Source of the DNA: Aquabacterium lacunae
Lineage (GTDB): Bacteria > Pseudomonadota > Gammaproteobacteria > Burkholderiales > Burkholderiaceae_C
Length of the DNA stretch: 64,000 bases
Assembly: GCF_004310865.1 (NCBI RefSeq)
Contig: NZ_SIXI01000001.1
Location: 799,913-863,912, forward strand
Direction of reading: 5' to 3'
Shown: positions 1 through 64,000 of the stretch, in pieces
Numbering within the stretch: position 1 is the first letter of the stretch
Layout: each line of letters starts with the position of its first letter
Translations under genes and position numbers: made by a program
Notes under the pieces: generated by a model
The model's database searches: none
What the model saw: the letters and a program-made list of their open reading frames with translations, nothing else
What the model was told of the DNA's origin: nothing

Positions 1-366
1 GGTCTGGGCGATCAGGGCACGTTGCTGCTGGCCGTACAGCAGCGAAGGCCCGGTGTTGATGACGACCACCCCCGCACCCGTGGCAATGAAGGCGGTGTTG
101 ATGATGTTGCAGCCATTGGCCAGACGGAAGTCGTCTACCGCGCCTTCGATCACCCAGGTGCGGTCGGCCACGCGGCGGGCGCGCAGGGCCAGGTCGAGGC
201 GGGCAGCATCGGGGTGGGCAGCATCAGGGCGGGCGGCCTCTGTGTCGGCTGCACGCTGATGGGTGGCCACCTCTGGCGGGTTGGCCCAGGCCAGGCCGGG
301 CAAGGCACCCAGGCCCAGCAAGGGCATGAGCGGCCAGCAGCGCTTGAGCGGGCTCGGCAGGCTCAT
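1..366 (-). CDS. Quinoprotein relay system zinc metallohydrolase, N-terminal part (cut by window edge)
   Basis: The frame opens at an ATG whose first bases overlap the stop of the SoxYZ-like gene (ATGA), so the two are translationally coupled. It stays open for 122 codons to the window edge. A signal peptide is visible (about residues 1-27, ending GLAWA), followed by RTWVIEGAVDDF and NGCNIINTAFIATG, which match the first strands of a metallo-beta-lactamase fold. In PQQ-dehydrogenase neighbourhoods this combination with a SoxYZ fusion is known as the quinoprotein relay system zinc metallohydrolase (SoxH-related). The HxHxDH metal motif would lie beyond the edge, so zinc binding is inferred from context. 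Expected location is the periplasm. Confidence 0.72.
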   Translation of the reverse strand, partial: MSLPSPLKRCWPLMPLLGLGALPGLAWANPPEVATHQRAADTEAARPDAAHPDAARLDLALRARRVADRTWVIEGAVDDFRLANGCNIINTAFIATGAGVVVINTGPSLLYGQQQRALIAQT

Positions 367-1244
367 GACTGCAGCACCTGGTCGATGCGCAGGCCGTTGT
401 TGTCTCGGCCTTGCACGCGCCATGGGCCTGGCTGGCCCGTGTCGGTGGCCAGTGGCCACTCCAGGGTGAACAGCGGATTCTCGGCCACCGGCTCGTGCAG
501 AAACAGGCGGCACGCCGCCTGCCCACGGGCATCGGTCAGCGTCAGTGTTTCCAGGTAGAAGGCCGGCACCCCAGGCACCAGGCCCGTGTCCATGGGGTGC
601 ATCACGCGCAGGCGCAGCCGGCGTGAGCCCTCTTGGGCGTTGTCGAACCAGCGGGCCTGCACCTGGCCCAAGGTGTCCTGCCAGCTGCCATCCGAGCGTG
701 CGCCGCCCGGTGCCGTGCACCCGCCACCTGCCGCGCCCACCTGGGTGCCACCCACATGCCACTGGCCATCGTCGGTCTGCACCAGAGCCCTCACGGGCGA
801 AGCCTGCTCCAGCCGCATGCGCAAGGCCAGCACGGGCAAGGCCTGCAGGGGTTCGAAGTCCAGCACGTGGCGCACCGGGTTCAGGTCGGCCACCACCCGG
901 ATGCGGCGCACACGCTGGCCGCCCATCCCGGCCGTGCCCAGCAGGGCCTTGGCGTCGATGCGCACGGGCACATTCAAGGGGTCGTCGGCATGCACCGGCG
1001 CTTGCACGAGCACCCGGGTCGAGAAAACGATGGGGCCACCGTCCGTGAACTGCCGGGCCAGGTCCGGCCACGACGGCGAGGCCAGCGGGTCGGCAGGCCA
1101 GCGCACGGCCTTGGCCGGGTGGGCCACATGGGCCACATGGGCCCTGGAGCGGGCCTGAGCTTGGGCTCGGGCGGCATCACCCCACAGCCAACCGGCCAGG
1201 GGCAAGCCTTTCAACAGGCGTCGGCGCATGGTGGAGGTGCTCAT
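363..1244 (-). CDS. Quinoprotein dehydrogenase-associated SoxYZ-like carrier protein
   Basis: 293 residues from the ATG at 1244; a longer open frame upstream has no support. The N-terminus has a Tat-like signal (MRRRLLKGLPLAG). The body reads as a SoxY half (FTDGGPIVFSTRVLVQAP, then a GGCTAPGG segment like the SoxY carrier-cysteine loop) fused to a SoxZ half (RRLRLRVMHPMDTG, NPLFTLEWPLATD). SoxYZ fusions of this kind accompany PQQ-dependent alcohol dehydrogenases; their exact task is not established. The cysteine in GGC is placed internally rather than at a C-terminal GGCG tail, as in the fused family. It sits between the pqqU-like receptor (69-nt gap) and the metallohydrolase (4-nt overlap), all on one strand. 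Confidence 0.82.
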   Translation of the reverse strand: MSTSTMRRRLLKGLPLAGWLWGDAARAQAQARSRAHVAHVAHPAKAVRWPADPLASPSWPDLARQFTDGGPIVFSTRVLVQAPVHADDPLNVPVRIDAKALLGTAGMGGQRVRRIRVVADLNPVRHVLDFEPLQALPVLALRMRLEQASPVRALVQTDDGQWHVGGTQVGAAGGGCTAPGGARSDGSWQDTLGQVQARWFDNAQEGSRRLRLRVMHPMDTGLVPGVPAFYLETLTLTDARGQAACRLFLHEPVAENPLFTLEWPLATDTGQPGPWRVQGRDNNGLRIDQVLQS

Positions 1245-1312
1245 GGGGTGCGTGGCGCGGCCCGGGGATCGGTTGTGGGGTGTCGGTTCAGGTGTCTGCG
1301 GCAAGCGCCTGC

Positions 1313-3448
1313 TCAGAAGGCCAGCGTGGCGCTCAGGCCCACACCCCACTGACGCCCAGGGGCCGGCTCGAAGAAGCGGCTGTTGGCGTCGTTGGCGATC
1401 ACGGAGCCGATGGTGGCGCGGTCTTCCAGGTTGTCCACCCGCACCGATTCACGCAGTTTCCAGGCACCCACCGTCTGCTCCCAGCGCAGGCTCAGGTTCA
1501 GCAAGGTGGCCGCTTCGGCGCGGTCGCTGTTCACATCGTCCACCGCGATCGAGCCGCGGTGAACCAGCTCCAGGCCACCGGTGAAGCCCTTGTAGAAACG
1601 TGGTTGCCAGACCAGCTCGGCAAAGAGGTTGCGATTGGCCACGCCCGGGATGCGGTTGCCCGCGGCCACCGTGGCACCGCTGCTGTTCTTGTAGGCCTCT
1701 GCGAACTCGGCCCGCAAGGCCGTCAGGGCCAGATGGGTGCGCCACTCGGGGCTCCACTGCGCGGTGTGCGACAGCTCGGCGCCCACGCGACGGGTCTGGC
1801 CCGCATTGGCGTAGATGGCACGCCCGCCGGTGTTCGAGGCCACCACGATCTCGCGGCGGGTGTCGATGTGGAACAGCGCCGCATCGATGCGCTGGCCCGG
1901 GGCCCACTGGCTCTTGATGCCGAGTTCCGAATGCGTGCTGGGCGAGGCCTTCAAGGCCAGGTTGGGGCCGCTGCCTCCGGCCTTGTAGGCGATCTCGGTG
2001 AGGGTGGGTGTCTCAAAGCCACGGCCGATGTTGGCGTACACGTTGGTGTGCACGCCCAGGTGCCGCGTGATGCCTACCAAAGGGTTCGTGGCATGGAAGG
2101 ACACCTGGCCGCTGTCGTCGGGGTTGCCGGGGCGGATGTAGGCGTCTTCCACCTTGAAGCGCACTTCGTTGGCCCGCACGCCGGCCAGCGCGCTCCAGTC
2201 TTCGTTGATGGCCCAATCGGCCTGCGTGAACAGACCAGACTGGGTCACGGCGTCCTGCTCGTCACGCTTGAGGGTGCCCTGCACCCCCAGGTTGTTGATG
2301 TAGCCCAGGCGGTGTTCACGCATGCGCTCGTGGTCCAGGCCCACCAGCCAGCGCACCTGGCCCACGCTCAAGGCCGTGCGACGGCTGTACTGCAGGCCCA
2401 AGCCGCTGTAGACACGGTCCAGGTCCACCATGCCCCCGGCGGCCGTGGCCGAGGTCTGGGCCGACAACGGCGTAGACAGGCGGTTGCCCAGGTCGCGCTC
2501 GCCGGCGTACACGCGGGTCATCCATTCGCTTTGGCCATCGATTTTGTGATCGACCACCACGCCCAGCTGGTTCTGGGCCACTTCCTTGCCCGCCTTGTAC
2601 AGCGTCGAGTTGGCCACGGCCTGGCGCGGGTTCTGCTGCACCTGGGCACGGGTCAGGCCCAGCGGGTCACCCGATTCAGGCTGGTCGAAGGCATTGGCCA
2701 CCACGGTCACACGGGTCTGCTCGGAAGCCTGCCAGCGCAGGCGGGCATTGAGCTGCTTGCGTTCTGCCGCGCTGTTCTGGCGCCAACCATCGGTCTCGAA
2801 CTGACTGAGGTCGATGAGGTAATTCAGGCCGTCCTGCTGGCCACCGGCCTGCAGGCCCACACGGTGCATGCGCTGCGGGCCGGCATCGTAGGTGGCCGTG
2901 ATCTCCGGGCGTTTCGGGCCAGCCGCCGTGAACACCTGCAGCACACCACCGGCCGAGTTGCCGTACAACTGGGCCAGGGGGCCACGCAGCACCTCGATGC
3001 GCTCGGCCGAGGGCAGGCTGATGGTCGAGGCCTGACCTTGCCCGTCGGGCATGGTGGCAGGGATGCCATCGACGATCAGGCGAGCGCCGCGGATGCCGAA
3101 TGGCGCGCGGGCCCCCGAGCCCCGTATCGACAGTTGCAGGTCCTGTGCGTAGTTCTGGCGGTTCAGCACCGTGATGCCAGGCACGCGGTTCATCACCTCC
3201 GACAGGTTCACGCGCGGGCCGGCCGCCTCGATGGCCGCACGCTGCACCGACTGAACCGAGGCCGGCGCATCAAAGCTGCGCTGGGCCTGGCGCGAAGCGC
3301 TCACCACCACGTCCTGCAGGCCCTGTGCATCGGGCAACGCCTCGTCGGCCTGGGCCATGAAAGGGCTGACGCCCAGGGCCAGGGCCAGAGATGTGGCCAG
3401 CATGTGGCGATGGAAAGGGGGCCGTTGGGGCATGGGGGTCTCCGTCAT
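1313..3448 (-). CDS. pqqU: TonB-dependent receptor, PqqU/YncD-like (probable PQQ uptake)
   Basis: 711 residues from the ATG at 3448 (GGAG seven bases upstream); an ATG at 3433 with its own GGAG is an equally good start. A signal peptide ending FMAQA precedes a plug domain and a 22-strand-type barrel that ends in LAF, a terminal aromatic as expected for outer-membrane insertion. From memory of the family, the plug strongly resembles E. coli YncD (now PqqU, the PQQ importer): PRVNLSE, NRQNYAQDLQLSIRG, VDGIPATMPDGQGQ, EVLRGP and LYGNSAGGV all have close counterparts, as do barrel segments GRGFETPT and NAGQTRR. The location beside exaC and quinoprotein accessory genes fits PQQ as substrate. A different siderophore-like ligand is possible but less likely. 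Confidence 0.85.
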   Translation of the reverse strand: MTETPMPQRPPFHRHMLATSLALALGVSPFMAQADEALPDAQGLQDVVVSASRQAQRSFDAPASVQSVQRAAIEAAGPRVNLSEVMNRVPGITVLNRQNYAQDLQLSIRGSGARAPFGIRGARLIVDGIPATMPDGQGQASTISLPSAERIEVLRGPLAQLYGNSAGGVLQVFTAAGPKRPEITATYDAGPQRMHRVGLQAGGQQDGLNYLIDLSQFETDGWRQNSAAERKQLNARLRWQASEQTRVTVVANAFDQPESGDPLGLTRAQVQQNPRQAVANSTLYKAGKEVAQNQLGVVVDHKIDGQSEWMTRVYAGERDLGNRLSTPLSAQTSATAAGGMVDLDRVYSGLGLQYSRRTALSVGQVRWLVGLDHERMREHRLGYINNLGVQGTLKRDEQDAVTQSGLFTQADWAINEDWSALAGVRANEVRFKVEDAYIRPGNPDDSGQVSFHATNPLVGITRHLGVHTNVYANIGRGFETPTLTEIAYKAGGSGPNLALKASPSTHSELGIKSQWAPGQRIDAALFHIDTRREIVVASNTGGRAIYANAGQTRRVGAELSHTAQWSPEWRTHLALTALRAEFAEAYKNSSGATVAAGNRIPGVANRNLFAELVWQPRFYKGFTGGLELVHRGSIAVDDVNSDRAEAATLLNLSLRWEQTVGAWKLRESVRVDNLEDRATIGSVIANDANSRFFEPAPGRQWGVGLSATLAF

Positions 3449-3496
3449 CGGCTGCTCCGCGCGCAGCCTGTTGGGCATCTTGTGGGGGTCTTCAGC

Positions 3497-3534
3497 GGCT
3501 GTCGAGCACACGGGGCACCATGCGCTCGACAGCC
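3497..3534. other. Perfect 11-bp inverted repeat between exaC and pqqU
   Basis: Arms GGCTGTCGAGC (3497-3507) and GCTCGACAGCC (3524-3534) surround a 16-base loop. It begins 63 bases after the exaC stop and about 50 bases before the pqqU start. Neither side carries a T run, so it is not a classical intrinsic terminator; an mRNA-stabilising or attenuating hairpin, or an operator, are the alternatives. Confidence 0.55.
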
Positions 3535-3596
3535 GAGGCTACCGGCCACCCCGGCGTTTCGGCTCAGGGCAAGCCAGCAGCTGTCTCGTCAGGGCA

Positions 3597-5117
<1,521 letters not shown>

Positions 5118-5516
5118 GTGTCTTCCTCAGTTGGATGAAAGCAGGACAAGCCGGAGGTGGCTGCCGGGCTTTTTCTCAAACTCCATGCCAGGCCAGAAGC
5201 AGCGCTGAAAGCCGCCCGACGCGCCCTTAGACCCCGCAAAGTGCTCCGTTTGTGAACACTGTGCGGCTGTGCCGCGCCCTCTGTGACGCGGCACTGTTCC
5301 ATCCTGCAATGCCCACCCGCACCCGCGGGCCCTGACAAGCCCGGGCGCACGGCATTCGCGGCCGTTTGGCGCCGTCAGACAGGTCCTTGCTGCGGGTGAA
5401 CCCTGAGCCCGAACCCGATCCCTCAGGGAAACCCTGTAGATGACGCCCGGAGGCGCCTTCGTCGCATGCAGGGCCCGTTGTCGGGCCAGAAAACACGCTA
5501 TAATCTTGGCCTCAGC
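5118..5516. other. Intergenic region upstream of exaC and the tRNA
   Basis: About 400 bases without a convincing gene. It holds the ribosome site and presumably the promoter of exaC on the minus strand, and the tRNA promoter at its right end. A small GCGGC-TGT-GCCGC hairpin lies near 5270. I looked for a sigma-54 -24/-12 pair on the minus strand (exaC/acoD genes often use one) and found none that fits. Confidence 0.5.
5478..5504 (+). promoter_or_regulatory. Putative sigma-70 promoter of tRNA-Gly
   Basis: A perfect TATAAT at 5499-5504 lies 13 bases before the tRNA 5' end, so transcription would begin just before the tRNA. A weak -35 candidate, TTGTCG at 5478-5483, has a short 15-base spacer. 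Confidence 0.6.
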
Positions 5517-5592
5517 GCGGGAATAGCTCAGTTGGTAGAGCGCAACCTTGCCAAGGTTGAGGTCGCGAGTTCGAGCCTCGTTTCCCGCTCCA
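5517..5592 (+). tRNA. tRNA-Gly (anticodon GCC)
   Basis: A complete cloverleaf can be drawn: acceptor GCGGGAA pairs with TTCCCGC, the D-arm contains AGCTCAGTTGGTAGAGC, the anticodon arm is CAACCTTGCCAAGGTTG with GCC at its centre, and the T-arm carries GAGTTCGAGCCTC. The CCA end is encoded (5590-5592). It reads GGC/GGT glycine codons. Confidence 0.97.
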
Positions 5593-5600
5593 GATCGCGA

Positions 5601-5631
5601 GCCCCTGTCAGTCACCTGACAGGGGCTTTTT
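5601..5631 (+). terminator. Intrinsic terminator after tRNA-Gly
   Basis: Perfect 11-bp stem GCCCCTGTCAG / CTGACAGGGGC with a TCAC loop, followed immediately by five T. It starts nine bases after the tRNA CCA end. Confidence 0.93.
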
Positions 5632-5671
5632 GCTGTCCGGCCCTGCCCTTCACTTCTGCCCTCCTGCGTCC

Positions 5672-6076
5672 ATGCGCTCCTCGATCCACATCGTCGACGT
5701 CGACCGCCTCGACACCTGGACCCGCTATCGCAACGGCCTGTGCGACACCTGCATGGCCAACTGCTGCACCATGCCACTGGAAGTGCGCCTGACCGACCTG
5801 GTGCGTCTGGGCGTGGTCGACGCCTTCGAAGCCGAGCATGAAGAAGAACGGCTGATCGCACGGCGCCTGCAAAAGGCCGGCGTGGTCGAGCGCTTCCACC
5901 AGAAGTCGGGCGTTTTCACGATGGCGCGTCGTGCGGATGGCGATTGCCGCTACCTCGACGCACACACCCGGCGGTGCACGGTGTATGCCCAGCGCCCAGA
6001 CACCTGCCGCAAACACCCGCAGGTGGGCCCGCGTCCAGGGCACTGCCCCTACGGTCGCCGCGACGCCACACGCTGA
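5672..6076 (+). CDS. YkgJ-family cysteine-cluster protein
   Basis: 134 residues from the ATG at 5672. The YkgJ family (CxxCxxxCC type, likely zinc or iron-sulfur binding) is indicated by GLCDTCMANCCTMPLEV near the start, then GDCRYLD, RRCTVYAQRPDTCRKHP and a last cysteine in GHCPYG. The spacing and the RPxxCR element fit the family; its biochemical role is unknown. No signal peptide, so cytoplasmic. It stands alone after the tRNA terminator, 174 bases before the HvfA-like operon, and is not clearly part of it. Confidence 0.8.
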   Translation: MRSSIHIVDVDRLDTWTRYRNGLCDTCMANCCTMPLEVRLTDLVRLGVVDAFEAEHEEERLIARRLQKAGVVERFHQKSGVFTMARRADGDCRYLDAHTRRCTVYAQRPDTCRKHPQVGPRPGHCPYGRRDATR

Positions 6077-6188
6077 CACATGGCTGGTTGCAGATTTCTG
6101 TCAGGATCTGCATGGCACCCGCGACAGAGACACCAGCAGGCCTGAGAGGCGGTTCACGCAGCAATGCATCCACCCCAACCGGCCTTGC

Positions 6189-6214
6189 GTAACTGTCACT
6201 GTGCACACCCCGTG
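6189..6214 (+). promoter_or_regulatory. Candidate ECF-sigma promoter of the hvf-like operon
   Basis: GTAACT at 6189-6194 and CGTG at 6211-6214 are separated by 16 bases, the architecture of many ECF promoters (AAC-containing -35, CGT-containing -10). It sits about 37 bases before the precursor ATG, whose ribosome site is AAAGGAC (6238-6244). The operon encodes its own ECF sigma factor, so autoregulation is plausible. This is pattern matching only. Confidence 0.4.
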
Positions 6215-6250
6215 CTCGATCTCAACGCTCCCTGAGCAAAGGACTTCGCC

Positions 6251-6514
6251 ATGAACATCAAGACCCTCGCCGCCCTGGCCGCCACCGTGATCGCCACTTC
6301 GGCCTACGCCGGCCACCATGAAGAAGCCAAGTGCGGCGCCGGCACCTGCGGCAAGAAGGAAATGACCGACAAGAAGAAGGCCAAGGCCGCCAAGGCAGGC
6401 GCTTCGGCCGCCTCGGGTGCCGAACACAGCTGCGGCAAGAAAGACGCAGCCTGTGGCAAGAAGGAAGCCAGCTGCGGCAAGAAGGACAAGGAAGCCTCCT
6501 GCGCCAAGAAGTGA
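6251..6514 (+). CDS. hvfA: HvfA/bufferin-like Cys-rich RiPP precursor, exported
   Basis: 87 residues: a Sec signal peptide (about 1-20, ending SAYA), then a Lys/Ala-rich region with six cysteines. Two lie early in AKCGAGTCGKK, the other four in SCGKKD, ACGKKE, SCGKKD and SCAKK. The AKCGAGTCG element recalls the EGKCG repeats of HvfA-type precursors, in which an MNIO enzyme converts cysteines to oxazolone/thioamide or thiooxazole groups that bind copper. An MNIO gene follows 19 bases downstream. The repeated (S/A)CGKK(D/E) units are less usual than EGKCG. Function as an extracytoplasmic copper-buffering peptide is inferred from operon and composition. Confidence 0.8.
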   Translation: MNIKTLAALAATVIATSAYAGHHEEAKCGAGTCGKKEMTDKKKAKAAKAGASAASGAEHSCGKKDAACGKKEASCGKKDKEASCAKK

Positions 6515-6533
6515 TCGGTCCGAGGGCTGCACC

Positions 6534-7328
6534 ATGCTGGGACTGGGCTTGCGCCGCGAGATGCTCGACTGGGACCTGTCATCCCTGCAGGCCCGGTTCT
6601 TCGAGGTCGTGCCCGAAAACTGGGTGCACCGCGACCGCAGCCCCCTGCTCGCCCTGATCGAGGGGGGGCGCCCCGTGCACCTGCACGGTGTGTCCATGAA
6701 CCTGGGCGGCACCTCACCGATCAGCCCGCAGTTCCTGCGTGAACTGCGCGGCCTGATCGACGACCTCAGCGGGCCACAGGGCGTGCCGCACTACTCCGAC
6801 CACCTGGCCGCCAGCGGAGATGCGCACCAGCTCTACGACCTGTTCCCCATCCCGTTCACGCCGGCCGAAGTGGCGCGCGTGGCGGGCCGCATCCAGCAGG
6901 TGCAAGACGGCCTGGGCCTGCGCATGGCCATCGAAAACAGCACCTGGTACAGCAACACCGGAACCCTGTCAGAGGCCGACTTCCTGGCGGCCGTGGCCGA
7001 GCGGGCCGACTGCGACATCCTGCTTGATCTCAACAACATCAGCGTGAACCGGAAGAACCACGGCACGCATGACCTGAGCGAGTTCATCGCCCGCATCGAC
7101 CTGAACCGGGTGCGCTACATGCACGTGGCCGGCCACGAATTCGACGCCCGCTTCGAGCTCTACATCGACACCCACAGCCAGGGCGTCGAGCCCGACACCG
7201 CCGCGGTGGCGCGGCAACTGCAGGCACTACATGGCCTGCCCATCCTGCTGGAGTGGGACAACGACCTGCCTGACATGGCCACACTCAACCGGGAGCTGGC
7301 ATGTCTGATGCCTTCTACGACTACGTGA
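6534..7328 (+). CDS. hvfB: MNIO (DUF692) family RiPP maturase, HvfB/BufB-like
   Basis: 264 residues from the ATG at 6534; the frame is open further upstream but that part overlaps the precursor gene. MNIO enzymes are multinuclear iron oxidases with a TIM-barrel fold that modify cysteines of peptide precursors. Candidate metal ligands are all present: HLHGVSMN, SDHLA, IENSTWYSN, DLNNISVN with NHGTHD, MHVAGHE, DTHSQGV and LLEWDND. The gene lies between the Cys-rich precursor and the short DUF2063-type partner, overlapping the latter by 28 bases. The start, with little spacing and a GAGG upstream, is reasonable but not certain. Confidence 0.9.
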   Translation: MLGLGLRREMLDWDLSSLQARFFEVVPENWVHRDRSPLLALIEGGRPVHLHGVSMNLGGTSPISPQFLRELRGLIDDLSGPQGVPHYSDHLAASGDAHQLYDLFPIPFTPAEVARVAGRIQQVQDGLGLRMAIENSTWYSNTGTLSEADFLAAVAERADCDILLDLNNISVNRKNHGTHDLSEFIARIDLNRVRYMHVAGHEFDARFELYIDTHSQGVEPDTAAVARQLQALHGLPILLEWDNDLPDMATLNRELACLMPSTTT

Positions 7329-7573
7329 GAGGCCGCAGCGACGTGGTGCCCGAGGGGCACAACGAACGCGGCTTGCAGGCCTACCGCCACCTGGTCTGGT
7401 TGGGCGCCAGCCAGATGGTCGAGTCGCATTTCCCGGAAGTTCGCCGGGAGCTGGGAGAAGACGCCTGGCGAGCCTTGATCGCGGCCTTCGTGCGCGACTC
7501 GCGCTGGCAATCTCATTATTACGGGGACCTCAAAGATGATTTCCTGGCTTTCCTGGCCGAACACACTGCTTGA
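7301..7573 (+). CDS. hvfC: Short HvfC-like (DUF2063 N-terminal) maturation partner
   Basis: Only 90 residues. The sequence (EGHNERGLQAYRHLVW, then VESHFPEVRRELGEDAWRAL and FVRDSRWQSHYYGDL) matches the N-terminal helical domain of the DUF2063/HvfC family, whose usual members are about 250 residues and present the precursor to the MNIO enzyme. The C-terminal domain is absent, and no frameshifted remnant follows because the DoxX gene starts inside this one (38-base overlap). It overlaps the maturase gene by 28 bases at its other end. A naturally minimised partner is the simplest reading. Confidence 0.78.
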   Translation: MSDAFYDYVRGRSDVVPEGHNERGLQAYRHLVWLGASQMVESHFPEVRRELGEDAWRALIAAFVRDSRWQSHYYGDLKDDFLAFLAEHTA

Positions 7574-8030
7574 GCGCGCCACGGCACCGCTGCACGACCT
7601 GGGCCTGCTGGTGCTGCGCCTTTGGGTGGGCCAGGAGTTTCTGCTGGCCGGCTGGACCAAGGTGGCCGCAGGGCCCCAGGCGCCTGAATGGTTCACGGGC
7701 CTGAGCTTTCCCTGGCCCCAAGCCCTGCTGCCCGCCGATGTCAGCTGGGTGCTGGCGGGGTATGGTGAGTTGCTGCTGTCACTCGCCTTGCTGCTGGGTC
7801 TGTACAGCCGGGTGGCGGCGCTGGGATTGCTTTACGTCACCTTCGTGGCCGTCTACACAGTGCATTTCGACCTGGGCTGGGCTGGCTGGAACCAGATCGA
7901 CAGCGAAGATGGCCTCGGCTTCAAAGTGCCCCTGATGCTGGCGCTGATGCTGCTGGCCGTGCTCACTCAGGGCGCTGGCCGGTATGCGGCCGACGCATGG
8001 CTGACGCGCCGCGAACACGACAGGACCTGA
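7536..8030 (+). CDS. hvfX: DoxX-family membrane protein, HvfX-like
   Basis: 164 residues with about four membrane helices. The early LRLWVGQEFLLAGWTKV segment is characteristic of DoxX proteins, as are the later helices around LAGYGELLLSLALLLGL and KVPLMLALMLLAVL. In HvfABCX operons the DoxX member is needed for the copper-related peptide pathway, although its biochemical job is unsettled. The start overlaps the hvfC-like gene by 38 bases, and one base separates its stop from the sigma-factor ATG, so the whole block is likely one transcript with coupled translation. Confidence 0.85.
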   Translation: MISWLSWPNTLLERATAPLHDLGLLVLRLWVGQEFLLAGWTKVAAGPQAPEWFTGLSFPWPQALLPADVSWVLAGYGELLLSLALLLGLYSRVAALGLLYVTFVAVYTVHFDLGWAGWNQIDSEDGLGFKVPLMLALMLLAVLTQGAGRYAADAWLTRREHDRT

Positions 8031-8031
8031 G

Positions 8032-8622
8032 ATGGACGCCGCACGCGACATGGACGCCTGGGCGCGCCGATGGCGAACCCCGATGCTGCGCTTTGCTCAG
8101 CTGCACATTCAGCCTCGGGAAGAAGCAGAGGACGCCGTCCAGGAAGCCCTGATGGCACTGGTCGCTCAACTGGCCAGCGGTGAACTGGCCGCAGGTGCCA
8201 GCGCGGGCGAAGCGCTCAAACCCTATCTGTTCGGCATCCTCAAGCACAAGATCACCGACCGCTTGCGCCACCGGTACCGCCACACTGCGCGCACCGAATC
8301 GATGGACGACGAGGCCTTCGAGGCCGAGCTGTTCGATGCTCGGGGCCACTGGCTGGATGGCGCCGCCCCCACGCGCTGGCATTGCCCCGAATCGACACTG
8401 GCCAACGAGCAGTTCTTTGCCGTGGTGGACGCCTGCATCCACCGGCTGCCCGCCAAGGCCGCCCGGGTGTTCAGCATGAAGGAACTGCTGGACTGCGACG
8501 CCGATGAGGTGTGCGCCACCCTGGGGCTGAGCAAGACCGATTACTGGCAATGCATGAGCCGGGCCCGCAAGCAGTTGCAGGTGTGCCTGACACAACGCTG
8601 GTTCGAAGGGGATCGCACATGA
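8032..8622 (+). CDS. ECF-type RNA polymerase sigma factor
   Basis: 196 residues. Region 2 is seen in MLRFAQLHIQPREEAEDAVQ through LKPYLFGILKHKITDRLRHR, and region 4 in HRLPAKAARVFSMKE, followed by DEVCATLGLSKTDYWQCMSRARKQL (helix-turn-helix). A linker of about 70 residues contains HWLDGAAPTRWHCPES. The gene lies one base after the DoxX gene and overlaps the next small gene by ATGA, the classic arrangement of a sigma factor with its anti-sigma factor. It probably controls the hvf-like operon, perhaps in response to copper or another metal; the inducer cannot be read from sequence. Confidence 0.87.
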   Translation: MDAARDMDAWARRWRTPMLRFAQLHIQPREEAEDAVQEALMALVAQLASGELAAGASAGEALKPYLFGILKHKITDRLRHRYRHTARTESMDDEAFEAELFDARGHWLDGAAPTRWHCPESTLANEQFFAVVDACIHRLPAKAARVFSMKELLDCDADEVCATLGLSKTDYWQCMSRARKQLQVCLTQRWFEGDRT

Positions 8623-8831
8623 TGAACTGCAAGACCTATGTGTTCAAGCTGAGTTCGGGGCAGCTGGACACAGCCAGCCTGGGCGAACGCCTGTGGGCCG
8701 CACAGCACCGCATGATGTGTGGCAAGTGCCGCGTCTTCACGGCCAATGACCAGCAGCTCACGGCCGTGATGCAACGTCACAAGAACGATCTGCTGAAGGC
8801 CCCGCCACCCGAGGAGCCGATCAACCGCTGA
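8619..8831 (+). CDS. Small Cys-containing putative anti-sigma factor
   Basis: 70 residues, starting MMNCKTYVFKLSSG, with RMMCGKCRVF in the middle. The Cys3 and CxxC arrangement with an intervening helix resembles a minimal zinc-binding anti-sigma (zf-HC2/ChrR-like) domain without a membrane anchor. Its start overlaps the sigma-factor stop (ATGA), which supports a regulatory pairing. Its 3' end overlaps the convergent GGDEF-like gene by 11 bases. Being soluble, it would sense a cytoplasmic signal, possibly metal or redox, directly through the cysteines. Function is inferred from position. Confidence 0.65.
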   Translation: MMNCKTYVFKLSSGQLDTASLGERLWAAQHRMMCGKCRVFTANDQQLTAVMQRHKNDLLKAPPPEEPINR

Positions 8832-10023
8832 CCTGGTTGCGCCCGGCCACCACGGCGCGAGCCAGGGCTCGCTGGGCCCGTGCGATCAGCTGCTGAGGCG
8901 CACTGGCCGGGTCGGAAGGCACCGCAGTGCCCACCCCGATGGTGATGGTGATCGGCCCCAGCGACTGCGACGCCCGGTGCCCCTGCGCGCGCACCAGGTC
9001 GAACAGGCGGTCGGCCGCGACCATGGCCTCGATGTTCTCCACATCGGGCAGCACGGCCGCGAAGGTCTGCGCATCGAAACGCACCATCAGGTCCTTGGGG
9101 CGCACGCTGCTGGACAGCAACTGGGCCACCTCTCGCACACACTGGTCCATCGCGTGGCGGCTGGCCACCGTGGCGCCACCACGCAACTGGTCCACCTCGA
9201 TCAACAGCAAAGACACGGCCTGCGGCTCTTCCTGGGTGGTCCGCCACACCTGCCTCAGGTAGTCGTCCAGGGCCTGCCGGTTGCCCAGCCCGGTGAGGGC
9301 ATCGGTCTGAGACAGCAGCACCAGTTCATCACGGGCCGCCTGCAACTCGTCGAGCAACTGGTCTTCCTTGAGGTTGAGCAGGAAGCGCTGGCGCTCCTGA
9401 CGCTCCAGCGCAAAGTTGCAGGTCAGGGTGGACACAGCACTGAACCCCAGCATGCACACCAGCGGCACCACCAGTGGATTGCCGTGCTGGTCACGCATGA
9501 AGGTGGCCACGATGTGCATGCCCAGTACCGCCAGCGAGAACATCAGGGCAAGCCGAAAACGCACCCGCTGCAACAGGTTGCAGTACAGCAGCACGACGAT
9601 GAGGCCCGCGCTGTACAGGTAAGCATGCACACTCTGACTGATCAGAGACAGGAACAGCAGCGAGGCTGCGACTGCCAGCGAGGTGCTGACCACCAGCCAG
9701 TCGGCGGTCCACGACCCCAGGCGCGCAATCAGCGGCTGGCTGAAAAAATGGCTCATGAGGATGAGTGCCACACCCACGGGCGTGAACACCCCCAGACGGA
9801 TCGTGACGCCCGTCCAGAACACATCGGGCAGCAGCATCCAGTCGACCAGCACAAACAGGTTGTAGACCAGCAGCGCCAGCGCCGCGGTGCGTATGGCATA
9901 GCCAATGCGCCTGGGCACCTCATGGTCGAGGTAATGGCGTTCGAGGTCGTCGTCAAAGCCCAGCCGCCAGCGGGGCTGCACCAGGGCCTGGTCGACCGTC
10001 TTGAGCAGTGCCGTCTGGTTCAT
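8821..10023 (-). CDS. Membrane protein with degenerate GGDEF domain (first of tandem pair)
   Basis: 400 residues: five or six membrane helices (about 45-205), a short coiled linker, then a GGDEF-fold domain beginning SQTDALTGLGNRQALDDYL. The catalytic signature is lost: the segment that should read GGDEF reads RFDAQTFAAVLP, so diguanylate cyclase activity is very unlikely. The N-terminal QPRWRLGFDDDLERHYLD is shared in style with the upstream gene (QPAWRLRFEPELEATFES), so the two are paralogues. The ATG overlaps the upstream stop (ATGA). A signalling or scaffolding role, perhaps through c-di-GMP or GTP binding, is possible. Confidence 0.8.
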   Translation of the reverse strand: MNQTALLKTVDQALVQPRWRLGFDDDLERHYLDHEVPRRIGYAIRTAALALLVYNLFVLVDWMLLPDVFWTGVTIRLGVFTPVGVALILMSHFFSQPLIARLGSWTADWLVVSTSLAVAASLLFLSLISQSVHAYLYSAGLIVVLLYCNLLQRVRFRLALMFSLAVLGMHIVATFMRDQHGNPLVVPLVCMLGFSAVSTLTCNFALERQERQRFLLNLKEDQLLDELQAARDELVLLSQTDALTGLGNRQALDDYLRQVWRTTQEEPQAVSLLLIEVDQLRGGATVASRHAMDQCVREVAQLLSSSVRPKDLMVRFDAQTFAAVLPDVENIEAMVAADRLFDLVRAQGHRASQSLGPITITIGVGTAVPSDPASAPQQLIARAQRALARAVVAGRNQVSG

Positions 10024-11339
10024 GGGGCCGGCCTTTCCTGCCAGGACACCTGCATCCGGTCACCGCCCTGTCGTTTGGCGCCGGCCAAGGCATGACGGGC
10101 CATGGCGATCAGGGCCTCGGGCGTGTCGAACTCGGACACCTGAGGCAGGCAGGACACCCCAAGGCTCAGGCGCACCGGGTGCCTCAGTGCTTGATCTTCA
10201 TCGAGGTGGAGCATCCGGCTCGCCGCCAGGATCCGTTCCCCCACCACGCGGGCCGGCTCGGCCCCGGTGTGACCGAGCACCACCATGAACTCGTCATCGT
10301 CGGTGCGGGCCACGAAGTCATTGGGCCGACGCAGGCTGGCCTGAATGGCACGGGCCACCGCCTGCAGGCAGGCATCGCCATGTCGGGCGCCGTGGGCTGC
10401 GTTGTGATCGGCCAGGTGATCCACATCGATCAGCAGCACCGACACGGGGGCTTCGTCAACCAGCAGGCGGGCCCAAGTGCGCTCGAAATGCTTCTGGAAC
10501 TGGCGCTTGTTGGGCAACTGGGTCAGGGCGTCCACCCGTGCCATCGCCTCGATCTGCTGGATCGTGTCCTGCAGGTCCTGGCGGATCATGCCCTGCTTGA
10601 GCGTGAGCAGGTGATTGCGCCGGCTCTCCTTTTCAAGGTGGAACAAGGCATACACCACCATCACCGCAGAAGACAGCAGGATCAGAAAGACCGGCAACCC
10701 GATGGTCAGACTCTGCTCGGGCGCAGGCAACAGCAACTGGGCCGCGAAGGTCAGGCCCACGGTGCCCACGATCGTCCACAGGCCGGGCACCAGCCGCATG
10801 CGAAGGAAGGCGGCGGTGTACATGATGTGCATGGCACTGGCCACCAGGTACTCCTGGGCCAGCACACTGCCACTGGCCAGAACCAGACAGAGGTGCAGCA
10901 GCACCGCACTGATCGTGCCGACAGCCTGCAGTTTCTGCATGGCCATGGACGACATGACCATCTGGGAGGCCAGGTGGGCAAACAAGGCGTAAGGTGCCAT
11001 GCCCACCAGGCGCACCATCACGGCCATCCCCCACACGTCGGGGATCATGAAACGGTCGGCCAGGATCAGCAGCGCCATGGCAGGCGGCAACCACTGCGAG
11101 GCCCGCACAAACACTGCGCGGCGCTCGCCCAAGGTGGCCGATTCGAAAGTGGCCTCCAGCTCAGGTTCGAAACGCAAGCGCCAGGCCGGTTGCTCCAGCG
11201 CGCGGTCGATGTGCGCCCAGGGCGTGGCCACGCGCAGCGCCTCACCGCCTTGCGACAGGGGCATGGAGGGGTCATCTCCCCGGCCGGAAGAGGCGGAGGA
11301 CTGGAGCACACGGTCCAGAGATCGGGCGGGCGGGTTCAT
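10020..11339 (-). CDS. Membrane protein with altered GGDEF domain (second of tandem pair)
   Basis: 439 residues if translation begins at the ATG at 11339 (MNPPARSLDR); the frame is open further upstream and the start is not firmly fixed. Membrane helices at about 85-235 precede a GGDEF-fold domain starting ARVDALTQLPNKRQF. The signature reads DDDEF in place of GGDEF (ARTDDDEFMVVL), so the two glycines needed for GTP binding are aspartates and cyclase activity is doubtful. The ILLIDVDHLADHNAAHG segment with the metal-binding Asp is retained. Upstream of and translationally coupled to its paralogue. Confidence 0.78.
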   Translation of the reverse strand: MNPPARSLDRVLQSSASSGRGDDPSMPLSQGGEALRVATPWAHIDRALEQPAWRLRFEPELEATFESATLGERRAVFVRASQWLPPAMALLILADRFMIPDVWGMAVMVRLVGMAPYALFAHLASQMVMSSMAMQKLQAVGTISAVLLHLCLVLASGSVLAQEYLVASAMHIMYTAAFLRMRLVPGLWTIVGTVGLTFAAQLLLPAPEQSLTIGLPVFLILLSSAVMVVYALFHLEKESRRNHLLTLKQGMIRQDLQDTIQQIEAMARVDALTQLPNKRQFQKHFERTWARLLVDEAPVSVLLIDVDHLADHNAAHGARHGDACLQAVARAIQASLRRPNDFVARTDDDEFMVVLGHTGAEPARVVGERILAASRMLHLDEDQALRHPVRLSLGVSCLPQVSEFDTPEALIAMARHALAGAKRQGGDRMQVSWQERPAP

Positions 11340-11515
11340 GGGTGCACGGCGGTGTCTTCCCGGATCTTGCAACAAGGCCGACGCCATGACCAGAAGGGAA
11401 GTCCCCGTGCTGCAGTGCAGCGAACAAGGTGGGAAACACCGTTGAATTGTGCCCAACCCGATTTCCCGTCCCTTGATATAAAACTGATTCATGGCGCAGT
11501 ACAGGAGTGTCCACA

Positions 11516-12316
11516 GTGAAACGAACCCTTCGCTTCCTGCAGGGCATGGTCTGCAGAACCTTGGTCTTGGCAGGTCTGGCTGCGGCAGCGGCCATGGCAC
11601 CATCGGCCTCAGTGGCAGCAGGCGCTCGCTCGGTCACGATCGGAGCTGAAGACGACTGGCCTCCTTATTCGTTCCGCCACACCGATGGCAGCCTGCAGGG
11701 CATCACGCCTCGCCTGGTGCAGGCTGCCCTGAAACTCAGGGGCATCGAAGCGCGCTACGAAGTGCTGCCGTTTTCCCGCTGCATGCGCGACGCCATGGTC
11801 GGCCGTCTGGCCGCCTGCTTCAACGCCACCATCACCGCGGAGAACAAAGCCCCCTATCAGTGGCACCCAACCCCGCTGTTTGTTGAAGAACTCGGCATCT
11901 TCGCCCGCAAGGGTGCGGGCGCCCGCGCAGCCTCGGCCCAGGACCTCGAAGGGCAGATCGTGGGCATCACCCGGGGTTACACCTACCCCAGTGAGATGGT
12001 CAAGAACCCGCGCATCCGCATCGTCGAGGCAGCCTCGGACTTGCAACTCATGAAGCTGCTCCAGGCCGGACGGCTGCAGTTTGCGCTGCTCAACACCTTG
12101 CCGGCCTCCTGGCGCATCCAGCAGGAAGCCAGTTTGAAGGGGCAGATCGAGCGGGTGGGCGCCGTCAGTCAGGACGGGTTCTGGCTGGCGGTGTCACGCA
12201 AGCACCCACAGGGCAACGAACTCGTGCGCGAGATCGAAGCCGGGCTGCAACAGCTCAAGGCCAGTGGCGAGTACGACCGCCTGATGCAGAAGGCCCGACA
12301 GGAGCTGATCCGATGA
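11516..12316 (+). CDS. Periplasmic solute-binding protein (SBP family 3), coupled to hybrid kinase
   Basis: 266 residues from the GTG at 11516, chosen because AGGAG lies eight bases upstream; an in-frame GTG at 11507 is too close to that site. A signal peptide ends near SVAAGA. The binding-protein fold is shown by [38 protein letters not shown] and [12 protein letters not shown]. No ABC permease or ATPase is nearby. Instead the stop overlaps the ATG of the hybrid kinase (ATGA), so the protein probably delivers a ligand signal to that kinase or samples an amino-acid-like ligand for it. Confidence 0.82.
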
Positions 12317-15039
12317 GCCTGCCCTATCGATCGCTTTCCAGGCAGCTGACCTGGCTGGTGGCAGCCGTTAGCCTGCTGGTGGCCCTGGTGTCGACCGCTT
12401 ACCGTGCCAACCAGGTCCATGAAGAGGCCATGGCCCACCTGGAAGCGACATTCCACACCATCGAAGTCAGCCATGTGCGCGCCTTGTCGGCCAGCGCCTG
12501 GTTGCTGGACGAAGCCCAGGCGCAGGAGCAACTCAGGGGCATCGCCGAGCTTCCACAGGTGAAGCAGGTGCAGATGACCGGCGACCTCAAGCTCCAGACC
12601 CAGGCAGAGCCCACACCGAACTCACGCTGGACACCCCCGGCCTGGATGGACATGCCCCGCGTGGTCAGTCGCAGTTATGTGCTCAGTCACCCAGCCGATG
12701 GCGCACCTCAGGCACGCACCGTCGGACGCCTGCAGGTCGATGTGTCATTGCAGGGCGTGTACGACAGCGTCATGAACATGCTGTGGGTCATCATGCTGGT
12801 CGAACTGGTGCGGACTGCGGTGCTGGGCCTGGCCCTGCTGTGGGTGGTGCAGCGCCTCATCACCCGGCCACTTCAACAGGTGGCAGACGCCTCGAACCGC
12901 CTGCAGATCGAAGACCTGCACACCCCATTGGTGCTCAATGGCCGGTCCACCCGCTCCCGCGACGAAATCGACGTGCTGGTCGAAGCCAGCAACAGCATGC
13001 GCCGCTCGATTGCCGAACAGATCGACCAGCGCGAGGACAGCGAGCGGCAACGCCAGGCCATGTCGCTGGAAAAGGAAGCCGCCCAACTGGCCAATGCGGC
13101 CAAAAGCGATTTCCTGGCCAGCATGAGCCACGAGATCCGCACCCCGATGAACGCCATCATCGGCATGTCGGAACTGACCCTGCGCACCCCCCTGGACAAC
13201 AAGCAGCGCAACTACATCCAGAAGGTTCGCCATTCGGCGCAGATCCTGCTGAGCCTGATCAACGACATCCTGGATTTCTCCAAGATTGAGGCGGGTCGGC
13301 TCGACCTGGAGCACACGCCCTTCGACCTCTACCACGAGCTGGAGGGGCTGCTTGACATCGTCAGCCTCAAAGCCGCCGATAAGCCGATCGAACTGATGCT
13401 GTCGGTGGGGCCCGACGTGCCACGCCACCTGATGGGCGACCCCCTGCGCCTGCACCAGATCCTGCTGAACCTGGGCAGCAATGCCGTGAAGTTCACGCGC
13501 TTCGGCGAAGTGGTGATCGGGGTGGAGCGACTGGCTCATGACGGGCACAGCAGCACCCTGCGCTTTTACGTGCGCGACACCGGCATAGGCCTGACCCAAG
13601 CCCAGAAGGCCAAGCTGTTCCAGCCCTTCACACAAGCAGATGCCTCGATCAGCCGCCAGTTCGGGGGGACCGGGCTGGGCCTGGTCATCAGCCAGCGACT
13701 GGTCAATCGCATGGGCGGCACGATCGACATCAACAGCGCCTACGGGGTTGGCAGCACCTTCTCCTTCGACCTGCGGCTGGAACACGCCCCCCAAAATGAG
13801 CTCCGCGAGGAGTCCATCGAGCAGACCGTGCCTCAGCGTGTGCTGGTGGTCGACGACAACAGCTCGGCCCGCCAGATCTTGGCCGACATGAGTCGCACCC
13901 TGGGGGCCGAAGTGGTGACTGCGGAGGACGGACAGAACGCGATCCGCCTGTTCGATGCGGCACTGCGCGCAGGCAAACCCTTCGACATGATCTTGCTGGA
14001 CTGGCAGATGCCCGGCATGGACGGCGCCGCCTGCGCACGCCTGATGCAAAGCCTGAGCCCCAACCCACCACAAGTGCTGATGGTTTCGGCACACCAGCGC
14101 GACGAGATCGAAGCGACTTTGGCACGTTCGAACACCCAGGTGCAGGCGTTTCTGAGCAAACCCGTCACGCACAGCGCCCTGCTGGAGGCCTTCCGGCAGG
14201 TGCGAGCACCAGCCCGGCCTCAGACAGGCAAGGCGCCCACTGAAGAAGTGGACACCGCTGAAGCCCGGCGCCACCTGCAGGGCCTGCGCGTTCTGGTGGC
14301 CGAAGACAACCCCATCAACCAGGAACTCATCAAGGCCATGCTGACCCGCGTGGGCGTGCTGGTGACCACGGCACAGGATGGCGAGCAGGCCCTGAGGGCG
14401 CTGCAATCGGCCGAATTCGACGCCGTGCTGATGGACTGCCAAATGCCCGACATGGACGGTCATGAAGCCACACGGCGCATCCGCAAGCGATCTGACTGGG
14501 CCACGCTGCCCATCATCGCTGTGACTGCCAGCGCCATGCCAGGAGAGCGCGACAAGGCCCTGGCCTCAGGCATGAATGCCTACCTGATCAAACCACTGGC
14601 GATGGCCGACCTGTACCGCACCTTGCGCCAGGTTCTCGCATGTGAAGGAGCCCCGACAGCCGGAAGACTGGACACTGGCGCATTTCTGGCCGATAACGGT
14701 CTGGACACAACGGCCGGTTTGGCCCAGACCATGGGCAACCAAGCGCTGTACCAGCGGCTTCTGAAGCTGTTTGCACAACAGGAATCGGATTTCTGCCCGC
14801 GCTTTGACCAAGTGCTTCGACAAGGGCAGCCCCGAGAGGCACGCCGCATGTTGGGTAATTTGCGCACATCGGCCGGAGCGCTGGGCGCCCATCAGATCGT
14901 AGAGGCCTGCAACGAGCTGGACCGCTTGCTGTACCTGGGCGAGACAGGCTCCCGGCTGCAACCGGCACTGGACGGTCTGGCGAACGCTGTGTCGCACGCG
15001 GTGGCTGGCATCCGCCAGCTGGAGGGGTTTGAAGCCTGA
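12313..15039 (+). CDS. Unorthodox hybrid sensor histidine kinase with HPt domain lacking its His
   Basis: 908 residues. Two membrane helices (about 11-30 and 155-180) bracket a periplasmic domain, followed by HAMP, a coiled coil, HisKA (His273 in [14 protein letters not shown]), an HATPase domain with DTGIG and GGTGLGL, REC1 (Asp563 in LLDWQMPG), REC2 (Asp708 in LMDCQMPD) and a C-terminal HPt-like domain (about 790-905). In the HPt helix the phospho-accepting histidine is replaced: the segment reads [16 protein letters not shown], with Gly848 where His is expected. Phosphotransfer beyond REC2 therefore probably uses another HPt protein. Translationally coupled to the preceding binding protein, a likely sensory partner; no output regulator is adjacent. 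Confidence 0.9.
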
Positions 15040-15199
15040 GCAGGGCTTGCCCCACCCCCAATTGGGGGGTGGGTGACCGCAAAACCCGAACTAACCCTGA
15101 GGAAATCGCGACTTCAATCACGCCTCCTAGGCGAGACCCTGAGTCGACCGCCTCGGGCACGCCGATAAAGTTGCACCAAAGCCTTCCAAGGTAGTCACA
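15040..15199 (+). other. 160-base gap with GC hairpin, leader of the WecG-type gene
   Basis: A strong stem CCCACCCCC / GGGGGTGGG around AATT lies at 15051-15073 just after the kinase stop, without a T run. Further on, GCCTCCTAGGC near 15122 is self-complementary. The AAGGT at about 15188-15192 serves as ribosome site for the GTG at 15200. No known riboswitch consensus could be fitted. Confidence 0.45.
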
Positions 15200-16000
15200 G
15201 TGAAGCCTTCCAACTACAGCCTGTACCTCCAGACCGTTCGCCAACGAGCACGTCGCTCGGGTGCGACCGTTCTGTCGAGTTTCATCGATGCGGTGGATTG
15301 GGACCAAGCCCTGGCCCGTCTGGCCACGTGGGCTCGCTTGCGCGAATCGCGCTATGTGTGCCTGTGCAATGTGCACTCGGTGGTCACGGCTGAACAGGAC
15401 CCAGCATTCCACGAAGTGATCGCTGGTGCCGACATGGCCCTGCCAGACGGCGCTCCAGTGGCCTGGAGCCTGCAGCAAAGCGGCTTTCCCGAACAGCAAC
15501 GCATCAACGGCCCTGACCTGATGTGGCGCTACATGCGCGTGGCCGAGGAGCTGGGGCAGTCGGTCTTTTTTTATGGCTCTTCGGAAGACACCCTTCGCCA
15601 ACTGCGCCAGGCCGTGGCCCGTCAGTTCCCCACGCTGCGGGTGGCCGGCATGATGTCGCCCCCTTTCCGCGAACTCAGCGCCGAAGAAGATCAGGCCCAT
15701 GTGGACGCCATCAACCGCTCGGGCGCCCATGTGGTGTTCGTCGGTCTGGGCTGTCCCAAGCAAGAGGTCTGGATGGCCCAGCACAAGGGCCGCGTGCAAG
15801 GCGTGATGCTGGGCGTGGGCGCAGCCTTCGACTACCACGCAGGCACCCTGCGCCGCGCCCCGGTGTGGATGCAGAACCATGGCCTGGAATGGGCCTACCG
15901 CCTGGCCAGCGAGCCGCGCCGCCTGTTCAAGCGCTACCTGGTCACCAACACCACCTTCGTGTGGAAGCAGGGCCTGAAGATGCTGCAAGGCCGGTTCTGA
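15200..16000 (+). CDS. WecG/TagA/CpsF family glycosyltransferase
   Basis: 266 residues, GTG start supported by AAGGT upstream. The GT26 family (N-acetylmannosaminuronyl- or N-acetylmannosaminyltransferase type) adds a sugar to an undecaprenyl-linked acceptor at the inner face of the membrane. Family motifs are evident: NVHSVVTAEQDP, GADMALPDGAPV, FFYGSSEDTL, VGLGCPKQEVWMAQH and GVGAAFDYHAGT. It ends just before a bidirectional terminator. It is separated by about 8 kb from the exopolysaccharide operon on the other strand, with which it may cooperate; the transferred sugar cannot be read from sequence. Confidence 0.93.
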   Translation: MKPSNYSLYLQTVRQRARRSGATVLSSFIDAVDWDQALARLATWARLRESRYVCLCNVHSVVTAEQDPAFHEVIAGADMALPDGAPVAWSLQQSGFPEQQRINGPDLMWRYMRVAEELGQSVFFYGSSEDTLRQLRQAVARQFPTLRVAGMMSPPFRELSAEEDQAHVDAINRSGAHVVFVGLGCPKQEVWMAQHKGRVQGVMLGVGAAFDYHAGTLRRAPVWMQNHGLEWAYRLASEPRRLFKRYLVTNTTFVWKQGLKMLQGRF

Positions 16001-16018
16001 GGCCGGCCCGACATGCCA

Positions 16019-16053
16019 CATGAAAAAAGCGCCTTACAGGCGCTTTTTTCATG
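16019..16053. terminator. Bidirectional intrinsic terminator
   Basis: GCGCCT-TAC-AGGCGC stem flanked by six A on the left and six T on the right, extending to a palindromic CATG at both ends. It sits between the convergent WecG-type gene (plus) and moeB (minus) and can serve both. Confidence 0.93.
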
Positions 16054-16070
16054 TCGGCAAGCGCATCAGC

Positions 16071-16826
16071 TCAGTGGGCCGAGCCACACACAGCGCAACC
16101 CGGCTGCCGCTTGAAACGCACCGCCGAGGTCTCGCCCGTGCGGCCATCGACCATCACCAGGCGGCCCAGCGCCGAGGCGGGCGTCAGGCCAGCCAGCTGG
16201 CGCAAGGCAGCACCCGCCTGCATCACCCCCACTTGCCCCACTGCCGGCGCAAACACGCCCATGGTGGCGCAGCGCACCTCGGGCGGCGCCTCATCAGGGG
16301 GGAACAGGCAGGCATAGCAGGGGCTGTCAGGCACGCGCGGGTCGAACACGGCCAGTTGCCCGTCCCAGCGCACGGCCGAGGCCAACACCAGGGGCTTGCC
16401 ATGGCGCACGCTGGCGCGGTTGAGCAGGTGCCGGGTCTCGAATCGGTCGGTGCAATCCAGCAGCAGGTCGGCCTGCGGCGCCCACGCGGCCAGCAGGGCG
16501 TCGTCGGCACGGGCGTGCACAGGCTGCACCTGAACTTCCGGGTTCAGGGCCCGCAGCGTGTCGTAGGCCGACGCCACCTTGGGCCGGCCGATGCCATCGG
16601 TGCGGTGCACGATCTGGCGCTGCAAGTTGGTGAGGTCGACCTCGTCGGGGTCGATCACCGTGAGGCGCCCCACACCCGCACTGGCCAGGTACATCAGGGC
16701 CGGGGCCCCCAGGCCTCCTGCCCCCACCACCAGCACGTGCGAATCGATCAACCGCTGCTGCAGGTCTTCCGACCATTCGTCGAGCAGCAGGTGGCGGCTG
16801 TACCGCAGCCGCTGCGCATCGTTCAC
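16071..16826 (-). CDS. moeB: MoeB/ThiF/HesA-type adenylyltransferase
   Basis: 251 residues, typical for MoeB without a rhodanese extension. It activates the C-terminal glycine of MoaD- or ThiS-like proteins by adenylation for molybdopterin or thiamine synthesis. Seen: the nucleotide loop VLVVGAGGLGAPALMYL, DPDEVDLTNLQRQ, DCTDRFETRHLLN, and zinc-binding CYAC and CAVCG pairs. The ATG overlaps the ctpA stop by four bases (ATGA). The ctpA-moeB pair is common in Burkholderiales, where it usually follows gpmA; here gpmA is about 31 kb away. Confidence 0.93.
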   Translation of the reverse strand: MNDAQRLRYSRHLLLDEWSEDLQQRLIDSHVLVVGAGGLGAPALMYLASAGVGRLTVIDPDEVDLTNLQRQIVHRTDGIGRPKVASAYDTLRALNPEVQVQPVHARADDALLAAWAPQADLLLDCTDRFETRHLLNRASVRHGKPLVLASAVRWDGQLAVFDPRVPDSPCYACLFPPDEAPPEVRCATMGVFAPAVGQVGVMQAGAALRQLAGLTPASALGRLVMVDGRTGETSAVRFKRQPGCAVCGSAH

Positions 16827-18325
16827 TTGCCGTCGGCCTTGGGCTTGTCGTCCTTGGCCTTTTCGTCCTTGCTGTCCTTGGCCTCGGCCTTCTCGTCCTT
16901 GCGCTCGGTCATGGTCTTGGAGGCCAGCACCGGCAGGCCCTTGAGCTGGTTCAGTGCCTGTTGCAGCTGGAAGTCTTCGGGGGAACCGAACTCGGGCAGA
17001 GGCTTGGGCTTGTCGTCCTTGTCCTTGGCTGCCTTTTCTTTTTCTTCCAGGCGCTTGATGGCTTCTTCGCGGGCCTTCTCGCGGGCAGCGTCCTTCGACT
17101 CGGGGCCCTGTCCGCTGGAGATGTGCTTCTCCAGGTCGGCTTCGCGCATGCGCAGGGCGCTGTAAAGATTGCCCTCGGCCGATTCGTCGATCATGACGTC
17201 GGGCACGATGCCCTTGGCCTGGATGCTGCGCCCATTGGGCGTGTAGTAGCGGGCTGTGGTGATCTTGAGGGCCGTGTCGGCCGTGAGCTGGCGCACGGTC
17301 TGCACCGAGCCCTTGCCGAAGGTCTGGGCGCCCATGATCACGGCGCGCTTGTGGTCCTGCAAGGCGCCCGAGACGATCTCGGAGGCCGAGGCCGAGCCCT
17401 CGTTGACCAGCACCACCACCGGCACGTTCTTGAGCGCGGCGGGCAGGCGGGCCAGCACGTCGCTGCCACTGCGGCGCGAGTAATCTTCAGGGCGGGCCAG
17501 GAACTTCTGCTTGCTTTCGGCCAGCTGGCCGTCGGTGGTCACCACCACCACGTCCTTGGGCAGGAAGGCCGCCGAAATGGCCACGGCACCGTCAAGCAAA
17601 CCGCCCGGGTCATTGCGCAGGTCGAGCACCAGACCCTTGACCTGGGGCTCATCAGCGTAGAGCTTGCTCACCTTGGTGACGAAGTCTTCCACGGTGCGGT
17701 CCTGGAACTGCGTGATGCGCACGTAGGCATAGCCCGGCTCGACCATCTTGGCGCGCACGCTCTGCACGCGGATCTCTTCGCGGATGATCGTGACGGGGAA
17801 GCTGCGGTTCTCGCTCTTGCGGAAAATGGTGAGCACGACCTTGGTGTTGGGCTCGCCGCGCATGCGCTTGACGGCCTGGTCCATGGTCAGCCCTTTGACG
17901 AAGGTGTCGTCGATCTTGGTGATCAGGTCACCGCTCTTGAGGCCCGCGCGAAACGCAGGCGAACCTTCGATGGGCGAGACGATCTTGACGAGGCCGTCTT
18001 CCATGCCGATCTCGATGCCCACGCCCACGAACTTGCCCGAGGTGCCTTCGCGGAATTCCTTGAAGGTGGTCTTGTCAAAATACTGGCTGTGCGGGTCAAG
18101 GCCCGCCACCATGCCGCCGATGGCGTCGCTGATGAGCTTCTTTTCGTCGACCGGTTCAACGTAATCGGTCTTGATCATGCCGAACACGGCGGCCAGCTGC
18201 TGCAGCTCTTCCAGAGGCAGTTGTGGCGTGGCGCTTCGCGCGGTGGCCTGAAACTGCAAGGTGGTCATGCCGCCGGCCAGGGCACCAATGGCCACCCAGC
18301 CCGCAATCTTCAATTTGGAGGTCAT
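16823..18325 (-). CDS. ctpA: S41 family C-terminal processing peptidase (CtpA/Prc)
   Basis: 500 residues from the ATG at 18325 (AAGGACA upstream). An N-terminal signal/anchor helix (about 7-25) is followed by a PDZ domain (GVGIEIGMEDGLVKIV, SPAFRAGLKSGDLITKID) and the S41 catalytic domain. The Ser of LVNEGSASASEIVSGAL and the Lys of FGKGSVQTV form the expected Ser-Lys dyad. The last about 100 residues are Lys/Glu/Asp-rich and low in complexity (EKEKAAKDKDDKPK and a similar tail), unlike the compact E. coli enzyme. Likely periplasmic, removing C-terminal peptides or degrading cell-wall-related proteins. Confidence 0.94.
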   Translation of the reverse strand: MTSKLKIAGWVAIGALAGGMTTLQFQATARSATPQLPLEELQQLAAVFGMIKTDYVEPVDEKKLISDAIGGMVAGLDPHSQYFDKTTFKEFREGTSGKFVGVGIEIGMEDGLVKIVSPIEGSPAFRAGLKSGDLITKIDDTFVKGLTMDQAVKRMRGEPNTKVVLTIFRKSENRSFPVTIIREEIRVQSVRAKMVEPGYAYVRITQFQDRTVEDFVTKVSKLYADEPQVKGLVLDLRNDPGGLLDGAVAISAAFLPKDVVVVTTDGQLAESKQKFLARPEDYSRRSGSDVLARLPAALKNVPVVVLVNEGSASASEIVSGALQDHKRAVIMGAQTFGKGSVQTVRQLTADTALKITTARYYTPNGRSIQAKGIVPDVMIDESAEGNLYSALRMREADLEKHISSGQGPESKDAAREKAREEAIKRLEEKEKAAKDKDDKPKPLPEFGSPEDFQLQQALNQLKGLPVLASKTMTERKDEKAEAKDSKDEKAKDDKPKADGK

Positions 18326-18384
18326 TGTCCTTGCCTCGGTCTGCTCAGCAATGTGCTTCCGACTGGAGCACGTGTGGATCTTGC

Positions 18385-18411
18385 AGTATAGGAGAGGGGA
18401 TGACAGCGCAA
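18385..18411 (-). promoter_or_regulatory. Candidate sigma-70 promoter of ctpA
   Basis: On the minus strand TTGCGC (18406-18411) and TATACT (18385-18390) are 15 bases apart; shifting the -35 by two bases gives a 17-base spacer with a poorer hexamer. The -10 is about 60 bases before the ctpA ATG. Confidence 0.45.
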
Positions 18412-18463
18412 GGGGCAATCTGGGCTGAAAACCCGCACAGATCGGGTGAAGTCGGGTGAACGC

Positions 18464-19582
18464 TCAGGCCGCGCTCTGCGCCTGTCGCGCGAAGGTGACG
18501 ACTTCCTGCGGCGCCAGGCGAATGCCCACCTCCTGGCCCGCCTGCAGGGCCGGCTCGGGCGGCAGCTCGGCGTACAGCACCTGCCCGTCGCTCAGACGCA
18601 GGGTGCCCAGCGCATCGGCCCCGCGGTACACCCAGCGCAGCACTTCAGCGCGCAGGCTGCTGTCGGGGTCGAGTGCAACGTCACTGGCCCGCAGGAGCAG
18701 GTCGTGGGGGGCCGATTCCGCGGGCGCCGGCGCCGGCGCCGGCACTGGCGCGGCAGCCGCGGGCACAGGCGGCGCTGAGGCATGCTGGTTGGCTGCCGTG
18801 TCGACCGGCTGGTCGTGCGACGCCATCCAGCGCGAAGGCAGCAGCACCCCCTGCCCGATGAATTCGGCCACGAAACGGCTGGCCGGCTGGCGATACAACT
18901 GGCGTGGGGCGTCCCACTGGTGCAACTGCCCCTGGTGCATCACGCCGACCTTGTCGCCCAGGGCAAAGGCCTCGGCCTGGTCGTGGGTGACGAACAATGC
19001 CGTGGTGCCGGTGGCCTTGAGGATGTCGCGCAGTTCGTGCACCAGGCGCTCGCGCAGGCTGGTGTCGAGGCTGGAAAAGGGCTCGTCCAGCAAGATGAGA
19101 TCAGGCGCCGGGGCCAACGCACGGGCCAAAGCCACCCGCTGCTGCTGGCCACCCGACAGCTGATGAGGCCAGCGAGCAGCCAGCCCATCCAGACCGACCA
19201 GGGCCAGCATGCGTGCCACCCGTTCGTGGCGCTGGGTGCGGCCCAGGTGGCGCAAACCAAAAGCCACGTTGCCCGCCACCGTGAGGTGCGGGAACAGGGC
19301 GAAATCCTGGAAGACCATGCCGATGCGGCGCTTTTCAGCCGGCACCTGCAGGCGGGCGGCCGGGTCACTGACGCACTGGCCGGCAATGGAGACGCGACCC
19401 GCCGAAGGCCGCTCCAGCCCCGCGACCACGCGCAGCAAGGTGGTCTTGCCACAGCCCGACGGGCCGAGCAGCACGCCGATCTCGCCCGACATCAGGCTCA
19501 GGCTCACGCCATCGAGCACAGGCCGGGCCGCAGGGCCAGGCCAGCGCATCACCAGTTGATCAACGGACAGCATCGGCTTCAT
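18464..19582 (-). CDS. fbpC: Fe(III)-type ABC transporter ATP-binding protein
   Basis: 372 residues. Walker [11 protein letters not shown]-loop [14 protein letters not shown], signature [15 protein letters not shown], Walker [13 protein letters not shown] and switch histidine in FVTHDQAEA are intact. A C-terminal TOBE-like domain is preceded by an Ala/Pro-rich insertion (about 260-300) encoded in part by tandem GGCGCC repeats near 18722-18743. The CysA/FbpC type and its pairing with a double-length permease on the other strand point to iron(III) import. The start is at 19582 or the ATG at 19573; the first lies next to the Fur-box-like palindrome. Confidence 0.88.
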
Positions 19583-19591
19583 GGCCCCATG

Positions 19592-19608
19592 TTATCATCA
19601 AATGATAA
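19592..19608. promoter_or_regulatory. Fur-box-like palindrome between divergent iron-transport genes
   Basis: TTATCAT-CAA-ATGATAA is a perfect 7-3-7 inverted repeat, extended by TGAGA, closely resembling arrays of the GATAAT hexamer recognised by Fur. It lies within the 19-25 bases that separate the fbpC start at 19582 from the fbpB start and overlaps the fbpB start codons. Iron-dependent repression of both genes is inferred. Confidence 0.7.
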
Positions 19609-21263
19609 TGAGAGCTGTTTGCATTTATTTACTGATCGGGGTGGCGCTGCTGCTGAGCCTGCCCGTGGTCAGCGTGCTGACAGCCTGGGCGGGTGGCCCC
19701 GACACCTGGGGCACCGTGCGCCACCAGTTCGACACCGTGATGGGGCTTTACGCCTGGTCGTCGCTGCGGCTGGCGCTGGGGGTGGCCGTGGGCAGCGCCG
19801 TGCTGGGCGGGCTCACCGCCGCCGCCGTGGCCCTGCTCGATTTCCCTGGGCGCCGCTGGCTGGGTGCGGCCCTGCTGTTGCCCATGGCCATGCCAGCCTA
19901 TGTGCTGGCCTATGTGCTGACCGACACCCTGCAGTTCAGTGGCCCGGTGCAGACCTGGTGGCGCGACTGGCAGGGCGCCGATGCGGGCCGTCTGCCCGAT
20001 GTGCGCAGCCTCGGCGGCGCCGTGGTGCTGATGGTGCTGTGCCTGTATCCGTATGTGTACCTGCTGGTGCGTGCCAGCCTGGCCGACCAGGGCATGCGCC
20101 TGATGGAAGCCGCCCGCGTGCTCGGGGCCAGCTGGCCCCGCCGCCTGTTCACCGTGGCCCTGCCTGTCGCGCGCCCTGCCCTGGTGGCGGGGGTGGCCCT
20201 GACCCTGATGGAGACCCTGGCCGACTACGGTGTGGGTGCCTATTTCGGCCTGAGCACGGTCACCACCGGGATCTACCGGGCCTGGCTGTCGATGGACGAC
20301 CGTCTGGGGGCCGCCCAGCTGGCCAGCCTGCTGCTCTTGGTGGTGATCGGCCTGCTGTGGCTGGAACAACGCGCACGCCGCGGCATGTCGCTGGCCATGA
20401 ACCGGCCCGGGGCCTCGGCCGCTCAAGTGGCGCCTTTGCGCCTGCGTGGCTGGGCCGGCTGGGCCGTGAGCCTGGGCTGCGCCCTGCCGGTGCTGCTCGG
20501 CTTCGTGCTGCCCACGGTGCGGTTGCTGCAGCTGTTGTGGCAAGAACATCAACACGGCGAGTTCGGGCTGCCATGGGCCCAGTTCGCGCAGTGGTGCCTC
20601 AACAGCCTGCAACTGGCCGGTGGGGCGGCCATGCTGACCGTGCTGCTGGCCCTGGTGCTGGTGCACCTGGTGCGCACCACCGGGCACCGCGTACTCAAGG
20701 GCGCCACCGTGCTGCTGTCGATGGGGTATGCCGTGCCCGGTGCCGTGATCGCCGTGGGCCTGCTGTGGCCGGTGGGCCTGCTGCAATCGGTGTGGCCCGC
20801 TGAATGGCTCGACCCGCAGCGCCCGCTGCTGTCGCCGGCAGGCCTCATGACGGGCACCCTGTTCGGCCTGATGTACGCCTACCTGGTGCGTTTTTCCTCG
20901 GTGGCTTTGCAAACCATCGAGTCGGGCGACGCCCACATCAGCCGCACGCTCGACGAAAGTGCCCGGTTGATGGGTGTGTCGGGCTGGGCCCTGTGGTGGC
21001 GCGTGCACCTGCCGCTGCTGTGGCGCCCGGCGCTGGCAGCGACCACGCTGGTGTTCGTTGACGTGATGAAGGAACTGCCGGCCACCCTGGTGCTGCGCCC
21101 CTTCGACAGCGACACCCTGGCCGTCATGGCCTACCAGCTGGCCCGAGACGAGCGTCTGGGCGAAGCCGCCCTGCCCTCGCTGGCCATGGTGCTGGTGGGG
21201 CTGGTGCCGGTGCTGATGCTGTACCGCCAGATGAGCAAGGCCCACCACGCCCCGACGCACTGA
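19602..21263 (+). CDS. fbpB: Fe(III) ABC transporter permease, double-domain FbpB type
   Basis: About 553 residues with twelve predicted membrane helices in two homologous halves, each with a permease EAA-type loop (LMEAARVLGASWPRRLFTVAL and SARLMGVSGWALWWRVHLPLL). PMAMPAYVLAYVLTD and ADYGVGAYFGLSTVTTGIYR are hallmarks of iron(III) permeases. Starts at 19602 (ATG), 19608 (ATG) and 19581 (ATG) are in frame; the first helix begins almost at once, and 19581 would overlap the divergent gene, so 19602 or 19608 is preferred. No ribosome site is visible. The solute-binding protein FbpA is not in this window. Confidence 0.88.
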   Translation: MIMRAVCIYLLIGVALLLSLPVVSVLTAWAGGPDTWGTVRHQFDTVMGLYAWSSLRLALGVAVGSAVLGGLTAAAVALLDFPGRRWLGAALLLPMAMPAYVLAYVLTDTLQFSGPVQTWWRDWQGADAGRLPDVRSLGGAVVLMVLCLYPYVYLLVRASLADQGMRLMEAARVLGASWPRRLFTVALPVARPALVAGVALTLMETLADYGVGAYFGLSTVTTGIYRAWLSMDDRLGAAQLASLLLLVVIGLLWLEQRARRGMSLAMNRPGASAAQVAPLRLRGWAGWAVSLGCALPVLLGFVLPTVRLLQLLWQEHQHGEFGLPWAQFAQWCLNSLQLAGGAAMLTVLLALVLVHLVRTTGHRVLKGATVLLSMGYAVPGAVIAVGLLWPVGLLQSVWPAEWLDPQRPLLSPAGLMTGTLFGLMYAYLVRFSSVALQTIESGDAHISRTLDESARLMGVSGWALWWRVHLPLLWRPALAATTLVFVDVMKELPATLVLRPFDSDTLAVMAYQLARDERLGEAALPSLAMVLVGLVPVLMLYRQMSKAHHAPTH

Positions 21264-21325
21264 GCGGGTCTGATAGGCTTGTGAATCTGTGCTCTTTCGG
21301 CACCGCACTTCACACCATCACCCCG

Positions 21326-24124
21326 ATGCCCTTGTCGCCGCATGCCCGCCTGCTGCTGCAGCGCGCCGCCATCACGTTCGCCGCCTACACCCTGGCGGGG
21401 ACGGCGTCGCTGTGGCTGTCGGGCTCGAACGATGCGGTCTCCCTGATGTACCTGGCCACCGGCGTGGGCCTGGCCTTCGTGCTGGGCTGGGGACGGCTGA
21501 TGGCCGTGCCCGTGGGGCTGGGGTCCGCTGCCGTGTCCTGGATCGGGCAGTGCCTGGCCTCTCCCGACCCGATGGGTTGGGCCCTGTGGGTGTCTTTCAT
21601 CATCAGCGGCTTCGGCGGCGGCCTGCAGGCCTGGTTGGCCGCACGCTGGACCATGCCCGACCCTCAGGGCGATCTGCGCCTTGACCGTCCGCGAGACATT
21701 GTCAGTTTCCTGGTGCTGGCGGGCCCCATGGCTTGCGTGTTCAACGCCGCCATCAGCACGACGGCCATGGTGGGGCTGGGGTTGCTACCCGCTGCCCTGT
21801 GGGCGCCGACCCTGGTGAGCTGGTGGGCGGGCGATGCCCTGGGCGTGCTGATGGGCACCCCGCCCCTGCTCACCTTGCTGGCCAGGCCACGCCCCCTGTG
21901 GCAGCGGCGTTTGCGCATCATGGGCATCCCCATGCTCGTGGCCATGCTGCTGCTGGCCGTGGGCATCCGGCAGATGCAGCGATGGGAGCACGAACGCGAG
22001 GCCGCCACCTTCCGGCAGGAGGTCGATCGCACGGCCACGGCCGTGAAGCTGCGCCTGAGTGGCTACCTGTCGGCCCTGGAGTCGTTGCGCGGCGTGTTCG
22101 ATGCCTCCGATTCGGTCGAGCGCAACGAGTTCTCGCGGGCCAGCCGCCCCTGGTTGGAGCAGCTCAAGGATGTGCGGGCCATGGGCTGGGAGGAGCGGCT
22201 GTCCACCACGCGCCTGGCCGACTTCGAGGCCCAGCAACGCGCGGAAGGCCTGACCCAATACCGGGTGTTCGATGGCACCGAACGCCAGCCGCCACGGGGT
22301 GACGAAGTGGTCGCGCTGCGCTTCATCGAACCCATGGAGGGCAACGAAAGCGCACTGGGGTACAACGTGCTGTCACGCCCGCAAACCCGCCAGGCCTACC
22401 AACGGGCTGTGCTGGACAACCAGCCCAGCGTGACCCCGGCTCTGAACCTGATGCAGGACGACGCGCGCCAGACCGGCGTGGTCATCTATCGGGCGGTGTA
22501 CCGCGACCCCAATGCCCTGCCCTCAGACCGGGCACGCTCGGCCGCTGGCGTGGTGTTCATTGCCTTGCGCCCCCAGGAGGCGCTGCAATCGGTGCTCAAG
22601 GACATGCCCTCGTACATGCGGGCCTGCCTGATCGACGTGACAGAGCGGGAGCCCGTGGTGCTGAGTGGCGATGCCGGCTGCCAGCAGGCCCACACGAGCG
22701 GCTCACCCATCAAGACGGCTCAGTCGCTGACCGTGCCACTGCCATTTGCACAGCGCCAGTGGGCCTTGCACCTCTGGGCGGTCGAGGCCGTGCCCATCGT
22801 GGGAGGACGGGCCACGTCCTGGATGTTTGCGACCGTGGGGGTGCTGTTTGCCGCGGCGTTGAGCGCCCTGCTGCTGGTGATCACCGGCACCACCGAGCGC
22901 ATGGCCGCGGCCATGTCGGAAGCTCGCAGGCAGCGCGAGTCGGCCGAACAGGCCAACCAGGCCAAGAGCGAATTTCTCTCCCGCATGAGCCACGAATTGC
23001 GCACGCCGCTCAACGCCATGCTGGGCTTCTCGCAGGTGATGGGCCTTGACCCGTCTGAGCCCTTGGCGACCGGGCAACGACAACGGCTGGAACAGATCCA
23101 GCAGGCTGGCTGGCACCTGCTGGACATGATCGACGACGTGCTCGACCTGTCTCGCATCGACAGCGGCACCTTGCGCCTGGAGGTGGCCAACCTGCCCTTG
23201 CCGCCGGTGCTGGCCGCCTGTGAGCCGCTGGTGGCGGAACTGGCCGAGCGCATGGATGTGCACCTCACGCTGGACGGCACCTTGCCAGCCGGGTGGGGTG
23301 TGCAGGCCGACGAGACCCGTCTGCGGCAGGTGATCACCAACCTGCTGAGCAACGCCATCAAGTACAACCGCCCGGGCGGCTCGGTGCGTGTGCAGGCGGC
23401 GCTGGTCAAGACCAGCCAGGGGCCCATGGTCAACCTGGTGGTCACTGACAATGGCCTGGGCATGAGCGAGCAGCAGGTCAGCCAGCTGTTCCAGCCCTTC
23501 AACCGTCTGGGCCGCGAGCGTCAGGGGCAAGATGGCACAGGCATTGGACTGGTCATCAGCCGCCACCTCACGCAGCTGATGGGCGGCCAGTTGTCGGTGT
23601 CCAGCCGCGAAAGCGAAGGCTCGACCTTCACCTTGAGCCTGCCCGCGGCCTCCCTGCCTGTGCAGGCCAGTGCCCCGCCGCCACTCGCCACGACCAGCGC
23701 GGTGCCCACTTGGGGTACCCACGATGAGCCCACCCGCCATGTGCTGTACGTGGAAGACAACCTGGCCAACTCGGCCCTGGTGCAGGCGGCTTTGAGCTCA
23801 CGCCCCTGGATCCGGCTGACGCTGGCAGAAACCATCGAAGACGGCCTGGCCGCCCTGCATGACCGCCTGGCTGGGCCAGCCCCGCAACTGATCTTGCTCG
23901 ACGTGCACCTGCCCGACGCCTCGGGCCTGGACTTCCTCAAGCTGGCCAAGGCCAATCCGGAAACCCGCCACATCCCGGTGGTGATGATCTCGGCCGATGT
24001 GACGCCCGACCAGGTCAATGCCTGTCTGAGCGCCGGGGCCACCTGCTACCTCACAAAACCCGTGGGCATTGCCGACCTGCTGGAACAGGTCGACAAACTG
24101 CTGGGGCGCCGAAGCGCCGCCTGA
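21326..24124 (+). CDS. MASE1/CHASE-domain hybrid sensor histidine kinase
   Basis: 932 residues from the ATG at 21326; a GTG at 21281 in the same frame is an alternative. N-terminal MASE1-like membrane domain (about 8-215, eight helices), then an extracytoplasmic CHASE domain (EVDRTATAVKLRLSGYLSAL, LRGVFDASDSVERNEF, RFIEPMEGNESALGYN), a further helix, HisKA (FLSRMSHELRTPLNAML), HATPase (DNGLGM, DGTGIGLVIS) and a C-terminal receiver with the phosphorylatable Asp in ILLDVHLPDASG. CHASE domains bind small extracellular ligands; the ligand here is unknown. It has no adjacent response regulator and follows fbpB by 62 bases. Confidence 0.9.
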   Translation: MPLSPHARLLLQRAAITFAAYTLAGTASLWLSGSNDAVSLMYLATGVGLAFVLGWGRLMAVPVGLGSAAVSWIGQCLASPDPMGWALWVSFIISGFGGGLQAWLAARWTMPDPQGDLRLDRPRDIVSFLVLAGPMACVFNAAISTTAMVGLGLLPAALWAPTLVSWWAGDALGVLMGTPPLLTLLARPRPLWQRRLRIMGIPMLVAMLLLAVGIRQMQRWEHEREAATFRQEVDRTATAVKLRLSGYLSALESLRGVFDASDSVERNEFSRASRPWLEQLKDVRAMGWEERLSTTRLADFEAQQRAEGLTQYRVFDGTERQPPRGDEVVALRFIEPMEGNESALGYNVLSRPQTRQAYQRAVLDNQPSVTPALNLMQDDARQTGVVIYRAVYRDPNALPSDRARSAAGVVFIALRPQEALQSVLKDMPSYMRACLIDVTEREPVVLSGDAGCQQAHTSGSPIKTAQSLTVPLPFAQRQWALHLWAVEAVPIVGGRATSWMFATVGVLFAAALSALLLVITGTTERMAAAMSEARRQRESAEQANQAKSEFLSRMSHELRTPLNAMLGFSQVMGLDPSEPLATGQRQRLEQIQQAGWHLLDMIDDVLDLSRIDSGTLRLEVANLPLPPVLAACEPLVAELAERMDVHLTLDGTLPAGWGVQADETRLRQVITNLLSNAIKYNRPGGSVRVQAALVKTSQGPMVNLVVTDNGLGMSEQQVSQLFQPFNRLGRERQGQDGTGIGLVISRHLTQLMGGQLSVSSRESEGSTFTLSLPAASLPVQASAPPPLATTSAVPTWGTHDEPTRHVLYVEDNLANSALVQAALSSRPWIRLTLAETIEDGLAALHDRLAGPAPQLILLDVHLPDASGLDFLKLAKANPETRHIPVVMISADVTPDQVNACLSAGATCYLTKPVGIADLLEQVDKLLGRRSAA

Positions 24125-25990
24125 TCACTGGCGGGGCGCGTATTCAGGCACCAGCGTGTGCAGGCGCTGGCGCAGCTGGGCGGGCGGAGGCAGGTCTTCC
24201 TGACGCGCCAGGGCCAGCATTTCATCGATCCAGCCGGTGGGCAGCTCGCCGTTCAGGCGGGCCAGGCGCAGGCGCGGGTGGGGCGTGGGCAGGGTCTGGT
24301 CGGCATCGGCCAGCAGCTCTTCGTAGAGCTTTTCGCCCGGACGCAGGCCGCTGAACACGATGGGAATCTCGGCCTCGGTGTGGCCCGAGAGGTGAATCAT
24401 TTCGCGGGCCAGGTCGGCGATCTTGATGGGCTGCCCCATGTCCATCACGAACACCTGCCCGCTGTCGGCCAGGGCGGCGGCCTGCAGCACCAGCTGCGAG
24501 GCCTCGGGAATGGTCATGAAAAATCGGGTGATCTCGGGGTGCGTGACCGTGACCGGCCCGCCCTTGGCGATCTGTTCCTTGAACTTGGGGATCACGCTGC
24601 CACTGCTGCCCAGCACGTTGCCGAAGCGCACGGCCATGAACCGGGTGCCCGGGGCCTGGGCGGTCCAGTGCGAGACCACCATTTCGGCCGCGCGCTTGGT
24701 GGCGCCCATCACGTTGGTGGGGTTCACGGCCTTGTCGGTCGAGATCAGCACGAAGCGGCGCACCCCAGCCTCGGCCGCGGCCTGGGCCACCTGGTAGGTG
24801 CCCAGGGTGTTGTTGCGGATCGCCATCCAGGCGTTCTCGTCTTCCATCAGAGGCACGTGCTTGTAGGCCGCTGCATGGAACACGAGGCCGGGCGACTGCT
24901 GGGCCATCACCCGGCGCAAGGTCGGCAGGTCTTTCACATCCCCCACCAGGCGCACCAGCGGCAGGTGGGGGAAACGCTCGCTCAGGTCTTGCTCGACCTG
25001 GTACAGCGCGAACTCGCTGAGCTCGAACAGCACCAGGCGGGTCGGGCCGAAACGGGCGATCTGGCGGCACAACTCGGAGCCGATGGAGCCGCCCGCGCCG
25101 GTCACCAGCACCACTTCGCCACTGATCAGGCTGGACAGCGCCGATTCATCAAGCTGCACCTTGTCGCGGCCCAGCAGGTCTTCGGGCTCGATGTCGCGCA
25201 CGCGGTCGATGCGCGAGCGGCCTTCGCGCAGTTCGTCGGCCGAGGGCACGGTCACCACGGGCAGACCGGTCTCGGCCGCCAGGTCCAGCACCCGCTTGCG
25301 CTGCGGGCCGCTGGCCGAGGGCATGGCCAGGATCAGGTGGGTGACGCCGTCGACCACCTCAGCTTCTTTGAGGCGCTCGACGCCCCCCAGCACCGGCACG
25401 CCGCTCACGCGGGCCCCGTGCTTGCGCACATCGTCGTCAAGCAGACCGTGCACGGTCCAGCCGCGGTGCTGGATGCCGGCGATCAGCAGCTTGCCAGCGG
25501 CACCTGCGCCCAGCACCAGGGCGTGCTGGCCGGTGGCGTCGCCCCCGCGGGTGCGGGCGCGGGCGTGTTCATGGGCCATGCGCAGGAACATGCGGGCCAG
25601 GCTCAGGGTGATCAGTGCGAACACCGGGTGCAAGGCCAGCACGGCACGGGGAATCTCGACCAGCTGGGCCATCAGCACCACCACGGCACTGGCCAGCCCA
25701 GCGCCAACGCACACCCAGCCCAGGCGGGAGATTTCCTGGAAGCTGACGTAGCGCCAGGCGGCCTTGGGCACACCCAGGGCCCACGACACGGTGCTGTACA
25801 CCACGATCACCCCCAGCAGCACGCCGTTGTCGTAGCTGGGGCGCTCGTGCAGCCAGCGCTCCACGCCCATGCGGAACAGGTAGGTGGCATGCCAGGCCAG
25901 CGCAATCAGCCCCGCGTCGGCCGCCAGCACCGAGGCGGTGCGGTGTGCACGCAGGCGGTCCAGCAAGGGGGCAAGGCGGGTCCAGATCAT
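24125..25990 (-). CDS. Membrane-bound nucleotide-sugar 4,6-dehydratase, PglF/WbpM/CapD family
   Basis: 621 residues if the ATG at 25990 is used; a GTG at 26026 with AGGA nearby is an alternative. Four N-terminal helices, a first Rossmann-like domain (ALVLGAGAAGKLLIAGI), then the catalytic SDR domain with the NAD loop VTGAGGSIGSELCRQI, AAYKHVPLMEDE and the GATKRAAE catalytic region, and a C-terminal LRPGEKLYEELL. The usual substrate is UDP-GlcNAc, giving the 4-keto-6-deoxy sugar. It is the last gene of the operon and supplies the DegT aminotransferase encoded two genes upstream, as in PglF/PglE. Confidence 0.92.
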   Translation of the reverse strand: MIWTRLAPLLDRLRAHRTASVLAADAGLIALAWHATYLFRMGVERWLHERPSYDNGVLLGVIVVYSTVSWALGVPKAAWRYVSFQEISRLGWVCVGAGLASAVVVLMAQLVEIPRAVLALHPVFALITLSLARMFLRMAHEHARARTRGGDATGQHALVLGAGAAGKLLIAGIQHRGWTVHGLLDDDVRKHGARVSGVPVLGGVERLKEAEVVDGVTHLILAMPSASGPQRKRVLDLAAETGLPVVTVPSADELREGRSRIDRVRDIEPEDLLGRDKVQLDESALSSLISGEVVLVTGAGGSIGSELCRQIARFGPTRLVLFELSEFALYQVEQDLSERFPHLPLVRLVGDVKDLPTLRRVMAQQSPGLVFHAAAYKHVPLMEDENAWMAIRNNTLGTYQVAQAAAEAGVRRFVLISTDKAVNPTNVMGATKRAAEMVVSHWTAQAPGTRFMAVRFGNVLGSSGSVIPKFKEQIAKGGPVTVTHPEITRFFMTIPEASQLVLQAAALADSGQVFVMDMGQPIKIADLAREMIHLSGHTEAEIPIVFSGLRPGEKLYEELLADADQTLPTPHPRLRLARLNGELPTGWIDEMLALARQEDLPPPAQLRQRLHTLVPEYAPRQ

Positions 25991-26066
25991 GGTCAGGGGC
26001 GGTGGAAAGGCTTGTGCAAAGCCCACATTGTCCTACGGCAGGTGGCAGCAAGGCGCCGGAGGTGTG

Positions 26067-26663
26067 TCAACGCCGGACGATGGCCACCAGCGTGCGCCAG
26101 ATCAGGCGCACATCCAGCCACACCGAGGCCTGGTCCACATAGCGGGCCGCCAGGGCCAGCTTGTGCGGCAGCACATCGTGGATGTAGGCATGCTCGGGGT
26201 CGGCCGCACGCGCCAGCACGGCGCTTTCGTCGCGGTACTCGATCGAGGCGATGTCGGTGATGCCCGGGCGCACCGACAGCACCTTGGCCTTGAGCTCGGC
26301 CGGGTACACGGCCACATAGCGCGGCACCTCCGGACGCGGCCCCACCAGGCTCATGTCGCCCCACCACACATCGAGCAGCTGAGGCAATTCGTCGAGCTTG
26401 CTGGCGCGCAGGAAGTGGCCCACGCGCGTGATGCGCGCATCGGCCCCCACCGTGATCTGCAGGCCCTGGCCCACCGGCGCATGGCGCATGGTGCGGAACT
26501 TGTGGATGCGAAAGGGCACGCCGTGGCGTCCCACCCGCTCTTGCCGGAAGAACACGGGCCCGGGCGAATCGAGCTTGACGGCCAGGGCAATGAGCAGCAG
26601 CACCGGGGCCAGCACCAGCAGGCCCAGGGAAGACATCACCCAGTCGAACACGCGCTTGGCCAT
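26067..26663 (-). CDS. Undecaprenyl-phosphate sugar-1-phosphate transferase (PglC-like)
   Basis: 198 residues, the small monotopic type (PglC/WcaJ C-terminal domain), which starts glycan assembly by moving a sugar-1-phosphate from UDP-sugar to undecaprenyl phosphate at the inner membrane. Seen: an N-terminal membrane-inserted helix (VMSSLGLLVLAPVLLLIALA), PGPVFFRQERVG, FRIHKFRTM, LRASKLDELPQLLDV, GDMSLVGPRPE and RPGITD. A GTG three bases upstream (26666) is an alternative start. It lies between the DegT aminotransferase and the 4,6-dehydratase, so a bacillosamine-type first sugar is plausible. Confidence 0.93.
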   Translation of the reverse strand: MAKRVFDWVMSSLGLLVLAPVLLLIALAVKLDSPGPVFFRQERVGRHGVPFRIHKFRTMRHAPVGQGLQITVGADARITRVGHFLRASKLDELPQLLDVWWGDMSLVGPRPEVPRYVAVYPAELKAKVLSVRPGITDIASIEYRDESAVLARAADPEHAYIHDVLPHKLALAARYVDQASVWLDVRLIWRTLVAIVRR

Positions 26664-26694
26664 CACCCGAGTCTCGTCAGCCCCATGACGGGCC

Positions 26695-27894
26695 TCAACG
26701 GCCGAAGGCCTTGCGAACCGCCGTGATCACCCGCTCGACATCGGCATCGGTCATGCGGGTGTACAGCGGCAGGCTCACCATGCGCTCGTAGGCCTTCTGG
26801 CTGTGCGGGAACTGCACGGGCTGCAGGTCGTAGCGCTCTTTCCAGTAAGGGTGCAGGTGCAGCGGGATGTAGTGCACGCTCACGCCGATGCCGTCGGCGA
26901 ACAGGCTGTCGATCAGCTGGTCGCGCGTGAGGGTGGCCTCGTCAGACAGGCGCACCACGTACAGGTGCCAGGCGTGCAGGTCACCCGCGTGCTGCGGTCG
27001 CGGGGGCAGCACCAGGGGCAGGTCGGCCAGGGCTTCGTCGAAGCGGGTGGCGATCTGCTCGCGGCGCACCTGGAAGCCGTCAATGCGCGTCAACTGGTGC
27101 AAGCCCAGGGCCGCCGCGATGTCGGTCAGGTTGTACTTGAAGCCGGGCGCCACGATCTCGTAGTACCAGCTGGGCACCTTGGCCGTGAAGCGGTCGAAGG
27201 CATCGCGGTTGATGCCGTGCAGGCGCATGACCTTGGCCCGCGCAGCCAGCTCGGCATTGCGCGTGACCAGCATGCCGCCTTCGCCGGTGGTCATGGTCTT
27301 GTTGGCGTAGAAGCTGAACACGACCGCATCGCTGGCGTGCAGCCCCACCAGCTGGCCCTTGAAGGTGGTGGGCAGCGCGTGGGCAGCGTCTTCGACCACC
27401 TTCAGGCCATGGCGCTGGGCGATGTCGTGGATGGCGTCCATGTCGACGGCCAGGCCCGCGTAGTGCACAGGCATGATGCACTTGGTGCGCGGCGTGATGG
27501 CCGCTTCAATGGCCGCCGGGTCGATGTTCAGCGTGGCCGGGTCGATGTCGACCAGCTTCACGTCGGCACCGAGGTAGCGCACCACCTCGGCCGTGGCCGT
27601 GAAGGTGTGCGTGGTGGTGATGACTTCGTCGCCCGGGCCGATGCCCAGGGCTTCCAGCGCCAGGTGCAGCCCGGCCGTGGCCGAGTTCACCGCGATGCAG
27701 TGCAGGCCGTGCTCGCCCGCCTGGCCACCGTTCAGGTAGGTGCCAAACGCCTCTTCGAACTTGCGGGCCTTGGGGCCCGTGGTGACCCAGCCAGAACGCA
27801 GGGTGTCGACCACTTCGGCGATTTCTTCTTCGCCGATTTCAGGCAGGGCAAAGGGCAGAAAGGGCAAGACAGGCTGAGACGGGGTGTTCGACAT
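26695..27894 (-). CDS. DegT/DnrJ/EryC1 family PLP-dependent sugar aminotransferase (PglE-like)
   Basis: 399 residues starting at the ATG at 27894; the same frame is open far upstream across the GT2 gene, but that is antisense-style noise. It transfers an amino group to a nucleotide-linked keto-sugar. Motifs: [51 protein letters not shown] and the PLP lysine in [41 protein letters not shown] is the typical C-terminal region. The operon also encodes the 4,6-dehydratase that would make its substrate. Confidence 0.93.
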
Positions 27895-27926
27895 GTGCAG
27901 ACTCGGTTTCGAATGCGGTGCAGGGC

Positions 27927-29051
27927 TCAGCGCTGCGCAGCGGCCCCGCGGGTCAGGCGGCCAAAGCTGGGGTCGGGACGGCCCTTGACGAGCGCGTCCC
28001 ACCAGCCACGCAGGCTGCCCAGGCCATAGCCCCAATGGTAGGCCGCGATCACGGCGGGCAGGTGGGGCTTGAGCTCGGCACCGGCCTCGCGGGCGATGCG
28101 GCCGCTGATCCACCACACGGCCGCGCCATAAGCCAGCAGCCCGGCCACCAGCAGCAGCGAGCTGCCCAGCATCAGCCACACGGCCACATCGCGCGCAGGG
28201 CCCACGGGCATCCACGACACCGCCAGCCCGGCCAGCAGCGACAGGCCGTACAGCAGGGCCAGCCCGCCCACGAACAGGCCCGGAATCAGGTGGCGCAGGG
28301 CTGCGGCCTGGCCATGTTTTTTCATGACGAAGGGCTTCCAGTAGCCGTACTGGCGGTACTGGCGGAACACGTCCATCTTGTGGGCGCGCGGGAAGTAGGT
28401 GGAGCGGATGCTGGCCGACTGCCACACCTTGCCGCCACCCTTGTGGATGCGCAGGTTGTGCTCGTCGTCCTGGTTGCGCACCAGGGTTTCGTCGAAACCG
28501 CCAAAGCGCTCGAAGGTGGCTTTGGGCCAGGCCCCCAGGTACACCGTGTCCACCCAGCCGTTGTGGATCAGGTCGCGCGAGAGGGCACCACCGGCCACCA
28601 GCTTCGACTGGAAGGCCGCGGCCACCGCACGCTGCACCACACCGGCGGTGCCTGGCTGGCCTTCGGCCTTCCAGGGGCCGCCCACGTTGTCGGCCCCGGT
28701 GGCCTGCCAGGTGGCCAGGCACTGGGCCACGTAGTCGGGCGCGTACACGGTGTGCACGTCCAGGCGCACGATGAACTCGCCCGCGGCCTGCTCGATGCAG
28801 CGGTTCAGCCCGCACGACACGATGCGGCCCGGGTTGTCGATCATGACGAAACGCGGATCACGCCGGCAGAAGGCCTGCAGCTTCTTGCGGGTGCCGTCGT
28901 CGCTCAGGCCATCGGCGATCAGCACCTGCAGCTGCCAGCCGGCCGGCACCTGCTGGCCCGCCACGCTGCGGCAGAAAGCCTCGATGTGATCGGCCTCATT
29001 GCGGCACGGCACGATCACCGAGACCGTGCGTCTCACGGCGTTCACGGTCAT
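27927..29051 (-). CDS. Glycosyltransferase family 2 with C-terminal membrane segment
   Basis: 374 residues from the ATG at 29051, supported by GAGG upstream and an ATGA overlap with the preceding GT4 gene. GT-A fold: [43 protein letters not shown] and [14 protein letters not shown], with an Asp-X-His variant of the metal motif. [22 protein letters not shown] carries the catalytic-base region. The last third has three hydrophobic helices, suggesting tight membrane association. The layout resembles ExoA-type succinoglycan transferases. Acceptor and donor sugars cannot be read from sequence. Confidence 0.9.
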
Positions 29052-30169
29052 GCCGACCTCACCGGGCGACCCTTGTTCAGGCTGGAACAGGGCTTGAGCA
29101 GCTGCAGGTACAGGGCCCACATGCGGTCCATCTGGCCGCGGCGCGAGGCCTCTCGTTCAACCACCACGCGGTTGTAGGCGCCCATCAGGCGCGCCTGCTC
29201 CGGGTGGTCACAGGCCTGTACCAGGGCTGTGGTGATGGCCTGGGCGTCACGCACAGGCACGATCCAGCCGCCGCGGGCATCCAGCCACTGGCGATTGGCC
29301 GGCAGGTCGGAAGCCACGATGGGCAGGCCACAGGCCATGGATTCCAGCACCGACACCGAGGTGGCGTCGCTGGTGGGCACCGAGATGGACACACGGCTGC
29401 GCTGGATGGCGGCCACCATGGCCTGGTCACCCACTCGGCCGTGGAACACCACGGCATCATGCAGGCCCAGTGCGGCCACCTGGGCCTTCAGGGCCTCGGC
29501 CTGGGTGCCGCCACCCAGCAGGTGCAGACGGGCCTGGGCCTGGGGACGGGCCGCGCGCAGCCCGGCAAAGCCCTGCAGCACGGTGTCGATGTTGTAGTTG
29601 GGCTCCCAGCTGCGCAGGCTGACCACCTCGAACCCCTCGGCCGGCACGGCGGGGCAAAACTTGTCGGTGTCGGCGCCCCACAAGATCTGATGGGCCGGCG
29701 CATGGGGGTGGTAGCCCGCGATCTCTTCGATCATGTCCATGGAATCGGCCGTGATCAGGTCGGCACGGCGCAGCGACCAGCCCACCACCTGGCGCATGAG
29801 GCGGCTCTCGCGCGGCGTGACCAGGATGTCCGAGCCCCAGGCTGTGAGCACGGTGGGGCGTTGGAGGCCACAGGCCGCAGCCCACAGGCCATAGGAGGTC
29901 ACGTAGTGGCCATGCACCACACACACCGGCCAGCGGGCATGCAGTTGCGCCGCCACCCGACGCACCTCCGGCAGGGCCAGGAACCAGCCCATCTTGTCGC
30001 TGCCCGGGCGGATGGCGATCACTTCGTCCGCACCCGGCACCTCGGCTGGCTGCCGCGTGATCACCACGGCACGGGCACCGCGCTCGACCACGGCGGCCAC
30101 CCAGCGACGCGTGTGCACGCTGGCGGCATCGGCAAAGAACAGGATGCGGTCCGGGGCCTTGGGCGCCAT
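29048..30169 (-). CDS. Glycosyltransferase family 4
   Basis: 373 residues. GT-B fold: FFADAASVHTRRWVAAV at the N-terminus, HGHYVTSYGLWAA and LTAWGSDILVTPRES in the first domain, then WGADTDKF, LGGGTQAEAL, HGRVGDQAMVAAIQRS and the family signature SDATSVSVLESMACGLPIVASD in the second. Its ATG overlaps the stop of the acyltransferase gene by one base (TGATG), and its own stop overlaps the GT2 start, so the operon is tightly coupled. Specificity unknown. Confidence 0.92.
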   Translation of the reverse strand: MAPKAPDRILFFADAASVHTRRWVAAVVERGARAVVITRQPAEVPGADEVIAIRPGSDKMGWFLALPEVRRVAAQLHARWPVCVVHGHYVTSYGLWAAACGLQRPTVLTAWGSDILVTPRESRLMRQVVGWSLRRADLITADSMDMIEEIAGYHPHAPAHQILWGADTDKFCPAVPAEGFEVVSLRSWEPNYNIDTVLQGFAGLRAARPQAQARLHLLGGGTQAEALKAQVAALGLHDAVVFHGRVGDQAMVAAIQRSRVSISVPTSDATSVSVLESMACGLPIVASDLPANRQWLDARGGWIVPVRDAQAITTALVQACDHPEQARLMGAYNRVVVEREASRRGQMDRMWALYLQLLKPCSSLNKGRPVRSA

Positions 30170-30828
30170 CAGGCTCGGCCTCCGGCGCGTGCGTTGCGCT
30201 GGTCCGCGTGGGCCAAGGCCTTGTTGAGGTTGTCGTGCCCGGCCCAGGCCGCATACACGGCGTGCAACTCGGGGTGCTGCGCCAGCAGGCTGGCATCGAC
30301 CTCGCGGGTGTCGCCCATGACCACCGCCGGCTGGCCCATGGTGCGCGGGCCCACGATGGCGAAGTCGGGCACATCACCCGACACGAAACTGAAGGCCTGC
30401 ACGATCACGCCACGGCCAATGCGGGCGCCTGGCGCGATGATGCAATGCGGGCCCACGAAGCTGTAGGCGCCAATGTGGGTGGCGCGGCGCACATAGCCCA
30501 CCGGGTCAGGGTGGCCGTAGTATTGTTGCCCCATGATGCGCACCGAACGGTGGCTGGAGTGGCTGAGCACCGACACGTAGTTGGTGATCTGCACGCCCTC
30601 GTCGATGGTCAGGCCGTTCGAGCCGTCGATGCGGTTGAAGTGCCCGATGAAGATGTGGTCGGCCAGCGTGATGCCCTCTGGACATTCGAAACAGGTGTGC
30701 GTGCTGAACCGGGTGCTGGGGCAGTAGCCTCCGCGCGCGTTCTGCCACCCGTAAATGATGCGCGGGCCACTCGCCAGCGACAGCAGGCGGGCCAGGGCAC
30801 GTTTGATGGTTTGCGGGATGGCGGACAT
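30169..30828 (-). CDS. Left-handed beta-helix acyltransferase (hexapeptide repeat, WbbJ-like)
   Basis: 219 residues. Hexapeptide repeats are visible in ITLADHIFIGHFNRIDG, LTIDEGVQITNYVSVLSHSSH and ATHIGAYSFVGPHCIIAPGARIGRGVIVQA. SHSSH may supply the catalytic histidine of O- or N-acetyltransferases. It lacks the N-terminal Rossmann domain of PglD, so O-acetylation of the polysaccharide or its building block is as likely as N-acetylation of an amino sugar. Coupled by TGATG to the downstream GT4 gene and 99 bases after the flippase gene. Confidence 0.85.
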   Translation of the reverse strand: MSAIPQTIKRALARLLSLASGPRIIYGWQNARGGYCPSTRFSTHTCFECPEGITLADHIFIGHFNRIDGSNGLTIDEGVQITNYVSVLSHSSHRSVRIMGQQYYGHPDPVGYVRRATHIGAYSFVGPHCIIAPGARIGRGVIVQAFSFVSGDVPDFAIVGPRTMGQPAVVMGDTREVDASLLAQHPELHAVYAAWAGHDNLNKALAHADQRNARAGGRA

Positions 30829-30927
30829 GGCGGCGTTTCAGGGAGCCCGTATTGTCACCGGGAAGTCATCGCCGCGCGCCCGGCTGCCAGGGGCACCCCT
30901 CAAACACGCCCCCGCGAGCCCGGGGTG

Positions 30928-32295
30928 TCAGCCCTTTGTGGCAGCCGCGTCAGCCGGGATGGCTGGCACACCCGACCACAAGGCCCGCCAGGGCAGGCCC
31001 GCGTGCTGCAGGAACACCCGGTAGGCCACGGCAATGGCCACGATGTAGCCCAGGCTGGAGGCCACCGCGGCCCCCACCGCGCCATGCAGGGGCACCAGCA
31101 ACCAGCCCAGCGAGAAGCTGATGGCCAGCGACAGGGCTGCAATGCTGCCCGACAGGTGCGGCTTGCCCAGGTGGTTGGTGTAGAACGCCGACAGGCTGGA
31201 AGCTGCGGCATAGGCGGCCACCCCTGGAAGCAGGGCCGCCAGCGGCAGAACCGAAGCGGCATAAGCCTCACCCATCAACCAGGGCAGCCCCCACCATGCA
31301 CCCGCCAAGAGCAAAGGGGCCGCCGCCAGCGTGGCCAGCACATTGATGCGCACAGCCTGCACCGTGGTCTGCCCGGCAATGGCCCGGTCGGGATGGCCAA
31401 TGCGCGAATACGCCGACACCGACACCGACGACGACAGCAGCCACAGCAGCTCGGCCACGCTCACGGCCACCGAATAGGTGCCCACCACGGCCAGCCCCAG
31501 GTGGCGCTCGACCAGGAACAACGAAGCCCGGTAGTTCAGCAGGCTGACCACATTGGTGATGCCGATGGTGGCCACGAAGCCAGGCTCCTGCCACCAGCGC
31601 GGCCGGGGCTGCACCGGCGCAATGCCTTGTCCGGCCCGGGCGTCGTCACGCAGGCGCGCTTCGCGCAGGGCATACAGCGCCGTGGCCACCGCCACCACCG
31701 ATTTGCCCAGCACCCAGGCCGTCAGCACCAGCACCACCATGGGCGTCTGGCGCTTGGTGCTGTCAAGCAACCACCACACCACCGACAGCCCGCCCAGCAC
31801 CGACGCGGGCGCCGCCACCTGAGCCAGGTTCAGCGGCCACATGCGGCCCTGCCCCAGCCACAGGCCGGTGGCGGTGGGCACCAGCAGCAAAAAAGGCGCG
31901 GCCAGGGCCAGCAGCCACAACTGCGCATAGGGCATCACCGAGGTCGACCACGACACGGCCAGCAACACACCCGAGGCCAGCAAGCCCAGCCCCACCGCAG
32001 CGCGCAGCACGCTGCGCAACAGGGGCGCACCGAAGCCCGACTCACCGGCCTCCTGGCGCGACACCTGGCGGGCCAGCCACAGACCCAGGCCCGTGAACAG
32101 CGTGAGCAAGGCCGACTCGATGGCCACGAACAGCGCGAACGCGCCCTGCACCTTGGGCCCCTGACGGGCCACCAGCACCGTGATCGTCAGGCCCAGACCC
32201 ACGATCAGCAGCTTGGCCGCCAGGTTGCCCAGGGCGGCTTTCGGGATGGCCGACCAGGCCCGGCGAAGCAGAGAATCAGACGCGTTGACAGACAT
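30928..32295 (-). CDS. Wzx-like polysaccharide flippase (MOP superfamily)
   Basis: 455 residues with 12-14 hydrophobic helices spread over the whole length and few charged residues, typical of oligosaccharide flippases. The start [23 protein letters not shown] resembles the first helix of the family. It would move undecaprenyl-linked oligosaccharide across the inner membrane. It is first in the exopolysaccharide operon and divergent from lysS, whose promoter must lie in the 136 bases between them. No Wzy polymerase or Wza/Wzc export genes are present in the operon. Confidence 0.85.
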
Positions 32296-32431
32296 TGCCG
32301 CCCATTGTCTCGCACGGTTTCATACAATCGAGGGTTTGGCCCCACCCGAAACTGTTGTCTTGCGCCGGTTCATAGCCGGTCTGACACCGCCAGGGGGGAG
32401 CGCCCCGCCACCGAAACCAGCCCATCCAGCC

Positions 32432-33967
<1,536 letters not shown>

Positions 33968-34014
33968 TAGCCGGCTGTAAGCTGCGCCCGACCGGGCGTG
34001 GCCACACGACACCA

Positions 34015-34036
34015 GGGGCCCCAGTGGCCCCTTTTT
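34015..34036 (+). terminator. Intrinsic terminator after lysS
   Basis: GGGGCC-CCAGT-GGCCCC stem followed by five T, 48 bases after the lysS stop. Confidence 0.88.
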
Positions 34037-34041
34037 CATAA

Positions 34042-34099
34042 CCCCTGAGGCAAGGGGGCTCACCCCCGCTGGCGGGATGGCATGGCATACGCTGCATGG
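34042..34099. repeat. Copy A of a short dispersed repeat
   Basis: Begins CCCCTGAG, has a G-rich hairpin, and ends GGGATGGCATGGCATACGCT followed by GCATG. A related, shorter copy in the same orientation lies at 37957-37994. It fills the gap between the lysS terminator and the autotransporter-like gene. Confidence 0.35.
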
Positions 34100-34219
34100 A
34101 AAAATCTGCGGCTTCAAACACGTCGCCATTCCACGAGCGGCATGCCAACACTTCAGGGAGAAGCAAGCCCACCGCTGGTGGGCAAGGCGTGCTTGCGCGT
34201 GGGTTTCAAGTTTTTGTCC

Positions 34220-35440
34220 ATGCCTCTCACACCCCTCCTTTCGCCAACCCGTGTCTGGCTGGTGCTGACACCCGTCGCTGTGGCTGCCTGCTGGTGGCCG
34301 CTGATCACGCAGGCTCAGGCCATGACCGCTTCGGCGGACATCCCTTGCGCTGCGCCCAATGAAGCGCCGGCTGAGGCGCCCGCCGAAGAATTCATACCTG
34401 ACTCCGATGGCACCCGGTTCATCGACCGAGACATCGAAACGGCGCTGACGCGAGAACGCGCCGCCGCCATCGGTCAGAACGTGTCCGCCACCGAATGCGG
34501 CCCGCTGGTGCAAGGTGGCGTGCTGGCCCTGCACAGCCAGCAGGCCCTTCGGCTGCAACTCCACCAGCAGCAACTGCGCGTGCTGCAACGCCAGCAGGCC
34601 GACCGCCTGGGCGGCAGCCCCTGGCTGCGTGGCGAGCGCCGCCTGAGCGTGTGGGCACAGGGCGCCAGCCACACGGCCGACCAGGGGGCCATGGCCAACG
34701 CCGCAGGCCTGGCCCAAAGCAGCGCCGACCTGAACCTGGGCGCCGACTACCGTCTGAGCGAGCAGGCTGTGGTGGGTGCGGGCCTGTCCCTTCAGTACCC
34801 CCGCCTGCGCTGGCTGGGCACGGCCTCACGCGTGAGAGGCCAGCAGGTGGGCCTGAGCCTGTATGGCCTGCACGAACTGGGACGCTGGGGACACTTGAGC
34901 CTTGCCGTGGCCCGCAGCACCGACCGCTACCGCAGCACCACCGACCTGGGCGACGGCACCGTGGTCGATGGCCGCCAGCGCGGCCACACCACCGGCCTGA
35001 GCCTGCAATGGGGCCATGACCTGGCCTGGGGCGCTCACAGTGTGTCGCCCTACCTGCGCCTGGACCAGGTGCGCACCCGCCTGACAGACGCTACCGTGGG
35101 TGACACCCAGGGGCGCTCGGATGCGGCCAGCGTGGGCGTGCAATGGCAGGCCAGCGTGCTGCAGACCTGGGGCGTGCTGCTGCCCTATGCCCGCGTGGAA
35201 TGGAGCGAAACCACCCGCCAGCGCCTGACGGGCGCGTCGGCGCAGGCCTACGCCACGGCGCAAGGCTGGCTGCCTGCTCCCGCACCGCAAGCGGCCGACC
35301 GCCACCAGGGCAGTGCGGCGGTGGGCCTGTCATCGGTGAACGCCAAGGGCATGAGCCTGTTTGCCGACTACGAGCAAGGCATCGGCCTGCGCAACACCAC
35401 ACACTGGCGGTTCAGCGCAGGTGTGCGGCAGGAGCTGTGA
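34220..35440 (+). CDS. Autotransporter-type outer-membrane beta-barrel protein
   Basis: 406 residues from the ATG at 34220 (MPLTPLLSPTRVW), with a signal peptide of about 35 residues ending ITQAQA. A short Glu/Ala-rich segment (about 35-60) and an alpha-helical stretch rich in Gln (QQALRLQLHQQQLRVLQRQQ) precede roughly 260 residues of alternating beta strands (RRLSVWAQGASH, LNLGADYRLSEQAVVGAG, LSLYGLHELG, LFADYEQGIG) typical of an autotransporter C-terminal barrel. There is essentially no passenger domain. The protein ends RQEL rather than with an aromatic, unusual for barrel insertion. Function unknown; perhaps a stand-alone barrel or surface protein. Confidence 0.75.
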   Translation: MPLTPLLSPTRVWLVLTPVAVAACWWPLITQAQAMTASADIPCAAPNEAPAEAPAEEFIPDSDGTRFIDRDIETALTRERAAAIGQNVSATECGPLVQGGVLALHSQQALRLQLHQQQLRVLQRQQADRLGGSPWLRGERRLSVWAQGASHTADQGAMANAAGLAQSSADLNLGADYRLSEQAVVGAGLSLQYPRLRWLGTASRVRGQQVGLSLYGLHELGRWGHLSLAVARSTDRYRSTTDLGDGTVVDGRQRGHTTGLSLQWGHDLAWGAHSVSPYLRLDQVRTRLTDATVGDTQGRSDAASVGVQWQASVLQTWGVLLPYARVEWSETTRQRLTGASAQAYATAQGWLPAPAPQAADRHQGSAAVGLSSVNAKGMSLFADYEQGIGLRNTTHWRFSAGVRQEL

Positions 35441-35554
35441 TCGATCGGGGCATCCGAGATGCCCCGCCCTGCGTGCCCAATTCACCGCGCAGTTTGCCGA
35501 GCACCCCTCACCGGGTGCCCACCATGAAGGGCTCTTCCGCGGCCCCTTCGCGCC

Positions 35555-37306
35555 TCAACGGGGGCTGAGCACGAAGTCGCCGGCCTCATGCCCGGCAAAA
35601 GCAATCGGGGCATAGTGTGGCTGCTGCTGCACCTGCAGCCTGCGGCCCAGATGGGCAAAGCGGGCTGCCACCGCCTGGTGCAATTCCAGCGCCGCCACGG
35701 GGGCCTGCACCTGGCGCAGCACGTCGAGCAGGCTGCGTGCGAACAGCGAATGCTCGATGCTGCCGCCGTCGAGCACCGGCTCCAGCCCGCCCGACGTCAT
35801 GGCCACACGCACCCTCTGCCGCGACAGGAACTCCAGCGCCTGGCGGCGTTGCCCTTCGGCCAGGGCCGTGTCGATCTGGGGCATCAGCGAATGGGTGAGC
35901 GTACCCGAGTAGCAGGAATCAGCGATCACCATGGCGTGCCGCGCCTGCATGGCCGACAGCTGGTCGGTCACGTCGATCACCGACACCCAGCGGCTGACAT
36001 CCTGCTTGTCACCATCGACCGGAATCCAGTAGCCACGGGCCGTGACGTTGTCCATCTGGCCGTGGCCGGCGTAGTACACCAGCACCTGGTCCTGCGGTCC
36101 TGCGCGCGCGCGCAGGGCCTGCAAGGCCTGCAGCATCTGGGCCCGGGTGGCGTTGCGAACCCATTGCACGTCAAAGCCATAGCGGTCACGCAGCACCTCG
36201 CCCACGGCCTGGGCATCGGTGAGGGGGGTGTCGAGCGCGCCCCATTGGGCATAGGCCTGGTTGGCGATCATCAGGGCCCAGCGCCGACCGGCGGGCAAAG
36301 CCTGGGCGCGCTCCCCCGGAGCCCGTTCAACCGAGGCGGCTGCACCCGATGCCGTCGGCGCTTGTACCATCAGCTGTTCGGGCGACGGGGGGGGGGCCAC
36401 CGGCCGGGCCAGGGCTTCCCCGCTGGAGCGCTGCACCACCCGCACCTCGGTGCGGGCCAGGGCACCGTCAGTGGCCTGAGCTTCCAGGGCATAGGCCTGC
36501 GCACCCGCCATGGCCGCCCCGCCCTGCTCCGCACTGGCCACCGGCACCTGCAGCAGCCCCTGGGCATCAAGCTGCACCGCCTGCCCGTTGACCTTCACCG
36601 ACTTCAAGCCGGCAGGCGCCACCACGCGGGCCACCAGCTCTCGGGCCTGCGGACCGGCCTCGACCGTCAACACCCCATCGACCGGCCTGGGCAGGCGCAT
36701 GGCGGCCTCAGGTGCCACCACCTCGATGCGCAGGCGCTCACGCGGGGCCATGACCAGCCCCGCCACCCAGCCGCCCGACGCCGCCGCCAGCAACTGCTGG
36801 GTGCGGTCAGAGCCGGGCGTGGTGGCGCCGCTTTGCACATCCAGACTGGCCAGATTGAACTGTGCACGGGCCACGCCGGCCGCTGCGGCCTTCTCGTACC
36901 AGGCACGCGCCAGCTTGGGCTGCCCTTGCTGCTCGTACAACTCACCTGCGGTGGCCTGGGCTTCGGGCATGCCGTCGGCGGCCAGGGGCAACCAGATCTT
37001 CAAGGCCCCCACGGTGTCTTGCGATTCGACATATTCGCCACCCGCAGCCAGACACTCGGACGGGCTCACGCGCAGGGCACGCCGGGGCGTGGCCACCACG
37101 CTCAGGCCCAGGCGGCGCACCTGTCCGGGCAACAGGCAATGCACCCAGGCCCCACTGGCTTGCGCACGGTCGGTCTCGGTGGCGGCATTGAGGCGCTCAA
37201 GCGCATCGGCCGCATGCGCGCTCAACGGAGCCGCACCAGCCAGCAGCGCACACGCTGCCCGTGCAGCCAGCGCCATGCGCAGGGCCTTGCAAACTTGATG
37301 GCGCAT
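35555..37306 (-). CDS. Caspase-fold (peptidase C14) protein with N-terminal repeat region
   Basis: 583 residues from the ATG at 37306. A signal peptide (about 1-32, ending LSAHA) suggests export. Residues about 85-160 carry Sel1/TPR-like helices (GEYVESQDTVGALKIWLPLA, AQATAGELYEQQGQPKLARA, YEKAAAAGVARAQFNLA), 190-300 a beta-rich region, and 340-583 the caspase fold. Catalytic His415 (YYAGHGQ) and Cys465 (ADSCYSGT) are intact. It starts two bases after the stop of the OmpA-like gene, so they form an operon. Codons for PPP at 305-307 lie in a run of ten C. Substrate and role unknown. Confidence 0.88.
   Translation of the reverse strand: MRHQVCKALRMALAARAACALLAGAAPLSAHAADALERLNAATETDRAQASGAWVHCLLPGQVRRLGLSVVATPRRALRVSPSECLAAGGEYVESQDTVGALKIWLPLAADGMPEAQATAGELYEQQGQPKLARAWYEKAAAAGVARAQFNLASLDVQSGATTPGSDRTQQLLAAASGGWVAGLVMAPRERLRIEVVAPEAAMRLPRPVDGVLTVEAGPQARELVARVVAPAGLKSVKVNGQAVQLDAQGLLQVPVASAEQGGAAMAGAQAYALEAQATDGALARTEVRVVQRSSGEALARPVAPPPSPEQLMVQAPTASGAAASVERAPGERAQALPAGRRWALMIANQAYAQWGALDTPLTDAQAVGEVLRDRYGFDVQWVRNATRAQMLQALQALRARAGPQDQVLVYYAGHGQMDNVTARGYWIPVDGDKQDVSRWVSVIDVTDQLSAMQARHAMVIADSCYSGTLTHSLMPQIDTALAEGQRRQALEFLSRQRVRVAMTSGGLEPVLDGGSIEHSLFARSLLDVLRQVQAPVAALELHQAVAARFAHLGRRLQVQQQPHYAPIAFAGHEAGDFVLSPR
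36387..36396. repeat. Homopolymer run of ten (C10 on the coding strand) in the caspase-like gene
   Basis: Ten consecutive G on the plus strand encode Ala-Pro-Pro-Pro on the minus strand, just upstream of the caspase domain. Runs of this length are prone to slippage; a one-base change would remove the catalytic domain. Confidence 0.6.
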
Positions 37307-37308
37307 GC

Positions 37309-37893
37309 TCACCCCGCGCGGAACTGCACGCGGCGGTTGCGCGGGCTGTAGGGGTCGGTGTCGATGGGCTTGCGCGGGCCCTTGCCATCGACCTGCAATT
37401 GCCTGGGCGACAGGCCCTTGGCCGCGATCAGGTACTCGCGCACCGCCTGCGCGCGCTTGAGCGACAGGCTGTCGTTGTAGTTCAGCGTGCCCTTGGCGTC
37501 GGTGTGGCCCTCGATCACCACCTTCACCGTGCCTTCGGTCAGCTTGATGCCTTCGGCGATGGTGTTGAGCTGGATGCGGGCCTGCGGCGTGAGCTGCGCC
37601 GAATCGAAGCCGAAGGTGATGGGCACCGACAAGGCGCTGGCCTCGGTCACCTGACGCACGGGCTTTTGCTCGAGTGCGGCAAAGGGCGAGCCTGCAGGCA
37701 TCTGGCCGCGCAGCTTCTGCTGTTCGACCGCGCCGCGCGACAGGATGTCGGCCACGTCCTGCGCCGAGGGGGCCTGTCCGTTTTCGTAAACCATGACCGA
37801 TTGGGCCTGGGCTGCGGTCATGCCGGCGGCCAGAACCCAAGGAAAGAGGACACGGGCGGCCGCAGCCAGCCCGAATGCACGGGGTGCCATCAT
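37309..37893 (-). CDS. OmpA-like peptidoglycan-associating protein
   Basis: 194 residues from the ATG at 37893, with AGGGAA seven bases upstream. A signal peptide ends AAQA. The C-terminal OmpA domain is clear: ITFGFDSAQLTPQARIQLN, VVIEGHTDAKGTLNYNDSLS, KRAQAVREYLIAAKGL and SPRNRRVQFRAG at the end. This domain binds the peptidoglycan diaminopimelate. There is no lipobox cysteine, so it is probably a soluble periplasmic protein. It is first in a two-gene operon with the caspase-like protein and may tether or localise it at the cell wall. Confidence 0.9.
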   Translation of the reverse strand: MMAPRAFGLAAAARVLFPWVLAAGMTAAQAQSVMVYENGQAPSAQDVADILSRGAVEQQKLRGQMPAGSPFAALEQKPVRQVTEASALSVPITFGFDSAQLTPQARIQLNTIAEGIKLTEGTVKVVIEGHTDAKGTLNYNDSLSLKRAQAVREYLIAAKGLSPRQLQVDGKGPRKPIDTDPYSPRNRRVQFRAG

Positions 37894-37956
37894 GTGTTTC
37901 CCTGAAGATTGATTTGGTTGGCGGCGATTGTTCCATGCGAGGATGGGCGTTCGTGT

Positions 37957-37994
37957 CCCCTGAGCGGGGGGATGCCATGCCACACCCCATGCAG
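37957..37994. repeat. Copy B of a short dispersed repeat
   Basis: Begins CCCCTGAG, then a G run and GGGATGCCATGCCACACCCC followed by ATGCAG. It parallels copy A at 34042-34099 with C/G exchanges and a shorter middle. It lies in the gap between the divergent OmpA-like and molybdopterin oxidoreductase genes. Confidence 0.35.
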
Positions 37995-38007
37995 TGAACC
38001 CATCGCC

Positions 38008-40221
38008 ATGAGCCACACCGCCTCCCCTGCTGCCCACGGCAGCACCCTGCCCGTGACCACCCGCACCGTGCAGGGCGCCTGCAACCTGTGCGAGGCCATC
38101 TGCGGCCTGACCTTCACCGTCGAGACCCAGGGCACGCACGAGCGCATCGTGTCCATCAAGGGCAACGAGGCCGACCCGCTGTCACGCGGGCACATCTGCC
38201 CCAAGGCCGTGGCCCTGAAAGACCTGCACGAAGACCCCGACCGCCTGCGCCAGCCCGTGCGCCGCGTGGTGACCAACGGCCAGACCACCTGGCAGCCCAT
38301 CGGCTGGGACCAGGCCTTCGACCTGGTGGTCGAGCAACTGGCGCGTGTGCGCGAGCAACACGGCTCGCAGGCCGTGGCCGTGTACCAGGGCAACCCCAGC
38401 GTGCACAACTGGGGCAACATCACCCACGCCCAGACCTTTTTCGGCCAGCTCAAGACACGGCACCGCTACTCGGCCACCTCGGTCGACCAGCTGCCGCACC
38501 ACCTGGTGTCGCACTGGCTGTATGGCCACCAGATGCGCATCCCCGTGCCCGACATCGACCGCACGCAGTTCATGCTGATCCTGGGCGGCAACCCGATGGC
38601 CAGCAACGGCAGCCTGATGACCGTGCCCGATGTGCGCGCGCGCTTCAAGGCCCTGAAAGAGCGCGGCGGGCAGCTGGTGGTGGTCGACCCCCGCCGCACC
38701 GAAACCGCGGCCCTGGCCCAGGAACACCTGGCCATCGAGCCCGGCACCGACGCGGCCTGGCTGCTGGCCCTGCTGCACACCCTGTTTGACGAACAGCTGC
38801 TGCGCCCGCGCCGGTGGGAGGGCCTGCTGCAGCACATCGAGGTCGTTCAACAGGCGGTGCAGCCCTTCAGCCCCGAGGCCATGGCAGGCGTCACCGGCAT
38901 CGACGCGGCCACCACCCGCCGCCTGGCCCGCACGCTGGCCACCTCGGAAGCCGGTGTGGTCTACGGCCGCATGGGCGTGTCCACCCAGGCGCATGGCGTG
39001 GTGTGCCAATGGGCCATCCAGGTGCTGAACCTGCTGTGTGGCCAGGTCGACCACGAAGGCGGCGCCTTGCTGACCTCGCCGGCCGTGAACCTGATCCAGA
39101 TGGGCCTGATGGGCAAGGGCCATTTCGACGTGTGGCGCAGCCGCGTGCGCGGCGCCCCCGAGTTCAATGGCGAGTTGCCTGTGGCCGTCATGGCCGAAGA
39201 AATGCTCACGCCGGGCCAAGGCCAGGTGCGCGCCCTGATCACCTCGTGCGGCAACCCGGTGCTGTCCACCCCCAACGGCCAGCAGCTCGACCGCGCGCTG
39301 GAGGGGCTGGATTTCATGGTGGCCATTGATTTCTTCATCAACGAGACCACGCGCCATGCCGACGTGATCCTGCCGCCCACCTGCTTCGTCGAGCACGACC
39401 ACTACGACCTGGTCTTCCTGCACCTGGCCGTTCGCAACGTGGCCCGCTACAGCGAGCCCGTGGTGGCGCCCGCCGAAGGCAGCCTGCACGACTGGCAGAT
39501 CTACAGCGAACTGGCGCGCCGCTACGCCCGCCGCCTGTGGGGCGTGGAAAGCAAAAGCACGCTCGGCCGACTCAAGGGCATGGCCATGCGCGCCGCCCTC
39601 ACGCGGCTGAGCCCCAAGCGCCTGCTGCAGCTGGGCCTGGGCCGCAAGGGCGCCCGTGTGACCTGGGACGAGCTCAAGCAGCACCCCGAGGGTGTGGACC
39701 TGGGCCCGCTGGAGCCGCAACTGATCGACGCCCTCAAAAAACAGAACCGCCGCGTGAACCTGATGCCCGACCGCATCGCGCAGGAGCTGCCCCGCCTGGT
39801 GCAGGCCTTCGTGACCGAGGTGGCCCGCCCCAACGCGCTGCGCCTGATCGGCCGGCGTGACGTGCGCAGCAACAACTCGTGGATGCACAACACCGAGCGC
39901 TTGGTGTCGGGCAAGCCGCGCTGCACCCTGTACATGCACCCTGTTGATGCCCAGGCCCGCCAGCTCAGCGAAGGCCAGGTGGTGCGCATTGCCTCGCGCG
40001 TGGGCGAAGTGCAGGCCCCCGTGCACATCACGCCCGACATGCGCCCCGGTGTGGTCAGCCTGCCGCATGGCTGGGGGCATGGCCGCCAGGGCACACAATT
40101 GCGGGTGGCCCAGGCGCACGCCGGGGTCTCCATCAACGACCTGACCGACGACCAGCTGACCGATGGCATCAGCGGCAACGCCGCCTTCAGTGCCACCCCG
40201 GTCGAGGTGCAGGCCGCCTGA
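38008..40221 (+). CDS. Molybdopterin-dependent oxidoreductase with N-terminal 4Fe-4S site
   Basis: 737 residues from the ATG at 38008. The N-terminal domain has the CxxCxxxC motif (ACNLCEAICGLTF) and a fourth Cys in GHICPKAVAL for a 4Fe-4S cluster, then the bis-MGD binding domains (VYQGNPSVHNWGN, ILGGNPMASNGSL, VVDPRRTETAALA, CGNPVLSTPNG, NETTRHADVILPP) and the C-terminal dinucleotide-binding domain (MHPVDAQARQLSEGQVVRI, VVSLPHGWGHG). No Tat signal, so cytoplasmic. At the place where formate dehydrogenases carry a Cys or Sec ligand I read SVDQLPHHLVS, without Cys, so a different substrate is likely. Confidence 0.9.
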   Translation: MSHTASPAAHGSTLPVTTRTVQGACNLCEAICGLTFTVETQGTHERIVSIKGNEADPLSRGHICPKAVALKDLHEDPDRLRQPVRRVVTNGQTTWQPIGWDQAFDLVVEQLARVREQHGSQAVAVYQGNPSVHNWGNITHAQTFFGQLKTRHRYSATSVDQLPHHLVSHWLYGHQMRIPVPDIDRTQFMLILGGNPMASNGSLMTVPDVRARFKALKERGGQLVVVDPRRTETAALAQEHLAIEPGTDAAWLLALLHTLFDEQLLRPRRWEGLLQHIEVVQQAVQPFSPEAMAGVTGIDAATTRRLARTLATSEAGVVYGRMGVSTQAHGVVCQWAIQVLNLLCGQVDHEGGALLTSPAVNLIQMGLMGKGHFDVWRSRVRGAPEFNGELPVAVMAEEMLTPGQGQVRALITSCGNPVLSTPNGQQLDRALEGLDFMVAIDFFINETTRHADVILPPTCFVEHDHYDLVFLHLAVRNVARYSEPVVAPAEGSLHDWQIYSELARRYARRLWGVESKSTLGRLKGMAMRAALTRLSPKRLLQLGLGRKGARVTWDELKQHPEGVDLGPLEPQLIDALKKQNRRVNLMPDRIAQELPRLVQAFVTEVARPNALRLIGRRDVRSNNSWMHNTERLVSGKPRCTLYMHPVDAQARQLSEGQVVRIASRVGEVQAPVHITPDMRPGVVSLPHGWGHGRQGTQLRVAQAHAGVSINDLTDDQLTDGISGNAAFSATPVEVQAA

Positions 40222-40249
40222 CACCCCATCTTCCCGAGACCCTCGCCCC

Positions 40250-40846
40250 ATGCGCGCCCATGCCACCGAAGAAATAGCCGCCACCGCCGCCCGCCTGGTG
40301 GTGGAAGAAGGGCTGGAGTACGGCCCGGCCAAGCGCCGCGCCGTCAAGCAGCTGGGCCTGAACGGCCGCGCCGAGCTGCCCGACAACCAGCAGGTGGAAG
40401 ACGCAGTGGTGGACTACATCTCGCTGTTCTGCGCCGACACCCAGCCCGCCGAGCTGCGCGCCCTGCGCGAACTGGCCGCCGTGTGGATGGAGCGCCTGGC
40501 CGAATTCCGCCCCCACCTGACCGGTGCCGTGTGGCGCGGCACGGCCACGCGCCTGAACGACGTGCACCTGCAGCTGTACTGCGACGACAGCAAATCGGCC
40601 GAGATCCTGCTGATCGGCAAGGGCGTGGAGTACGACGTGTCGAGCGCCCCAGGCCCCCGTGGGGATGTCGACCGCCTGAGCCTGAGCGTGAACTGCCCGG
40701 CCCTGGGCGAGCACATCGGCGTGCACCTGACCATCCTCGATGCCGACGACATCCGTGGGGCGCTCAAGCCCGACGCCCGCGGCCGCACCGAACGCGGCGA
40801 CCTGGCCGCGCTGCAACAGTTGCTGGCTGAGCCCCCCACCGCCTGA
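40250..40846 (+). CDS. Conserved hypothetical protein downstream of the Mo-oxidoreductase
   Basis: 198 residues, start ATG at 40250, 28 bases after the oxidoreductase stop, so probably one transcript. The N-terminal half is helical (EEIAATAARLVVEEGLEYGP, AKRRAVKQLGL); the second half looks alpha/beta (AVWRGTATRLNDVHLQLYCD, SAEILLIGKGVEYDV), which resembles a small nucleotidyltransferase-like fold but without a clear catalytic GS..DxD pair. Similar proteins occur in other Burkholderiales, where some carry a doubtful ligase label that nothing in this sequence supports. Function unknown. Confidence 0.7.
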   Translation: MRAHATEEIAATAARLVVEEGLEYGPAKRRAVKQLGLNGRAELPDNQQVEDAVVDYISLFCADTQPAELRALRELAAVWMERLAEFRPHLTGAVWRGTATRLNDVHLQLYCDDSKSAEILLIGKGVEYDVSSAPGPRGDVDRLSLSVNCPALGEHIGVHLTILDADDIRGALKPDARGRTERGDLAALQQLLAEPPTA

Positions 40847-40875
40847 GTCACGCCACACAGCCACGCCACCCTGCC

Positions 40876-42099
40876 ATGACGCCCCGCCGTTCGTTTGCCT
40901 GCCAACTGCTCCCCCACACCCTGACGGCGTTGTTGACCGCCGTGTTGACCGCTGTGTCGGCCACCCAGGCCTGGGCCGCCACGCCCTGGGCGGGCCTTTA
41001 CCAGGGCCAGATCGGCACGCGCCACGTGACAGTGGCCCTGTACCCCGACGAACAGCAGCGCCTGACGGGCCGTTACTTTGACGAAGCCGTGGGCCGTGAC
41101 CGACTGCTGTGGGGCCCGGCCGTCCAGGCCATCCAGCCGGGGCAGCCCCTGGTGCTGGACGAGTGCGACCCGTCCGAGGCGCTGCCCTTCGAGCCCTGCG
41201 AATCGCCCGCCGCCCGCTGGACCTTGCCCGACAGCCCCGCCCGCACCGGCGGCCAGTGGAAGGCCCGCCAACCCAAGGATGGCCACCCCCTGCCCAGCGA
41301 GGGCATCCAGTTGCGGCGCGTGTCGGGCTACACGCCCAGCGCCAGCGCACTGAACGACCCCTACGAACAGGCCCGCTTCAAGGGCATCCGGGCCGAAACA
41401 CGCCCCGGCGGCCAGATGGGCCCCGCCCACTGGCAGACCCTGCTCGACCCGCGCAGTGACGTGCGCACCGTGCAGCTGACCGCCGGCGGCACGCCCCAGG
41501 CGCGCCAGCGCATCAACGCCCAGCTGCAGCAGCAATGGCGCGAGCGCGTGCGCGACTGGCTCACGGCGGTCGACTTCACCGACGACCAGCAGGTGGTGTT
41601 TGCCAACCCGCGCTGGCTCACCGTCACACGCACCTACGGCTTCTACTTCGCCGGCGCGGCCCATCCGGCAGGCGGATTTGAAGTCAACACCTTCGACCTG
41701 CGCACCGGCCAGCCCCACCGCTGGGCGCCGATGTTCCGCATGGTGGGCCAACCGGGTGAGCGGCTGGACCTGCAACGCACCGACCTGCTGCCCGCCCTGG
41801 CGCTGAAAGCCTTCGCCGCCCGCAAAGCCGACCAGGCCGGTCAGGCAGCCGACCCAGACGACACAGCCTGCGAAGACCTGGTGCTGGAGCGCTACGCATG
41901 CGAACGCGGTCAATGCAGCGCCCCCGACCTGGCCCACGCGCCCGGCCCGCAAGACTGGCTGATGTGGCCCACCGGGCAGGGTCTGGCCGTGTCGCCTGAC
42001 ATCTATCCGGAAGCCGCGCGCAGCTGCCGCGGCCACCACGTGGTCTTGCCATGGACCGAGGTGCGCGCCACACTGGTCAAGAAGCAGCCCCTGCCCTGA
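40876..42099 (+). CDS. Exported protein of unknown function
   Basis: 407 residues with a signal peptide of about 35 residues ending TQAWA. The N-terminal part (WAGLYQGQIGTRHVTVALYP, GRYFDEAVGRDRLL) resembles short beta-barrel sensors of exported proteins; the middle (RVRDWLTAVDFTDDQQVVFA through FYFAGAAHPAGGFEVNTFD) resembles the DUF3298 region found near peptidoglycan-associated proteins. Five or more cysteines (CDPSEALPFEPC, TACEDLVLERYACERGQC) could form disulfides, of interest because a TlpA-type thioredoxin is encoded 45 bases downstream. I do not recognise the protein beyond this. Confidence 0.7.
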   Translation: MTPRRSFACQLLPHTLTALLTAVLTAVSATQAWAATPWAGLYQGQIGTRHVTVALYPDEQQRLTGRYFDEAVGRDRLLWGPAVQAIQPGQPLVLDECDPSEALPFEPCESPAARWTLPDSPARTGGQWKARQPKDGHPLPSEGIQLRRVSGYTPSASALNDPYEQARFKGIRAETRPGGQMGPAHWQTLLDPRSDVRTVQLTAGGTPQARQRINAQLQQQWRERVRDWLTAVDFTDDQQVVFANPRWLTVTRTYGFYFAGAAHPAGGFEVNTFDLRTGQPHRWAPMFRMVGQPGERLDLQRTDLLPALALKAFAARKADQAGQAADPDDTACEDLVLERYACERGQCSAPDLAHAPGPQDWLMWPTGQGLAVSPDIYPEAARSCRGHHVVLPWTEVRATLVKKQPLP

Positions 42100-42144
42100 G
42101 GCCCCACCGCGCACAGGGTTGTCTGGCCGCCCTAACATCGTCAC

Positions 42145-42711
42145 ATGACTTCTGCCCCCAACCCACAGCCTGACATGCTCAGCCCCGACGCCACCCGACG
42201 CAGCCTGCTCACCCTGGGCGCCTTGGCCGGCCTGGGCGGCGGCCTGTGGTGGGCCTCGCGGTCGGCCGAAGCCGCCGCCAGCGACCTGCCCAAAGATTTC
42301 TGGACCCAGCAATTCGACACCCTGTCGGGCCCGCCCCTGGTGCTGTCAGCCTTCAAGGGGCGTCCCCTGCTGATCAACTTCTGGGCCACCTGGTGCCCCC
42401 CGTGCGTCAAGGAGATCCCCGAGATCAACGAATTGCACGAAGCGCAAAAAGCCCTGGGCGCCAAAGGCTGCCAGGTGCTGGGCCTGGCCATCGACGGGCC
42501 CACACCCGTGCGCGAGTTCGTGGCCAAGACCCCGGTGAAGTACCCGCTGGGCCTGGCCGGTTTCGGCGGCACCGAGCTGGCCAAAGCCCTGGGCAACACC
42601 TCGGGAGGCCTGCCCTTCACGGTGCTGATCGACGCCAAAGGCCGCGTGCGCCAGCGCAAGATGGGCGCCACCACACTGAAAGAAATGCAGGGCTGGTTGA
42701 AGAAAACCTGA
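42145..42711 (+). CDS. TlpA/ResA-type thiol-disulfide oxidoreductase
   Basis: 188 residues. A twin-arginine-like N-terminus ([18 protein letters not shown]) serves as signal or membrane anchor. The thioredoxin fold carries the active site [15 protein letters not shown] and the cis-Pro region [13 protein letters not shown]. The CPPC motif and the [10 protein letters not shown] strand place it with TlpA/ResA proteins that reduce periplasmic disulfides, often in cytochrome c maturation. It stands between an exported Cys-rich protein and aroQ; its redox partner in the membrane (CcdA/DsbD) is not in the window. Confidence 0.9.
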
Positions 42712-42872
42712 GGCCCTGCCCAGCGCCATGTCAGGCGCACGCATTAAGAATTGCACGAATTTTGCGGGCATTTGCGCGTAAACTCGGCGTTCTTTCAATT
42801 TCTGGGTCCTTTCAAAGGGTGCGCCGCTGGCTTGTAAGCAAATGCACCGCCCCTGGTCATGACCCGAACCGC

Positions 42873-43334
42873 ATGCAGATCCTTGTTCTTCATGGCCCGA
42901 ACCTGAACCTGCTGGGCACCCGTGAACCTCAGGTTTACGGCTCGACCACGCTGGAGCAGATCAACGACGCCCTGACGGCCCAGGCGGCCGCCCGCGGCGC
43001 TCGCCTGACGGCCTTCCAGAGCAACCACGAAGGTGTGCTGATCGACCGCGTGCACGCGGCACGCACCGACGGCACCCAGTTCGTGGTCATCAACCCGGGC
43101 GCCTTCACGCACACCAGCGTGGCCCTGCGCGACGCCTTCGCGGGCGTGGCCATCCCCTTCATCGAGGTGCACCTGTCGAACGTGCACCGCCGTGAGCCCT
43201 TCCGGCACCACTCCTATTTCAGCGACATCGCCGAAGGCGTGATCGTGGGGCTGGGCGCCAAGGGCTACCACCTGGCCCTCGACGCCGCGCTGGACCGCCT
43301 TGCCGCTCAGGCGCAGGCTCCGGCCAAGGCCTGA
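42873..43334 (+). CDS. aroQ: 3-dehydroquinate dehydratase, type II
   Basis: 153 residues, usual length. Third step of the shikimate pathway: 3-dehydroquinate to 3-dehydroshikimate. Seen: [21 protein letters not shown] with the catalytic Tyr and Arg region, [52 protein letters not shown] containing the catalytic His, and a C-terminal GAKGYHLAL. The frame is open upstream, but the ATG at 42873 matches the family start. First of the aroQ-accB-accC run that is conserved in proteobacteria. Confidence 0.97.
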
Positions 43335-43403
43335 AGCGGCCCCTCTACCCCTTCCAGAAGCAGTCACGCGGGGCACAACCCCGCCCACTCCGGAGATCCC
43401 ATC

Positions 43404-43862
43404 ATGGACTTGCGCAAACTGAAAACCCTGATCGACCTGGTGTCGGAATCGAACGTCTCGGAACTTGAAATCACCGAGGCCGACGGCAAGGTGCGCATCG
43501 TCAAGGCCGGCGCCCAGCCGGTGGTCTACACCCAGGCCCTGCAAGCAGCCCCCATGCAGGCCGCCGCGCCTGCCGCCGTGGCTGCGCCCGCCGCCGCCCC
43601 TGCCGCTGCCGAAGCCCCGGTCGAAACCGGCCACATCGTGAAGTCGCCCATGGTGGGCACCTTCTACCGCTCGTCCAGCCCGGGCGCCAAGGCCTTCGCC
43701 GAAGTCGGCGACACGGTCAAGGCCGGCCAGCCGGTGTGCATCATCGAAGCCATGAAGATCATGAACGAGATCGAAGCCGACAAGGACGGCGTGGTCTCCA
43801 AGATCCTGGTCGAAAACGGCCAGCCCGTCGAATACGGTCAGCCCCTGTTCATCATCGAGTAA
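43404..43862 (+). CDS. accB: Biotin carboxyl carrier protein of acetyl-CoA carboxylase
   Basis: 152 residues. N-terminal domain [20 protein letters not shown], an Ala/Pro-rich mobile linker (about 48-75), then the biotinyl domain with the biotin-accepting Lys in EAMKIMNEI and the thumb region SSSPGAKAF. It carries the carboxyl group between AccC and AccAD in fatty acid synthesis. CTCCGGAG upstream gives a strong ribosome site. accC follows after 12 bases. Confidence 0.97.
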
Positions 43863-43874
43863 ACGGGGGTCTTC

Positions 43875-45227
43875 ATGTTCAAGAAGATCCTGATCGCCAA
43901 TCGAGGCGAAATCGCCCTGCGCATTCAGCGGGCCTGTCGCGAGATGGGCATCCAGTCGGTGGTGGTGTATTCCGAAGCCGACCGCGAAGCCAAGTACGTC
44001 AAGCTGGCCGACGAGGCCGTGTGCATCGGCCCGGCCCCCTCGGCCCAGAGCTACCTGCACATGCCGGCCATCATCTCGGCCGCCGAAGTGACCGACGCCG
44101 AGGCCATCCACCCCGGCTACGGCTTCCTGTCCGAGAACGCCGACTTCGCCGAGCGCGTGCAGTCGTCGGGCTTCACCTTCATCGGCCCCACGCCCGAGAG
44201 CATCCGCATCATGGGCGACAAGGTCTCGGCCAAGCAGGCCATGATCAAGTCGGGTGTGCCCTGCGTGCCCGGCTCCGATGGCGCCCTGCCCGAAGACCCG
44301 AAAGAGATCATCAAGATCGCGCGCAGCATCGGCTATCCCGTGATCATCAAGGCCGCCGGTGGCGGCGGTGGTCGCGGCATGCGGGTGGTGCACACCGAAG
44401 CGGCCCTGATCCACGCCGTGCAGACCACGCGCGCCGAAGCCGGTGCCGCCTTCGGCAACCCGGCCGTGTACATGGAGAAATTCCTCCAGCACCCGCGTCA
44501 CATCGAGATCCAGGTGCTGGCCGACCAGCACAAGAACGCCGTGTGGCTGGGCGAGCGCGACTGCTCCATGCAGCGCCGCCACCAGAAGATCATCGAAGAA
44601 GCGCCGGCCCCGGGCATTCCCCGCCGCGTCATCGAGAAGATCGGTGACCGCTGCGCGGCCGCCTGCAAGAAGATCGGCTACCGCGGCGCAGGCACCTTCG
44701 AGTTCCTGTACGAAAACGGCGAGTTCTACTTCATCGAGATGAACACCCGCGTGCAGGTGGAGCACCCCGTCACCGAGATGACCAGCGGCATCGACATCGT
44801 GCAGATGCAGATCCGCGTGGCCGCCGGCGAGAAGCTGCCCTTCACCCAGCGCCAGATCGAACTGCGTGGCCATGCCATCGAAGTGCGCATCAACGCCGAA
44901 GACCCGGTGAAGTTCATCCCCTCGCCGGGCCGCATCACCACCTGGCACCCGCCCGGTGGCCCCGGTGTGCGCGTCGATTCGCACGCCTACACCAACTACT
45001 TCGTGCCGCCCAACTACGACTCCATGATCGGCAAGATCATCGTGCACGGCGACACCCGCGAGCAGGCCCTGGCCCGCATGCGCACCGCCCTGTCGGAAAC
45101 CGTGATCGAAGGCATCCAGACCAACGTGCCCCTGCACCGCGAGCTGATGGTCGACGCCGGTTTCGTCGATGGCGGCACCGACATCCACTACCTTGAAAAA
45201 TGGATGGCCGCTCGCAAGCAGCGCTGA
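43875..45227 (+). CDS. accC: Acetyl-CoA carboxylase, biotin carboxylase subunit
   Basis: 450 residues, full length. ATP-grasp enzyme that carboxylates the biotin of AccB. Motifs: [17 protein letters not shown] at the start, [10 protein letters not shown], the glycine-rich loop [32 protein letters not shown], and [17 protein letters not shown] with catalytic and metal-binding residues. Encoded with accB; prmA follows after six bases. Confidence 0.98.
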
Positions 45228-45233
45228 CCCACC

Positions 45234-46166
45234 ATGCATGAACTGACCCTGCTGACCACCGAGGCCCACGTCGAGATCCTGACGGACGCCCTGATGGAGA
45301 TCGAGACGCTGGCCGTTTCGGTGGAAGACGCCGACGCCGACACCGAACAGGAAGAGGCCCTGTGGGGCGAGCCCGGCATGCCGGTGGCCCGCGAGGGCTG
45401 GCAGCGCTCGACCGTGAAGTGCCTGTTCCCTGACGAAGCCTCGGCCCTGGAAGCCGCCACCCTGATCCTGGCCCAGGACTGGGCCAGCGAGATCCATGTG
45501 CAGGGCATCCAGGAAGTGCCCGATCAGGACTGGGTGCGCCTGACGCAGTCGCAGTTCTCGCCCGTGCCCGTCACGGCCGATTTCTGGATCGTGCCCACCT
45601 GGCACGAAGTGCCGGAGGCGGCCCGCACCGTCATCCGTCTGGACCCGGGTCTGGCCTTTGGCACCGGCACGCACCCGACCACCCGCATGTGCCTGCAGTG
45701 GATCGCCGAGAACGCCGCAGCCCTGCAGGGCCAGCGCGCGCTCGACTACGGCTGCGGCTCGGGCATCCTGGCCATCGGTGCGGCGCTGCATGGCGCCACC
45801 CAGGTGGATGCCGTCGACATCGACCCCGCTGCGGTCGAGGCCACCCTCGCCAATGCCGACGTCAACCTGTCGCACCTGAAGGCCGCCGATGGCCACACGC
45901 CCATCTCCGCCGGCCTGCCCGACCTGGTGGGCGACGCCCAGGGCAGCTACCCCGTGGTGCTGGCCAACATCCTGGCCACGCCGCTGAAGATGCTGTCGCC
46001 GCTGCTGGCTGGCCACGTGGCCGCCGGTGGGCACCTGGTGCTGGCCGGTATCCTGGCCCGCCAGGAACAGGAACTCAAAGACGCCTACGCTGAAGTCGGC
46101 CTGCAACTGAGCGTGGCCAACACACAAGACGGCTGGATCCTCATGACCGCCCGCAAGGCCGCATGA
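45234..46166 (+). CDS. prmA: Ribosomal protein L11 methyltransferase
   Basis: 310 residues. Trimethylates L11 using S-adenosylmethionine. The N-terminal substrate-recognition domain (about 1-60) leads into the methyltransferase domain with LDPGLAFGTGTHPTTRMCL, the SAM loop ALDYGCGSGILAIGA, DAVDIDPAAVEAT and VVLANILATPLKML. It continues the accBC transcription unit and is followed by a terminator. Confidence 0.97.
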   Translation: MHELTLLTTEAHVEILTDALMEIETLAVSVEDADADTEQEEALWGEPGMPVAREGWQRSTVKCLFPDEASALEAATLILAQDWASEIHVQGIQEVPDQDWVRLTQSQFSPVPVTADFWIVPTWHEVPEAARTVIRLDPGLAFGTGTHPTTRMCLQWIAENAAALQGQRALDYGCGSGILAIGAALHGATQVDAVDIDPAAVEATLANADVNLSHLKAADGHTPISAGLPDLVGDAQGSYPVVLANILATPLKMLSPLLAGHVAAGGHLVLAGILARQEQELKDAYAEVGLQLSVANTQDGWILMTARKAA

Positions 46167-46222
46167 CCCGGCCCTCACCCCTCTGACCCTCCGGCGGCCA
46201 CAAGCCGACGGACTCAGGCCCA

Positions 46223-46255
46223 AGCGCCCACGGCCACCGCCGTCGGCGCTTTTTT
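46223..46255 (+). terminator. Intrinsic terminator after prmA
   Basis: AGCGCC pairs with GGCGCT, with an inner GGC/GCC extension, followed by six T. It begins 57 bases after the prmA stop and closes the aroQ-accBC-prmA unit. Confidence 0.82.
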
Positions 46256-46354
46256 CATGCTATCGGTGGCAGTGGTGCCCGGCCAACGCCCTGGGGCTGC
46301 AAGAGGCCCTTGCCTGCATGACAATCACAGGCGAGAACGGCACCCACACACCCC

Positions 46355-47833
46355 ATGAGCCTGGCCACCCGATGCACCCACTGCGGCACGATCTTCAAGG
46401 TCGTGCAGGACCAATTGAAGGTCTCGGAAGGCTGGGTGCGCTGCGGCCGCTGCCACGAGGTGTTCAACGCCCTCGAAGGCCTGTTCGACCTGGAGCGCGA
46501 AGCACCGCCCGCGCGCAGCCCGGCGCCCAATTCGGCATCGGCACCCACGCCCGAGCACGCCACGGCAGCGCCACCTGCCCCCCCCACAGCCTCGCCACCA
46601 CCGGTCGCGCCGCTGCCCGCACCCACCGCTCCGGTGTGGTCCGAGCCCCCCGCACCCGCGGCACCGGCGCCCGGGCTCACCCAGTTCGACCTGGACCTGC
46701 CGGGCAGCGACCGGCGCTCGGGCGTCGTGTCCAACGCCACGCCGCAGCCGCATGGCGCCCCACCCGATGCGGTCGAGTCGGGCTACCCCGAAACGCAGGA
46801 AACTGACGCCCTGGAGTCGCGCTACCTGCTGCCCCGGGAAGACGGCGCCCCCGTGCGCAAGCGCCGTCGCCGTGGCGGGCCCGATTTCGCCGACGCCGAG
46901 TTCCCCGAACACCTGGTGGGCGACGATCCGTGGGACGACAGCCAGCCGTTCGAGGCCTCACAGCCGGCGCCCGCCTGGCCCTCAGCCAGCGCCGCCGTGC
47001 GCGATGCAGCAGCCCCCCCCGCGATGGCCGCGTCTCCCGTGGACGCATCAGCCACCACACCGGCGGCCATGCCTGCGGCAACCGCTGTCAACGCCGCCCC
47101 GTCCGAGACCGACTCACCTGCCGAACCCCCAGCAGCTCGGGCAGCCATGCCCTCGGCCCCCGCGCCACTGGACGACGGCTTCGAGCCCGAAAGTGCGTTG
47201 CCGCCCCCCAGCCAGCGCAAGGGCCGCCCGGGCACACGGGGTCGAGCGCCGCAAGCCGACGCACCCGAGTTCATCCGTGTGGCCGAGCGCAAGGCGCTGT
47301 GGAGCCACCCCACCGTCGTGGGCCTGATGGCCGGTCTCAGCCTGATGCTGACCGCCACGCTGGCGCTGCAGGCCGCGCACCACTGGCGCGACACCCTGGC
47401 GGCCCGCCAGCCCGCGCTGCAACCCGTGCTGACCGCGATGTGCTCGGCGCTGCAGTGCGAGATCCAGCCGCCCATGCAACTCGACGACCTGCAAGTCGAC
47501 AGCGTGCAGCTGGTGCGCACCGCTTCGGAAGGCCCCGACACCTACCGCCTCACGGCCATCGTGCACAACAAGGCCGACATCGCGCTGCGCTGGCCGCAGC
47601 TCGACCTCACCCTGACCGACCCCAACGGGGCCGTGCTGGTGCGCCGCATGTTCGCGGTGGCCGATGCGCGCGTGGTGCCGCTCGATGCCCCCGCCAGCCT
47701 CCGTGGCGATCGCCCGCAGGACCTGCCCGTGCCGGCCGCCGTGCCGCCCGGCACACAAACCACCGTGCAATGGCAGATCAAGGCGCCCAACTTGCGACTG
47801 GCCGGCTACACGGCCGAACTGTTTTACCCTTGA
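46355..47833 (+). CDS. MJ0042-type zinc-ribbon and DUF3426 membrane protein
   Basis: 492 residues. N-terminal zinc ribbon with two CxxC pairs (RCTHCGTIF and RCGRCHEVFNALEGLFDL), a long Ala/Pro-rich disordered middle (about 50-290), one membrane helix (VVGLMAGLSLMLTATLALQ), and a C-terminal DUF3426 domain (LQVDSVQLVRTASEGPDTYR, IALRWPQLDLTLTD). The architecture and its place after prmA are conserved in Burkholderiales; the function is unknown. A run of eight C occurs near 47012. Confidence 0.9.
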   Translation: MSLATRCTHCGTIFKVVQDQLKVSEGWVRCGRCHEVFNALEGLFDLEREAPPARSPAPNSASAPTPEHATAAPPAPPTASPPPVAPLPAPTAPVWSEPPAPAAPAPGLTQFDLDLPGSDRRSGVVSNATPQPHGAPPDAVESGYPETQETDALESRYLLPREDGAPVRKRRRRGGPDFADAEFPEHLVGDDPWDDSQPFEASQPAPAWPSASAAVRDAAAPPAMAASPVDASATTPAAMPAATAVNAAPSETDSPAEPPAARAAMPSAPAPLDDGFEPESALPPPSQRKGRPGTRGRAPQADAPEFIRVAERKALWSHPTVVGLMAGLSLMLTATLALQAAHHWRDTLAARQPALQPVLTAMCSALQCEIQPPMQLDDLQVDSVQLVRTASEGPDTYRLTAIVHNKADIALRWPQLDLTLTDPNGAVLVRRMFAVADARVVPLDAPASLRGDRPQDLPVPAAVPPGTQTTVQWQIKAPNLRLAGYTAELFYP

Positions 47834-47906
47834 GCCCCCCGAGACGGCGCGCGCACTCGGCGCCCCGCTTGCCCATTTCCTGCCCCCTCAGCCCACCGGA
47901 GCCCCC

Positions 47907-48821
47907 ATGGCCATCCTCATCTGCGGTTCGCTCGCCTTTGACACCATCACCCGATTCGAAGGCCGTTTCGCCCAGCAGATCCTGCCCGAGCAGGTGCACA
48001 TCCTGAACGTGTCCTTCCTGGTGCCCACGCTCAAGCGCGAGTACGGCGGCTGCGCTGGCAACATCGCCTACAGCCTGCAGCAGCTGGGCGGCACGCCGCT
48101 GGTCATGGCCACGGTGGGCGCCGACGGCCTGCCCTATGTGGAGCGCATGAAGGGCTGGGGCGTGCCGCTGGACCTGGTCAAGCAGATCGATGACAGCTAC
48201 ACCGCCCAGGCCATCATCATCACCGACAGCGACAACAACCAGATCACCGCCTTCCACCCCGGCGCCATGGGCCAGGCCCATGTACAGGCTGTGCCGGCCC
48301 GCAGCGACATCGAACTGGCGATCGTGGCCCCCGATGGGCGCGACGCCATGATCCAGCACGCCGAACAGCTCAAGACCGCCGGCATCCCCTTCGTGTTCGA
48401 CCCGGGTCAGGGCCTGCCCATGTTCAATGGCGAAGAGCTGCTGCGCTTCGTCGACCAGGCCACCTGGGTGGCCGTGAACGACTACGAAGGCAAGATGCTG
48501 GCCGACCGCACCGGCCTGAGCCTGGCCGAGATCTCGCAGCGCGCCAACGTGAAGGGCCTGATCGAGACCCTGGGCGCCGAAGGCTGCCACGTGTGGACCG
48601 ACGGCCAGGCCGAGCACGTGCCGGGCCTGAAGGCAGCCGCCGTGGTCGACCCCACCGGTTGTGGTGATGCCTTCCGTGGCGGCCTGCTGTTCGGCCTGTC
48701 GCAAGGCTGGCCCCTGGCCCGCTGCGTGGCCCTGGGCAACCAGATGGGCTGCGCCAAGATCGAGCAGGCCGGCCCGCAGAACTACCAGGTCGACCGCGCG
48801 GCCGTGCTGGCCCGGGTCTGA
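47907..48821 (+). CDS. PfkB-family carbohydrate/nucleoside kinase
   Basis: 304 residues from the ATG at 47907. Ribokinase-fold kinase: REYGGCAGNIAYSLQQLGG near the N-terminus (PfkB signature 1) and VVDPTGCGDAFRGGLLFGL (signature 2 with the catalytic Asp). The lid region includes SYTAQAIIITDSDNN. The FDTITRFEGRF and PTLKREYGGCAGN segments recall the bacterial adenosine-kinase-like group, but substrate is not certain. It follows the DUF3426 gene and its stop overlaps the start of the next gene (TGATG). Confidence 0.92.
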   Translation: MAILICGSLAFDTITRFEGRFAQQILPEQVHILNVSFLVPTLKREYGGCAGNIAYSLQQLGGTPLVMATVGADGLPYVERMKGWGVPLDLVKQIDDSYTAQAIIITDSDNNQITAFHPGAMGQAHVQAVPARSDIELAIVAPDGRDAMIQHAEQLKTAGIPFVFDPGQGLPMFNGEELLRFVDQATWVAVNDYEGKMLADRTGLSLAEISQRANVKGLIETLGAEGCHVWTDGQAEHVPGLKAAAVVDPTGCGDAFRGGLLFGLSQGWPLARCVALGNQMGCAKIEQAGPQNYQVDRAAVLARV

Positions 48822-49837
48822 TGTTGCGGGCGTTTCGCAGACAGGCCAGGTCCGCCACCCTGGCCACGGCCTGCGCCCTGGCGGGCCTGGCCCCCAGCGC
48901 CCAGGCCGCCTCGCTCACCCTGATGAGCTGGAACCTGAACTGGCTGATCACGCCCGACACCGACCGCGAACTGCGCCCGGTGTGCAAGGGCCAGCAGCCC
49001 GGCAGCCACACGCGCGCCCTGCCCTGCGCGCCGGGTCGCACCCCACCGCCCCAGCGCACGGGGGCCGATTTCGAGGCCCTGGCGCGCGTGGCCCAGGCGC
49101 TGCGCAACCACCACCATGCCGACGTGATCGCGCTGCAGGAGGTCGATGGTGCGGCCGCCGCCCGCATGGCCTTCAAGGAGGGCTGGGTGGCCGACTGTTT
49201 CATCCAGCGCGCGCACCCGCAGAAGGTGGGCTTTGCCATTCGGCAGGGCGTGCCTTACCGCTGCAACGGCGATTACACCGCGCTGGACCACGACGGTCAC
49301 AGCCGCGCCGGCGCCGACATCACCCTGTGGCCCGACAGCCCCAAGGCCATCCGCCTGCTGTCGGTGCACCTCAAAAGCGGGTGCTTCAGCGGCAAGCTCG
49401 ACCGCAACTTCTCGCCCTGCAGCGGCCTTCGCGAACAGGTGCCCATCGTGGAGCGATGGATCGATGCGCGTGTGCGCGAAGGCACACCCTTTGCGGTGCT
49501 GGGCGATTTCAACCGACACCTCGACAAGGACAGCCGCTATGACGCGGGCCCTGACGAGAACGCGCCCCTGAACATGCTGCCCGCCTGGAGCGACAACAAC
49601 CCGCCGGGCGCCTTGCTCACTCGCGCCACCGACGGCGAGCGCTATGTGGCCTGCACGGCCGACGACACGCACAGCCGCTACATCGACGACGTGCTGCTGA
49701 GCCAGTCGCTGATGCGCCGCACGACATCGTCCCGATTCGTGCGGCCCAGCTTCGATGCCATCCTGGGGCCTGACGTGGCCCGCACCCGGCTGGTGTCGGA
49801 CCACTGCCCCGTGGGCATCACGCTGGAAATGCCCTGA
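48821..49837 (+). CDS. Exported endonuclease/exonuclease/phosphatase (EEP) family hydrolase
   Basis: 338 residues with a signal peptide of about 30 residues ending SAQA. EEP (DNase I-like) fold: LMSWNLNWL, IALQEVDGAAA with the metal-binding Glu, VHLKSGCF, LGDFNRHLD with the catalytic Asp/Asn, and VSDHCPVGITL with the final catalytic His. Pairs of cysteines (VCKGQQ/LPCAPG and GCFSG/SPCSGL) may form disulfides in the periplasm. The substrate may be nucleic acid or phosphoester. Coupled to the kinase gene by TGATG, and convergent with gpmA, only one base from its stop. Confidence 0.87.
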   Translation: MLRAFRRQARSATLATACALAGLAPSAQAASLTLMSWNLNWLITPDTDRELRPVCKGQQPGSHTRALPCAPGRTPPPQRTGADFEALARVAQALRNHHHADVIALQEVDGAAAARMAFKEGWVADCFIQRAHPQKVGFAIRQGVPYRCNGDYTALDHDGHSRAGADITLWPDSPKAIRLLSVHLKSGCFSGKLDRNFSPCSGLREQVPIVERWIDARVREGTPFAVLGDFNRHLDKDSRYDAGPDENAPLNMLPAWSDNNPPGALLTRATDGERYVACTADDTHSRYIDDVLLSQSLMRRTTSSRFVRPSFDAILGPDVARTRLVSDHCPVGITLEMP

Positions 49838-49838
49838 A

Positions 49839-50582
49839 TCAGGCCTTGCCTTGCGAGGCCACGGCCGCTGCGGCCTTGGCGGCGGCGTCGGCATCGCCCA
49901 GGTAGTAGTGGCGGATCGGCTTGAGGTTCTCGTCCAGCTCGTACACCAGGGGGATGCCGTTGGGGATGTTCACGCCCACGATGTCGGCGTCACCGATGTT
50001 GTCCAGGTACTTCACCAGGGCACGGATCGAATTGCCGTGGGCAGCGATCACGATGCGCTTGCCGGCCTTGATGGCGGGGGCGATCGACTCGTTCCAGAAG
50101 GGCAGCACGCGGGCCACGGTGTCCTTCAGGCACTCGGTCAGCGGCACATCTTCCGGGTTGAGCTTGCCGTAACGGGGGTCCTGGCGCTGGCCACGGGGGT
50201 CGTTGGCATCCAGGGCGGGCGGCGGGGTGTCGTAGCTGCGGCGCCAGACCAGCACCTGCTCGTCGCCGTACTGCTTGGCCATGTCGGCCTTGTTCAAGCC
50301 CTGCAGGGCGCCGTAGTGGCGCTCGTTCAGGCGCCAGTTCTTGACCACGGGCAGCCAGTCGCGGTCCATTTCGTCCAGCGCGTGATTCAGCGTGTGGATG
50401 GCGCGCTTGAGCACCGAGGTGTAGGCCACGTCGAAGTCATAGCCTTCGGCCTTGAGCAGGCGGCCGGCGTTGCGGGCCTGGTCCACGCCCGTGGGCGTCA
50501 GCTCGACATCGGTCCAGCCGGTGAAGCGGTTTTCCAGGTTCCAGGTCGATTCGCCGTGGCGGATCAGCACGAGCTTGTACAT
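49839..50582 (-). CDS. gpmA: 2,3-bisphosphoglycerate-dependent phosphoglycerate mutase
   Basis: 247 residues from the ATG at 50582. Interconverts 3- and 2-phosphoglycerate. Phosphohistidine loop [20 protein letters not shown], substrate residues [12 protein letters not shown], and the second His in [17 protein letters not shown]. The Ala-rich C-terminus is a usual variable tail. Divergent from the rhodanese gene over 75 bases. In other Burkholderiales ctpA-moeB lie directly downstream; here an EEP hydrolase does. Confidence 0.97.
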
Positions 50583-50616
50583 GGCAGCACTCAGTGAGGG
50601 GTTTGAGGAATAGCCC

Positions 50617-50632
50617 GCGATTATAAAATCGC
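50617..50632. promoter_or_regulatory. Palindromic TATA element between gpmA and the rhodanese gene
   Basis: GCGAT-TATAAA-ATCGC is a perfect inverted repeat in the 75-base divergent gap, 25 bases before the rhodanese ATG and 34 before gpmA. TATAAA could be a -10 for the plus strand. No clear -35 fits at 16-18 bases, so promoter assignment is tentative. Confidence 0.35.
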
Positions 50633-50657
50633 AGGTTTTGGAGAAGGAACCCTTTGC

Positions 50658-51065
50658 ATGAGCTACCTGGCCGACAACTGGTACTGGATGGTCGCCGCCG
50701 CCGCTTCGGGCGGTGCCCTGCTGTGGCTGCAGCTCAAAGATGGCGCCGGCGCCGGCATTTCGCCGCAGAACGCCGTGATGCTGATGAACCGTGAAAAAGC
50801 CTTCGTGCTCGATGTGTCGACCGCCGACACCTTCGCACAAGGCTCCGTGACGGGCGCCCGCAACATCCCCCTGGCCGATCTGGCCAGCGGCAAGGGCCTG
50901 CCCGGCAAGAAAGACCAGGTCATCCTGGTGGTCTCGCCCGATGGCCGTGACGGCGTGAAGGCCGCTGCCCAGCTCAAGGCCCTGGGCCACGAGAACGTGC
51001 AGGTGGTCGGTGGCGGTCTGAAGGCCTGGGTGGCCGCCAACCTGCCCCTGCAGCGCAAGGGCTGA
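50658..51065 (+). CDS. Membrane-anchored rhodanese-like protein lacking the catalytic Cys
   Basis: 135 residues. An N-terminal anchor helix ([19 protein letters not shown]) and a rhodanese domain ([49 protein letters not shown]). The active-site loop, normally C-x-x-G, reads VVSPDGRDG, so Ser or Pro replaces the sulfur-carrying Cys and sulfurtransferase activity is not expected. The gene has its usual Burkholderiales neighbours, gpmA and grxC-secB, so a structural or regulatory role in that set is likely. AGAAGGAA gives the ribosome site. Confidence 0.9.
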
Positions 51066-51073
51066 CCCGCGAA

Positions 51074-51120
51074 GCAGGGGGGCTTGCCCCTGCAGCCCGC
51101 CGGGTTGATGGCCCGGCGGG
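51074..51120. other. Twin GC-rich hairpins between rhodanese gene and grxC
   Basis: Two perfect stems in tandem: GCAGGGG/CCCCTGC (51074-51093, six-base loop) and CCCGCCGGG/CCCGGCGGG (51096-51120, seven-base loop). No T run follows. They could be REP-like mRNA 3'-end stabilisers or a partial terminator. Confidence 0.55.
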
Positions 51121-51180
51121 ACAATTGCCCCATCAGGTCCGCCGAGGATCGCTCTGACACGGCCTCTGCCGTTTTCCGCC

Positions 51181-51438
51181 ATGCAACACGTCAAGATGTA
51201 CACCACCCAGGTCTGCCCCTACTGCATCCGGGCCAAGGCCCTGCTCAAGCAGCGTGGCGTGGCCCAGATCGAAGAGATCCGCATCGACACCGACCCGGCC
51301 CAGCGCGACCACATGATGGCCATCACAGGCCGCCGCACCGTGCCGCAAATCTTCATTGGTGAGACCCATGTGGGCGGTTGTGACGACCTGATGGCCCTGG
51401 ACAGCGCCGGCAAGCTGCTGCCCCTGCTGGGCGCCTGA
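51181..51438 (+). CDS. grxC: Glutaredoxin 3
   Basis: 85 residues, usual length. Dithiol active site CPYC in [16 protein letters not shown], cis-Pro region [16 protein letters not shown] and GCDDLMAL complete the glutathione-binding face. Reduces disulfides and mixed disulfides with glutathione. Placed before secB as in most Burkholderiales. Confidence 0.96.
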
Positions 51439-51456
51439 TCGGTCGGCGCCGGCCGC

Positions 51457-51489
51457 GGCACCGTGCCCCCTCGAGAGAGGGGCCGTGCC
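51457..51489 (+). other. Long hairpin between grxC and secB
   Basis: GGCAC.(..)GCCCCCTC pairs with GAGGGGC.(.)GTGCC with small bulges. It is followed by a duplicated CCCTGGG motif but no T run. Possible mRNA processing or attenuation structure in the 140-base gap. Confidence 0.4.
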
Positions 51490-51581
51490 CTGGGCGAAAC
51501 CCTGGGCCCCGCCGCCCTGGAGCGTCATGGGGCTGGGTGATAATCCATCGCGTTTCGCTTGTCATCACCCAAAGGATTCCC

Positions 51582-52034
51582 ATGTCTGAACAAGACACCA
51601 ACACCCAACCGGCCTTCAGCATTCAGCGCATTTACCTGAAGGACCTGTCGGTCGAACTGCCGAACGCGCCCAAGATCCTGCTGGAGCAAGGCAACCCGCA
51701 AGTCGACATCCAGCTGAACATCCACGCCGAAAACGTGGTCGAAGGCCTGTACGAAGTGGCCGTGTCCGCCACCGTGACCACCAAGGTCAACGACAAGGTG
51801 CTGTTCCTGGTGGAAGCCAAGCAAGCCGGCCTGTTCGAGATCCGCAACATCCCCGACGACCAGCTGCAGCCCATCATCGCGATCGCCTGCCCGCAGATCG
51901 TGTACCCCTACCTGCGCGCCACCGTGGCCGACACGATCAACCGCACCGGCTTCCCGCCCGTGCACCTGACCGAAGTCAACTTCCAGGCCATGTACCAGGC
52001 CCAGCTGGACCAGGCTGCCGCCGGCAACGCCTGA
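51582..52034 (+). CDS. secB: Protein-export chaperone SecB
   Basis: 150 residues from the ATG at 51582. Tetrameric cytoplasmic chaperone that keeps precursors unfolded and hands them to Sec[55 protein letters not shown], and the C-terminal [18 protein letters not shown] are diagnostic. AAAGGATTCC upstream gives the ribosome site. gpsA follows after 17 bases. Confidence 0.97.
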
Positions 52035-52051
52035 TCGCACGCTCGCACCGC

Positions 52052-53035
52052 ATGAACGTCACCGTCCTCGGTGCGGGTGCCTGGGGCACGGCGCTGGCCA
52101 TCAGCGCCGCACGCCGCCAGGCCCGGGTGATGCTCTGGGCCCGAGACGCGGCCCAGGCCTCCCACATGCAGCAAGCCCGCTGCAACGAACGCTACCTGGG
52201 CCCCGAGCCCTTCCCTGAACACCTGACCGTCACCTCCGACTGGGACGCGGCCCTGGCGCACGCGGCCACCGGTCTGATCGTGATCGGCACCCCCATGGCG
52301 GCCCTGGCCGACATGCTGGCCCGCATGCCTGCGCACGCCCCGGTGGTGTGGCTGTGCAAGGGCTTCGACAAGGCCTCCGGCCGACTGGGCCACGAGATTG
52401 CCGCGGCCGTTCGGCCCAACGCGCCCAGCGGCGTGCTGTCGGGCCCCAGCTTCGCGCTGGAAGTGGCTCGCGCCCAGCCCACGGCCCTGGTGTCGGCCAG
52501 CGCCGACCCCGCCCTGGCCGACCTGGCAGCGCAAGCCTTTCACTCCGACAGCCTGCGCGTGTACACCTCGACCGACCCCGTGGGCGTGGAGGTGGGCGGT
52601 GCCGTCAAGAACGTGCTGGCCATTGCCACCGGCATTGCCGACGGGCTGGAACTGGGCCTGAACGCCCGAGCCGCCCTGATCACCCGCGGCCTGGCCGAGA
52701 TGACCCGCCTGGGCCTGGCCCTCGGCGCCCGCGCCGACACCTTCATGGGCCTGTCGGGCCTGGGCGACCTGGTGCTGACCGCCACCGGGCACCTCTCGCG
52801 CAACCGGACCGTGGGCCTGCAGCTGGCCCAGGGCAAAGACCTGCCCACCATCCTGGCCGAACTGGGCCATGTGTCGGAAGGCGTCTACAGCGCCCCGACC
52901 GTGCTGCAGCGCGCCCAGGCCCTGGGGGTGGACATGCCCATCACCGACGCCGTGGTGCAGGTGATCGAAGGCCGCTTGCCTGCACGGCAGGCCGTGCAGC
53001 GCCTCATGGGCCGCGAGGCCCGCGCTGAGCACTGA
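52052..53035 (+). CDS. gpsA: NAD(P)-dependent glycerol-3-phosphate dehydrogenase
   Basis: 327 residues. Supplies sn-glycerol-3-phosphate for phospholipid synthesis. NAD loop [48 protein letters not shown], the catalytic Lys in [19 protein letters not shown], and [19 protein letters not shown] are seen. Its stop directly abuts the convergent trmL stop with no spacer. Confidence 0.97.
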
Positions 53036-53506
53036 TCAGGCGCCGCCTGCGAAGCCGTTCTGGCGCCAGGCCTCGAACACCGACACCGCCACCGCGTTGC
53101 TCAGGTTCAGGCTGCGCTGGTCAGGCCGCATGGGCAGGCGGATGCGCTGCGACAGTGGAAACTGCTCGCGCAATTCGGCCGGCAGGCCGCTGGTTTCACA
53201 CCCGAACACGAACCAGTCACCCGGCTGAAAAGCCACCTGGGTGAGCGGCTGGCTGCCGCGCGTGGTGAAAGCAAACAGACGGCTGGCCTCAGGCTGCTCC
53301 TGGGCCACAAAGGCCTGCCAGCTGGCATGGCGCTTCACATCGGCGTACTCGTGGTAATCCAGGCCGGCGCGGCGCAGCAGCTTGTCGTCCATCGAAAAGC
53401 CCAGCGGCTCGATCAGGTGCAGCGCGCAGCCGGTGTTGGCAGCCAGGCGGATCACATTGCCCGTGTTGGGCGGGATCTCGGGGTGGACAAGGACGATGCG
53501 GAACAT
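53036..53506 (-). CDS. trmL: tRNA (cytidine(34)-2'-O)-methyltransferase
   Basis: 156 residues from the ATG at 53506. SPOUT-family enzyme that methylates the ribose of wobble C34/U34 in leucine tRNAs. IVLVHPEIPPNTGNVIRLAA at the N-terminus, FVFGCETSGLP and the knotted C-terminal IRLPMRPDQRSLNLSNAVAV are diagnostic. The frame is open upstream inside the HDOD gene, but this ATG matches the family start. Eleven bases separate it from the HDOD gene on the same strand. Confidence 0.96.
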   Translation of the reverse strand: MFRIVLVHPEIPPNTGNVIRLAANTGCALHLIEPLGFSMDDKLLRRAGLDYHEYADVKRHASWQAFVAQEQPEASRLFAFTTRGSQPLTQVAFQPGDWFVFGCETSGLPAELREQFPLSQRIRLPMRPDQRSLNLSNAVAVSVFEAWRQNGFAGGA

Positions 53507-53517
53507 GGGGGCGCATT

Positions 53518-55134
53518 CTAGGCGCCCGACCGCCCCGCCAGCTGCTGAAAGGCCATGATGGCCTGGTTGCGCAGCGCATTGACCAGGCCCAGTTCGGCCG
53601 GTGTGGGCTGCAGGCTGCCGGCCTCGGCCTTGTCGGCGTAGATCAGGCCCATCACCACCTTCTGCCCCCCGCGGTTCATGGTCAGGGGCAGCAGCAGGAA
53701 GGTGGGCGCGCCAATGCGCTCGCGGAACCACAGGGGCAGGCGGTCTTGCAACTGGGGCTGGCGGGCGTCCTGGATCAGGGTGTCAACGCCTTTGAGGCAG
53801 GCCGCGCTCATCAGGTGCAAGGGCCCTTGTGCGCTCAAAGGCACCTGGAACCAGCCCTTGAGGGCCTCGGCCTCATGGCCCAGGGCCACGCGCCCCACCA
53901 GGGCCCCGGTGCGTGCATCGCGCAGGCAGAACACCACGCGCTGGCACTCGAAGGCTCGCAGCAGGGTCTCCAGCACCACCTGCAGCACGTCCTGCAGCTT
54001 GCAGTCGCCCACGAGCATGCTGGCTGCATCCTGCAGGCCCTGCTGCAGACAGGCCATGGGGTCGTGGGCCGGCATGGGCTCGGCCCGCACGGGCTCGACC
54101 AGACCCAGGGCCGCCGGGTCCACCCGCTGCCCCACCTCGGGGTTGGGCTCATCGACGTAGTACGACTCGACCAGGCGGTGGGCCGGCTCATCGGGCGCCA
54201 CCTCCAGGTCGAGCGCCTCCAGCATGTCCTTGAGGTGGCTGCGCGCCACGTGCGCGGCCTGGCTCACGGCATCTGGCTTCAAACCCAGCGCAACCGCAGC
54301 CTGGCGCTCCAGGGCCTGCAACGCCTGGCCACGTTCGGCAGGTTCGGCCTCCATCAAGGCATCGGCCACGCCGTCGCCCAGGGAGGCCAGCCAGCTCAAC
54401 GTGGCATCTTCGTGCTGCAGGCGGTGGGTGGGCCAGGCCCCTGCGGGCGCCTTCATGCGGGCCAGCAAGCCAGGCGCCAACCCCCACTGCTCGCCCACAG
54501 CCACCCCCAGGTCGTCAAACGACACGCCCAGCACCTGGCGGGCCACGGTCTCCAGGCTCGGCGCCGCATCACCCACTGCCAGTGCAGCCTGCTGGGCCAT
54601 CTCCCAGCGCTGCTGCACCTGGGCCTCGTCTTCCGGCAGGTAATAGGCCACCAGCAGGCGCCCCAGGTGACGCATCAGGCCCGCCAGAAAGGCTTCTTCG
54701 GCCCAGCGCACTTCGGGGCACAACTCGCGCGCCACGGCACCGGCCATCACCGCTTTGAGAAAGCCCGCCCGAAGGTGCCGCGCATGTGCCTTGTCGGGCA
54801 TGTGGTCCACCAGGGCCATCGACAGCGCCACATTGCGCACACCACCCAGGCCCATCAGCATCACGGCGCGCGACACCGTCGACACCGGGTCGGCGCCCGC
54901 GTGGCGGTAGCGGGCCGCATTGACCAGGCGCAGCAGTTTTTGGGTGAAGGCCAGGTCCTTGAGGATCTCGTCGCACACACGGGCCAGGCTTTCATGGTCA
55001 GCCTGCGACAGCGCTTGCACCCGAGACACCGATTCGGCCAGCGCCGGAAAGTCCGGCTTCTGGCGCATGCGACGCAGCAGGTAGTCCAGCGTGAGGCTGG
55101 CGTCCGAAACTGGGGCCGGGGCATGGGAGTCCAT
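53518..55134 (-). CDS. HDOD-domain signalling protein with C-terminal GAF-like domain
   Basis: 538 residues from the ATG at 55134. The HDOD domain (about 15-220) is recognisable: LRRMRQKPDFPALAESVSRV, LAFTQKLLRLVNAARY, VSRAVMLMGLGGVRNVALSM and FLAGLMRHLGRLLVAYYLP. As is usual for HDOD, the metal-binding His-Asp of true HD phosphohydrolases is not kept. Residues about 385-530 look like a GAF domain (LVGDCKLQDVLQVVLETLLR, VVFCLRDARTGALVGRV, GLIYADKAEAGSLQPTP). Such proteins act in c-di-GMP or stress signalling; the partner is unknown. Confidence 0.82.
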   Translation of the reverse strand: MDSHAPAPVSDASLTLDYLLRRMRQKPDFPALAESVSRVQALSQADHESLARVCDEILKDLAFTQKLLRLVNAARYRHAGADPVSTVSRAVMLMGLGGVRNVALSMALVDHMPDKAHARHLRAGFLKAVMAGAVARELCPEVRWAEEAFLAGLMRHLGRLLVAYYLPEDEAQVQQRWEMAQQAALAVGDAAPSLETVARQVLGVSFDDLGVAVGEQWGLAPGLLARMKAPAGAWPTHRLQHEDATLSWLASLGDGVADALMEAEPAERGQALQALERQAAVALGLKPDAVSQAAHVARSHLKDMLEALDLEVAPDEPAHRLVESYYVDEPNPEVGQRVDPAALGLVEPVRAEPMPAHDPMACLQQGLQDAASMLVGDCKLQDVLQVVLETLLRAFECQRVVFCLRDARTGALVGRVALGHEAEALKGWFQVPLSAQGPLHLMSAACLKGVDTLIQDARQPQLQDRLPLWFRERIGAPTFLLLPLTMNRGGQKVVMGLIYADKAEAGSLQPTPAELGLVNALRNQAIMAFQQLAGRSGA

Positions 55135-55276
55135 GGGGCCATTGCACCAGAGCCCGGCCTGTCCGATCTTCCGAACACCCGGGCGGGCGCCTGCTACACG
55201 CATCTTTACCTGGGCACCACACCCCCTTTACCCGGCGCTTTCACCATGAGAAGCATCATCACAGAAGGAGCAGCAC

Positions 55277-55906
55277 ATGCCCTCCCGCACGATCCAGTCC
55301 AATTGGCTCAACACCCGCACCGCTCGCCTGGCCGCAGGCTCGGTGGTGGTGGTGGGCGCCCTGGTGGCCACCCTGTCGGGTGTGAACGCCTGGGCAGACC
55401 GTGGCCCCAGCCACGAACACCAGGCCCGCGAGCACCGAGGCCATGGCATGCACCCTGTGGCCCATCGCCACGGTGGCGATGGCATGCACGGCGGCATGCT
55501 GATGGGGGGCCGCATGCTCGAACGCATGCTGGACGACGTCAAAGCCACCGAGGCCCAACGCAGCCAGATCGAGAAGATCCAGGCCAACGCCCGTGAAGAC
55601 ATTGCCAAGTTGCACCAGCAACACGGCAACCTGCGTCAGCAGACGGCGCAACTGCTGACCGCCCCCACGGTGGACACCGCTGCCATCGAGAAGGTGCGCC
55701 AGCAGATGCTGCAGCAGCATGACGCCATCTCCAAACGCATGCTGACCGCCATGGTCGACAGCAGCCAGGTGCTCACCCCGGAACAGCGCGCCACCCTGTC
55801 GGCCAAGCTGAAGGAACGCCAGGAGCGCATGCACGAGCGCGCCGAACGCCGTGGGCACGAACTCAAGCGCCCCGAAAGCGCACCGCTGGCCGCGCCCAAG
55901 GGCTGA
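55277..55906 (+). CDS. Spy/CpxP-like periplasmic protein, His/Met-rich
   Basis: 209 residues, ATG with AAGGAG six bases upstream. A signal/anchor helix (about 18-38), then a His/Met/Gly-rich segment (REHRGHGMHPVAHRHGGDGM) that could bind copper or zinc, followed by a helical Spy-like part (MLDDVKATEAQRSQIEKIQ, MLTAMVDSSQVLTPEQRATL) with one clear LTxxQ-type motif. Spy/CpxP proteins are envelope chaperones or feedback inhibitors of two-component systems. It directly precedes a CpxR/CpxA-like pair, so it is probably part of that envelope-stress or metal-sensing module. Confidence 0.82.
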   Translation: MPSRTIQSNWLNTRTARLAAGSVVVVGALVATLSGVNAWADRGPSHEHQAREHRGHGMHPVAHRHGGDGMHGGMLMGGRMLERMLDDVKATEAQRSQIEKIQANAREDIAKLHQQHGNLRQQTAQLLTAPTVDTAAIEKVRQQMLQQHDAISKRMLTAMVDSSQVLTPEQRATLSAKLKERQERMHERAERRGHELKRPESAPLAAPKG

Positions 55907-55960
55907 GCCACGCACTGCGTTTGACCGCACACCCTTGAACTTGCCACGGAGGACGCCACA

Positions 55961-56674
55961 ATGCTGGACATGAGCGAGCACATCCTGATGATCGACGACG
56001 ACATGCGCCTGAGCGCCATGGTCGGTGACTACCTTCGCAGCCACGGCTACCAGGTTTCCACAGCACCCAGCCTGGGCGCCGGTCGCGAGATGCTGGCCCG
56101 TCAGGCCTGCGATGCACTGGTCCTGGACCTGATGCTGCCTGACGGTGACGGGCTCGACCTGTGCCGCGAACTGCGGGGCTCGCCCCGCACCCGCACCCTG
56201 CCCCTGCTCATGCTCAGTGCCCGGGGCGAGCCCACCGACCGCATCGTGGGCCTGGAAATCGGCGCCGACGACTACCTGCCCAAGCCCTTCGAACCGCGCG
56301 AACTGCTGGCCCGCGTGCGGGCGCTGCTGCGCCGTTCCGGCACCGGCCAGGCCGAGGACGACATCTGGCGCTTCGGCAAGCTGGAAATCGACAACGGCCT
56401 GCGGCAGGTGCGGGTGGATGGCCTGCCCGCCGACCTCACCAGCTACCAGTTCGACCTGCTGACCGTGCTGGCCCGCCACCCCGGTCGCGTGCTCAGCCGC
56501 GACCAGATCATGGACTCGCTCAAAGGCCATCCGCTGGAAGCCTTCGACCGCTCGATCGACGTGCATGTGTCGCGCATCCGCGCCGCCATCGAGGCCGACC
56601 CGAAAAACCCGCAACGCATCCTGACCGTCCGAGGCGTGGGCTACGTCTTTGCCAAAAAGCAAGACGCTGAATGA
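55961..56674 (+). CDS. OmpR/CpxR-type response regulator
   Basis: 237 residues (an ATG at 55970 is also possible). Receiver domain with acidic pair IDDD, phosphorylatable Asp in LVLDLMLPDGDG, and the Lys in LPKPFEPREL; winged-helix output domain with GRVLSRDQIMDSL, DRSIDVHVSRIRAAIE and VRGVGYVFAKK. Its stop overlaps the kinase start (ATGA). It probably controls the upstream Spy-like gene, as CpxR does cpxP. Confidence 0.95.
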   Translation: MLDMSEHILMIDDDMRLSAMVGDYLRSHGYQVSTAPSLGAGREMLARQACDALVLDLMLPDGDGLDLCRELRGSPRTRTLPLLMLSARGEPTDRIVGLEIGADDYLPKPFEPRELLARVRALLRRSGTGQAEDDIWRFGKLEIDNGLRQVRVDGLPADLTSYQFDLLTVLARHPGRVLSRDQIMDSLKGHPLEAFDRSIDVHVSRIRAAIEADPKNPQRILTVRGVGYVFAKKQDAE

Positions 56675-58119
56675 AGACCCTCGCGCTGCGCATCTACCTG
56701 GCCGTGGTGGCCGTTCTGTTGCTGTTCGCCCTGGCGACCGGCTGGCTGGCGCAGCGCAACCTTGAACGTGAGCTGCAACACCACCAGGCCCGCAGCGCCA
56801 ACCAGGAGCGCAGCGCCGCCTGGGCCGAGCTGCTGGAAAACAGCCTGCCACCGGCCACAGCCTCGGAAATGGCGCAACGTGAAGCCTTGCTCGACTGGGC
56901 CCAGCGGCTGCGCATCCCCATGGCCCTGGACAACGCCCAGGGGGTGCGCATTGCCACCTCCCCCCTGCTGAGCGAGCGCCTGGAGCGCTGGCCCGATCTG
57001 GCCAAGCGGGTGCAGCCCACCACACTGTCGGATGGGCGCGTACTGCATGTGCTGCGCCCTGGCCCCCGCCTGGTGCCGGGCTTCATGGGCCCCCGCCCCC
57101 CGGGCGACATGCCTCCTCCCGGTGAGCGCCTGCCCCCCCCCCCTGGCAGCCCGGAACACCGCCTGCATGGCGACCTGCCTCCTCGCGAAGAGCCACTGCT
57201 GGCCCCGCTCAGCGGCTTCCTGCCCAGTGCCTGGGTGGTGGGGGTCCCCGCTTTGTTGACCATGCTGGTGGCGGTGTTCGCCGCCGTGGCGGTGGCCGCC
57301 TGGCCCGTTGCCGCCCGCCTGACCCGCCGGCTGAAGGCGCTCACATTGGGCGTGGAGCGCTTCGGCGAAGGCCAGCTGGGCCACCGCGTGGAAGTCGAAG
57401 GCCAGGACGAAGTGGCCGACCTGGCGCGCAGCTTCAACCAGGCGGCCCAGCGCATCGAAGAGCTGGTCACCTCCCACCGAAGCCTGCTGGCCAATGCCAG
57501 CCATGAATTGCGTTCACCGTTGGCCCGCATGAAGATGGCCTTGTCCATGCTGGACGACATGCCTGCCGACCGGGCCCGCGCGCTCAAGCAGGAAATCAAC
57601 AAGGACATCAAGGAACTCGACGACCTGGTCGAAGAAGTGCTGCTGGCCAGCCGGCTGGACGCACGCCCCGACATCGACCGCCAGCCGGTCGACCTGCTGG
57701 GCCTGCTGATCGAAGAAGCACAGCGCACCGGGGCCGAAGTGCACGCCGACCCACAAGCCACCGAATTGAAGTTCGAGGGTGACGAACGCCTGCTGCGCCG
57801 TGCGGTGCGCAACCTGCTGGAAAACGCTCGCCGCTATGGCCACGCCGCGGGTGCGCAGGCCGAGGTCGACGCCCACCTGCAGATCACCCCACGCGAAGTG
57901 GCGTTCGTGGTCGAAGACCGTGGCCCTGGCGTACCCGACCATCAACGCGACCGGATCTTCGAGCCCTTCTATCGCCTGCCTGGCCATGCCGAACATGCCG
58001 GTGGCGTGGGGCTGGGCCTCAGTCTGGTGCGGCAGATCGCCCGCCGGCATGGCGGCGAAGTGCGCTGTGAAGCGCGTGAAGGTGGGGGCAGCAGGTTCGT
58101 GATCAGCGTACCGCGCTGA
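56671..58119 (+). CDS. CpxA-like sensor histidine kinase
   Basis: 482 residues. Membrane helices at about 7-27 and 188-210 enclose a periplasmic domain that includes a Pro-rich stretch (about 142-160). HAMP, HisKA with His278 in LLANASHELRSPLARM, and HATPase with VEDRGPGVP and GGVGLGLSLVRQIA are all present. The Pro-rich stretch contains PPPP at 155-158 encoded in a run of eleven C. Partner of the preceding response regulator (ATGA overlap); the Spy-like protein upstream may modulate its periplasmic domain. Confidence 0.94.
   Translation: MKTLALRIYLAVVAVLLLFALATGWLAQRNLERELQHHQARSANQERSAAWAELLENSLPPATASEMAQREALLDWAQRLRIPMALDNAQGVRIATSPLLSERLERWPDLAKRVQPTTLSDGRVLHVLRPGPRLVPGFMGPRPPGDMPPPGERLPPPPGSPEHRLHGDLPPREEPLLAPLSGFLPSAWVVGVPALLTMLVAVFAAVAVAAWPVAARLTRRLKALTLGVERFGEGQLGHRVEVEGQDEVADLARSFNQAAQRIEELVTSHRSLLANASHELRSPLARMKMALSMLDDMPADRARALKQEINKDIKELDDLVEEVLLASRLDARPDIDRQPVDLLGLLIEEAQRTGAEVHADPQATELKFEGDERLLRRAVRNLLENARRYGHAAGAQAEVDAHLQITPREVAFVVEDRGPGVPDHQRDRIFEPFYRLPGHAEHAGGVGLGLSLVRQIARRHGGEVRCEAREGGGSRFVISVPR
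57133..57143 (+). repeat. Homopolymer run of eleven C in the sensor kinase gene
   Basis: Eleven consecutive C inside codons for Pro155-158 of the kinase. Slippage by one base would shift the frame before the second membrane helix and abolish the kinase. Confidence 0.65.
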
Positions 58120-58247
58120 AGACCTGTCGAACGCCAGATAAAATCTTCGACCCAGAGCGAAGTCGCGCGCAAATCAGGGGGCAGCCAAATCAGCGTGTCC
58201 TTGTCAACCCACGAGGTTTGCGCGTGCGCTCTCCATGAGCTGCCTCG

Positions 58248-60131
58248 ATGTCGACTTCCAAGCACATTCCCGAGATAGATGGCCTGAGAGCGGTTGCCGT
58301 TTTGGCCGTCGTGCTTTTCCACCTCCAGGTGCCCTACATGGCCGGGGGCTTCGCTGGCGTCGACATCTTCTTTGTCATCAGTGGGTACCTGATCACGTCC
58401 GGGCTTCGCCAGTCGTCGGACATGCCGTTGGGCACCGTGCTGCGCGACTTTTACATCCGCAGAGCTCGGCGACTGCTTCCGCCGTTGTATGCCATCTTGC
58501 TGGCATCCAGCATGCTGGCGCTGGCAGTCATGTCGAGCGACCGTCTGCGGTCGTTTGGCGGAAGCGTCATGGCCTCTGCCCTGTCGGCGGCCAACGTCTT
58601 CTTTTTCTGGGGCAGCGGTTACTTCGACTCATCTTCCGACCTCAAGCCGCTGCTCCACAACTGGTCACTGGGTGTCGAAGAACAGTTCTACCTGGTCTGG
58701 CCCATCACGTACCTGCTGGCACAGCGTCTCAAGTGGCATGGCAGCCATGTGGCTCTGTGCATTGGCCTGGTCGGGTTGATCGCATCGGAGGCGGTGCTGC
58801 GCTCGAACGGCAGTGCGGCGTTCTTCCTGATGCCCTTGCGTGTTCATGAATTCATGATCGGCGCCGTACTTGCCCACGCAGGTGCATGGAGCCGCCCCAA
58901 CTCGTCGCGCTCGACGCATGCCCTGGACCTGCTCACGTTGATCGGCATGGCTCTGATGGCTTGGGCGATATTCACGTTCAATGCACACACCCCATTTCCC
59001 GGGGTGATGGCCCTGGTGCCCTGTGTCGGTGCCGCACTGGTTCTGGCCGCTGCGCCACAGAGCCGGGTCGGAGCGCTGCTGCGGCTGGCCCCGATGCGCT
59101 GGCTCGGCAAGATCAGCTACTCGGTGTACCTGGTTCACTGGCCGCTGATTGTCTTTTACCGAATCATCTCTGGGCGCGAACACCTCAAACCGTCGGCCCG
59201 CTGGTGGCTGCTCGCCGCCACGCTGCTGCTGGGATGGTTGAGCTGGCGCTGGATCGAGAATCGCTGGCGGCCCAACCAGCCTGGGCGTAATCAAGGCTTC
59301 GTGGCTGGCATGTTGATCGCCACCGCAGTGCTGCTGACTCTGGGCTGGGCGCTCCAACAGGAGCAGTGGATGGATCACCGCCCCTGGCGCAGCTCGATGA
59401 TCACACCCAGAGAAATCGATCTGGGCAAGAAAAAGCGATTCGTCCTGCGCCAGCAAGTCTGCACCGAGCGTGGCTGGGAACTGTGTGATGCGCCGGCGCC
59501 TGGCAAACGCAATGGCCTGGTGATTGGCGACAGCCATGCCGTGGACGCTTACAACGCTTTCGTGCACGTGCGCACGAACGACCACATCGCCATGTCCGAG
59601 CAAGGTGGCTGCCCACCGCATGCCGAGATCGACAACATCGTCTTGCCCAATCACCCAGACCTGCCAAAGTGCAGGGCACTGAACAAAACCCGATTTGACA
59701 CATCCCACTTGAAGTCCTTCGACTATGTGGTGATCAATGTGTTGATGGGGTGGTACACCGAACAGCACCTGAGCGACTACCTCGAATTCCTTCACCGGCA
59801 AGGCATCCGCAAGGTGATTGTGTTCGGTCAGACCTGGCGCGCCAGCGATGAACTGCCAGAGCTGATCAATCGCCACGGCTTTCGCACTGAAAAACTCATG
59901 CCGCTGCTGCAGTCACCACCGGCTGACCAGCGCGTTCAAGACACCGCCAGGCGCCTGGGATACCTTTACATCGACAAGACGGCCGCCTTGACAAGCGACC
60001 GCGGGTTCGAGGTGTTTGACCACCACCGAGTGCCGTTCACCTACGACGAACACCACTTGTCGTACGAACACAGCCTGAGATTGCTGTCAAAACGCAGCCT
60101 CGACGTGGAGAAATATCTTGGCACTCCTTAA
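58248..60131 (+). CDS. OafA/YrhL-type membrane acyltransferase with C-terminal SGNH domain
   Basis: 627 residues. The N-terminal acyltransferase-3 domain (about 1-360, ten helices) shows IPEIDGLRAVAVLAVVLFH, FAGVDIFFVISGYLITSGL, DFYIRRARRLLPPLY, HNWSLGVEEQFYLVWPI and GKISYSVYLVHWPLIVFY. The C-terminal SGNH-hydrolase-like domain has GLVIGDSHAVDAYNAF and the His of DEHHLSYEHS. It would O-acetylate a surface glycan. Its GC content is a little below that of the left part of the window, and it borders the AT-rich Gtr-like genes. Confidence 0.92.
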   Translation: MSTSKHIPEIDGLRAVAVLAVVLFHLQVPYMAGGFAGVDIFFVISGYLITSGLRQSSDMPLGTVLRDFYIRRARRLLPPLYAILLASSMLALAVMSSDRLRSFGGSVMASALSAANVFFFWGSGYFDSSSDLKPLLHNWSLGVEEQFYLVWPITYLLAQRLKWHGSHVALCIGLVGLIASEAVLRSNGSAAFFLMPLRVHEFMIGAVLAHAGAWSRPNSSRSTHALDLLTLIGMALMAWAIFTFNAHTPFPGVMALVPCVGAALVLAAAPQSRVGALLRLAPMRWLGKISYSVYLVHWPLIVFYRIISGREHLKPSARWWLLAATLLLGWLSWRWIENRWRPNQPGRNQGFVAGMLIATAVLLTLGWALQQEQWMDHRPWRSSMITPREIDLGKKKRFVLRQQVCTERGWELCDAPAPGKRNGLVIGDSHAVDAYNAFVHVRTNDHIAMSEQGGCPPHAEIDNIVLPNHPDLPKCRALNKTRFDTSHLKSFDYVVINVLMGWYTEQHLSDYLEFLHRQGIRKVIVFGQTWRASDELPELINRHGFRTEKLMPLLQSPPADQRVQDTARRLGYLYIDKTAALTSDRGFEVFDHHRVPFTYDEHHLSYEHSLRLLSKRSLDVEKYLGTP

Positions 60132-60150
60132 TAAAATTAGCTTGTGGCCC

Positions 60151-60567
60151 TTATTTTTTAAATACCATGAACTTTGTTTGGACATAAGTAACAAGCAACA
60201 TCAGAATGTCTGATGAAATCTTCGAAACAACACCTGATGCGATGACCAAGTCAATAAAATAAAGCATCAATGAACTCAAGGGGACATTGATTGCAACCAC
60301 GAAAAAGTACTTGGCAGCAGAAGCATGCGAAATCGCTCCAGGCTTACCGCGAAATGTGAAAATGGCGTGCGCAAAGTACGAGCAAATGGAGGACAAAGCT
60401 TTGCTGATTGCGCTACTCGGGACGGCATCAATGCCTAAAACCTTGAACAAAAACAGGAAGCCAAGGAGATCAACGGCATAACCCATCAGCATCACGCAAA
60501 AATATCGGAAGGCCTCACCGCCAAGTTCGCTGACCAGAAATGACTTCGCTGTTTCAGTGATTTTCAC
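60151..60567 (-). CDS. gtrA: GtrA-family membrane protein (glycosyl-lipid flippase)
   Basis: 138 residues with four membrane helices. GtrA proteins are thought to flip undecaprenyl-linked glucose across the inner membrane. FRYFCVMLMGYAVDLLGF at the start, SSICSYFAHAIFTFRGKP in the middle and YVQTKFMVFKK at the end match the family layout. AT-rich codon use unlike the rest of the window. Its start overlaps the end of the GtrB-like gene by 14 bases. Confidence 0.88.
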   Translation of the reverse strand: MKITETAKSFLVSELGGEAFRYFCVMLMGYAVDLLGFLFLFKVLGIDAVPSSAISKALSSICSYFAHAIFTFRGKPGAISHASAAKYFFVVAINVPLSSLMLYFIDLVIASGVVSKISSDILMLLVTYVQTKFMVFKK

Positions 60568-61555
60568 TGCGCACGACCCCTAAAATTCTTGCGCTGTTGT
60601 GCATTACCTTCCGCGGAGTGGACTGGATGTCGTGTCCAATGAACGCCAGAATGAACTGCACTCCAAGAATAATGGTTAATGTAGCGAGCATGATAGTGCC
60701 AGTGGCCGCTGGTGTATTTGTCTGTATTGACTCCACCCATTTAACGCCACCAAAAACCACACCAAAAGCAAGCAACAACAAACCCAAAGGAAGCTCAATT
60801 GAAGCAATCGAGAGATCCCGCAAATAATAATTATAAAAAATTCTTTTGGAGAAATTCCTAGCATGCTTTAGCAAAAACTCACCGAGAATGTCTTTGATCC
60901 TTAAATTACTCACCTCGTCCCCGTATGACGCGTCCATGGGGATGTCAACCACAACGGCCTTAAGCGTGTTCAACCGAAAGAGCATGTCGGTTTCAAAAAA
61001 ATATCGCTCGCTGATGTCTTTGAACGGCAAGTGTCGGGCTACTGCTGTGTGAATGGCCGTGTAGCCATTTGTGGGATCAAACAAATCCCAATAACCTGAG
61101 GAAAACTTTGTCATAAACGACAAAACGGCATTCCCAAAAAGCCTGACTGCAGGCATCTGCCGAATTTTCTCCAAATCAAAGAACCGATTGCCTTTGGTGT
61201 AGTCGGCTTCACCCGACAAGATGGGCGCAATGAATGCGGGAATCAAGGAAGGATCCATCTGCCCATCGCCGTCAACTTTAACGACGATATCCACCCCGTC
61301 AGAAATCGCAGCGCGATACCCGGCCATGACTGCACCGCCCACACCCAAGTTCACTTGGCCGAAAATAACAATGACGCGAGGATCGCGACAATTTTCTTGA
61401 ACGAATCGTCCTGAGCCTTCAGGACAACAGTCATCTGACACGTATATCTTCGAAACCTCAGGGCCAATTCGACCGATAACTCCAAGTATGTGGCTTTTTA
61501 CCTTGTAGCTCGGGATTACCACTGCGACGATGACTTGACTTGATTTGACTGACAT
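60554..61555 (-). CDS. gtrB: GtrB-like glycosyltransferase family 2 with two C-terminal membrane helices
   Basis: 333 residues. GT-A fold: VAVVIPSYKVKSHILGVI, VSDDCCPEGSGRFV, NLGVGGAVMAGYRAA, the DxD in VKVDGDGQMDPSLIP and ERYFFETDMLFRL. Two hydrophobic helices near the end (PLGLLLLAFGVVFGGV and TIMLATLTIILGVQFILAFI) match GtrB/DPM1-type enzymes that load a sugar onto undecaprenyl phosphate. It precedes gtrA in the same AT-rich operon. The sugar cannot be deduced. Confidence 0.87.
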   Translation of the reverse strand: MSVKSSQVIVAVVIPSYKVKSHILGVIGRIGPEVSKIYVSDDCCPEGSGRFVQENCRDPRVIVIFGQVNLGVGGAVMAGYRAAISDGVDIVVKVDGDGQMDPSLIPAFIAPILSGEADYTKGNRFFDLEKIRQMPAVRLFGNAVLSFMTKFSSGYWDLFDPTNGYTAIHTAVARHLPFKDISERYFFETDMLFRLNTLKAVVVDIPMDASYGDEVSNLRIKDILGEFLLKHARNFSKRIFYNYYLRDLSIASIELPLGLLLLAFGVVFGGVKWVESIQTNTPAATGTIMLATLTIILGVQFILAFIGHDIQSTPRKVMHNSARILGVVRSENH

Positions 61556-61897
61556 TACAAAAGTAAAAAAGTTAGACCAAAACCAAAGTGCCGAAAGGTT
61601 GGGGTTTGCATTAGCCGCTTAAAATTCAATCGCCAACAAACCATGAAATCCCTGCGTACGATGGATTCAACACAATAAAACAGCAAGCACCCACCACTAA
61701 CTGACAGTCGCAGGCGACGAACCAATTACCAAAAACACAAACCAACGAGACAGCATGGCAAGCCGATTGATCAGCCCTGCTAGCAGATAAAACCAAATCT
61801 CCAACGAGCAAAAATTGATATAAAGTGTGGTGCCTTCGCAGACCATGCACTGATCAAGACTGCCCGGCCCTTCGCATCCCTCAAAGCTGAAAGCAAC
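61556..61897. other. AT-rich divergent intergenic region
   Basis: About 340 bases between the gtrB-like gene (minus) and the large membrane protein gene (plus). A TATAAA at 61819-61824 is a possible -10 for the plus-strand gene; no matching -35 was found. A short open frame on the minus strand (61626-61850) has no convincing coding character. The region presumably holds promoters for both directions. Confidence 0.45.
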
Positions 61898-63769
61898 ATG
61901 GAAATTTTAGCACCTACCACAAGTGTGTGGCCTTACTTTGGTTGGGCTCTAACATGCTGCTTGGTCGGAGCCAGCATAGGCGCAGCCTTGCTAAGCATTA
62001 GCGACGATGGCGCTTCCGATGGTTTCCCACCTTTGATGACTGCTTTTTTCTCCGGGGCCATTGGGTTCAGCGTACTCGGCACAAGCCTCTTTGCTCTGGT
62101 GCTTGTAGAGCGAATCACCCCACTGAATACAGTTCTGTTGATTTGTGGCGTATTCGCTGCAAGTTTGACGATGAGTCTCCTTGCAGATTTGAAGAATAGA
62201 GTTCCATTAGCTTACGGATTGCGTCGGCAACTCCGCCGTCTAACGCCTGCAACAGCCGCGGACTTTCTTTCGTTGGCCGTGCTGGGTTTTTTACTTCTCT
62301 ACCTGACATTTGAGTCAGTTCAAGTTCCGGGGCAGTGGGATGACACGAGCTATCATCTACCTGTAGCACGGCATTATATTAATTCAGATGCAAGCCAAAT
62401 AAATACTTGGCTTAGGTTCCCTTTATTCCCGCATCTTGCAAACTTATTTTTTTCTGCAGCAATCAATCTCGGCGGAGAAATAGGCGCAGAGATCGTCGCA
62501 AATGCAGTGCCTATGACACTGACAGCAGCTGGCATTATTGGGCTCGTTCAGTGGAGAACAGCATCGGCGACTTGGGGTTGGCTGGCCATGTCATTCTGGC
62601 TATCCTTCCCATTATTGGCGGACAACCTAGGATTTGCTTACGTTGATCATTGGCTCACACTTTTTTCTTGGGCTGCAACTGCTGCCACCGTTGTTGCGAT
62701 CAGTGAATCAGGAGATATGAAAAGCTCAAGCTGGCTTGTCATGATCGGAGTACTGACGGGTGCTGCAGCCAGCACGAAAATTTTTGGCGCGCTCTGGGCT
62801 TGTATGATTGCCATTTTGTTGGCAATCAGATTTGGAGTCAAATCAAAATCATTTTTACTTTTCACTGCATTTGCGGCCATTACCGGAACAGGATGGTACA
62901 TCAGAAGCTTCATTTTATCTGGAGATCCTATCCATCCAGCAGGAGGCGGAATATTCGGACACTATCTTTGGAATGCGGCCGACTTAAATAGTCAAGCCAG
63001 CGAACAATCTTTCCACCGACACGGACTTTTGTGGTTTGACACACTCTCTGGACTTCAGCGTGCAGCACTGATGCCTGTGTGCCTCAGCCTGCTTGCTCTT
63101 TTCATCAGAGAGCAAAGATTCAAAGTCGACGCTTGGCTCTCAGGCACACTCGCAGCCTACATATTTCTTTGGTTTTCATTATTCCCTCCACCTAGATACA
63201 CTCTTCAAATCTTGCCCCTTGCGAGCTACCTTTCAATCGCAAGCATCGCGTTAATCTCAATAAAACTCATTCAAAAGTCAAGGATCAAAACACAACAACC
63301 AGCAAAAAGACTGATTTTTTTGCTTGTTTTCGCACTGACAGTCACGCTTGAATTCAAATACATAAGGCTGGCGCACAAGAACTTTTCATATCGAGTGCAG
63401 CATTGGGAAGAAATCCTACATGAACGTCCAGGCTTCTTGGCAATGAAATCTGCGTTTGAACTCAATGATCAAAGACATGGATCTGCCACCCTCATTCAAT
63501 TAGGTTTTGAGAATGCTGTTTATTTTTATCCAGGCACAGCCATAGGTGACTGGTTTGGTCCTGGCAGATACAGCCAGTTTTTAGAATGCACCAATTCGTG
63601 CCGAGTCACCAACGCTGAAAATCTATCGATATTAATGAAAAGATTCAGCTCAAAAATTGCCGTGGTCAATGGAGCGCGCTTTGAATTCAACCAAAACGAT
63701 TACACAAATAAGTTCTTCGTCAAACAGGTTGCCCCCCAACAGTTCATGCTATGGCCAAAGCCAGACTGA
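61898..63769 (+). CDS. Large GT-C-type integral membrane glycosyltransferase, GtrC-like
   Basis: 623 residues with about ten to twelve membrane helices and AT-rich codons. An extracytoplasmic loop carries VPGQWDDTSYHLPVARHYIN, which resembles the acidic catalytic loop of GT-C enzymes that use undecaprenyl-phosphate sugars. The C-terminal about 130 residues are soluble and probably periplasmic. Together with GtrA and GtrB-like genes on the other strand it would form a GtrABC-like set that decorates a surface glycan. The family is too diverse for a specific name. Its end lies next to the IS3-type element, and the true C-terminus may have been altered by that insertion. Confidence 0.72.
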   Translation: MEILAPTTSVWPYFGWALTCCLVGASIGAALLSISDDGASDGFPPLMTAFFSGAIGFSVLGTSLFALVLVERITPLNTVLLICGVFAASLTMSLLADLKNRVPLAYGLRRQLRRLTPATAADFLSLAVLGFLLLYLTFESVQVPGQWDDTSYHLPVARHYINSDASQINTWLRFPLFPHLANLFFSAAINLGGEIGAEIVANAVPMTLTAAGIIGLVQWRTASATWGWLAMSFWLSFPLLADNLGFAYVDHWLTLFSWAATAATVVAISESGDMKSSSWLVMIGVLTGAAASTKIFGALWACMIAILLAIRFGVKSKSFLLFTAFAAITGTGWYIRSFILSGDPIHPAGGGIFGHYLWNAADLNSQASEQSFHRHGLLWFDTLSGLQRAALMPVCLSLLALFIREQRFKVDAWLSGTLAAYIFLWFSLFPPPRYTLQILPLASYLSIASIALISIKLIQKSRIKTQQPAKRLIFLLVFALTVTLEFKYIRLAHKNFSYRVQHWEEILHERPGFLAMKSAFELNDQRHGSATLIQLGFENAVYFYPGTAIGDWFGPGRYSQFLECTNSCRVTNAENLSILMKRFSSKIAVVNGARFEFNQNDYTNKFFVKQVAPQQFMLWPKPD

Positions 63770-63835
63770 ATCGCTGGTAATCGCTCCGCCAAACCCGTGC
63801 GGTGAGATGTATCGACCCAGCGGTTTCTGCACAGG

Positions 63836-64000
63836 TCAGGCTGCTAAAGCATAAGCCTCAGCTGGGGTTTTTGTGCCCAGCGCCTGGTGAGGGCGCCGGT
63901 GGTTGTAAAAGCCGATCCAGTCTGCGATCACGCGGCTGGCGTGCTGCAGGGTTTCGAACCGGTGGCGGTGCACGCACTGGTCTTTGAGCGTTCTGATCAC
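63836..64000 (-). mobile_element. IS3-family transposase OrfB, C-terminal fragment (cut by window edge)
   Basis: Fifty-four codons to a TGA at 63836-63838. The end of the DDE integrase domain is clear: VIADWIGFYNHRRPHQALG followed by TKTPAEAYALAA, typical of IS3-family OrfB. The rest runs off the window. Sequence between 63770 and 63835 should contain the right inverted repeat; I could not define its limits. GC content returns to that of the main chromosome here. Confidence 0.85.

Follow-up and report, generated by a model that had tools for sequence, protein, structure and literature searches.

A compact MNIO operon of Aquabacterium lacunae with an RRE-less partner protein and its own ECF sigma factor

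Results

A tightly packed six-gene operon

The analyzed window, a 64,000-nt stretch of the A. lacunae genome, harbors six genes that encode a small Cys-rich precursor peptide, an MNIO maturase, a short partner protein, a DoxX-type membrane protein, an ECF sigma factor and a soluble anti-sigma factor, preceded by a predicted promoter (Table 1). All six ORFs lie on the plus strand and are contiguous in the ORF list, and the measured distances bear out the tightly packed operon proposed in an earlier sequence-only reading. The precursor and MNIO genes are separated by 19 nt, the partner gene overlaps that for MNIO by 28 nt and is itself overlapped by doxX by 38 nt, the sigma factor gene follows after 1 nt and the anti-sigma gene overlaps the latter by 4 nt. 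An Rfam scan of positions 5900–6600 gave no match.

Table 1 Features of the operon in the window
Feature	Position	Strand	Basis
Predicted promoter, own ECF sigma: TGTCAGG-N16-CGAC (−35 and −10 boxes)	6099..6125	+	Motif match
Precursor peptide, 87 aa, 6 Cys	6251..6514	+	ORF; relatives in related loci
MNIO maturase (PF05114), 264 aa	6534..7328	+	Pfam, NCBIfam, 3bww match, tree, residues
Partner, DUF2063 domain only, without RRE, 90 aa	7301..7573	+	Pfam, HvfC model span
DoxX/HvfX membrane protein, 164 aa	7536..8030	+	Pfam DoxX; NCBIfam HvfX
ECF sigma factor (TIGR02943 family), 196 aa	8032..8622	+	NCBIfam; Pfam Sigma70 r2/r4
Soluble ZAS-type anti-sigma, 70 aa	8619..8831	+	Cys4 His30 Cys34 Cys37 spacing

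Related cassettes were recovered at 50 species-genome loci, a recurrence that argues against a chance arrangement. They comprise a precursor relative in 46 cases, the partner in 50, DoxX in 43 and the sigma and anti-sigma factors in 29 each, with some loci ending at contig ends, which affects these counts. Loci were scored as containing the sigma factor at a blastp score >80 on the same strand; two tallied as lacking it (L008 and L045) end at contig ends, so the gene may lie beyond. In 30 comparison loci (L054–L083), the MNIO was identified with an HMM and the precursors were labeled Buf1, Buf2 or EGKCG by eye; for L054 and L076 the script returned no downstream ORF.

A diverged maturase clade

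The maturase matches the Pfam MbnB_TglH_ChrH domain (231.7 bits, cut-off 25) and structure entry 3bww (E value 4.5e-42), while remaining below the NCBIfam cut-offs for HvfB (224.9 versus 360 bits) and BufB. With the partner likewise under the HvfC cut-off, these scores indicate a diverged relative rather than a plain member. The membrane protein, in turn, matches Pfam DoxX (61.7 bits) and reaches the NCBIfam HvfX cut-off (84.8 versus 80 bits). The initial description as HvfABCX- or bufferin-like therefore holds for the gene set and HvfX but not for the MNIO and partner scores. Among the copper-peptide systems built on MNIOs (HvfABCX, bufferins, captophorins), the operon belongs to a compact branch; that copper is the metal we infer from this family membership. 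Captophorins are 5-thiooxazole RiPPs, defined by a loss of 4 Da per Cys and by Cu binding.

An MNIO family tree, as suggested by the sequence-only reading, was built from 77 of 82 rows after removal of the near-copies L020, L030, L035, L047 and L010; L050, with an MNIO truncated at a contig end, lies outside it. The maturases of the window cassette form a single, distinct clade (support 100/99) on the HvfB/EGKCG side, joining the EGKCG rows through a long stem (2.2) for which the program warned of long-branch joining. The window enzyme is set apart from the nine Buf2-labeled rows and lacks an Asp found in eight of them. Its Asn243 aligns with FonB F250, a position where, according to published work, Phe contacts the substrate in HvfB-type enzymes. 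Among the 50 rows of the clade, window included, this residue is Asn in 48 and His in two, versus Phe in five of five EGKCG rows (four loci plus 3BWW, whose EGKCG membership is assumed). The adjacent D242, aligned with the Asp preceding the Phe position (FonB D249), is one of 41 residues invariant across four MNIO groups.

The partner protein lacks the RRE half

Pfam DUF2063 matches the partner at 58.1 bits over positions 4–83 of 83, and the NCBIfam HvfC model is covered only at 3–89 of 237 positions. The ORF, overlapping doxX, stops where the RRE domain should start. 'Short partner', the earlier wording, was thus right about length and understated the case, as the whole RRE half is missing. 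Intact partners in 49 of the 50 relatives measure 66–101 aa, and neither these 49 nor the window partner contain an RRE half. The window genome has no second DUF2063 match; one PqqD-family (RRE-like) stretch was detected inside a 727-aa frame on another contig. For a model of the partner, Foldseek returned 3dee at an E value of 0.93, and small helical models readily give middling structural Z values. The missing RRE half, on which the earlier reading was silent, is the strongest novelty of the operon; the sigma/anti-sigma pair is real and not new in kind.

According to the published classification (PMC12452194), Sec-exported precursors pair with PME-type 1 partners that span both DUF2063 and the RRE, a rule from which the window cassette departs. 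Short PME-type 2 partners, described in the same source, consist of a DUF2063-like domain that either stands by itself or is followed by a truncated RRE. The former architecture also typifies the window partner, but PME-type 2 proteins lack the Pfam DUF2063 signature present here and accompany precursors without signal peptides, whereas a Sec signal is likely in the window precursor.

A predicted exported precursor with C(S/G/A)KK repeats

The window precursor features six Cys contexts (KCGAG, TCGKK, SCGKK, ACGKK, SCGKK and SCAKK) and a Sec-type signal peptide, predicted by eye, with cleavage near SAYA-G. It matched no Pfam family at E values up to 1, hence no DUF2282, and no NCBIfam model above chance. 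Repeated (S/A)CGKK units in place of EGKCG had been noted before, which is accurate for the window. Family-wide, the repeats read (S/A/G)C(S/G/A)KK, with SCSKK as the commonest repeat (81 of 304 Cys, omitting the first 20 residues of each precursor), CGKK being the window's flavor. EGKCG is absent from all 47 precursors examined, window included, and C[GS]AG[ST]C is present in 40 of 46. Searchable literature text contained no CGKK peptides associated with MNIOs and, in the 20 listed of 50 matching papers, no CSKK; figure sequences and supplementary tables, beyond the reach of this search, may list them unnamed.

A published precursor family is characterized by a CxxxxC motif and a Lactamase_B_2 gene in 54% of its BGCs (PMC12452194). 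A crude H.H.DH scan of our loci matched ORFs in eight of 50, none convincing by eye, and gave one convincing ORF in the outgroup L053. Signal-peptide recognition has been proposed in published work on bufferin and oxazolin. Sequence comparison gave no support for special conservation of the signal peptide as a leader: across residues 1–20, pairwise identity averaged 0.565 for 46 precursors, no higher than in Buf2 (0.562, seven precursors; Buf1, 0.432, nine precursors).

Sigma factor, anti-sigma factor and promoter

The proposal that the operon has its own ECF sigma factor and a soluble Cys-containing anti-sigma factor was supported by a TIGR02943 match (171.8 bits, cut-off 162.2) and by the ZAS ligand positions, and a sigma-linked promoter motif lies upstream. 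The anti-sigma candidate scored 29.4 bits with NCBIfam antisigmaE (cut-off 50) and had no match among PDB sequences. Its zinc-ligand positions are those reported for Neisseria MseR (PMC2893595), and C-x22-28-H-x3-C-x2-C occurs in the anti-sigma factors of 29/29 relatives. Related sigma factors (31–41% identity) also lie near eight of 30 long-partner loci and are therefore no mark of the window clade. Seven loci of the same cassette carry another sigma factor with NrsF instead.

The pattern TGTCAGG-N15/16-CGAC, defined after reading the same upstream regions on which it was scored, precedes the precursor gene in 26/26 relatives with the sigma factor and in 0/7 of the loci with NrsF, which carry a different promoter motif. 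The window copy is the sole match within 64 kb, and the motif appeared in two of 9,400 dinucleotide shuffles. The window copy stops 125 nt short of the ATG, versus 45–77 nt in the 26 relatives, whose AT-rich tract is missing from the window; the search region was 130 nt for relatives and 160 nt for the window, whose copy falls outside 130 nt. Compared to the published Neisseria sigma-E consensus (GTMAGBWTT, 12–13 nt, CGTCTAAH), the window promoter agrees at 8/9 positions of the −35 box and 4/8 of the −10 box, with a 13-nt spacer. Across 27 promoters, window included, the −35 box shows zero (8 promoters), one (17) or two (2) mismatches of nine and the spacer is always 12–13 nt, while the −10 box has two to five mismatches of eight, with CGAC replacing CGTC throughout. 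At sequence level, the −35 box and spacing thus appear to resemble the Neisseria consensus, and the −10 box does so in part only. A sigma-70 promoter scan of positions 5600–8950 found none. From its sequence and distribution, the promoter is likely recognized by the operon's own sigma factor.

Across 16 relatives, the motif showed no overall excess beyond the own operon, with 53 matches, of which 16 were operon promoters, versus 38 in the control. The genes that follow were inspected for 30 of these 53 matches and for a few more. In the window genome, copies also precede msrP, for methionine-sulfoxide repair, and an exported thioredoxin/DsbD-like pair. As a conserved target, msrP was discarded: only one of 15 sigma-bearing genomes with MsrP, that of the window, has the motif there, and we therefore retain it as a prediction for this genome only.

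Comparison to known systems

Neisseria NMB2140–2145/NGO1948–1943 (gonophorin ngo BGC) similarly unites a DoxX-like gene, a partner, further genes of formerly unknown function, an ECF sigma factor and a ZAS anti-sigma factor; sigma-E and MseR are reported to share their operon with the DUF2063 gene NGO1945 and a gene resembling doxX (PMC2893595). Further shared features are identical zinc-ligand numbering, a similar −35 box and spacing and Msr repair in the regulon. By comparison with 3DEE and published text, however, the 249-aa MNIO partner NGO1945 comprises DUF2063 and an RRE, the precursor is of the EGKCG type and the DoxX-like gene comes first.

Haemophilus influenzae hvfABCX (oxazolin) shares the MNIO, DUF2063 partner, DoxX/HvfX and exported Cys-repeat precursor, and RpoE2/HrsE is likewise an ECF sigma factor with a cytoplasmic anti-sigma factor, reportedly of 67 aa. 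RpoE2/HrsE is described as driving an unlinked doxX/DUF2063 operon and responding to HOCl and H2O2 (PMC7907618). Differences are the EGKCG repeats, an HvfC with RRE and a sigma gene that lies apart from the operon, close to msrAB at another chromosomal site.

Bufferin 1/gig systems (C. vibrioides; C. metallidurans gigPABT, reported to adjoin rpoQ-rsqA, PMC10304878) resemble the window operon in the precursor-MNIO-DUF2063-DoxX core and adjacent ECF sigma factor, and seven relatives of the window cassette even have a sigma factor with NrsF. They differ in a DUF2282 precursor, a membrane-type anti-sigma factor (NrsF, predicted for RsqA) and a full-length partner.

Discussion

We consider it probable that the operon couples a small, Cys-rich and likely Sec-exported peptide to an MNIO iron enzyme that likely makes copper-binding thiooxazoles from its cysteines, assisted by a DUF2063-only partner and expressed from a promoter of its own sigma factor. 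Under stress, an oxidant or a metal would attack the zinc thiolates of the anti-sigma factor and so free the sigma factor, after which the precursor would be made. The MNIO and its mini-partner might then modify up to six Cys residues in the cytoplasm, likely to 5-thiooxazole, with the signal peptide or the repeats being read without an RRE. The modified peptide would be exported by Sec to the periplasm to hold Cu(I), with DoxX assisting at the membrane, and MsrP, behind the second motif copy, would repair oxidized periplasmic proteins.

Somewhat unlikely, in our view, is an ordinary captophorin/oxazolin-type operon in which short repeat substrates can do without the RRE half and nothing but sequence drift has occurred, with product and function equal to those of HvfA. 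The same gene set, the HvfX score, the junction of the clade with EGKCG rows and the 41 invariant residues including D242 all fit such drift, but the substrate-contact position (Asn in 48/50 rows versus Phe in 5/5), the lack of EGKCG in 47 precursors, the HvfB and HvfC scores under cut-off and the lack of an RRE half in 49 intact partners are harder to accommodate. Quite improbable, by our estimate, is that maturation is not truly RRE-free because another protein supplies the RRE function in trans or the MNIO or DoxX has taken it over. HvfC is reported to be required to set the state of the cofactor, with a further role in binding the substrate deduced for it (PMC13419390), and the genome does encode one PqqD-family stretch; against this, that stretch belongs to a large frame on another contig, no extra gene lies among the six of the window, the MNIO is not enlarged at 264 aa and a second DUF2063 match is missing from the genome.

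What the operon senses bears on a further alternative, which we regard as unlikely: the operon would answer HOCl, thiol stress and similar oxidants instead of copper, with the Lys/Cys-rich peptide, modified or not, serving as an oxidant sink or redox buffer. Among the closest regulators studied, this would agree with the link of H. influenzae RpoE2 to HOCl and Msr repair (PMC7907618) and with that of Neisseria sigma-E to msrAB, although oxidants left sigma-E expression unchanged in the account given there (PMC2893595), and with the motif ahead of msrP and the thioredoxin/DsbD-like pair in the window genome. Bufferin, oxazolin and fontiphorin products are, however, reported to bind copper. In addition, the seven same-cassette loci use a sigma factor with NrsF, a pair reported in Buf1 operons, and Caulobacter sigma-F is tied to heavy-metal stress (PMC3511200).

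Extending the copper-peptide reading to the entire MNIO clade, we see about an even chance that all its members mature Sec-exported copper peptides without an RRE, the lone DUF2063 domain activating the iron cluster and the enzyme-DUF2063 pair reading the signal peptide and CxxxxC...C(S/G/A)KK repeats. If true, cofactor tuning would be separated here from leader binding, two jobs that are fused in other MNIO partners. A conserved, natural DUF2063-only partner would make this division of labor between the helper halves directly testable, and a single cassette equipped either with a sigma and ZAS anti-sigma factor or with another sigma factor and NrsF offers a natural experiment on the ways in which sensors are gained by copper-peptide operons.

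Gene content and relatives

All six operon genes proposed by the sequence-only reading were recovered at their positions. Two junctions have gaps (19 and 1 nt) and three have overlaps (28, 38 and 4 nt). Family searches assigned the maturase to PF05114 (231.7 bits) and matched three other proteins to the DUF2063, DoxX and ECF sigma families. In NCBIfam, the DoxX protein reached the HvfX cut-off and the sigma factor that of TIGR02943; the MNIO scored below HvfB (224.9 versus 360 bits) and BufB (196.1 versus 310 bits), and the partner below HvfC (57.7 versus 142 bits), aligning only the first 89 of that model's 237 positions.

When the window MNIO was used to scan a single genome from each species, 52 loci emerged, comprising 50 relatives at 57–71% identity and two outgroups at 34–35%. 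Judged by record titles, the relatives belong chiefly to Burkholderiales and other Betaproteobacteria (including Comamonas, Aquabacterium, Bordetella, Methylophilus, Thauera, Azonexus and a Neisseriaceae member), with a few Gammaproteobacteria and some labelled only as Proteobacteria. They form a coherent family that retains precursor (46/50), partner (50/50), DoxX (43/50), sigma (29/50) and anti-sigma (29/50) genes. Four Comamonas loci have a precursor–MNIO spacing of 443–459 nt, and both of those inspected carry a small ORF there. In one Pelistega locus, three genes are each split into two frames, reflecting decay or sequencing error.

Coordinates of neighbouring features and of features at related loci
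Feature	Position	Strand	Remark
tRNA-Gly	window 5517-5592	as operon	
Terminator-like hairpin	window 5600-5627		downstream of tRNA-Gly
CxxCxxCC-family cysteine-cluster protein	window 5672-6076	as operon	family search; directly before operon promoter
Segment without AT-rich tract	window 6054-6098		
Two neighbouring proteins with GGDEF-like C-termini	window 8821-11603	minus	convergent with operon; by eye
Thioredoxin-like and DsbD-like pair	Thauera L011 1185-2537		
Small ORF with APVGNGSDYP motif	Comamonas L022 3596-3961		within precursor–MNIO gap
Small ORF with APVGNGSDYP motif	Comamonas L034 3600-3941		within precursor–MNIO gap
Partner, DoxX and sigma, two frames each	Pelistega indica L048 4744-6050		

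Maturase phylogeny and predicted precursor chemistry

In a 77-row tree, subject to a long-branch warning and the sampling of close relatives, 45 short-partner MNIOs including the window enzyme form one clade (support 100/99) on a long stem, grouping with HvfB/oxazolin-type EGKCG rows (99/99) apart from the bufferin 1 (Buf1)- and bufferin 2 (Buf2)-associated enzymes. At the residue equivalent to Phe250 of the fontiphorin enzyme FonB, modelled at the substrate in PMC13097082, short-partner MNIOs carry Asn (48/50 rows), EGKCG rows Phe (5/5, including 3BWW, assigned there by assumption), Buf2 rows Asp (8/9) and Buf1 rows Ala or Thr (8/10; one Asn). Across 47 precursors, Ser, Gly or Ala directly follows 295 of 304 Cys residues, and Lys occupies +2 in 249. 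Because FonBC had a strong preference for small residues directly following Cys, despite a single modification event in a Cys-Tyr variant (same source), the precursor motif would be compatible with 5-thiooxazole formation.

Promoter and regulators

The motif TGTCAGG-N15/16-CGAC lies within 130 nt upstream of the precursor in 26/26 relatives with the operon-type sigma; the window copy emerged only when 160 nt were searched. It also occurs in 7/13 loci lacking an adjacent sigma and in 0/7 whose sigma is a different, divergent ECF; 2/9400 dinucleotide shuffles contain it. As the pattern was derived from these same upstream sequences, the counts are descriptive. Two independent checks are that the motif is missing from loci with another regulator and that it resembles the sigma-E consensus of Neisseria. 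Against that consensus, all 27 promoters (window included) have a 12–13-nt spacer, with 0–2 mismatches of 9 in the −35 box but 2–5 of 8 in the −10 box. An NrsF relative adjoins the sigma in all seven exceptions (Pfam NrsF in both of two tested), and TGTAACC-N16-CGTA replaces the motif in five; which promoter motif is present therefore depends on the regulator. Near 8/30 long-partner loci, EGKCG ones included, there is also a related sigma (31–41% identity). Five loci (L005, L006, L007, L036 and L044, including Aquabacterium parvum) keep the promoter although the locus itself contains no sigma gene of this type; there, sigma presumably acts in trans.

The anti-sigma carries Cys4, His30, Cys34 and Cys37, numbered as in Neisseria MseR (PMC2893595), and C-x22-28-H-x3-C-x2-C is kept in 29/29 relatives' anti-sigmas.

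AT content averages 0.85 about 11–15 nt before TGTCAGG across the 27 promoters, the relatives' tract being reminiscent of the Neisseria UP element; the window has no such tract, and its leader is 48–80 nt longer than its relatives'. An inverted repeat, often GTGCAC...GTGCAC with other arms in some loci, ends 15–36 nt before the precursor ATG and is possibly a leader hairpin or operator. Within the last 75 nt, stem scores of at least 10 occur in 22 of a set of 47 loci that includes the window (20/27 with sigma), versus a mean of 5.3 (maximum 12) of 47 over 100 single-base shuffles; the window scores 0.

Candidate regulon

The window genome holds nine motif copies versus none of the reversed pattern. 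One lies 41 nt upstream of msrP (MsrP assignment, 479 bits) and another 54 nt before a two-gene pair (L089, G000:C33:438076): the first encodes a thioredoxin-like protein that probably has a signal peptide, the second a DsbD-like membrane protein. Allofranklinella and Vandammella gave no match to MsrP; in both, the motif precedes a thioredoxin-MsrAB-type gene (NCBIfam MsrAB confirmed for Allofranklinella). Against such a regulon, the motif was not over-represented in 16 relatives once the operon promoter was set aside (53 hits, among which 16 are operon copies; control, 38), and in 14 other sigma-bearing genomes with MsrP the motif was missing before msrP, the best sites having 2–4 mismatches, no better than shuffles. 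The thioredoxin-like and DsbD-like pair may be a functional partner. Thauera has homologues of both proteins (48% and 40% identity) immediately next to the cassette's sigma–NrsF pair; none was seen beside other loci at the cut-off used.

Overall reading

The sigma pair, headline of the sequence-only reading, is not new, because Neisseria and Haemophilus are known to have regulators of this type. The new element is the absence of the RRE half from the partner. According to Antoine et al. (PMC12452194), Sec-exported precursors accompany partners of PME-type 1, which vary little in size and match the full DUF2063–RRE length. The HvfBC partner combines a cofactor role with an inferred binding role, per a 2026 preprint (PMC13419390). 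The short-partner clade keeps one half only. We commit to a reading in which stress would release the sigma factor and switch on the operon, and an exported, likely copper-binding peptide would be matured without an RRE, with chemistry, metal and signal all predicted.
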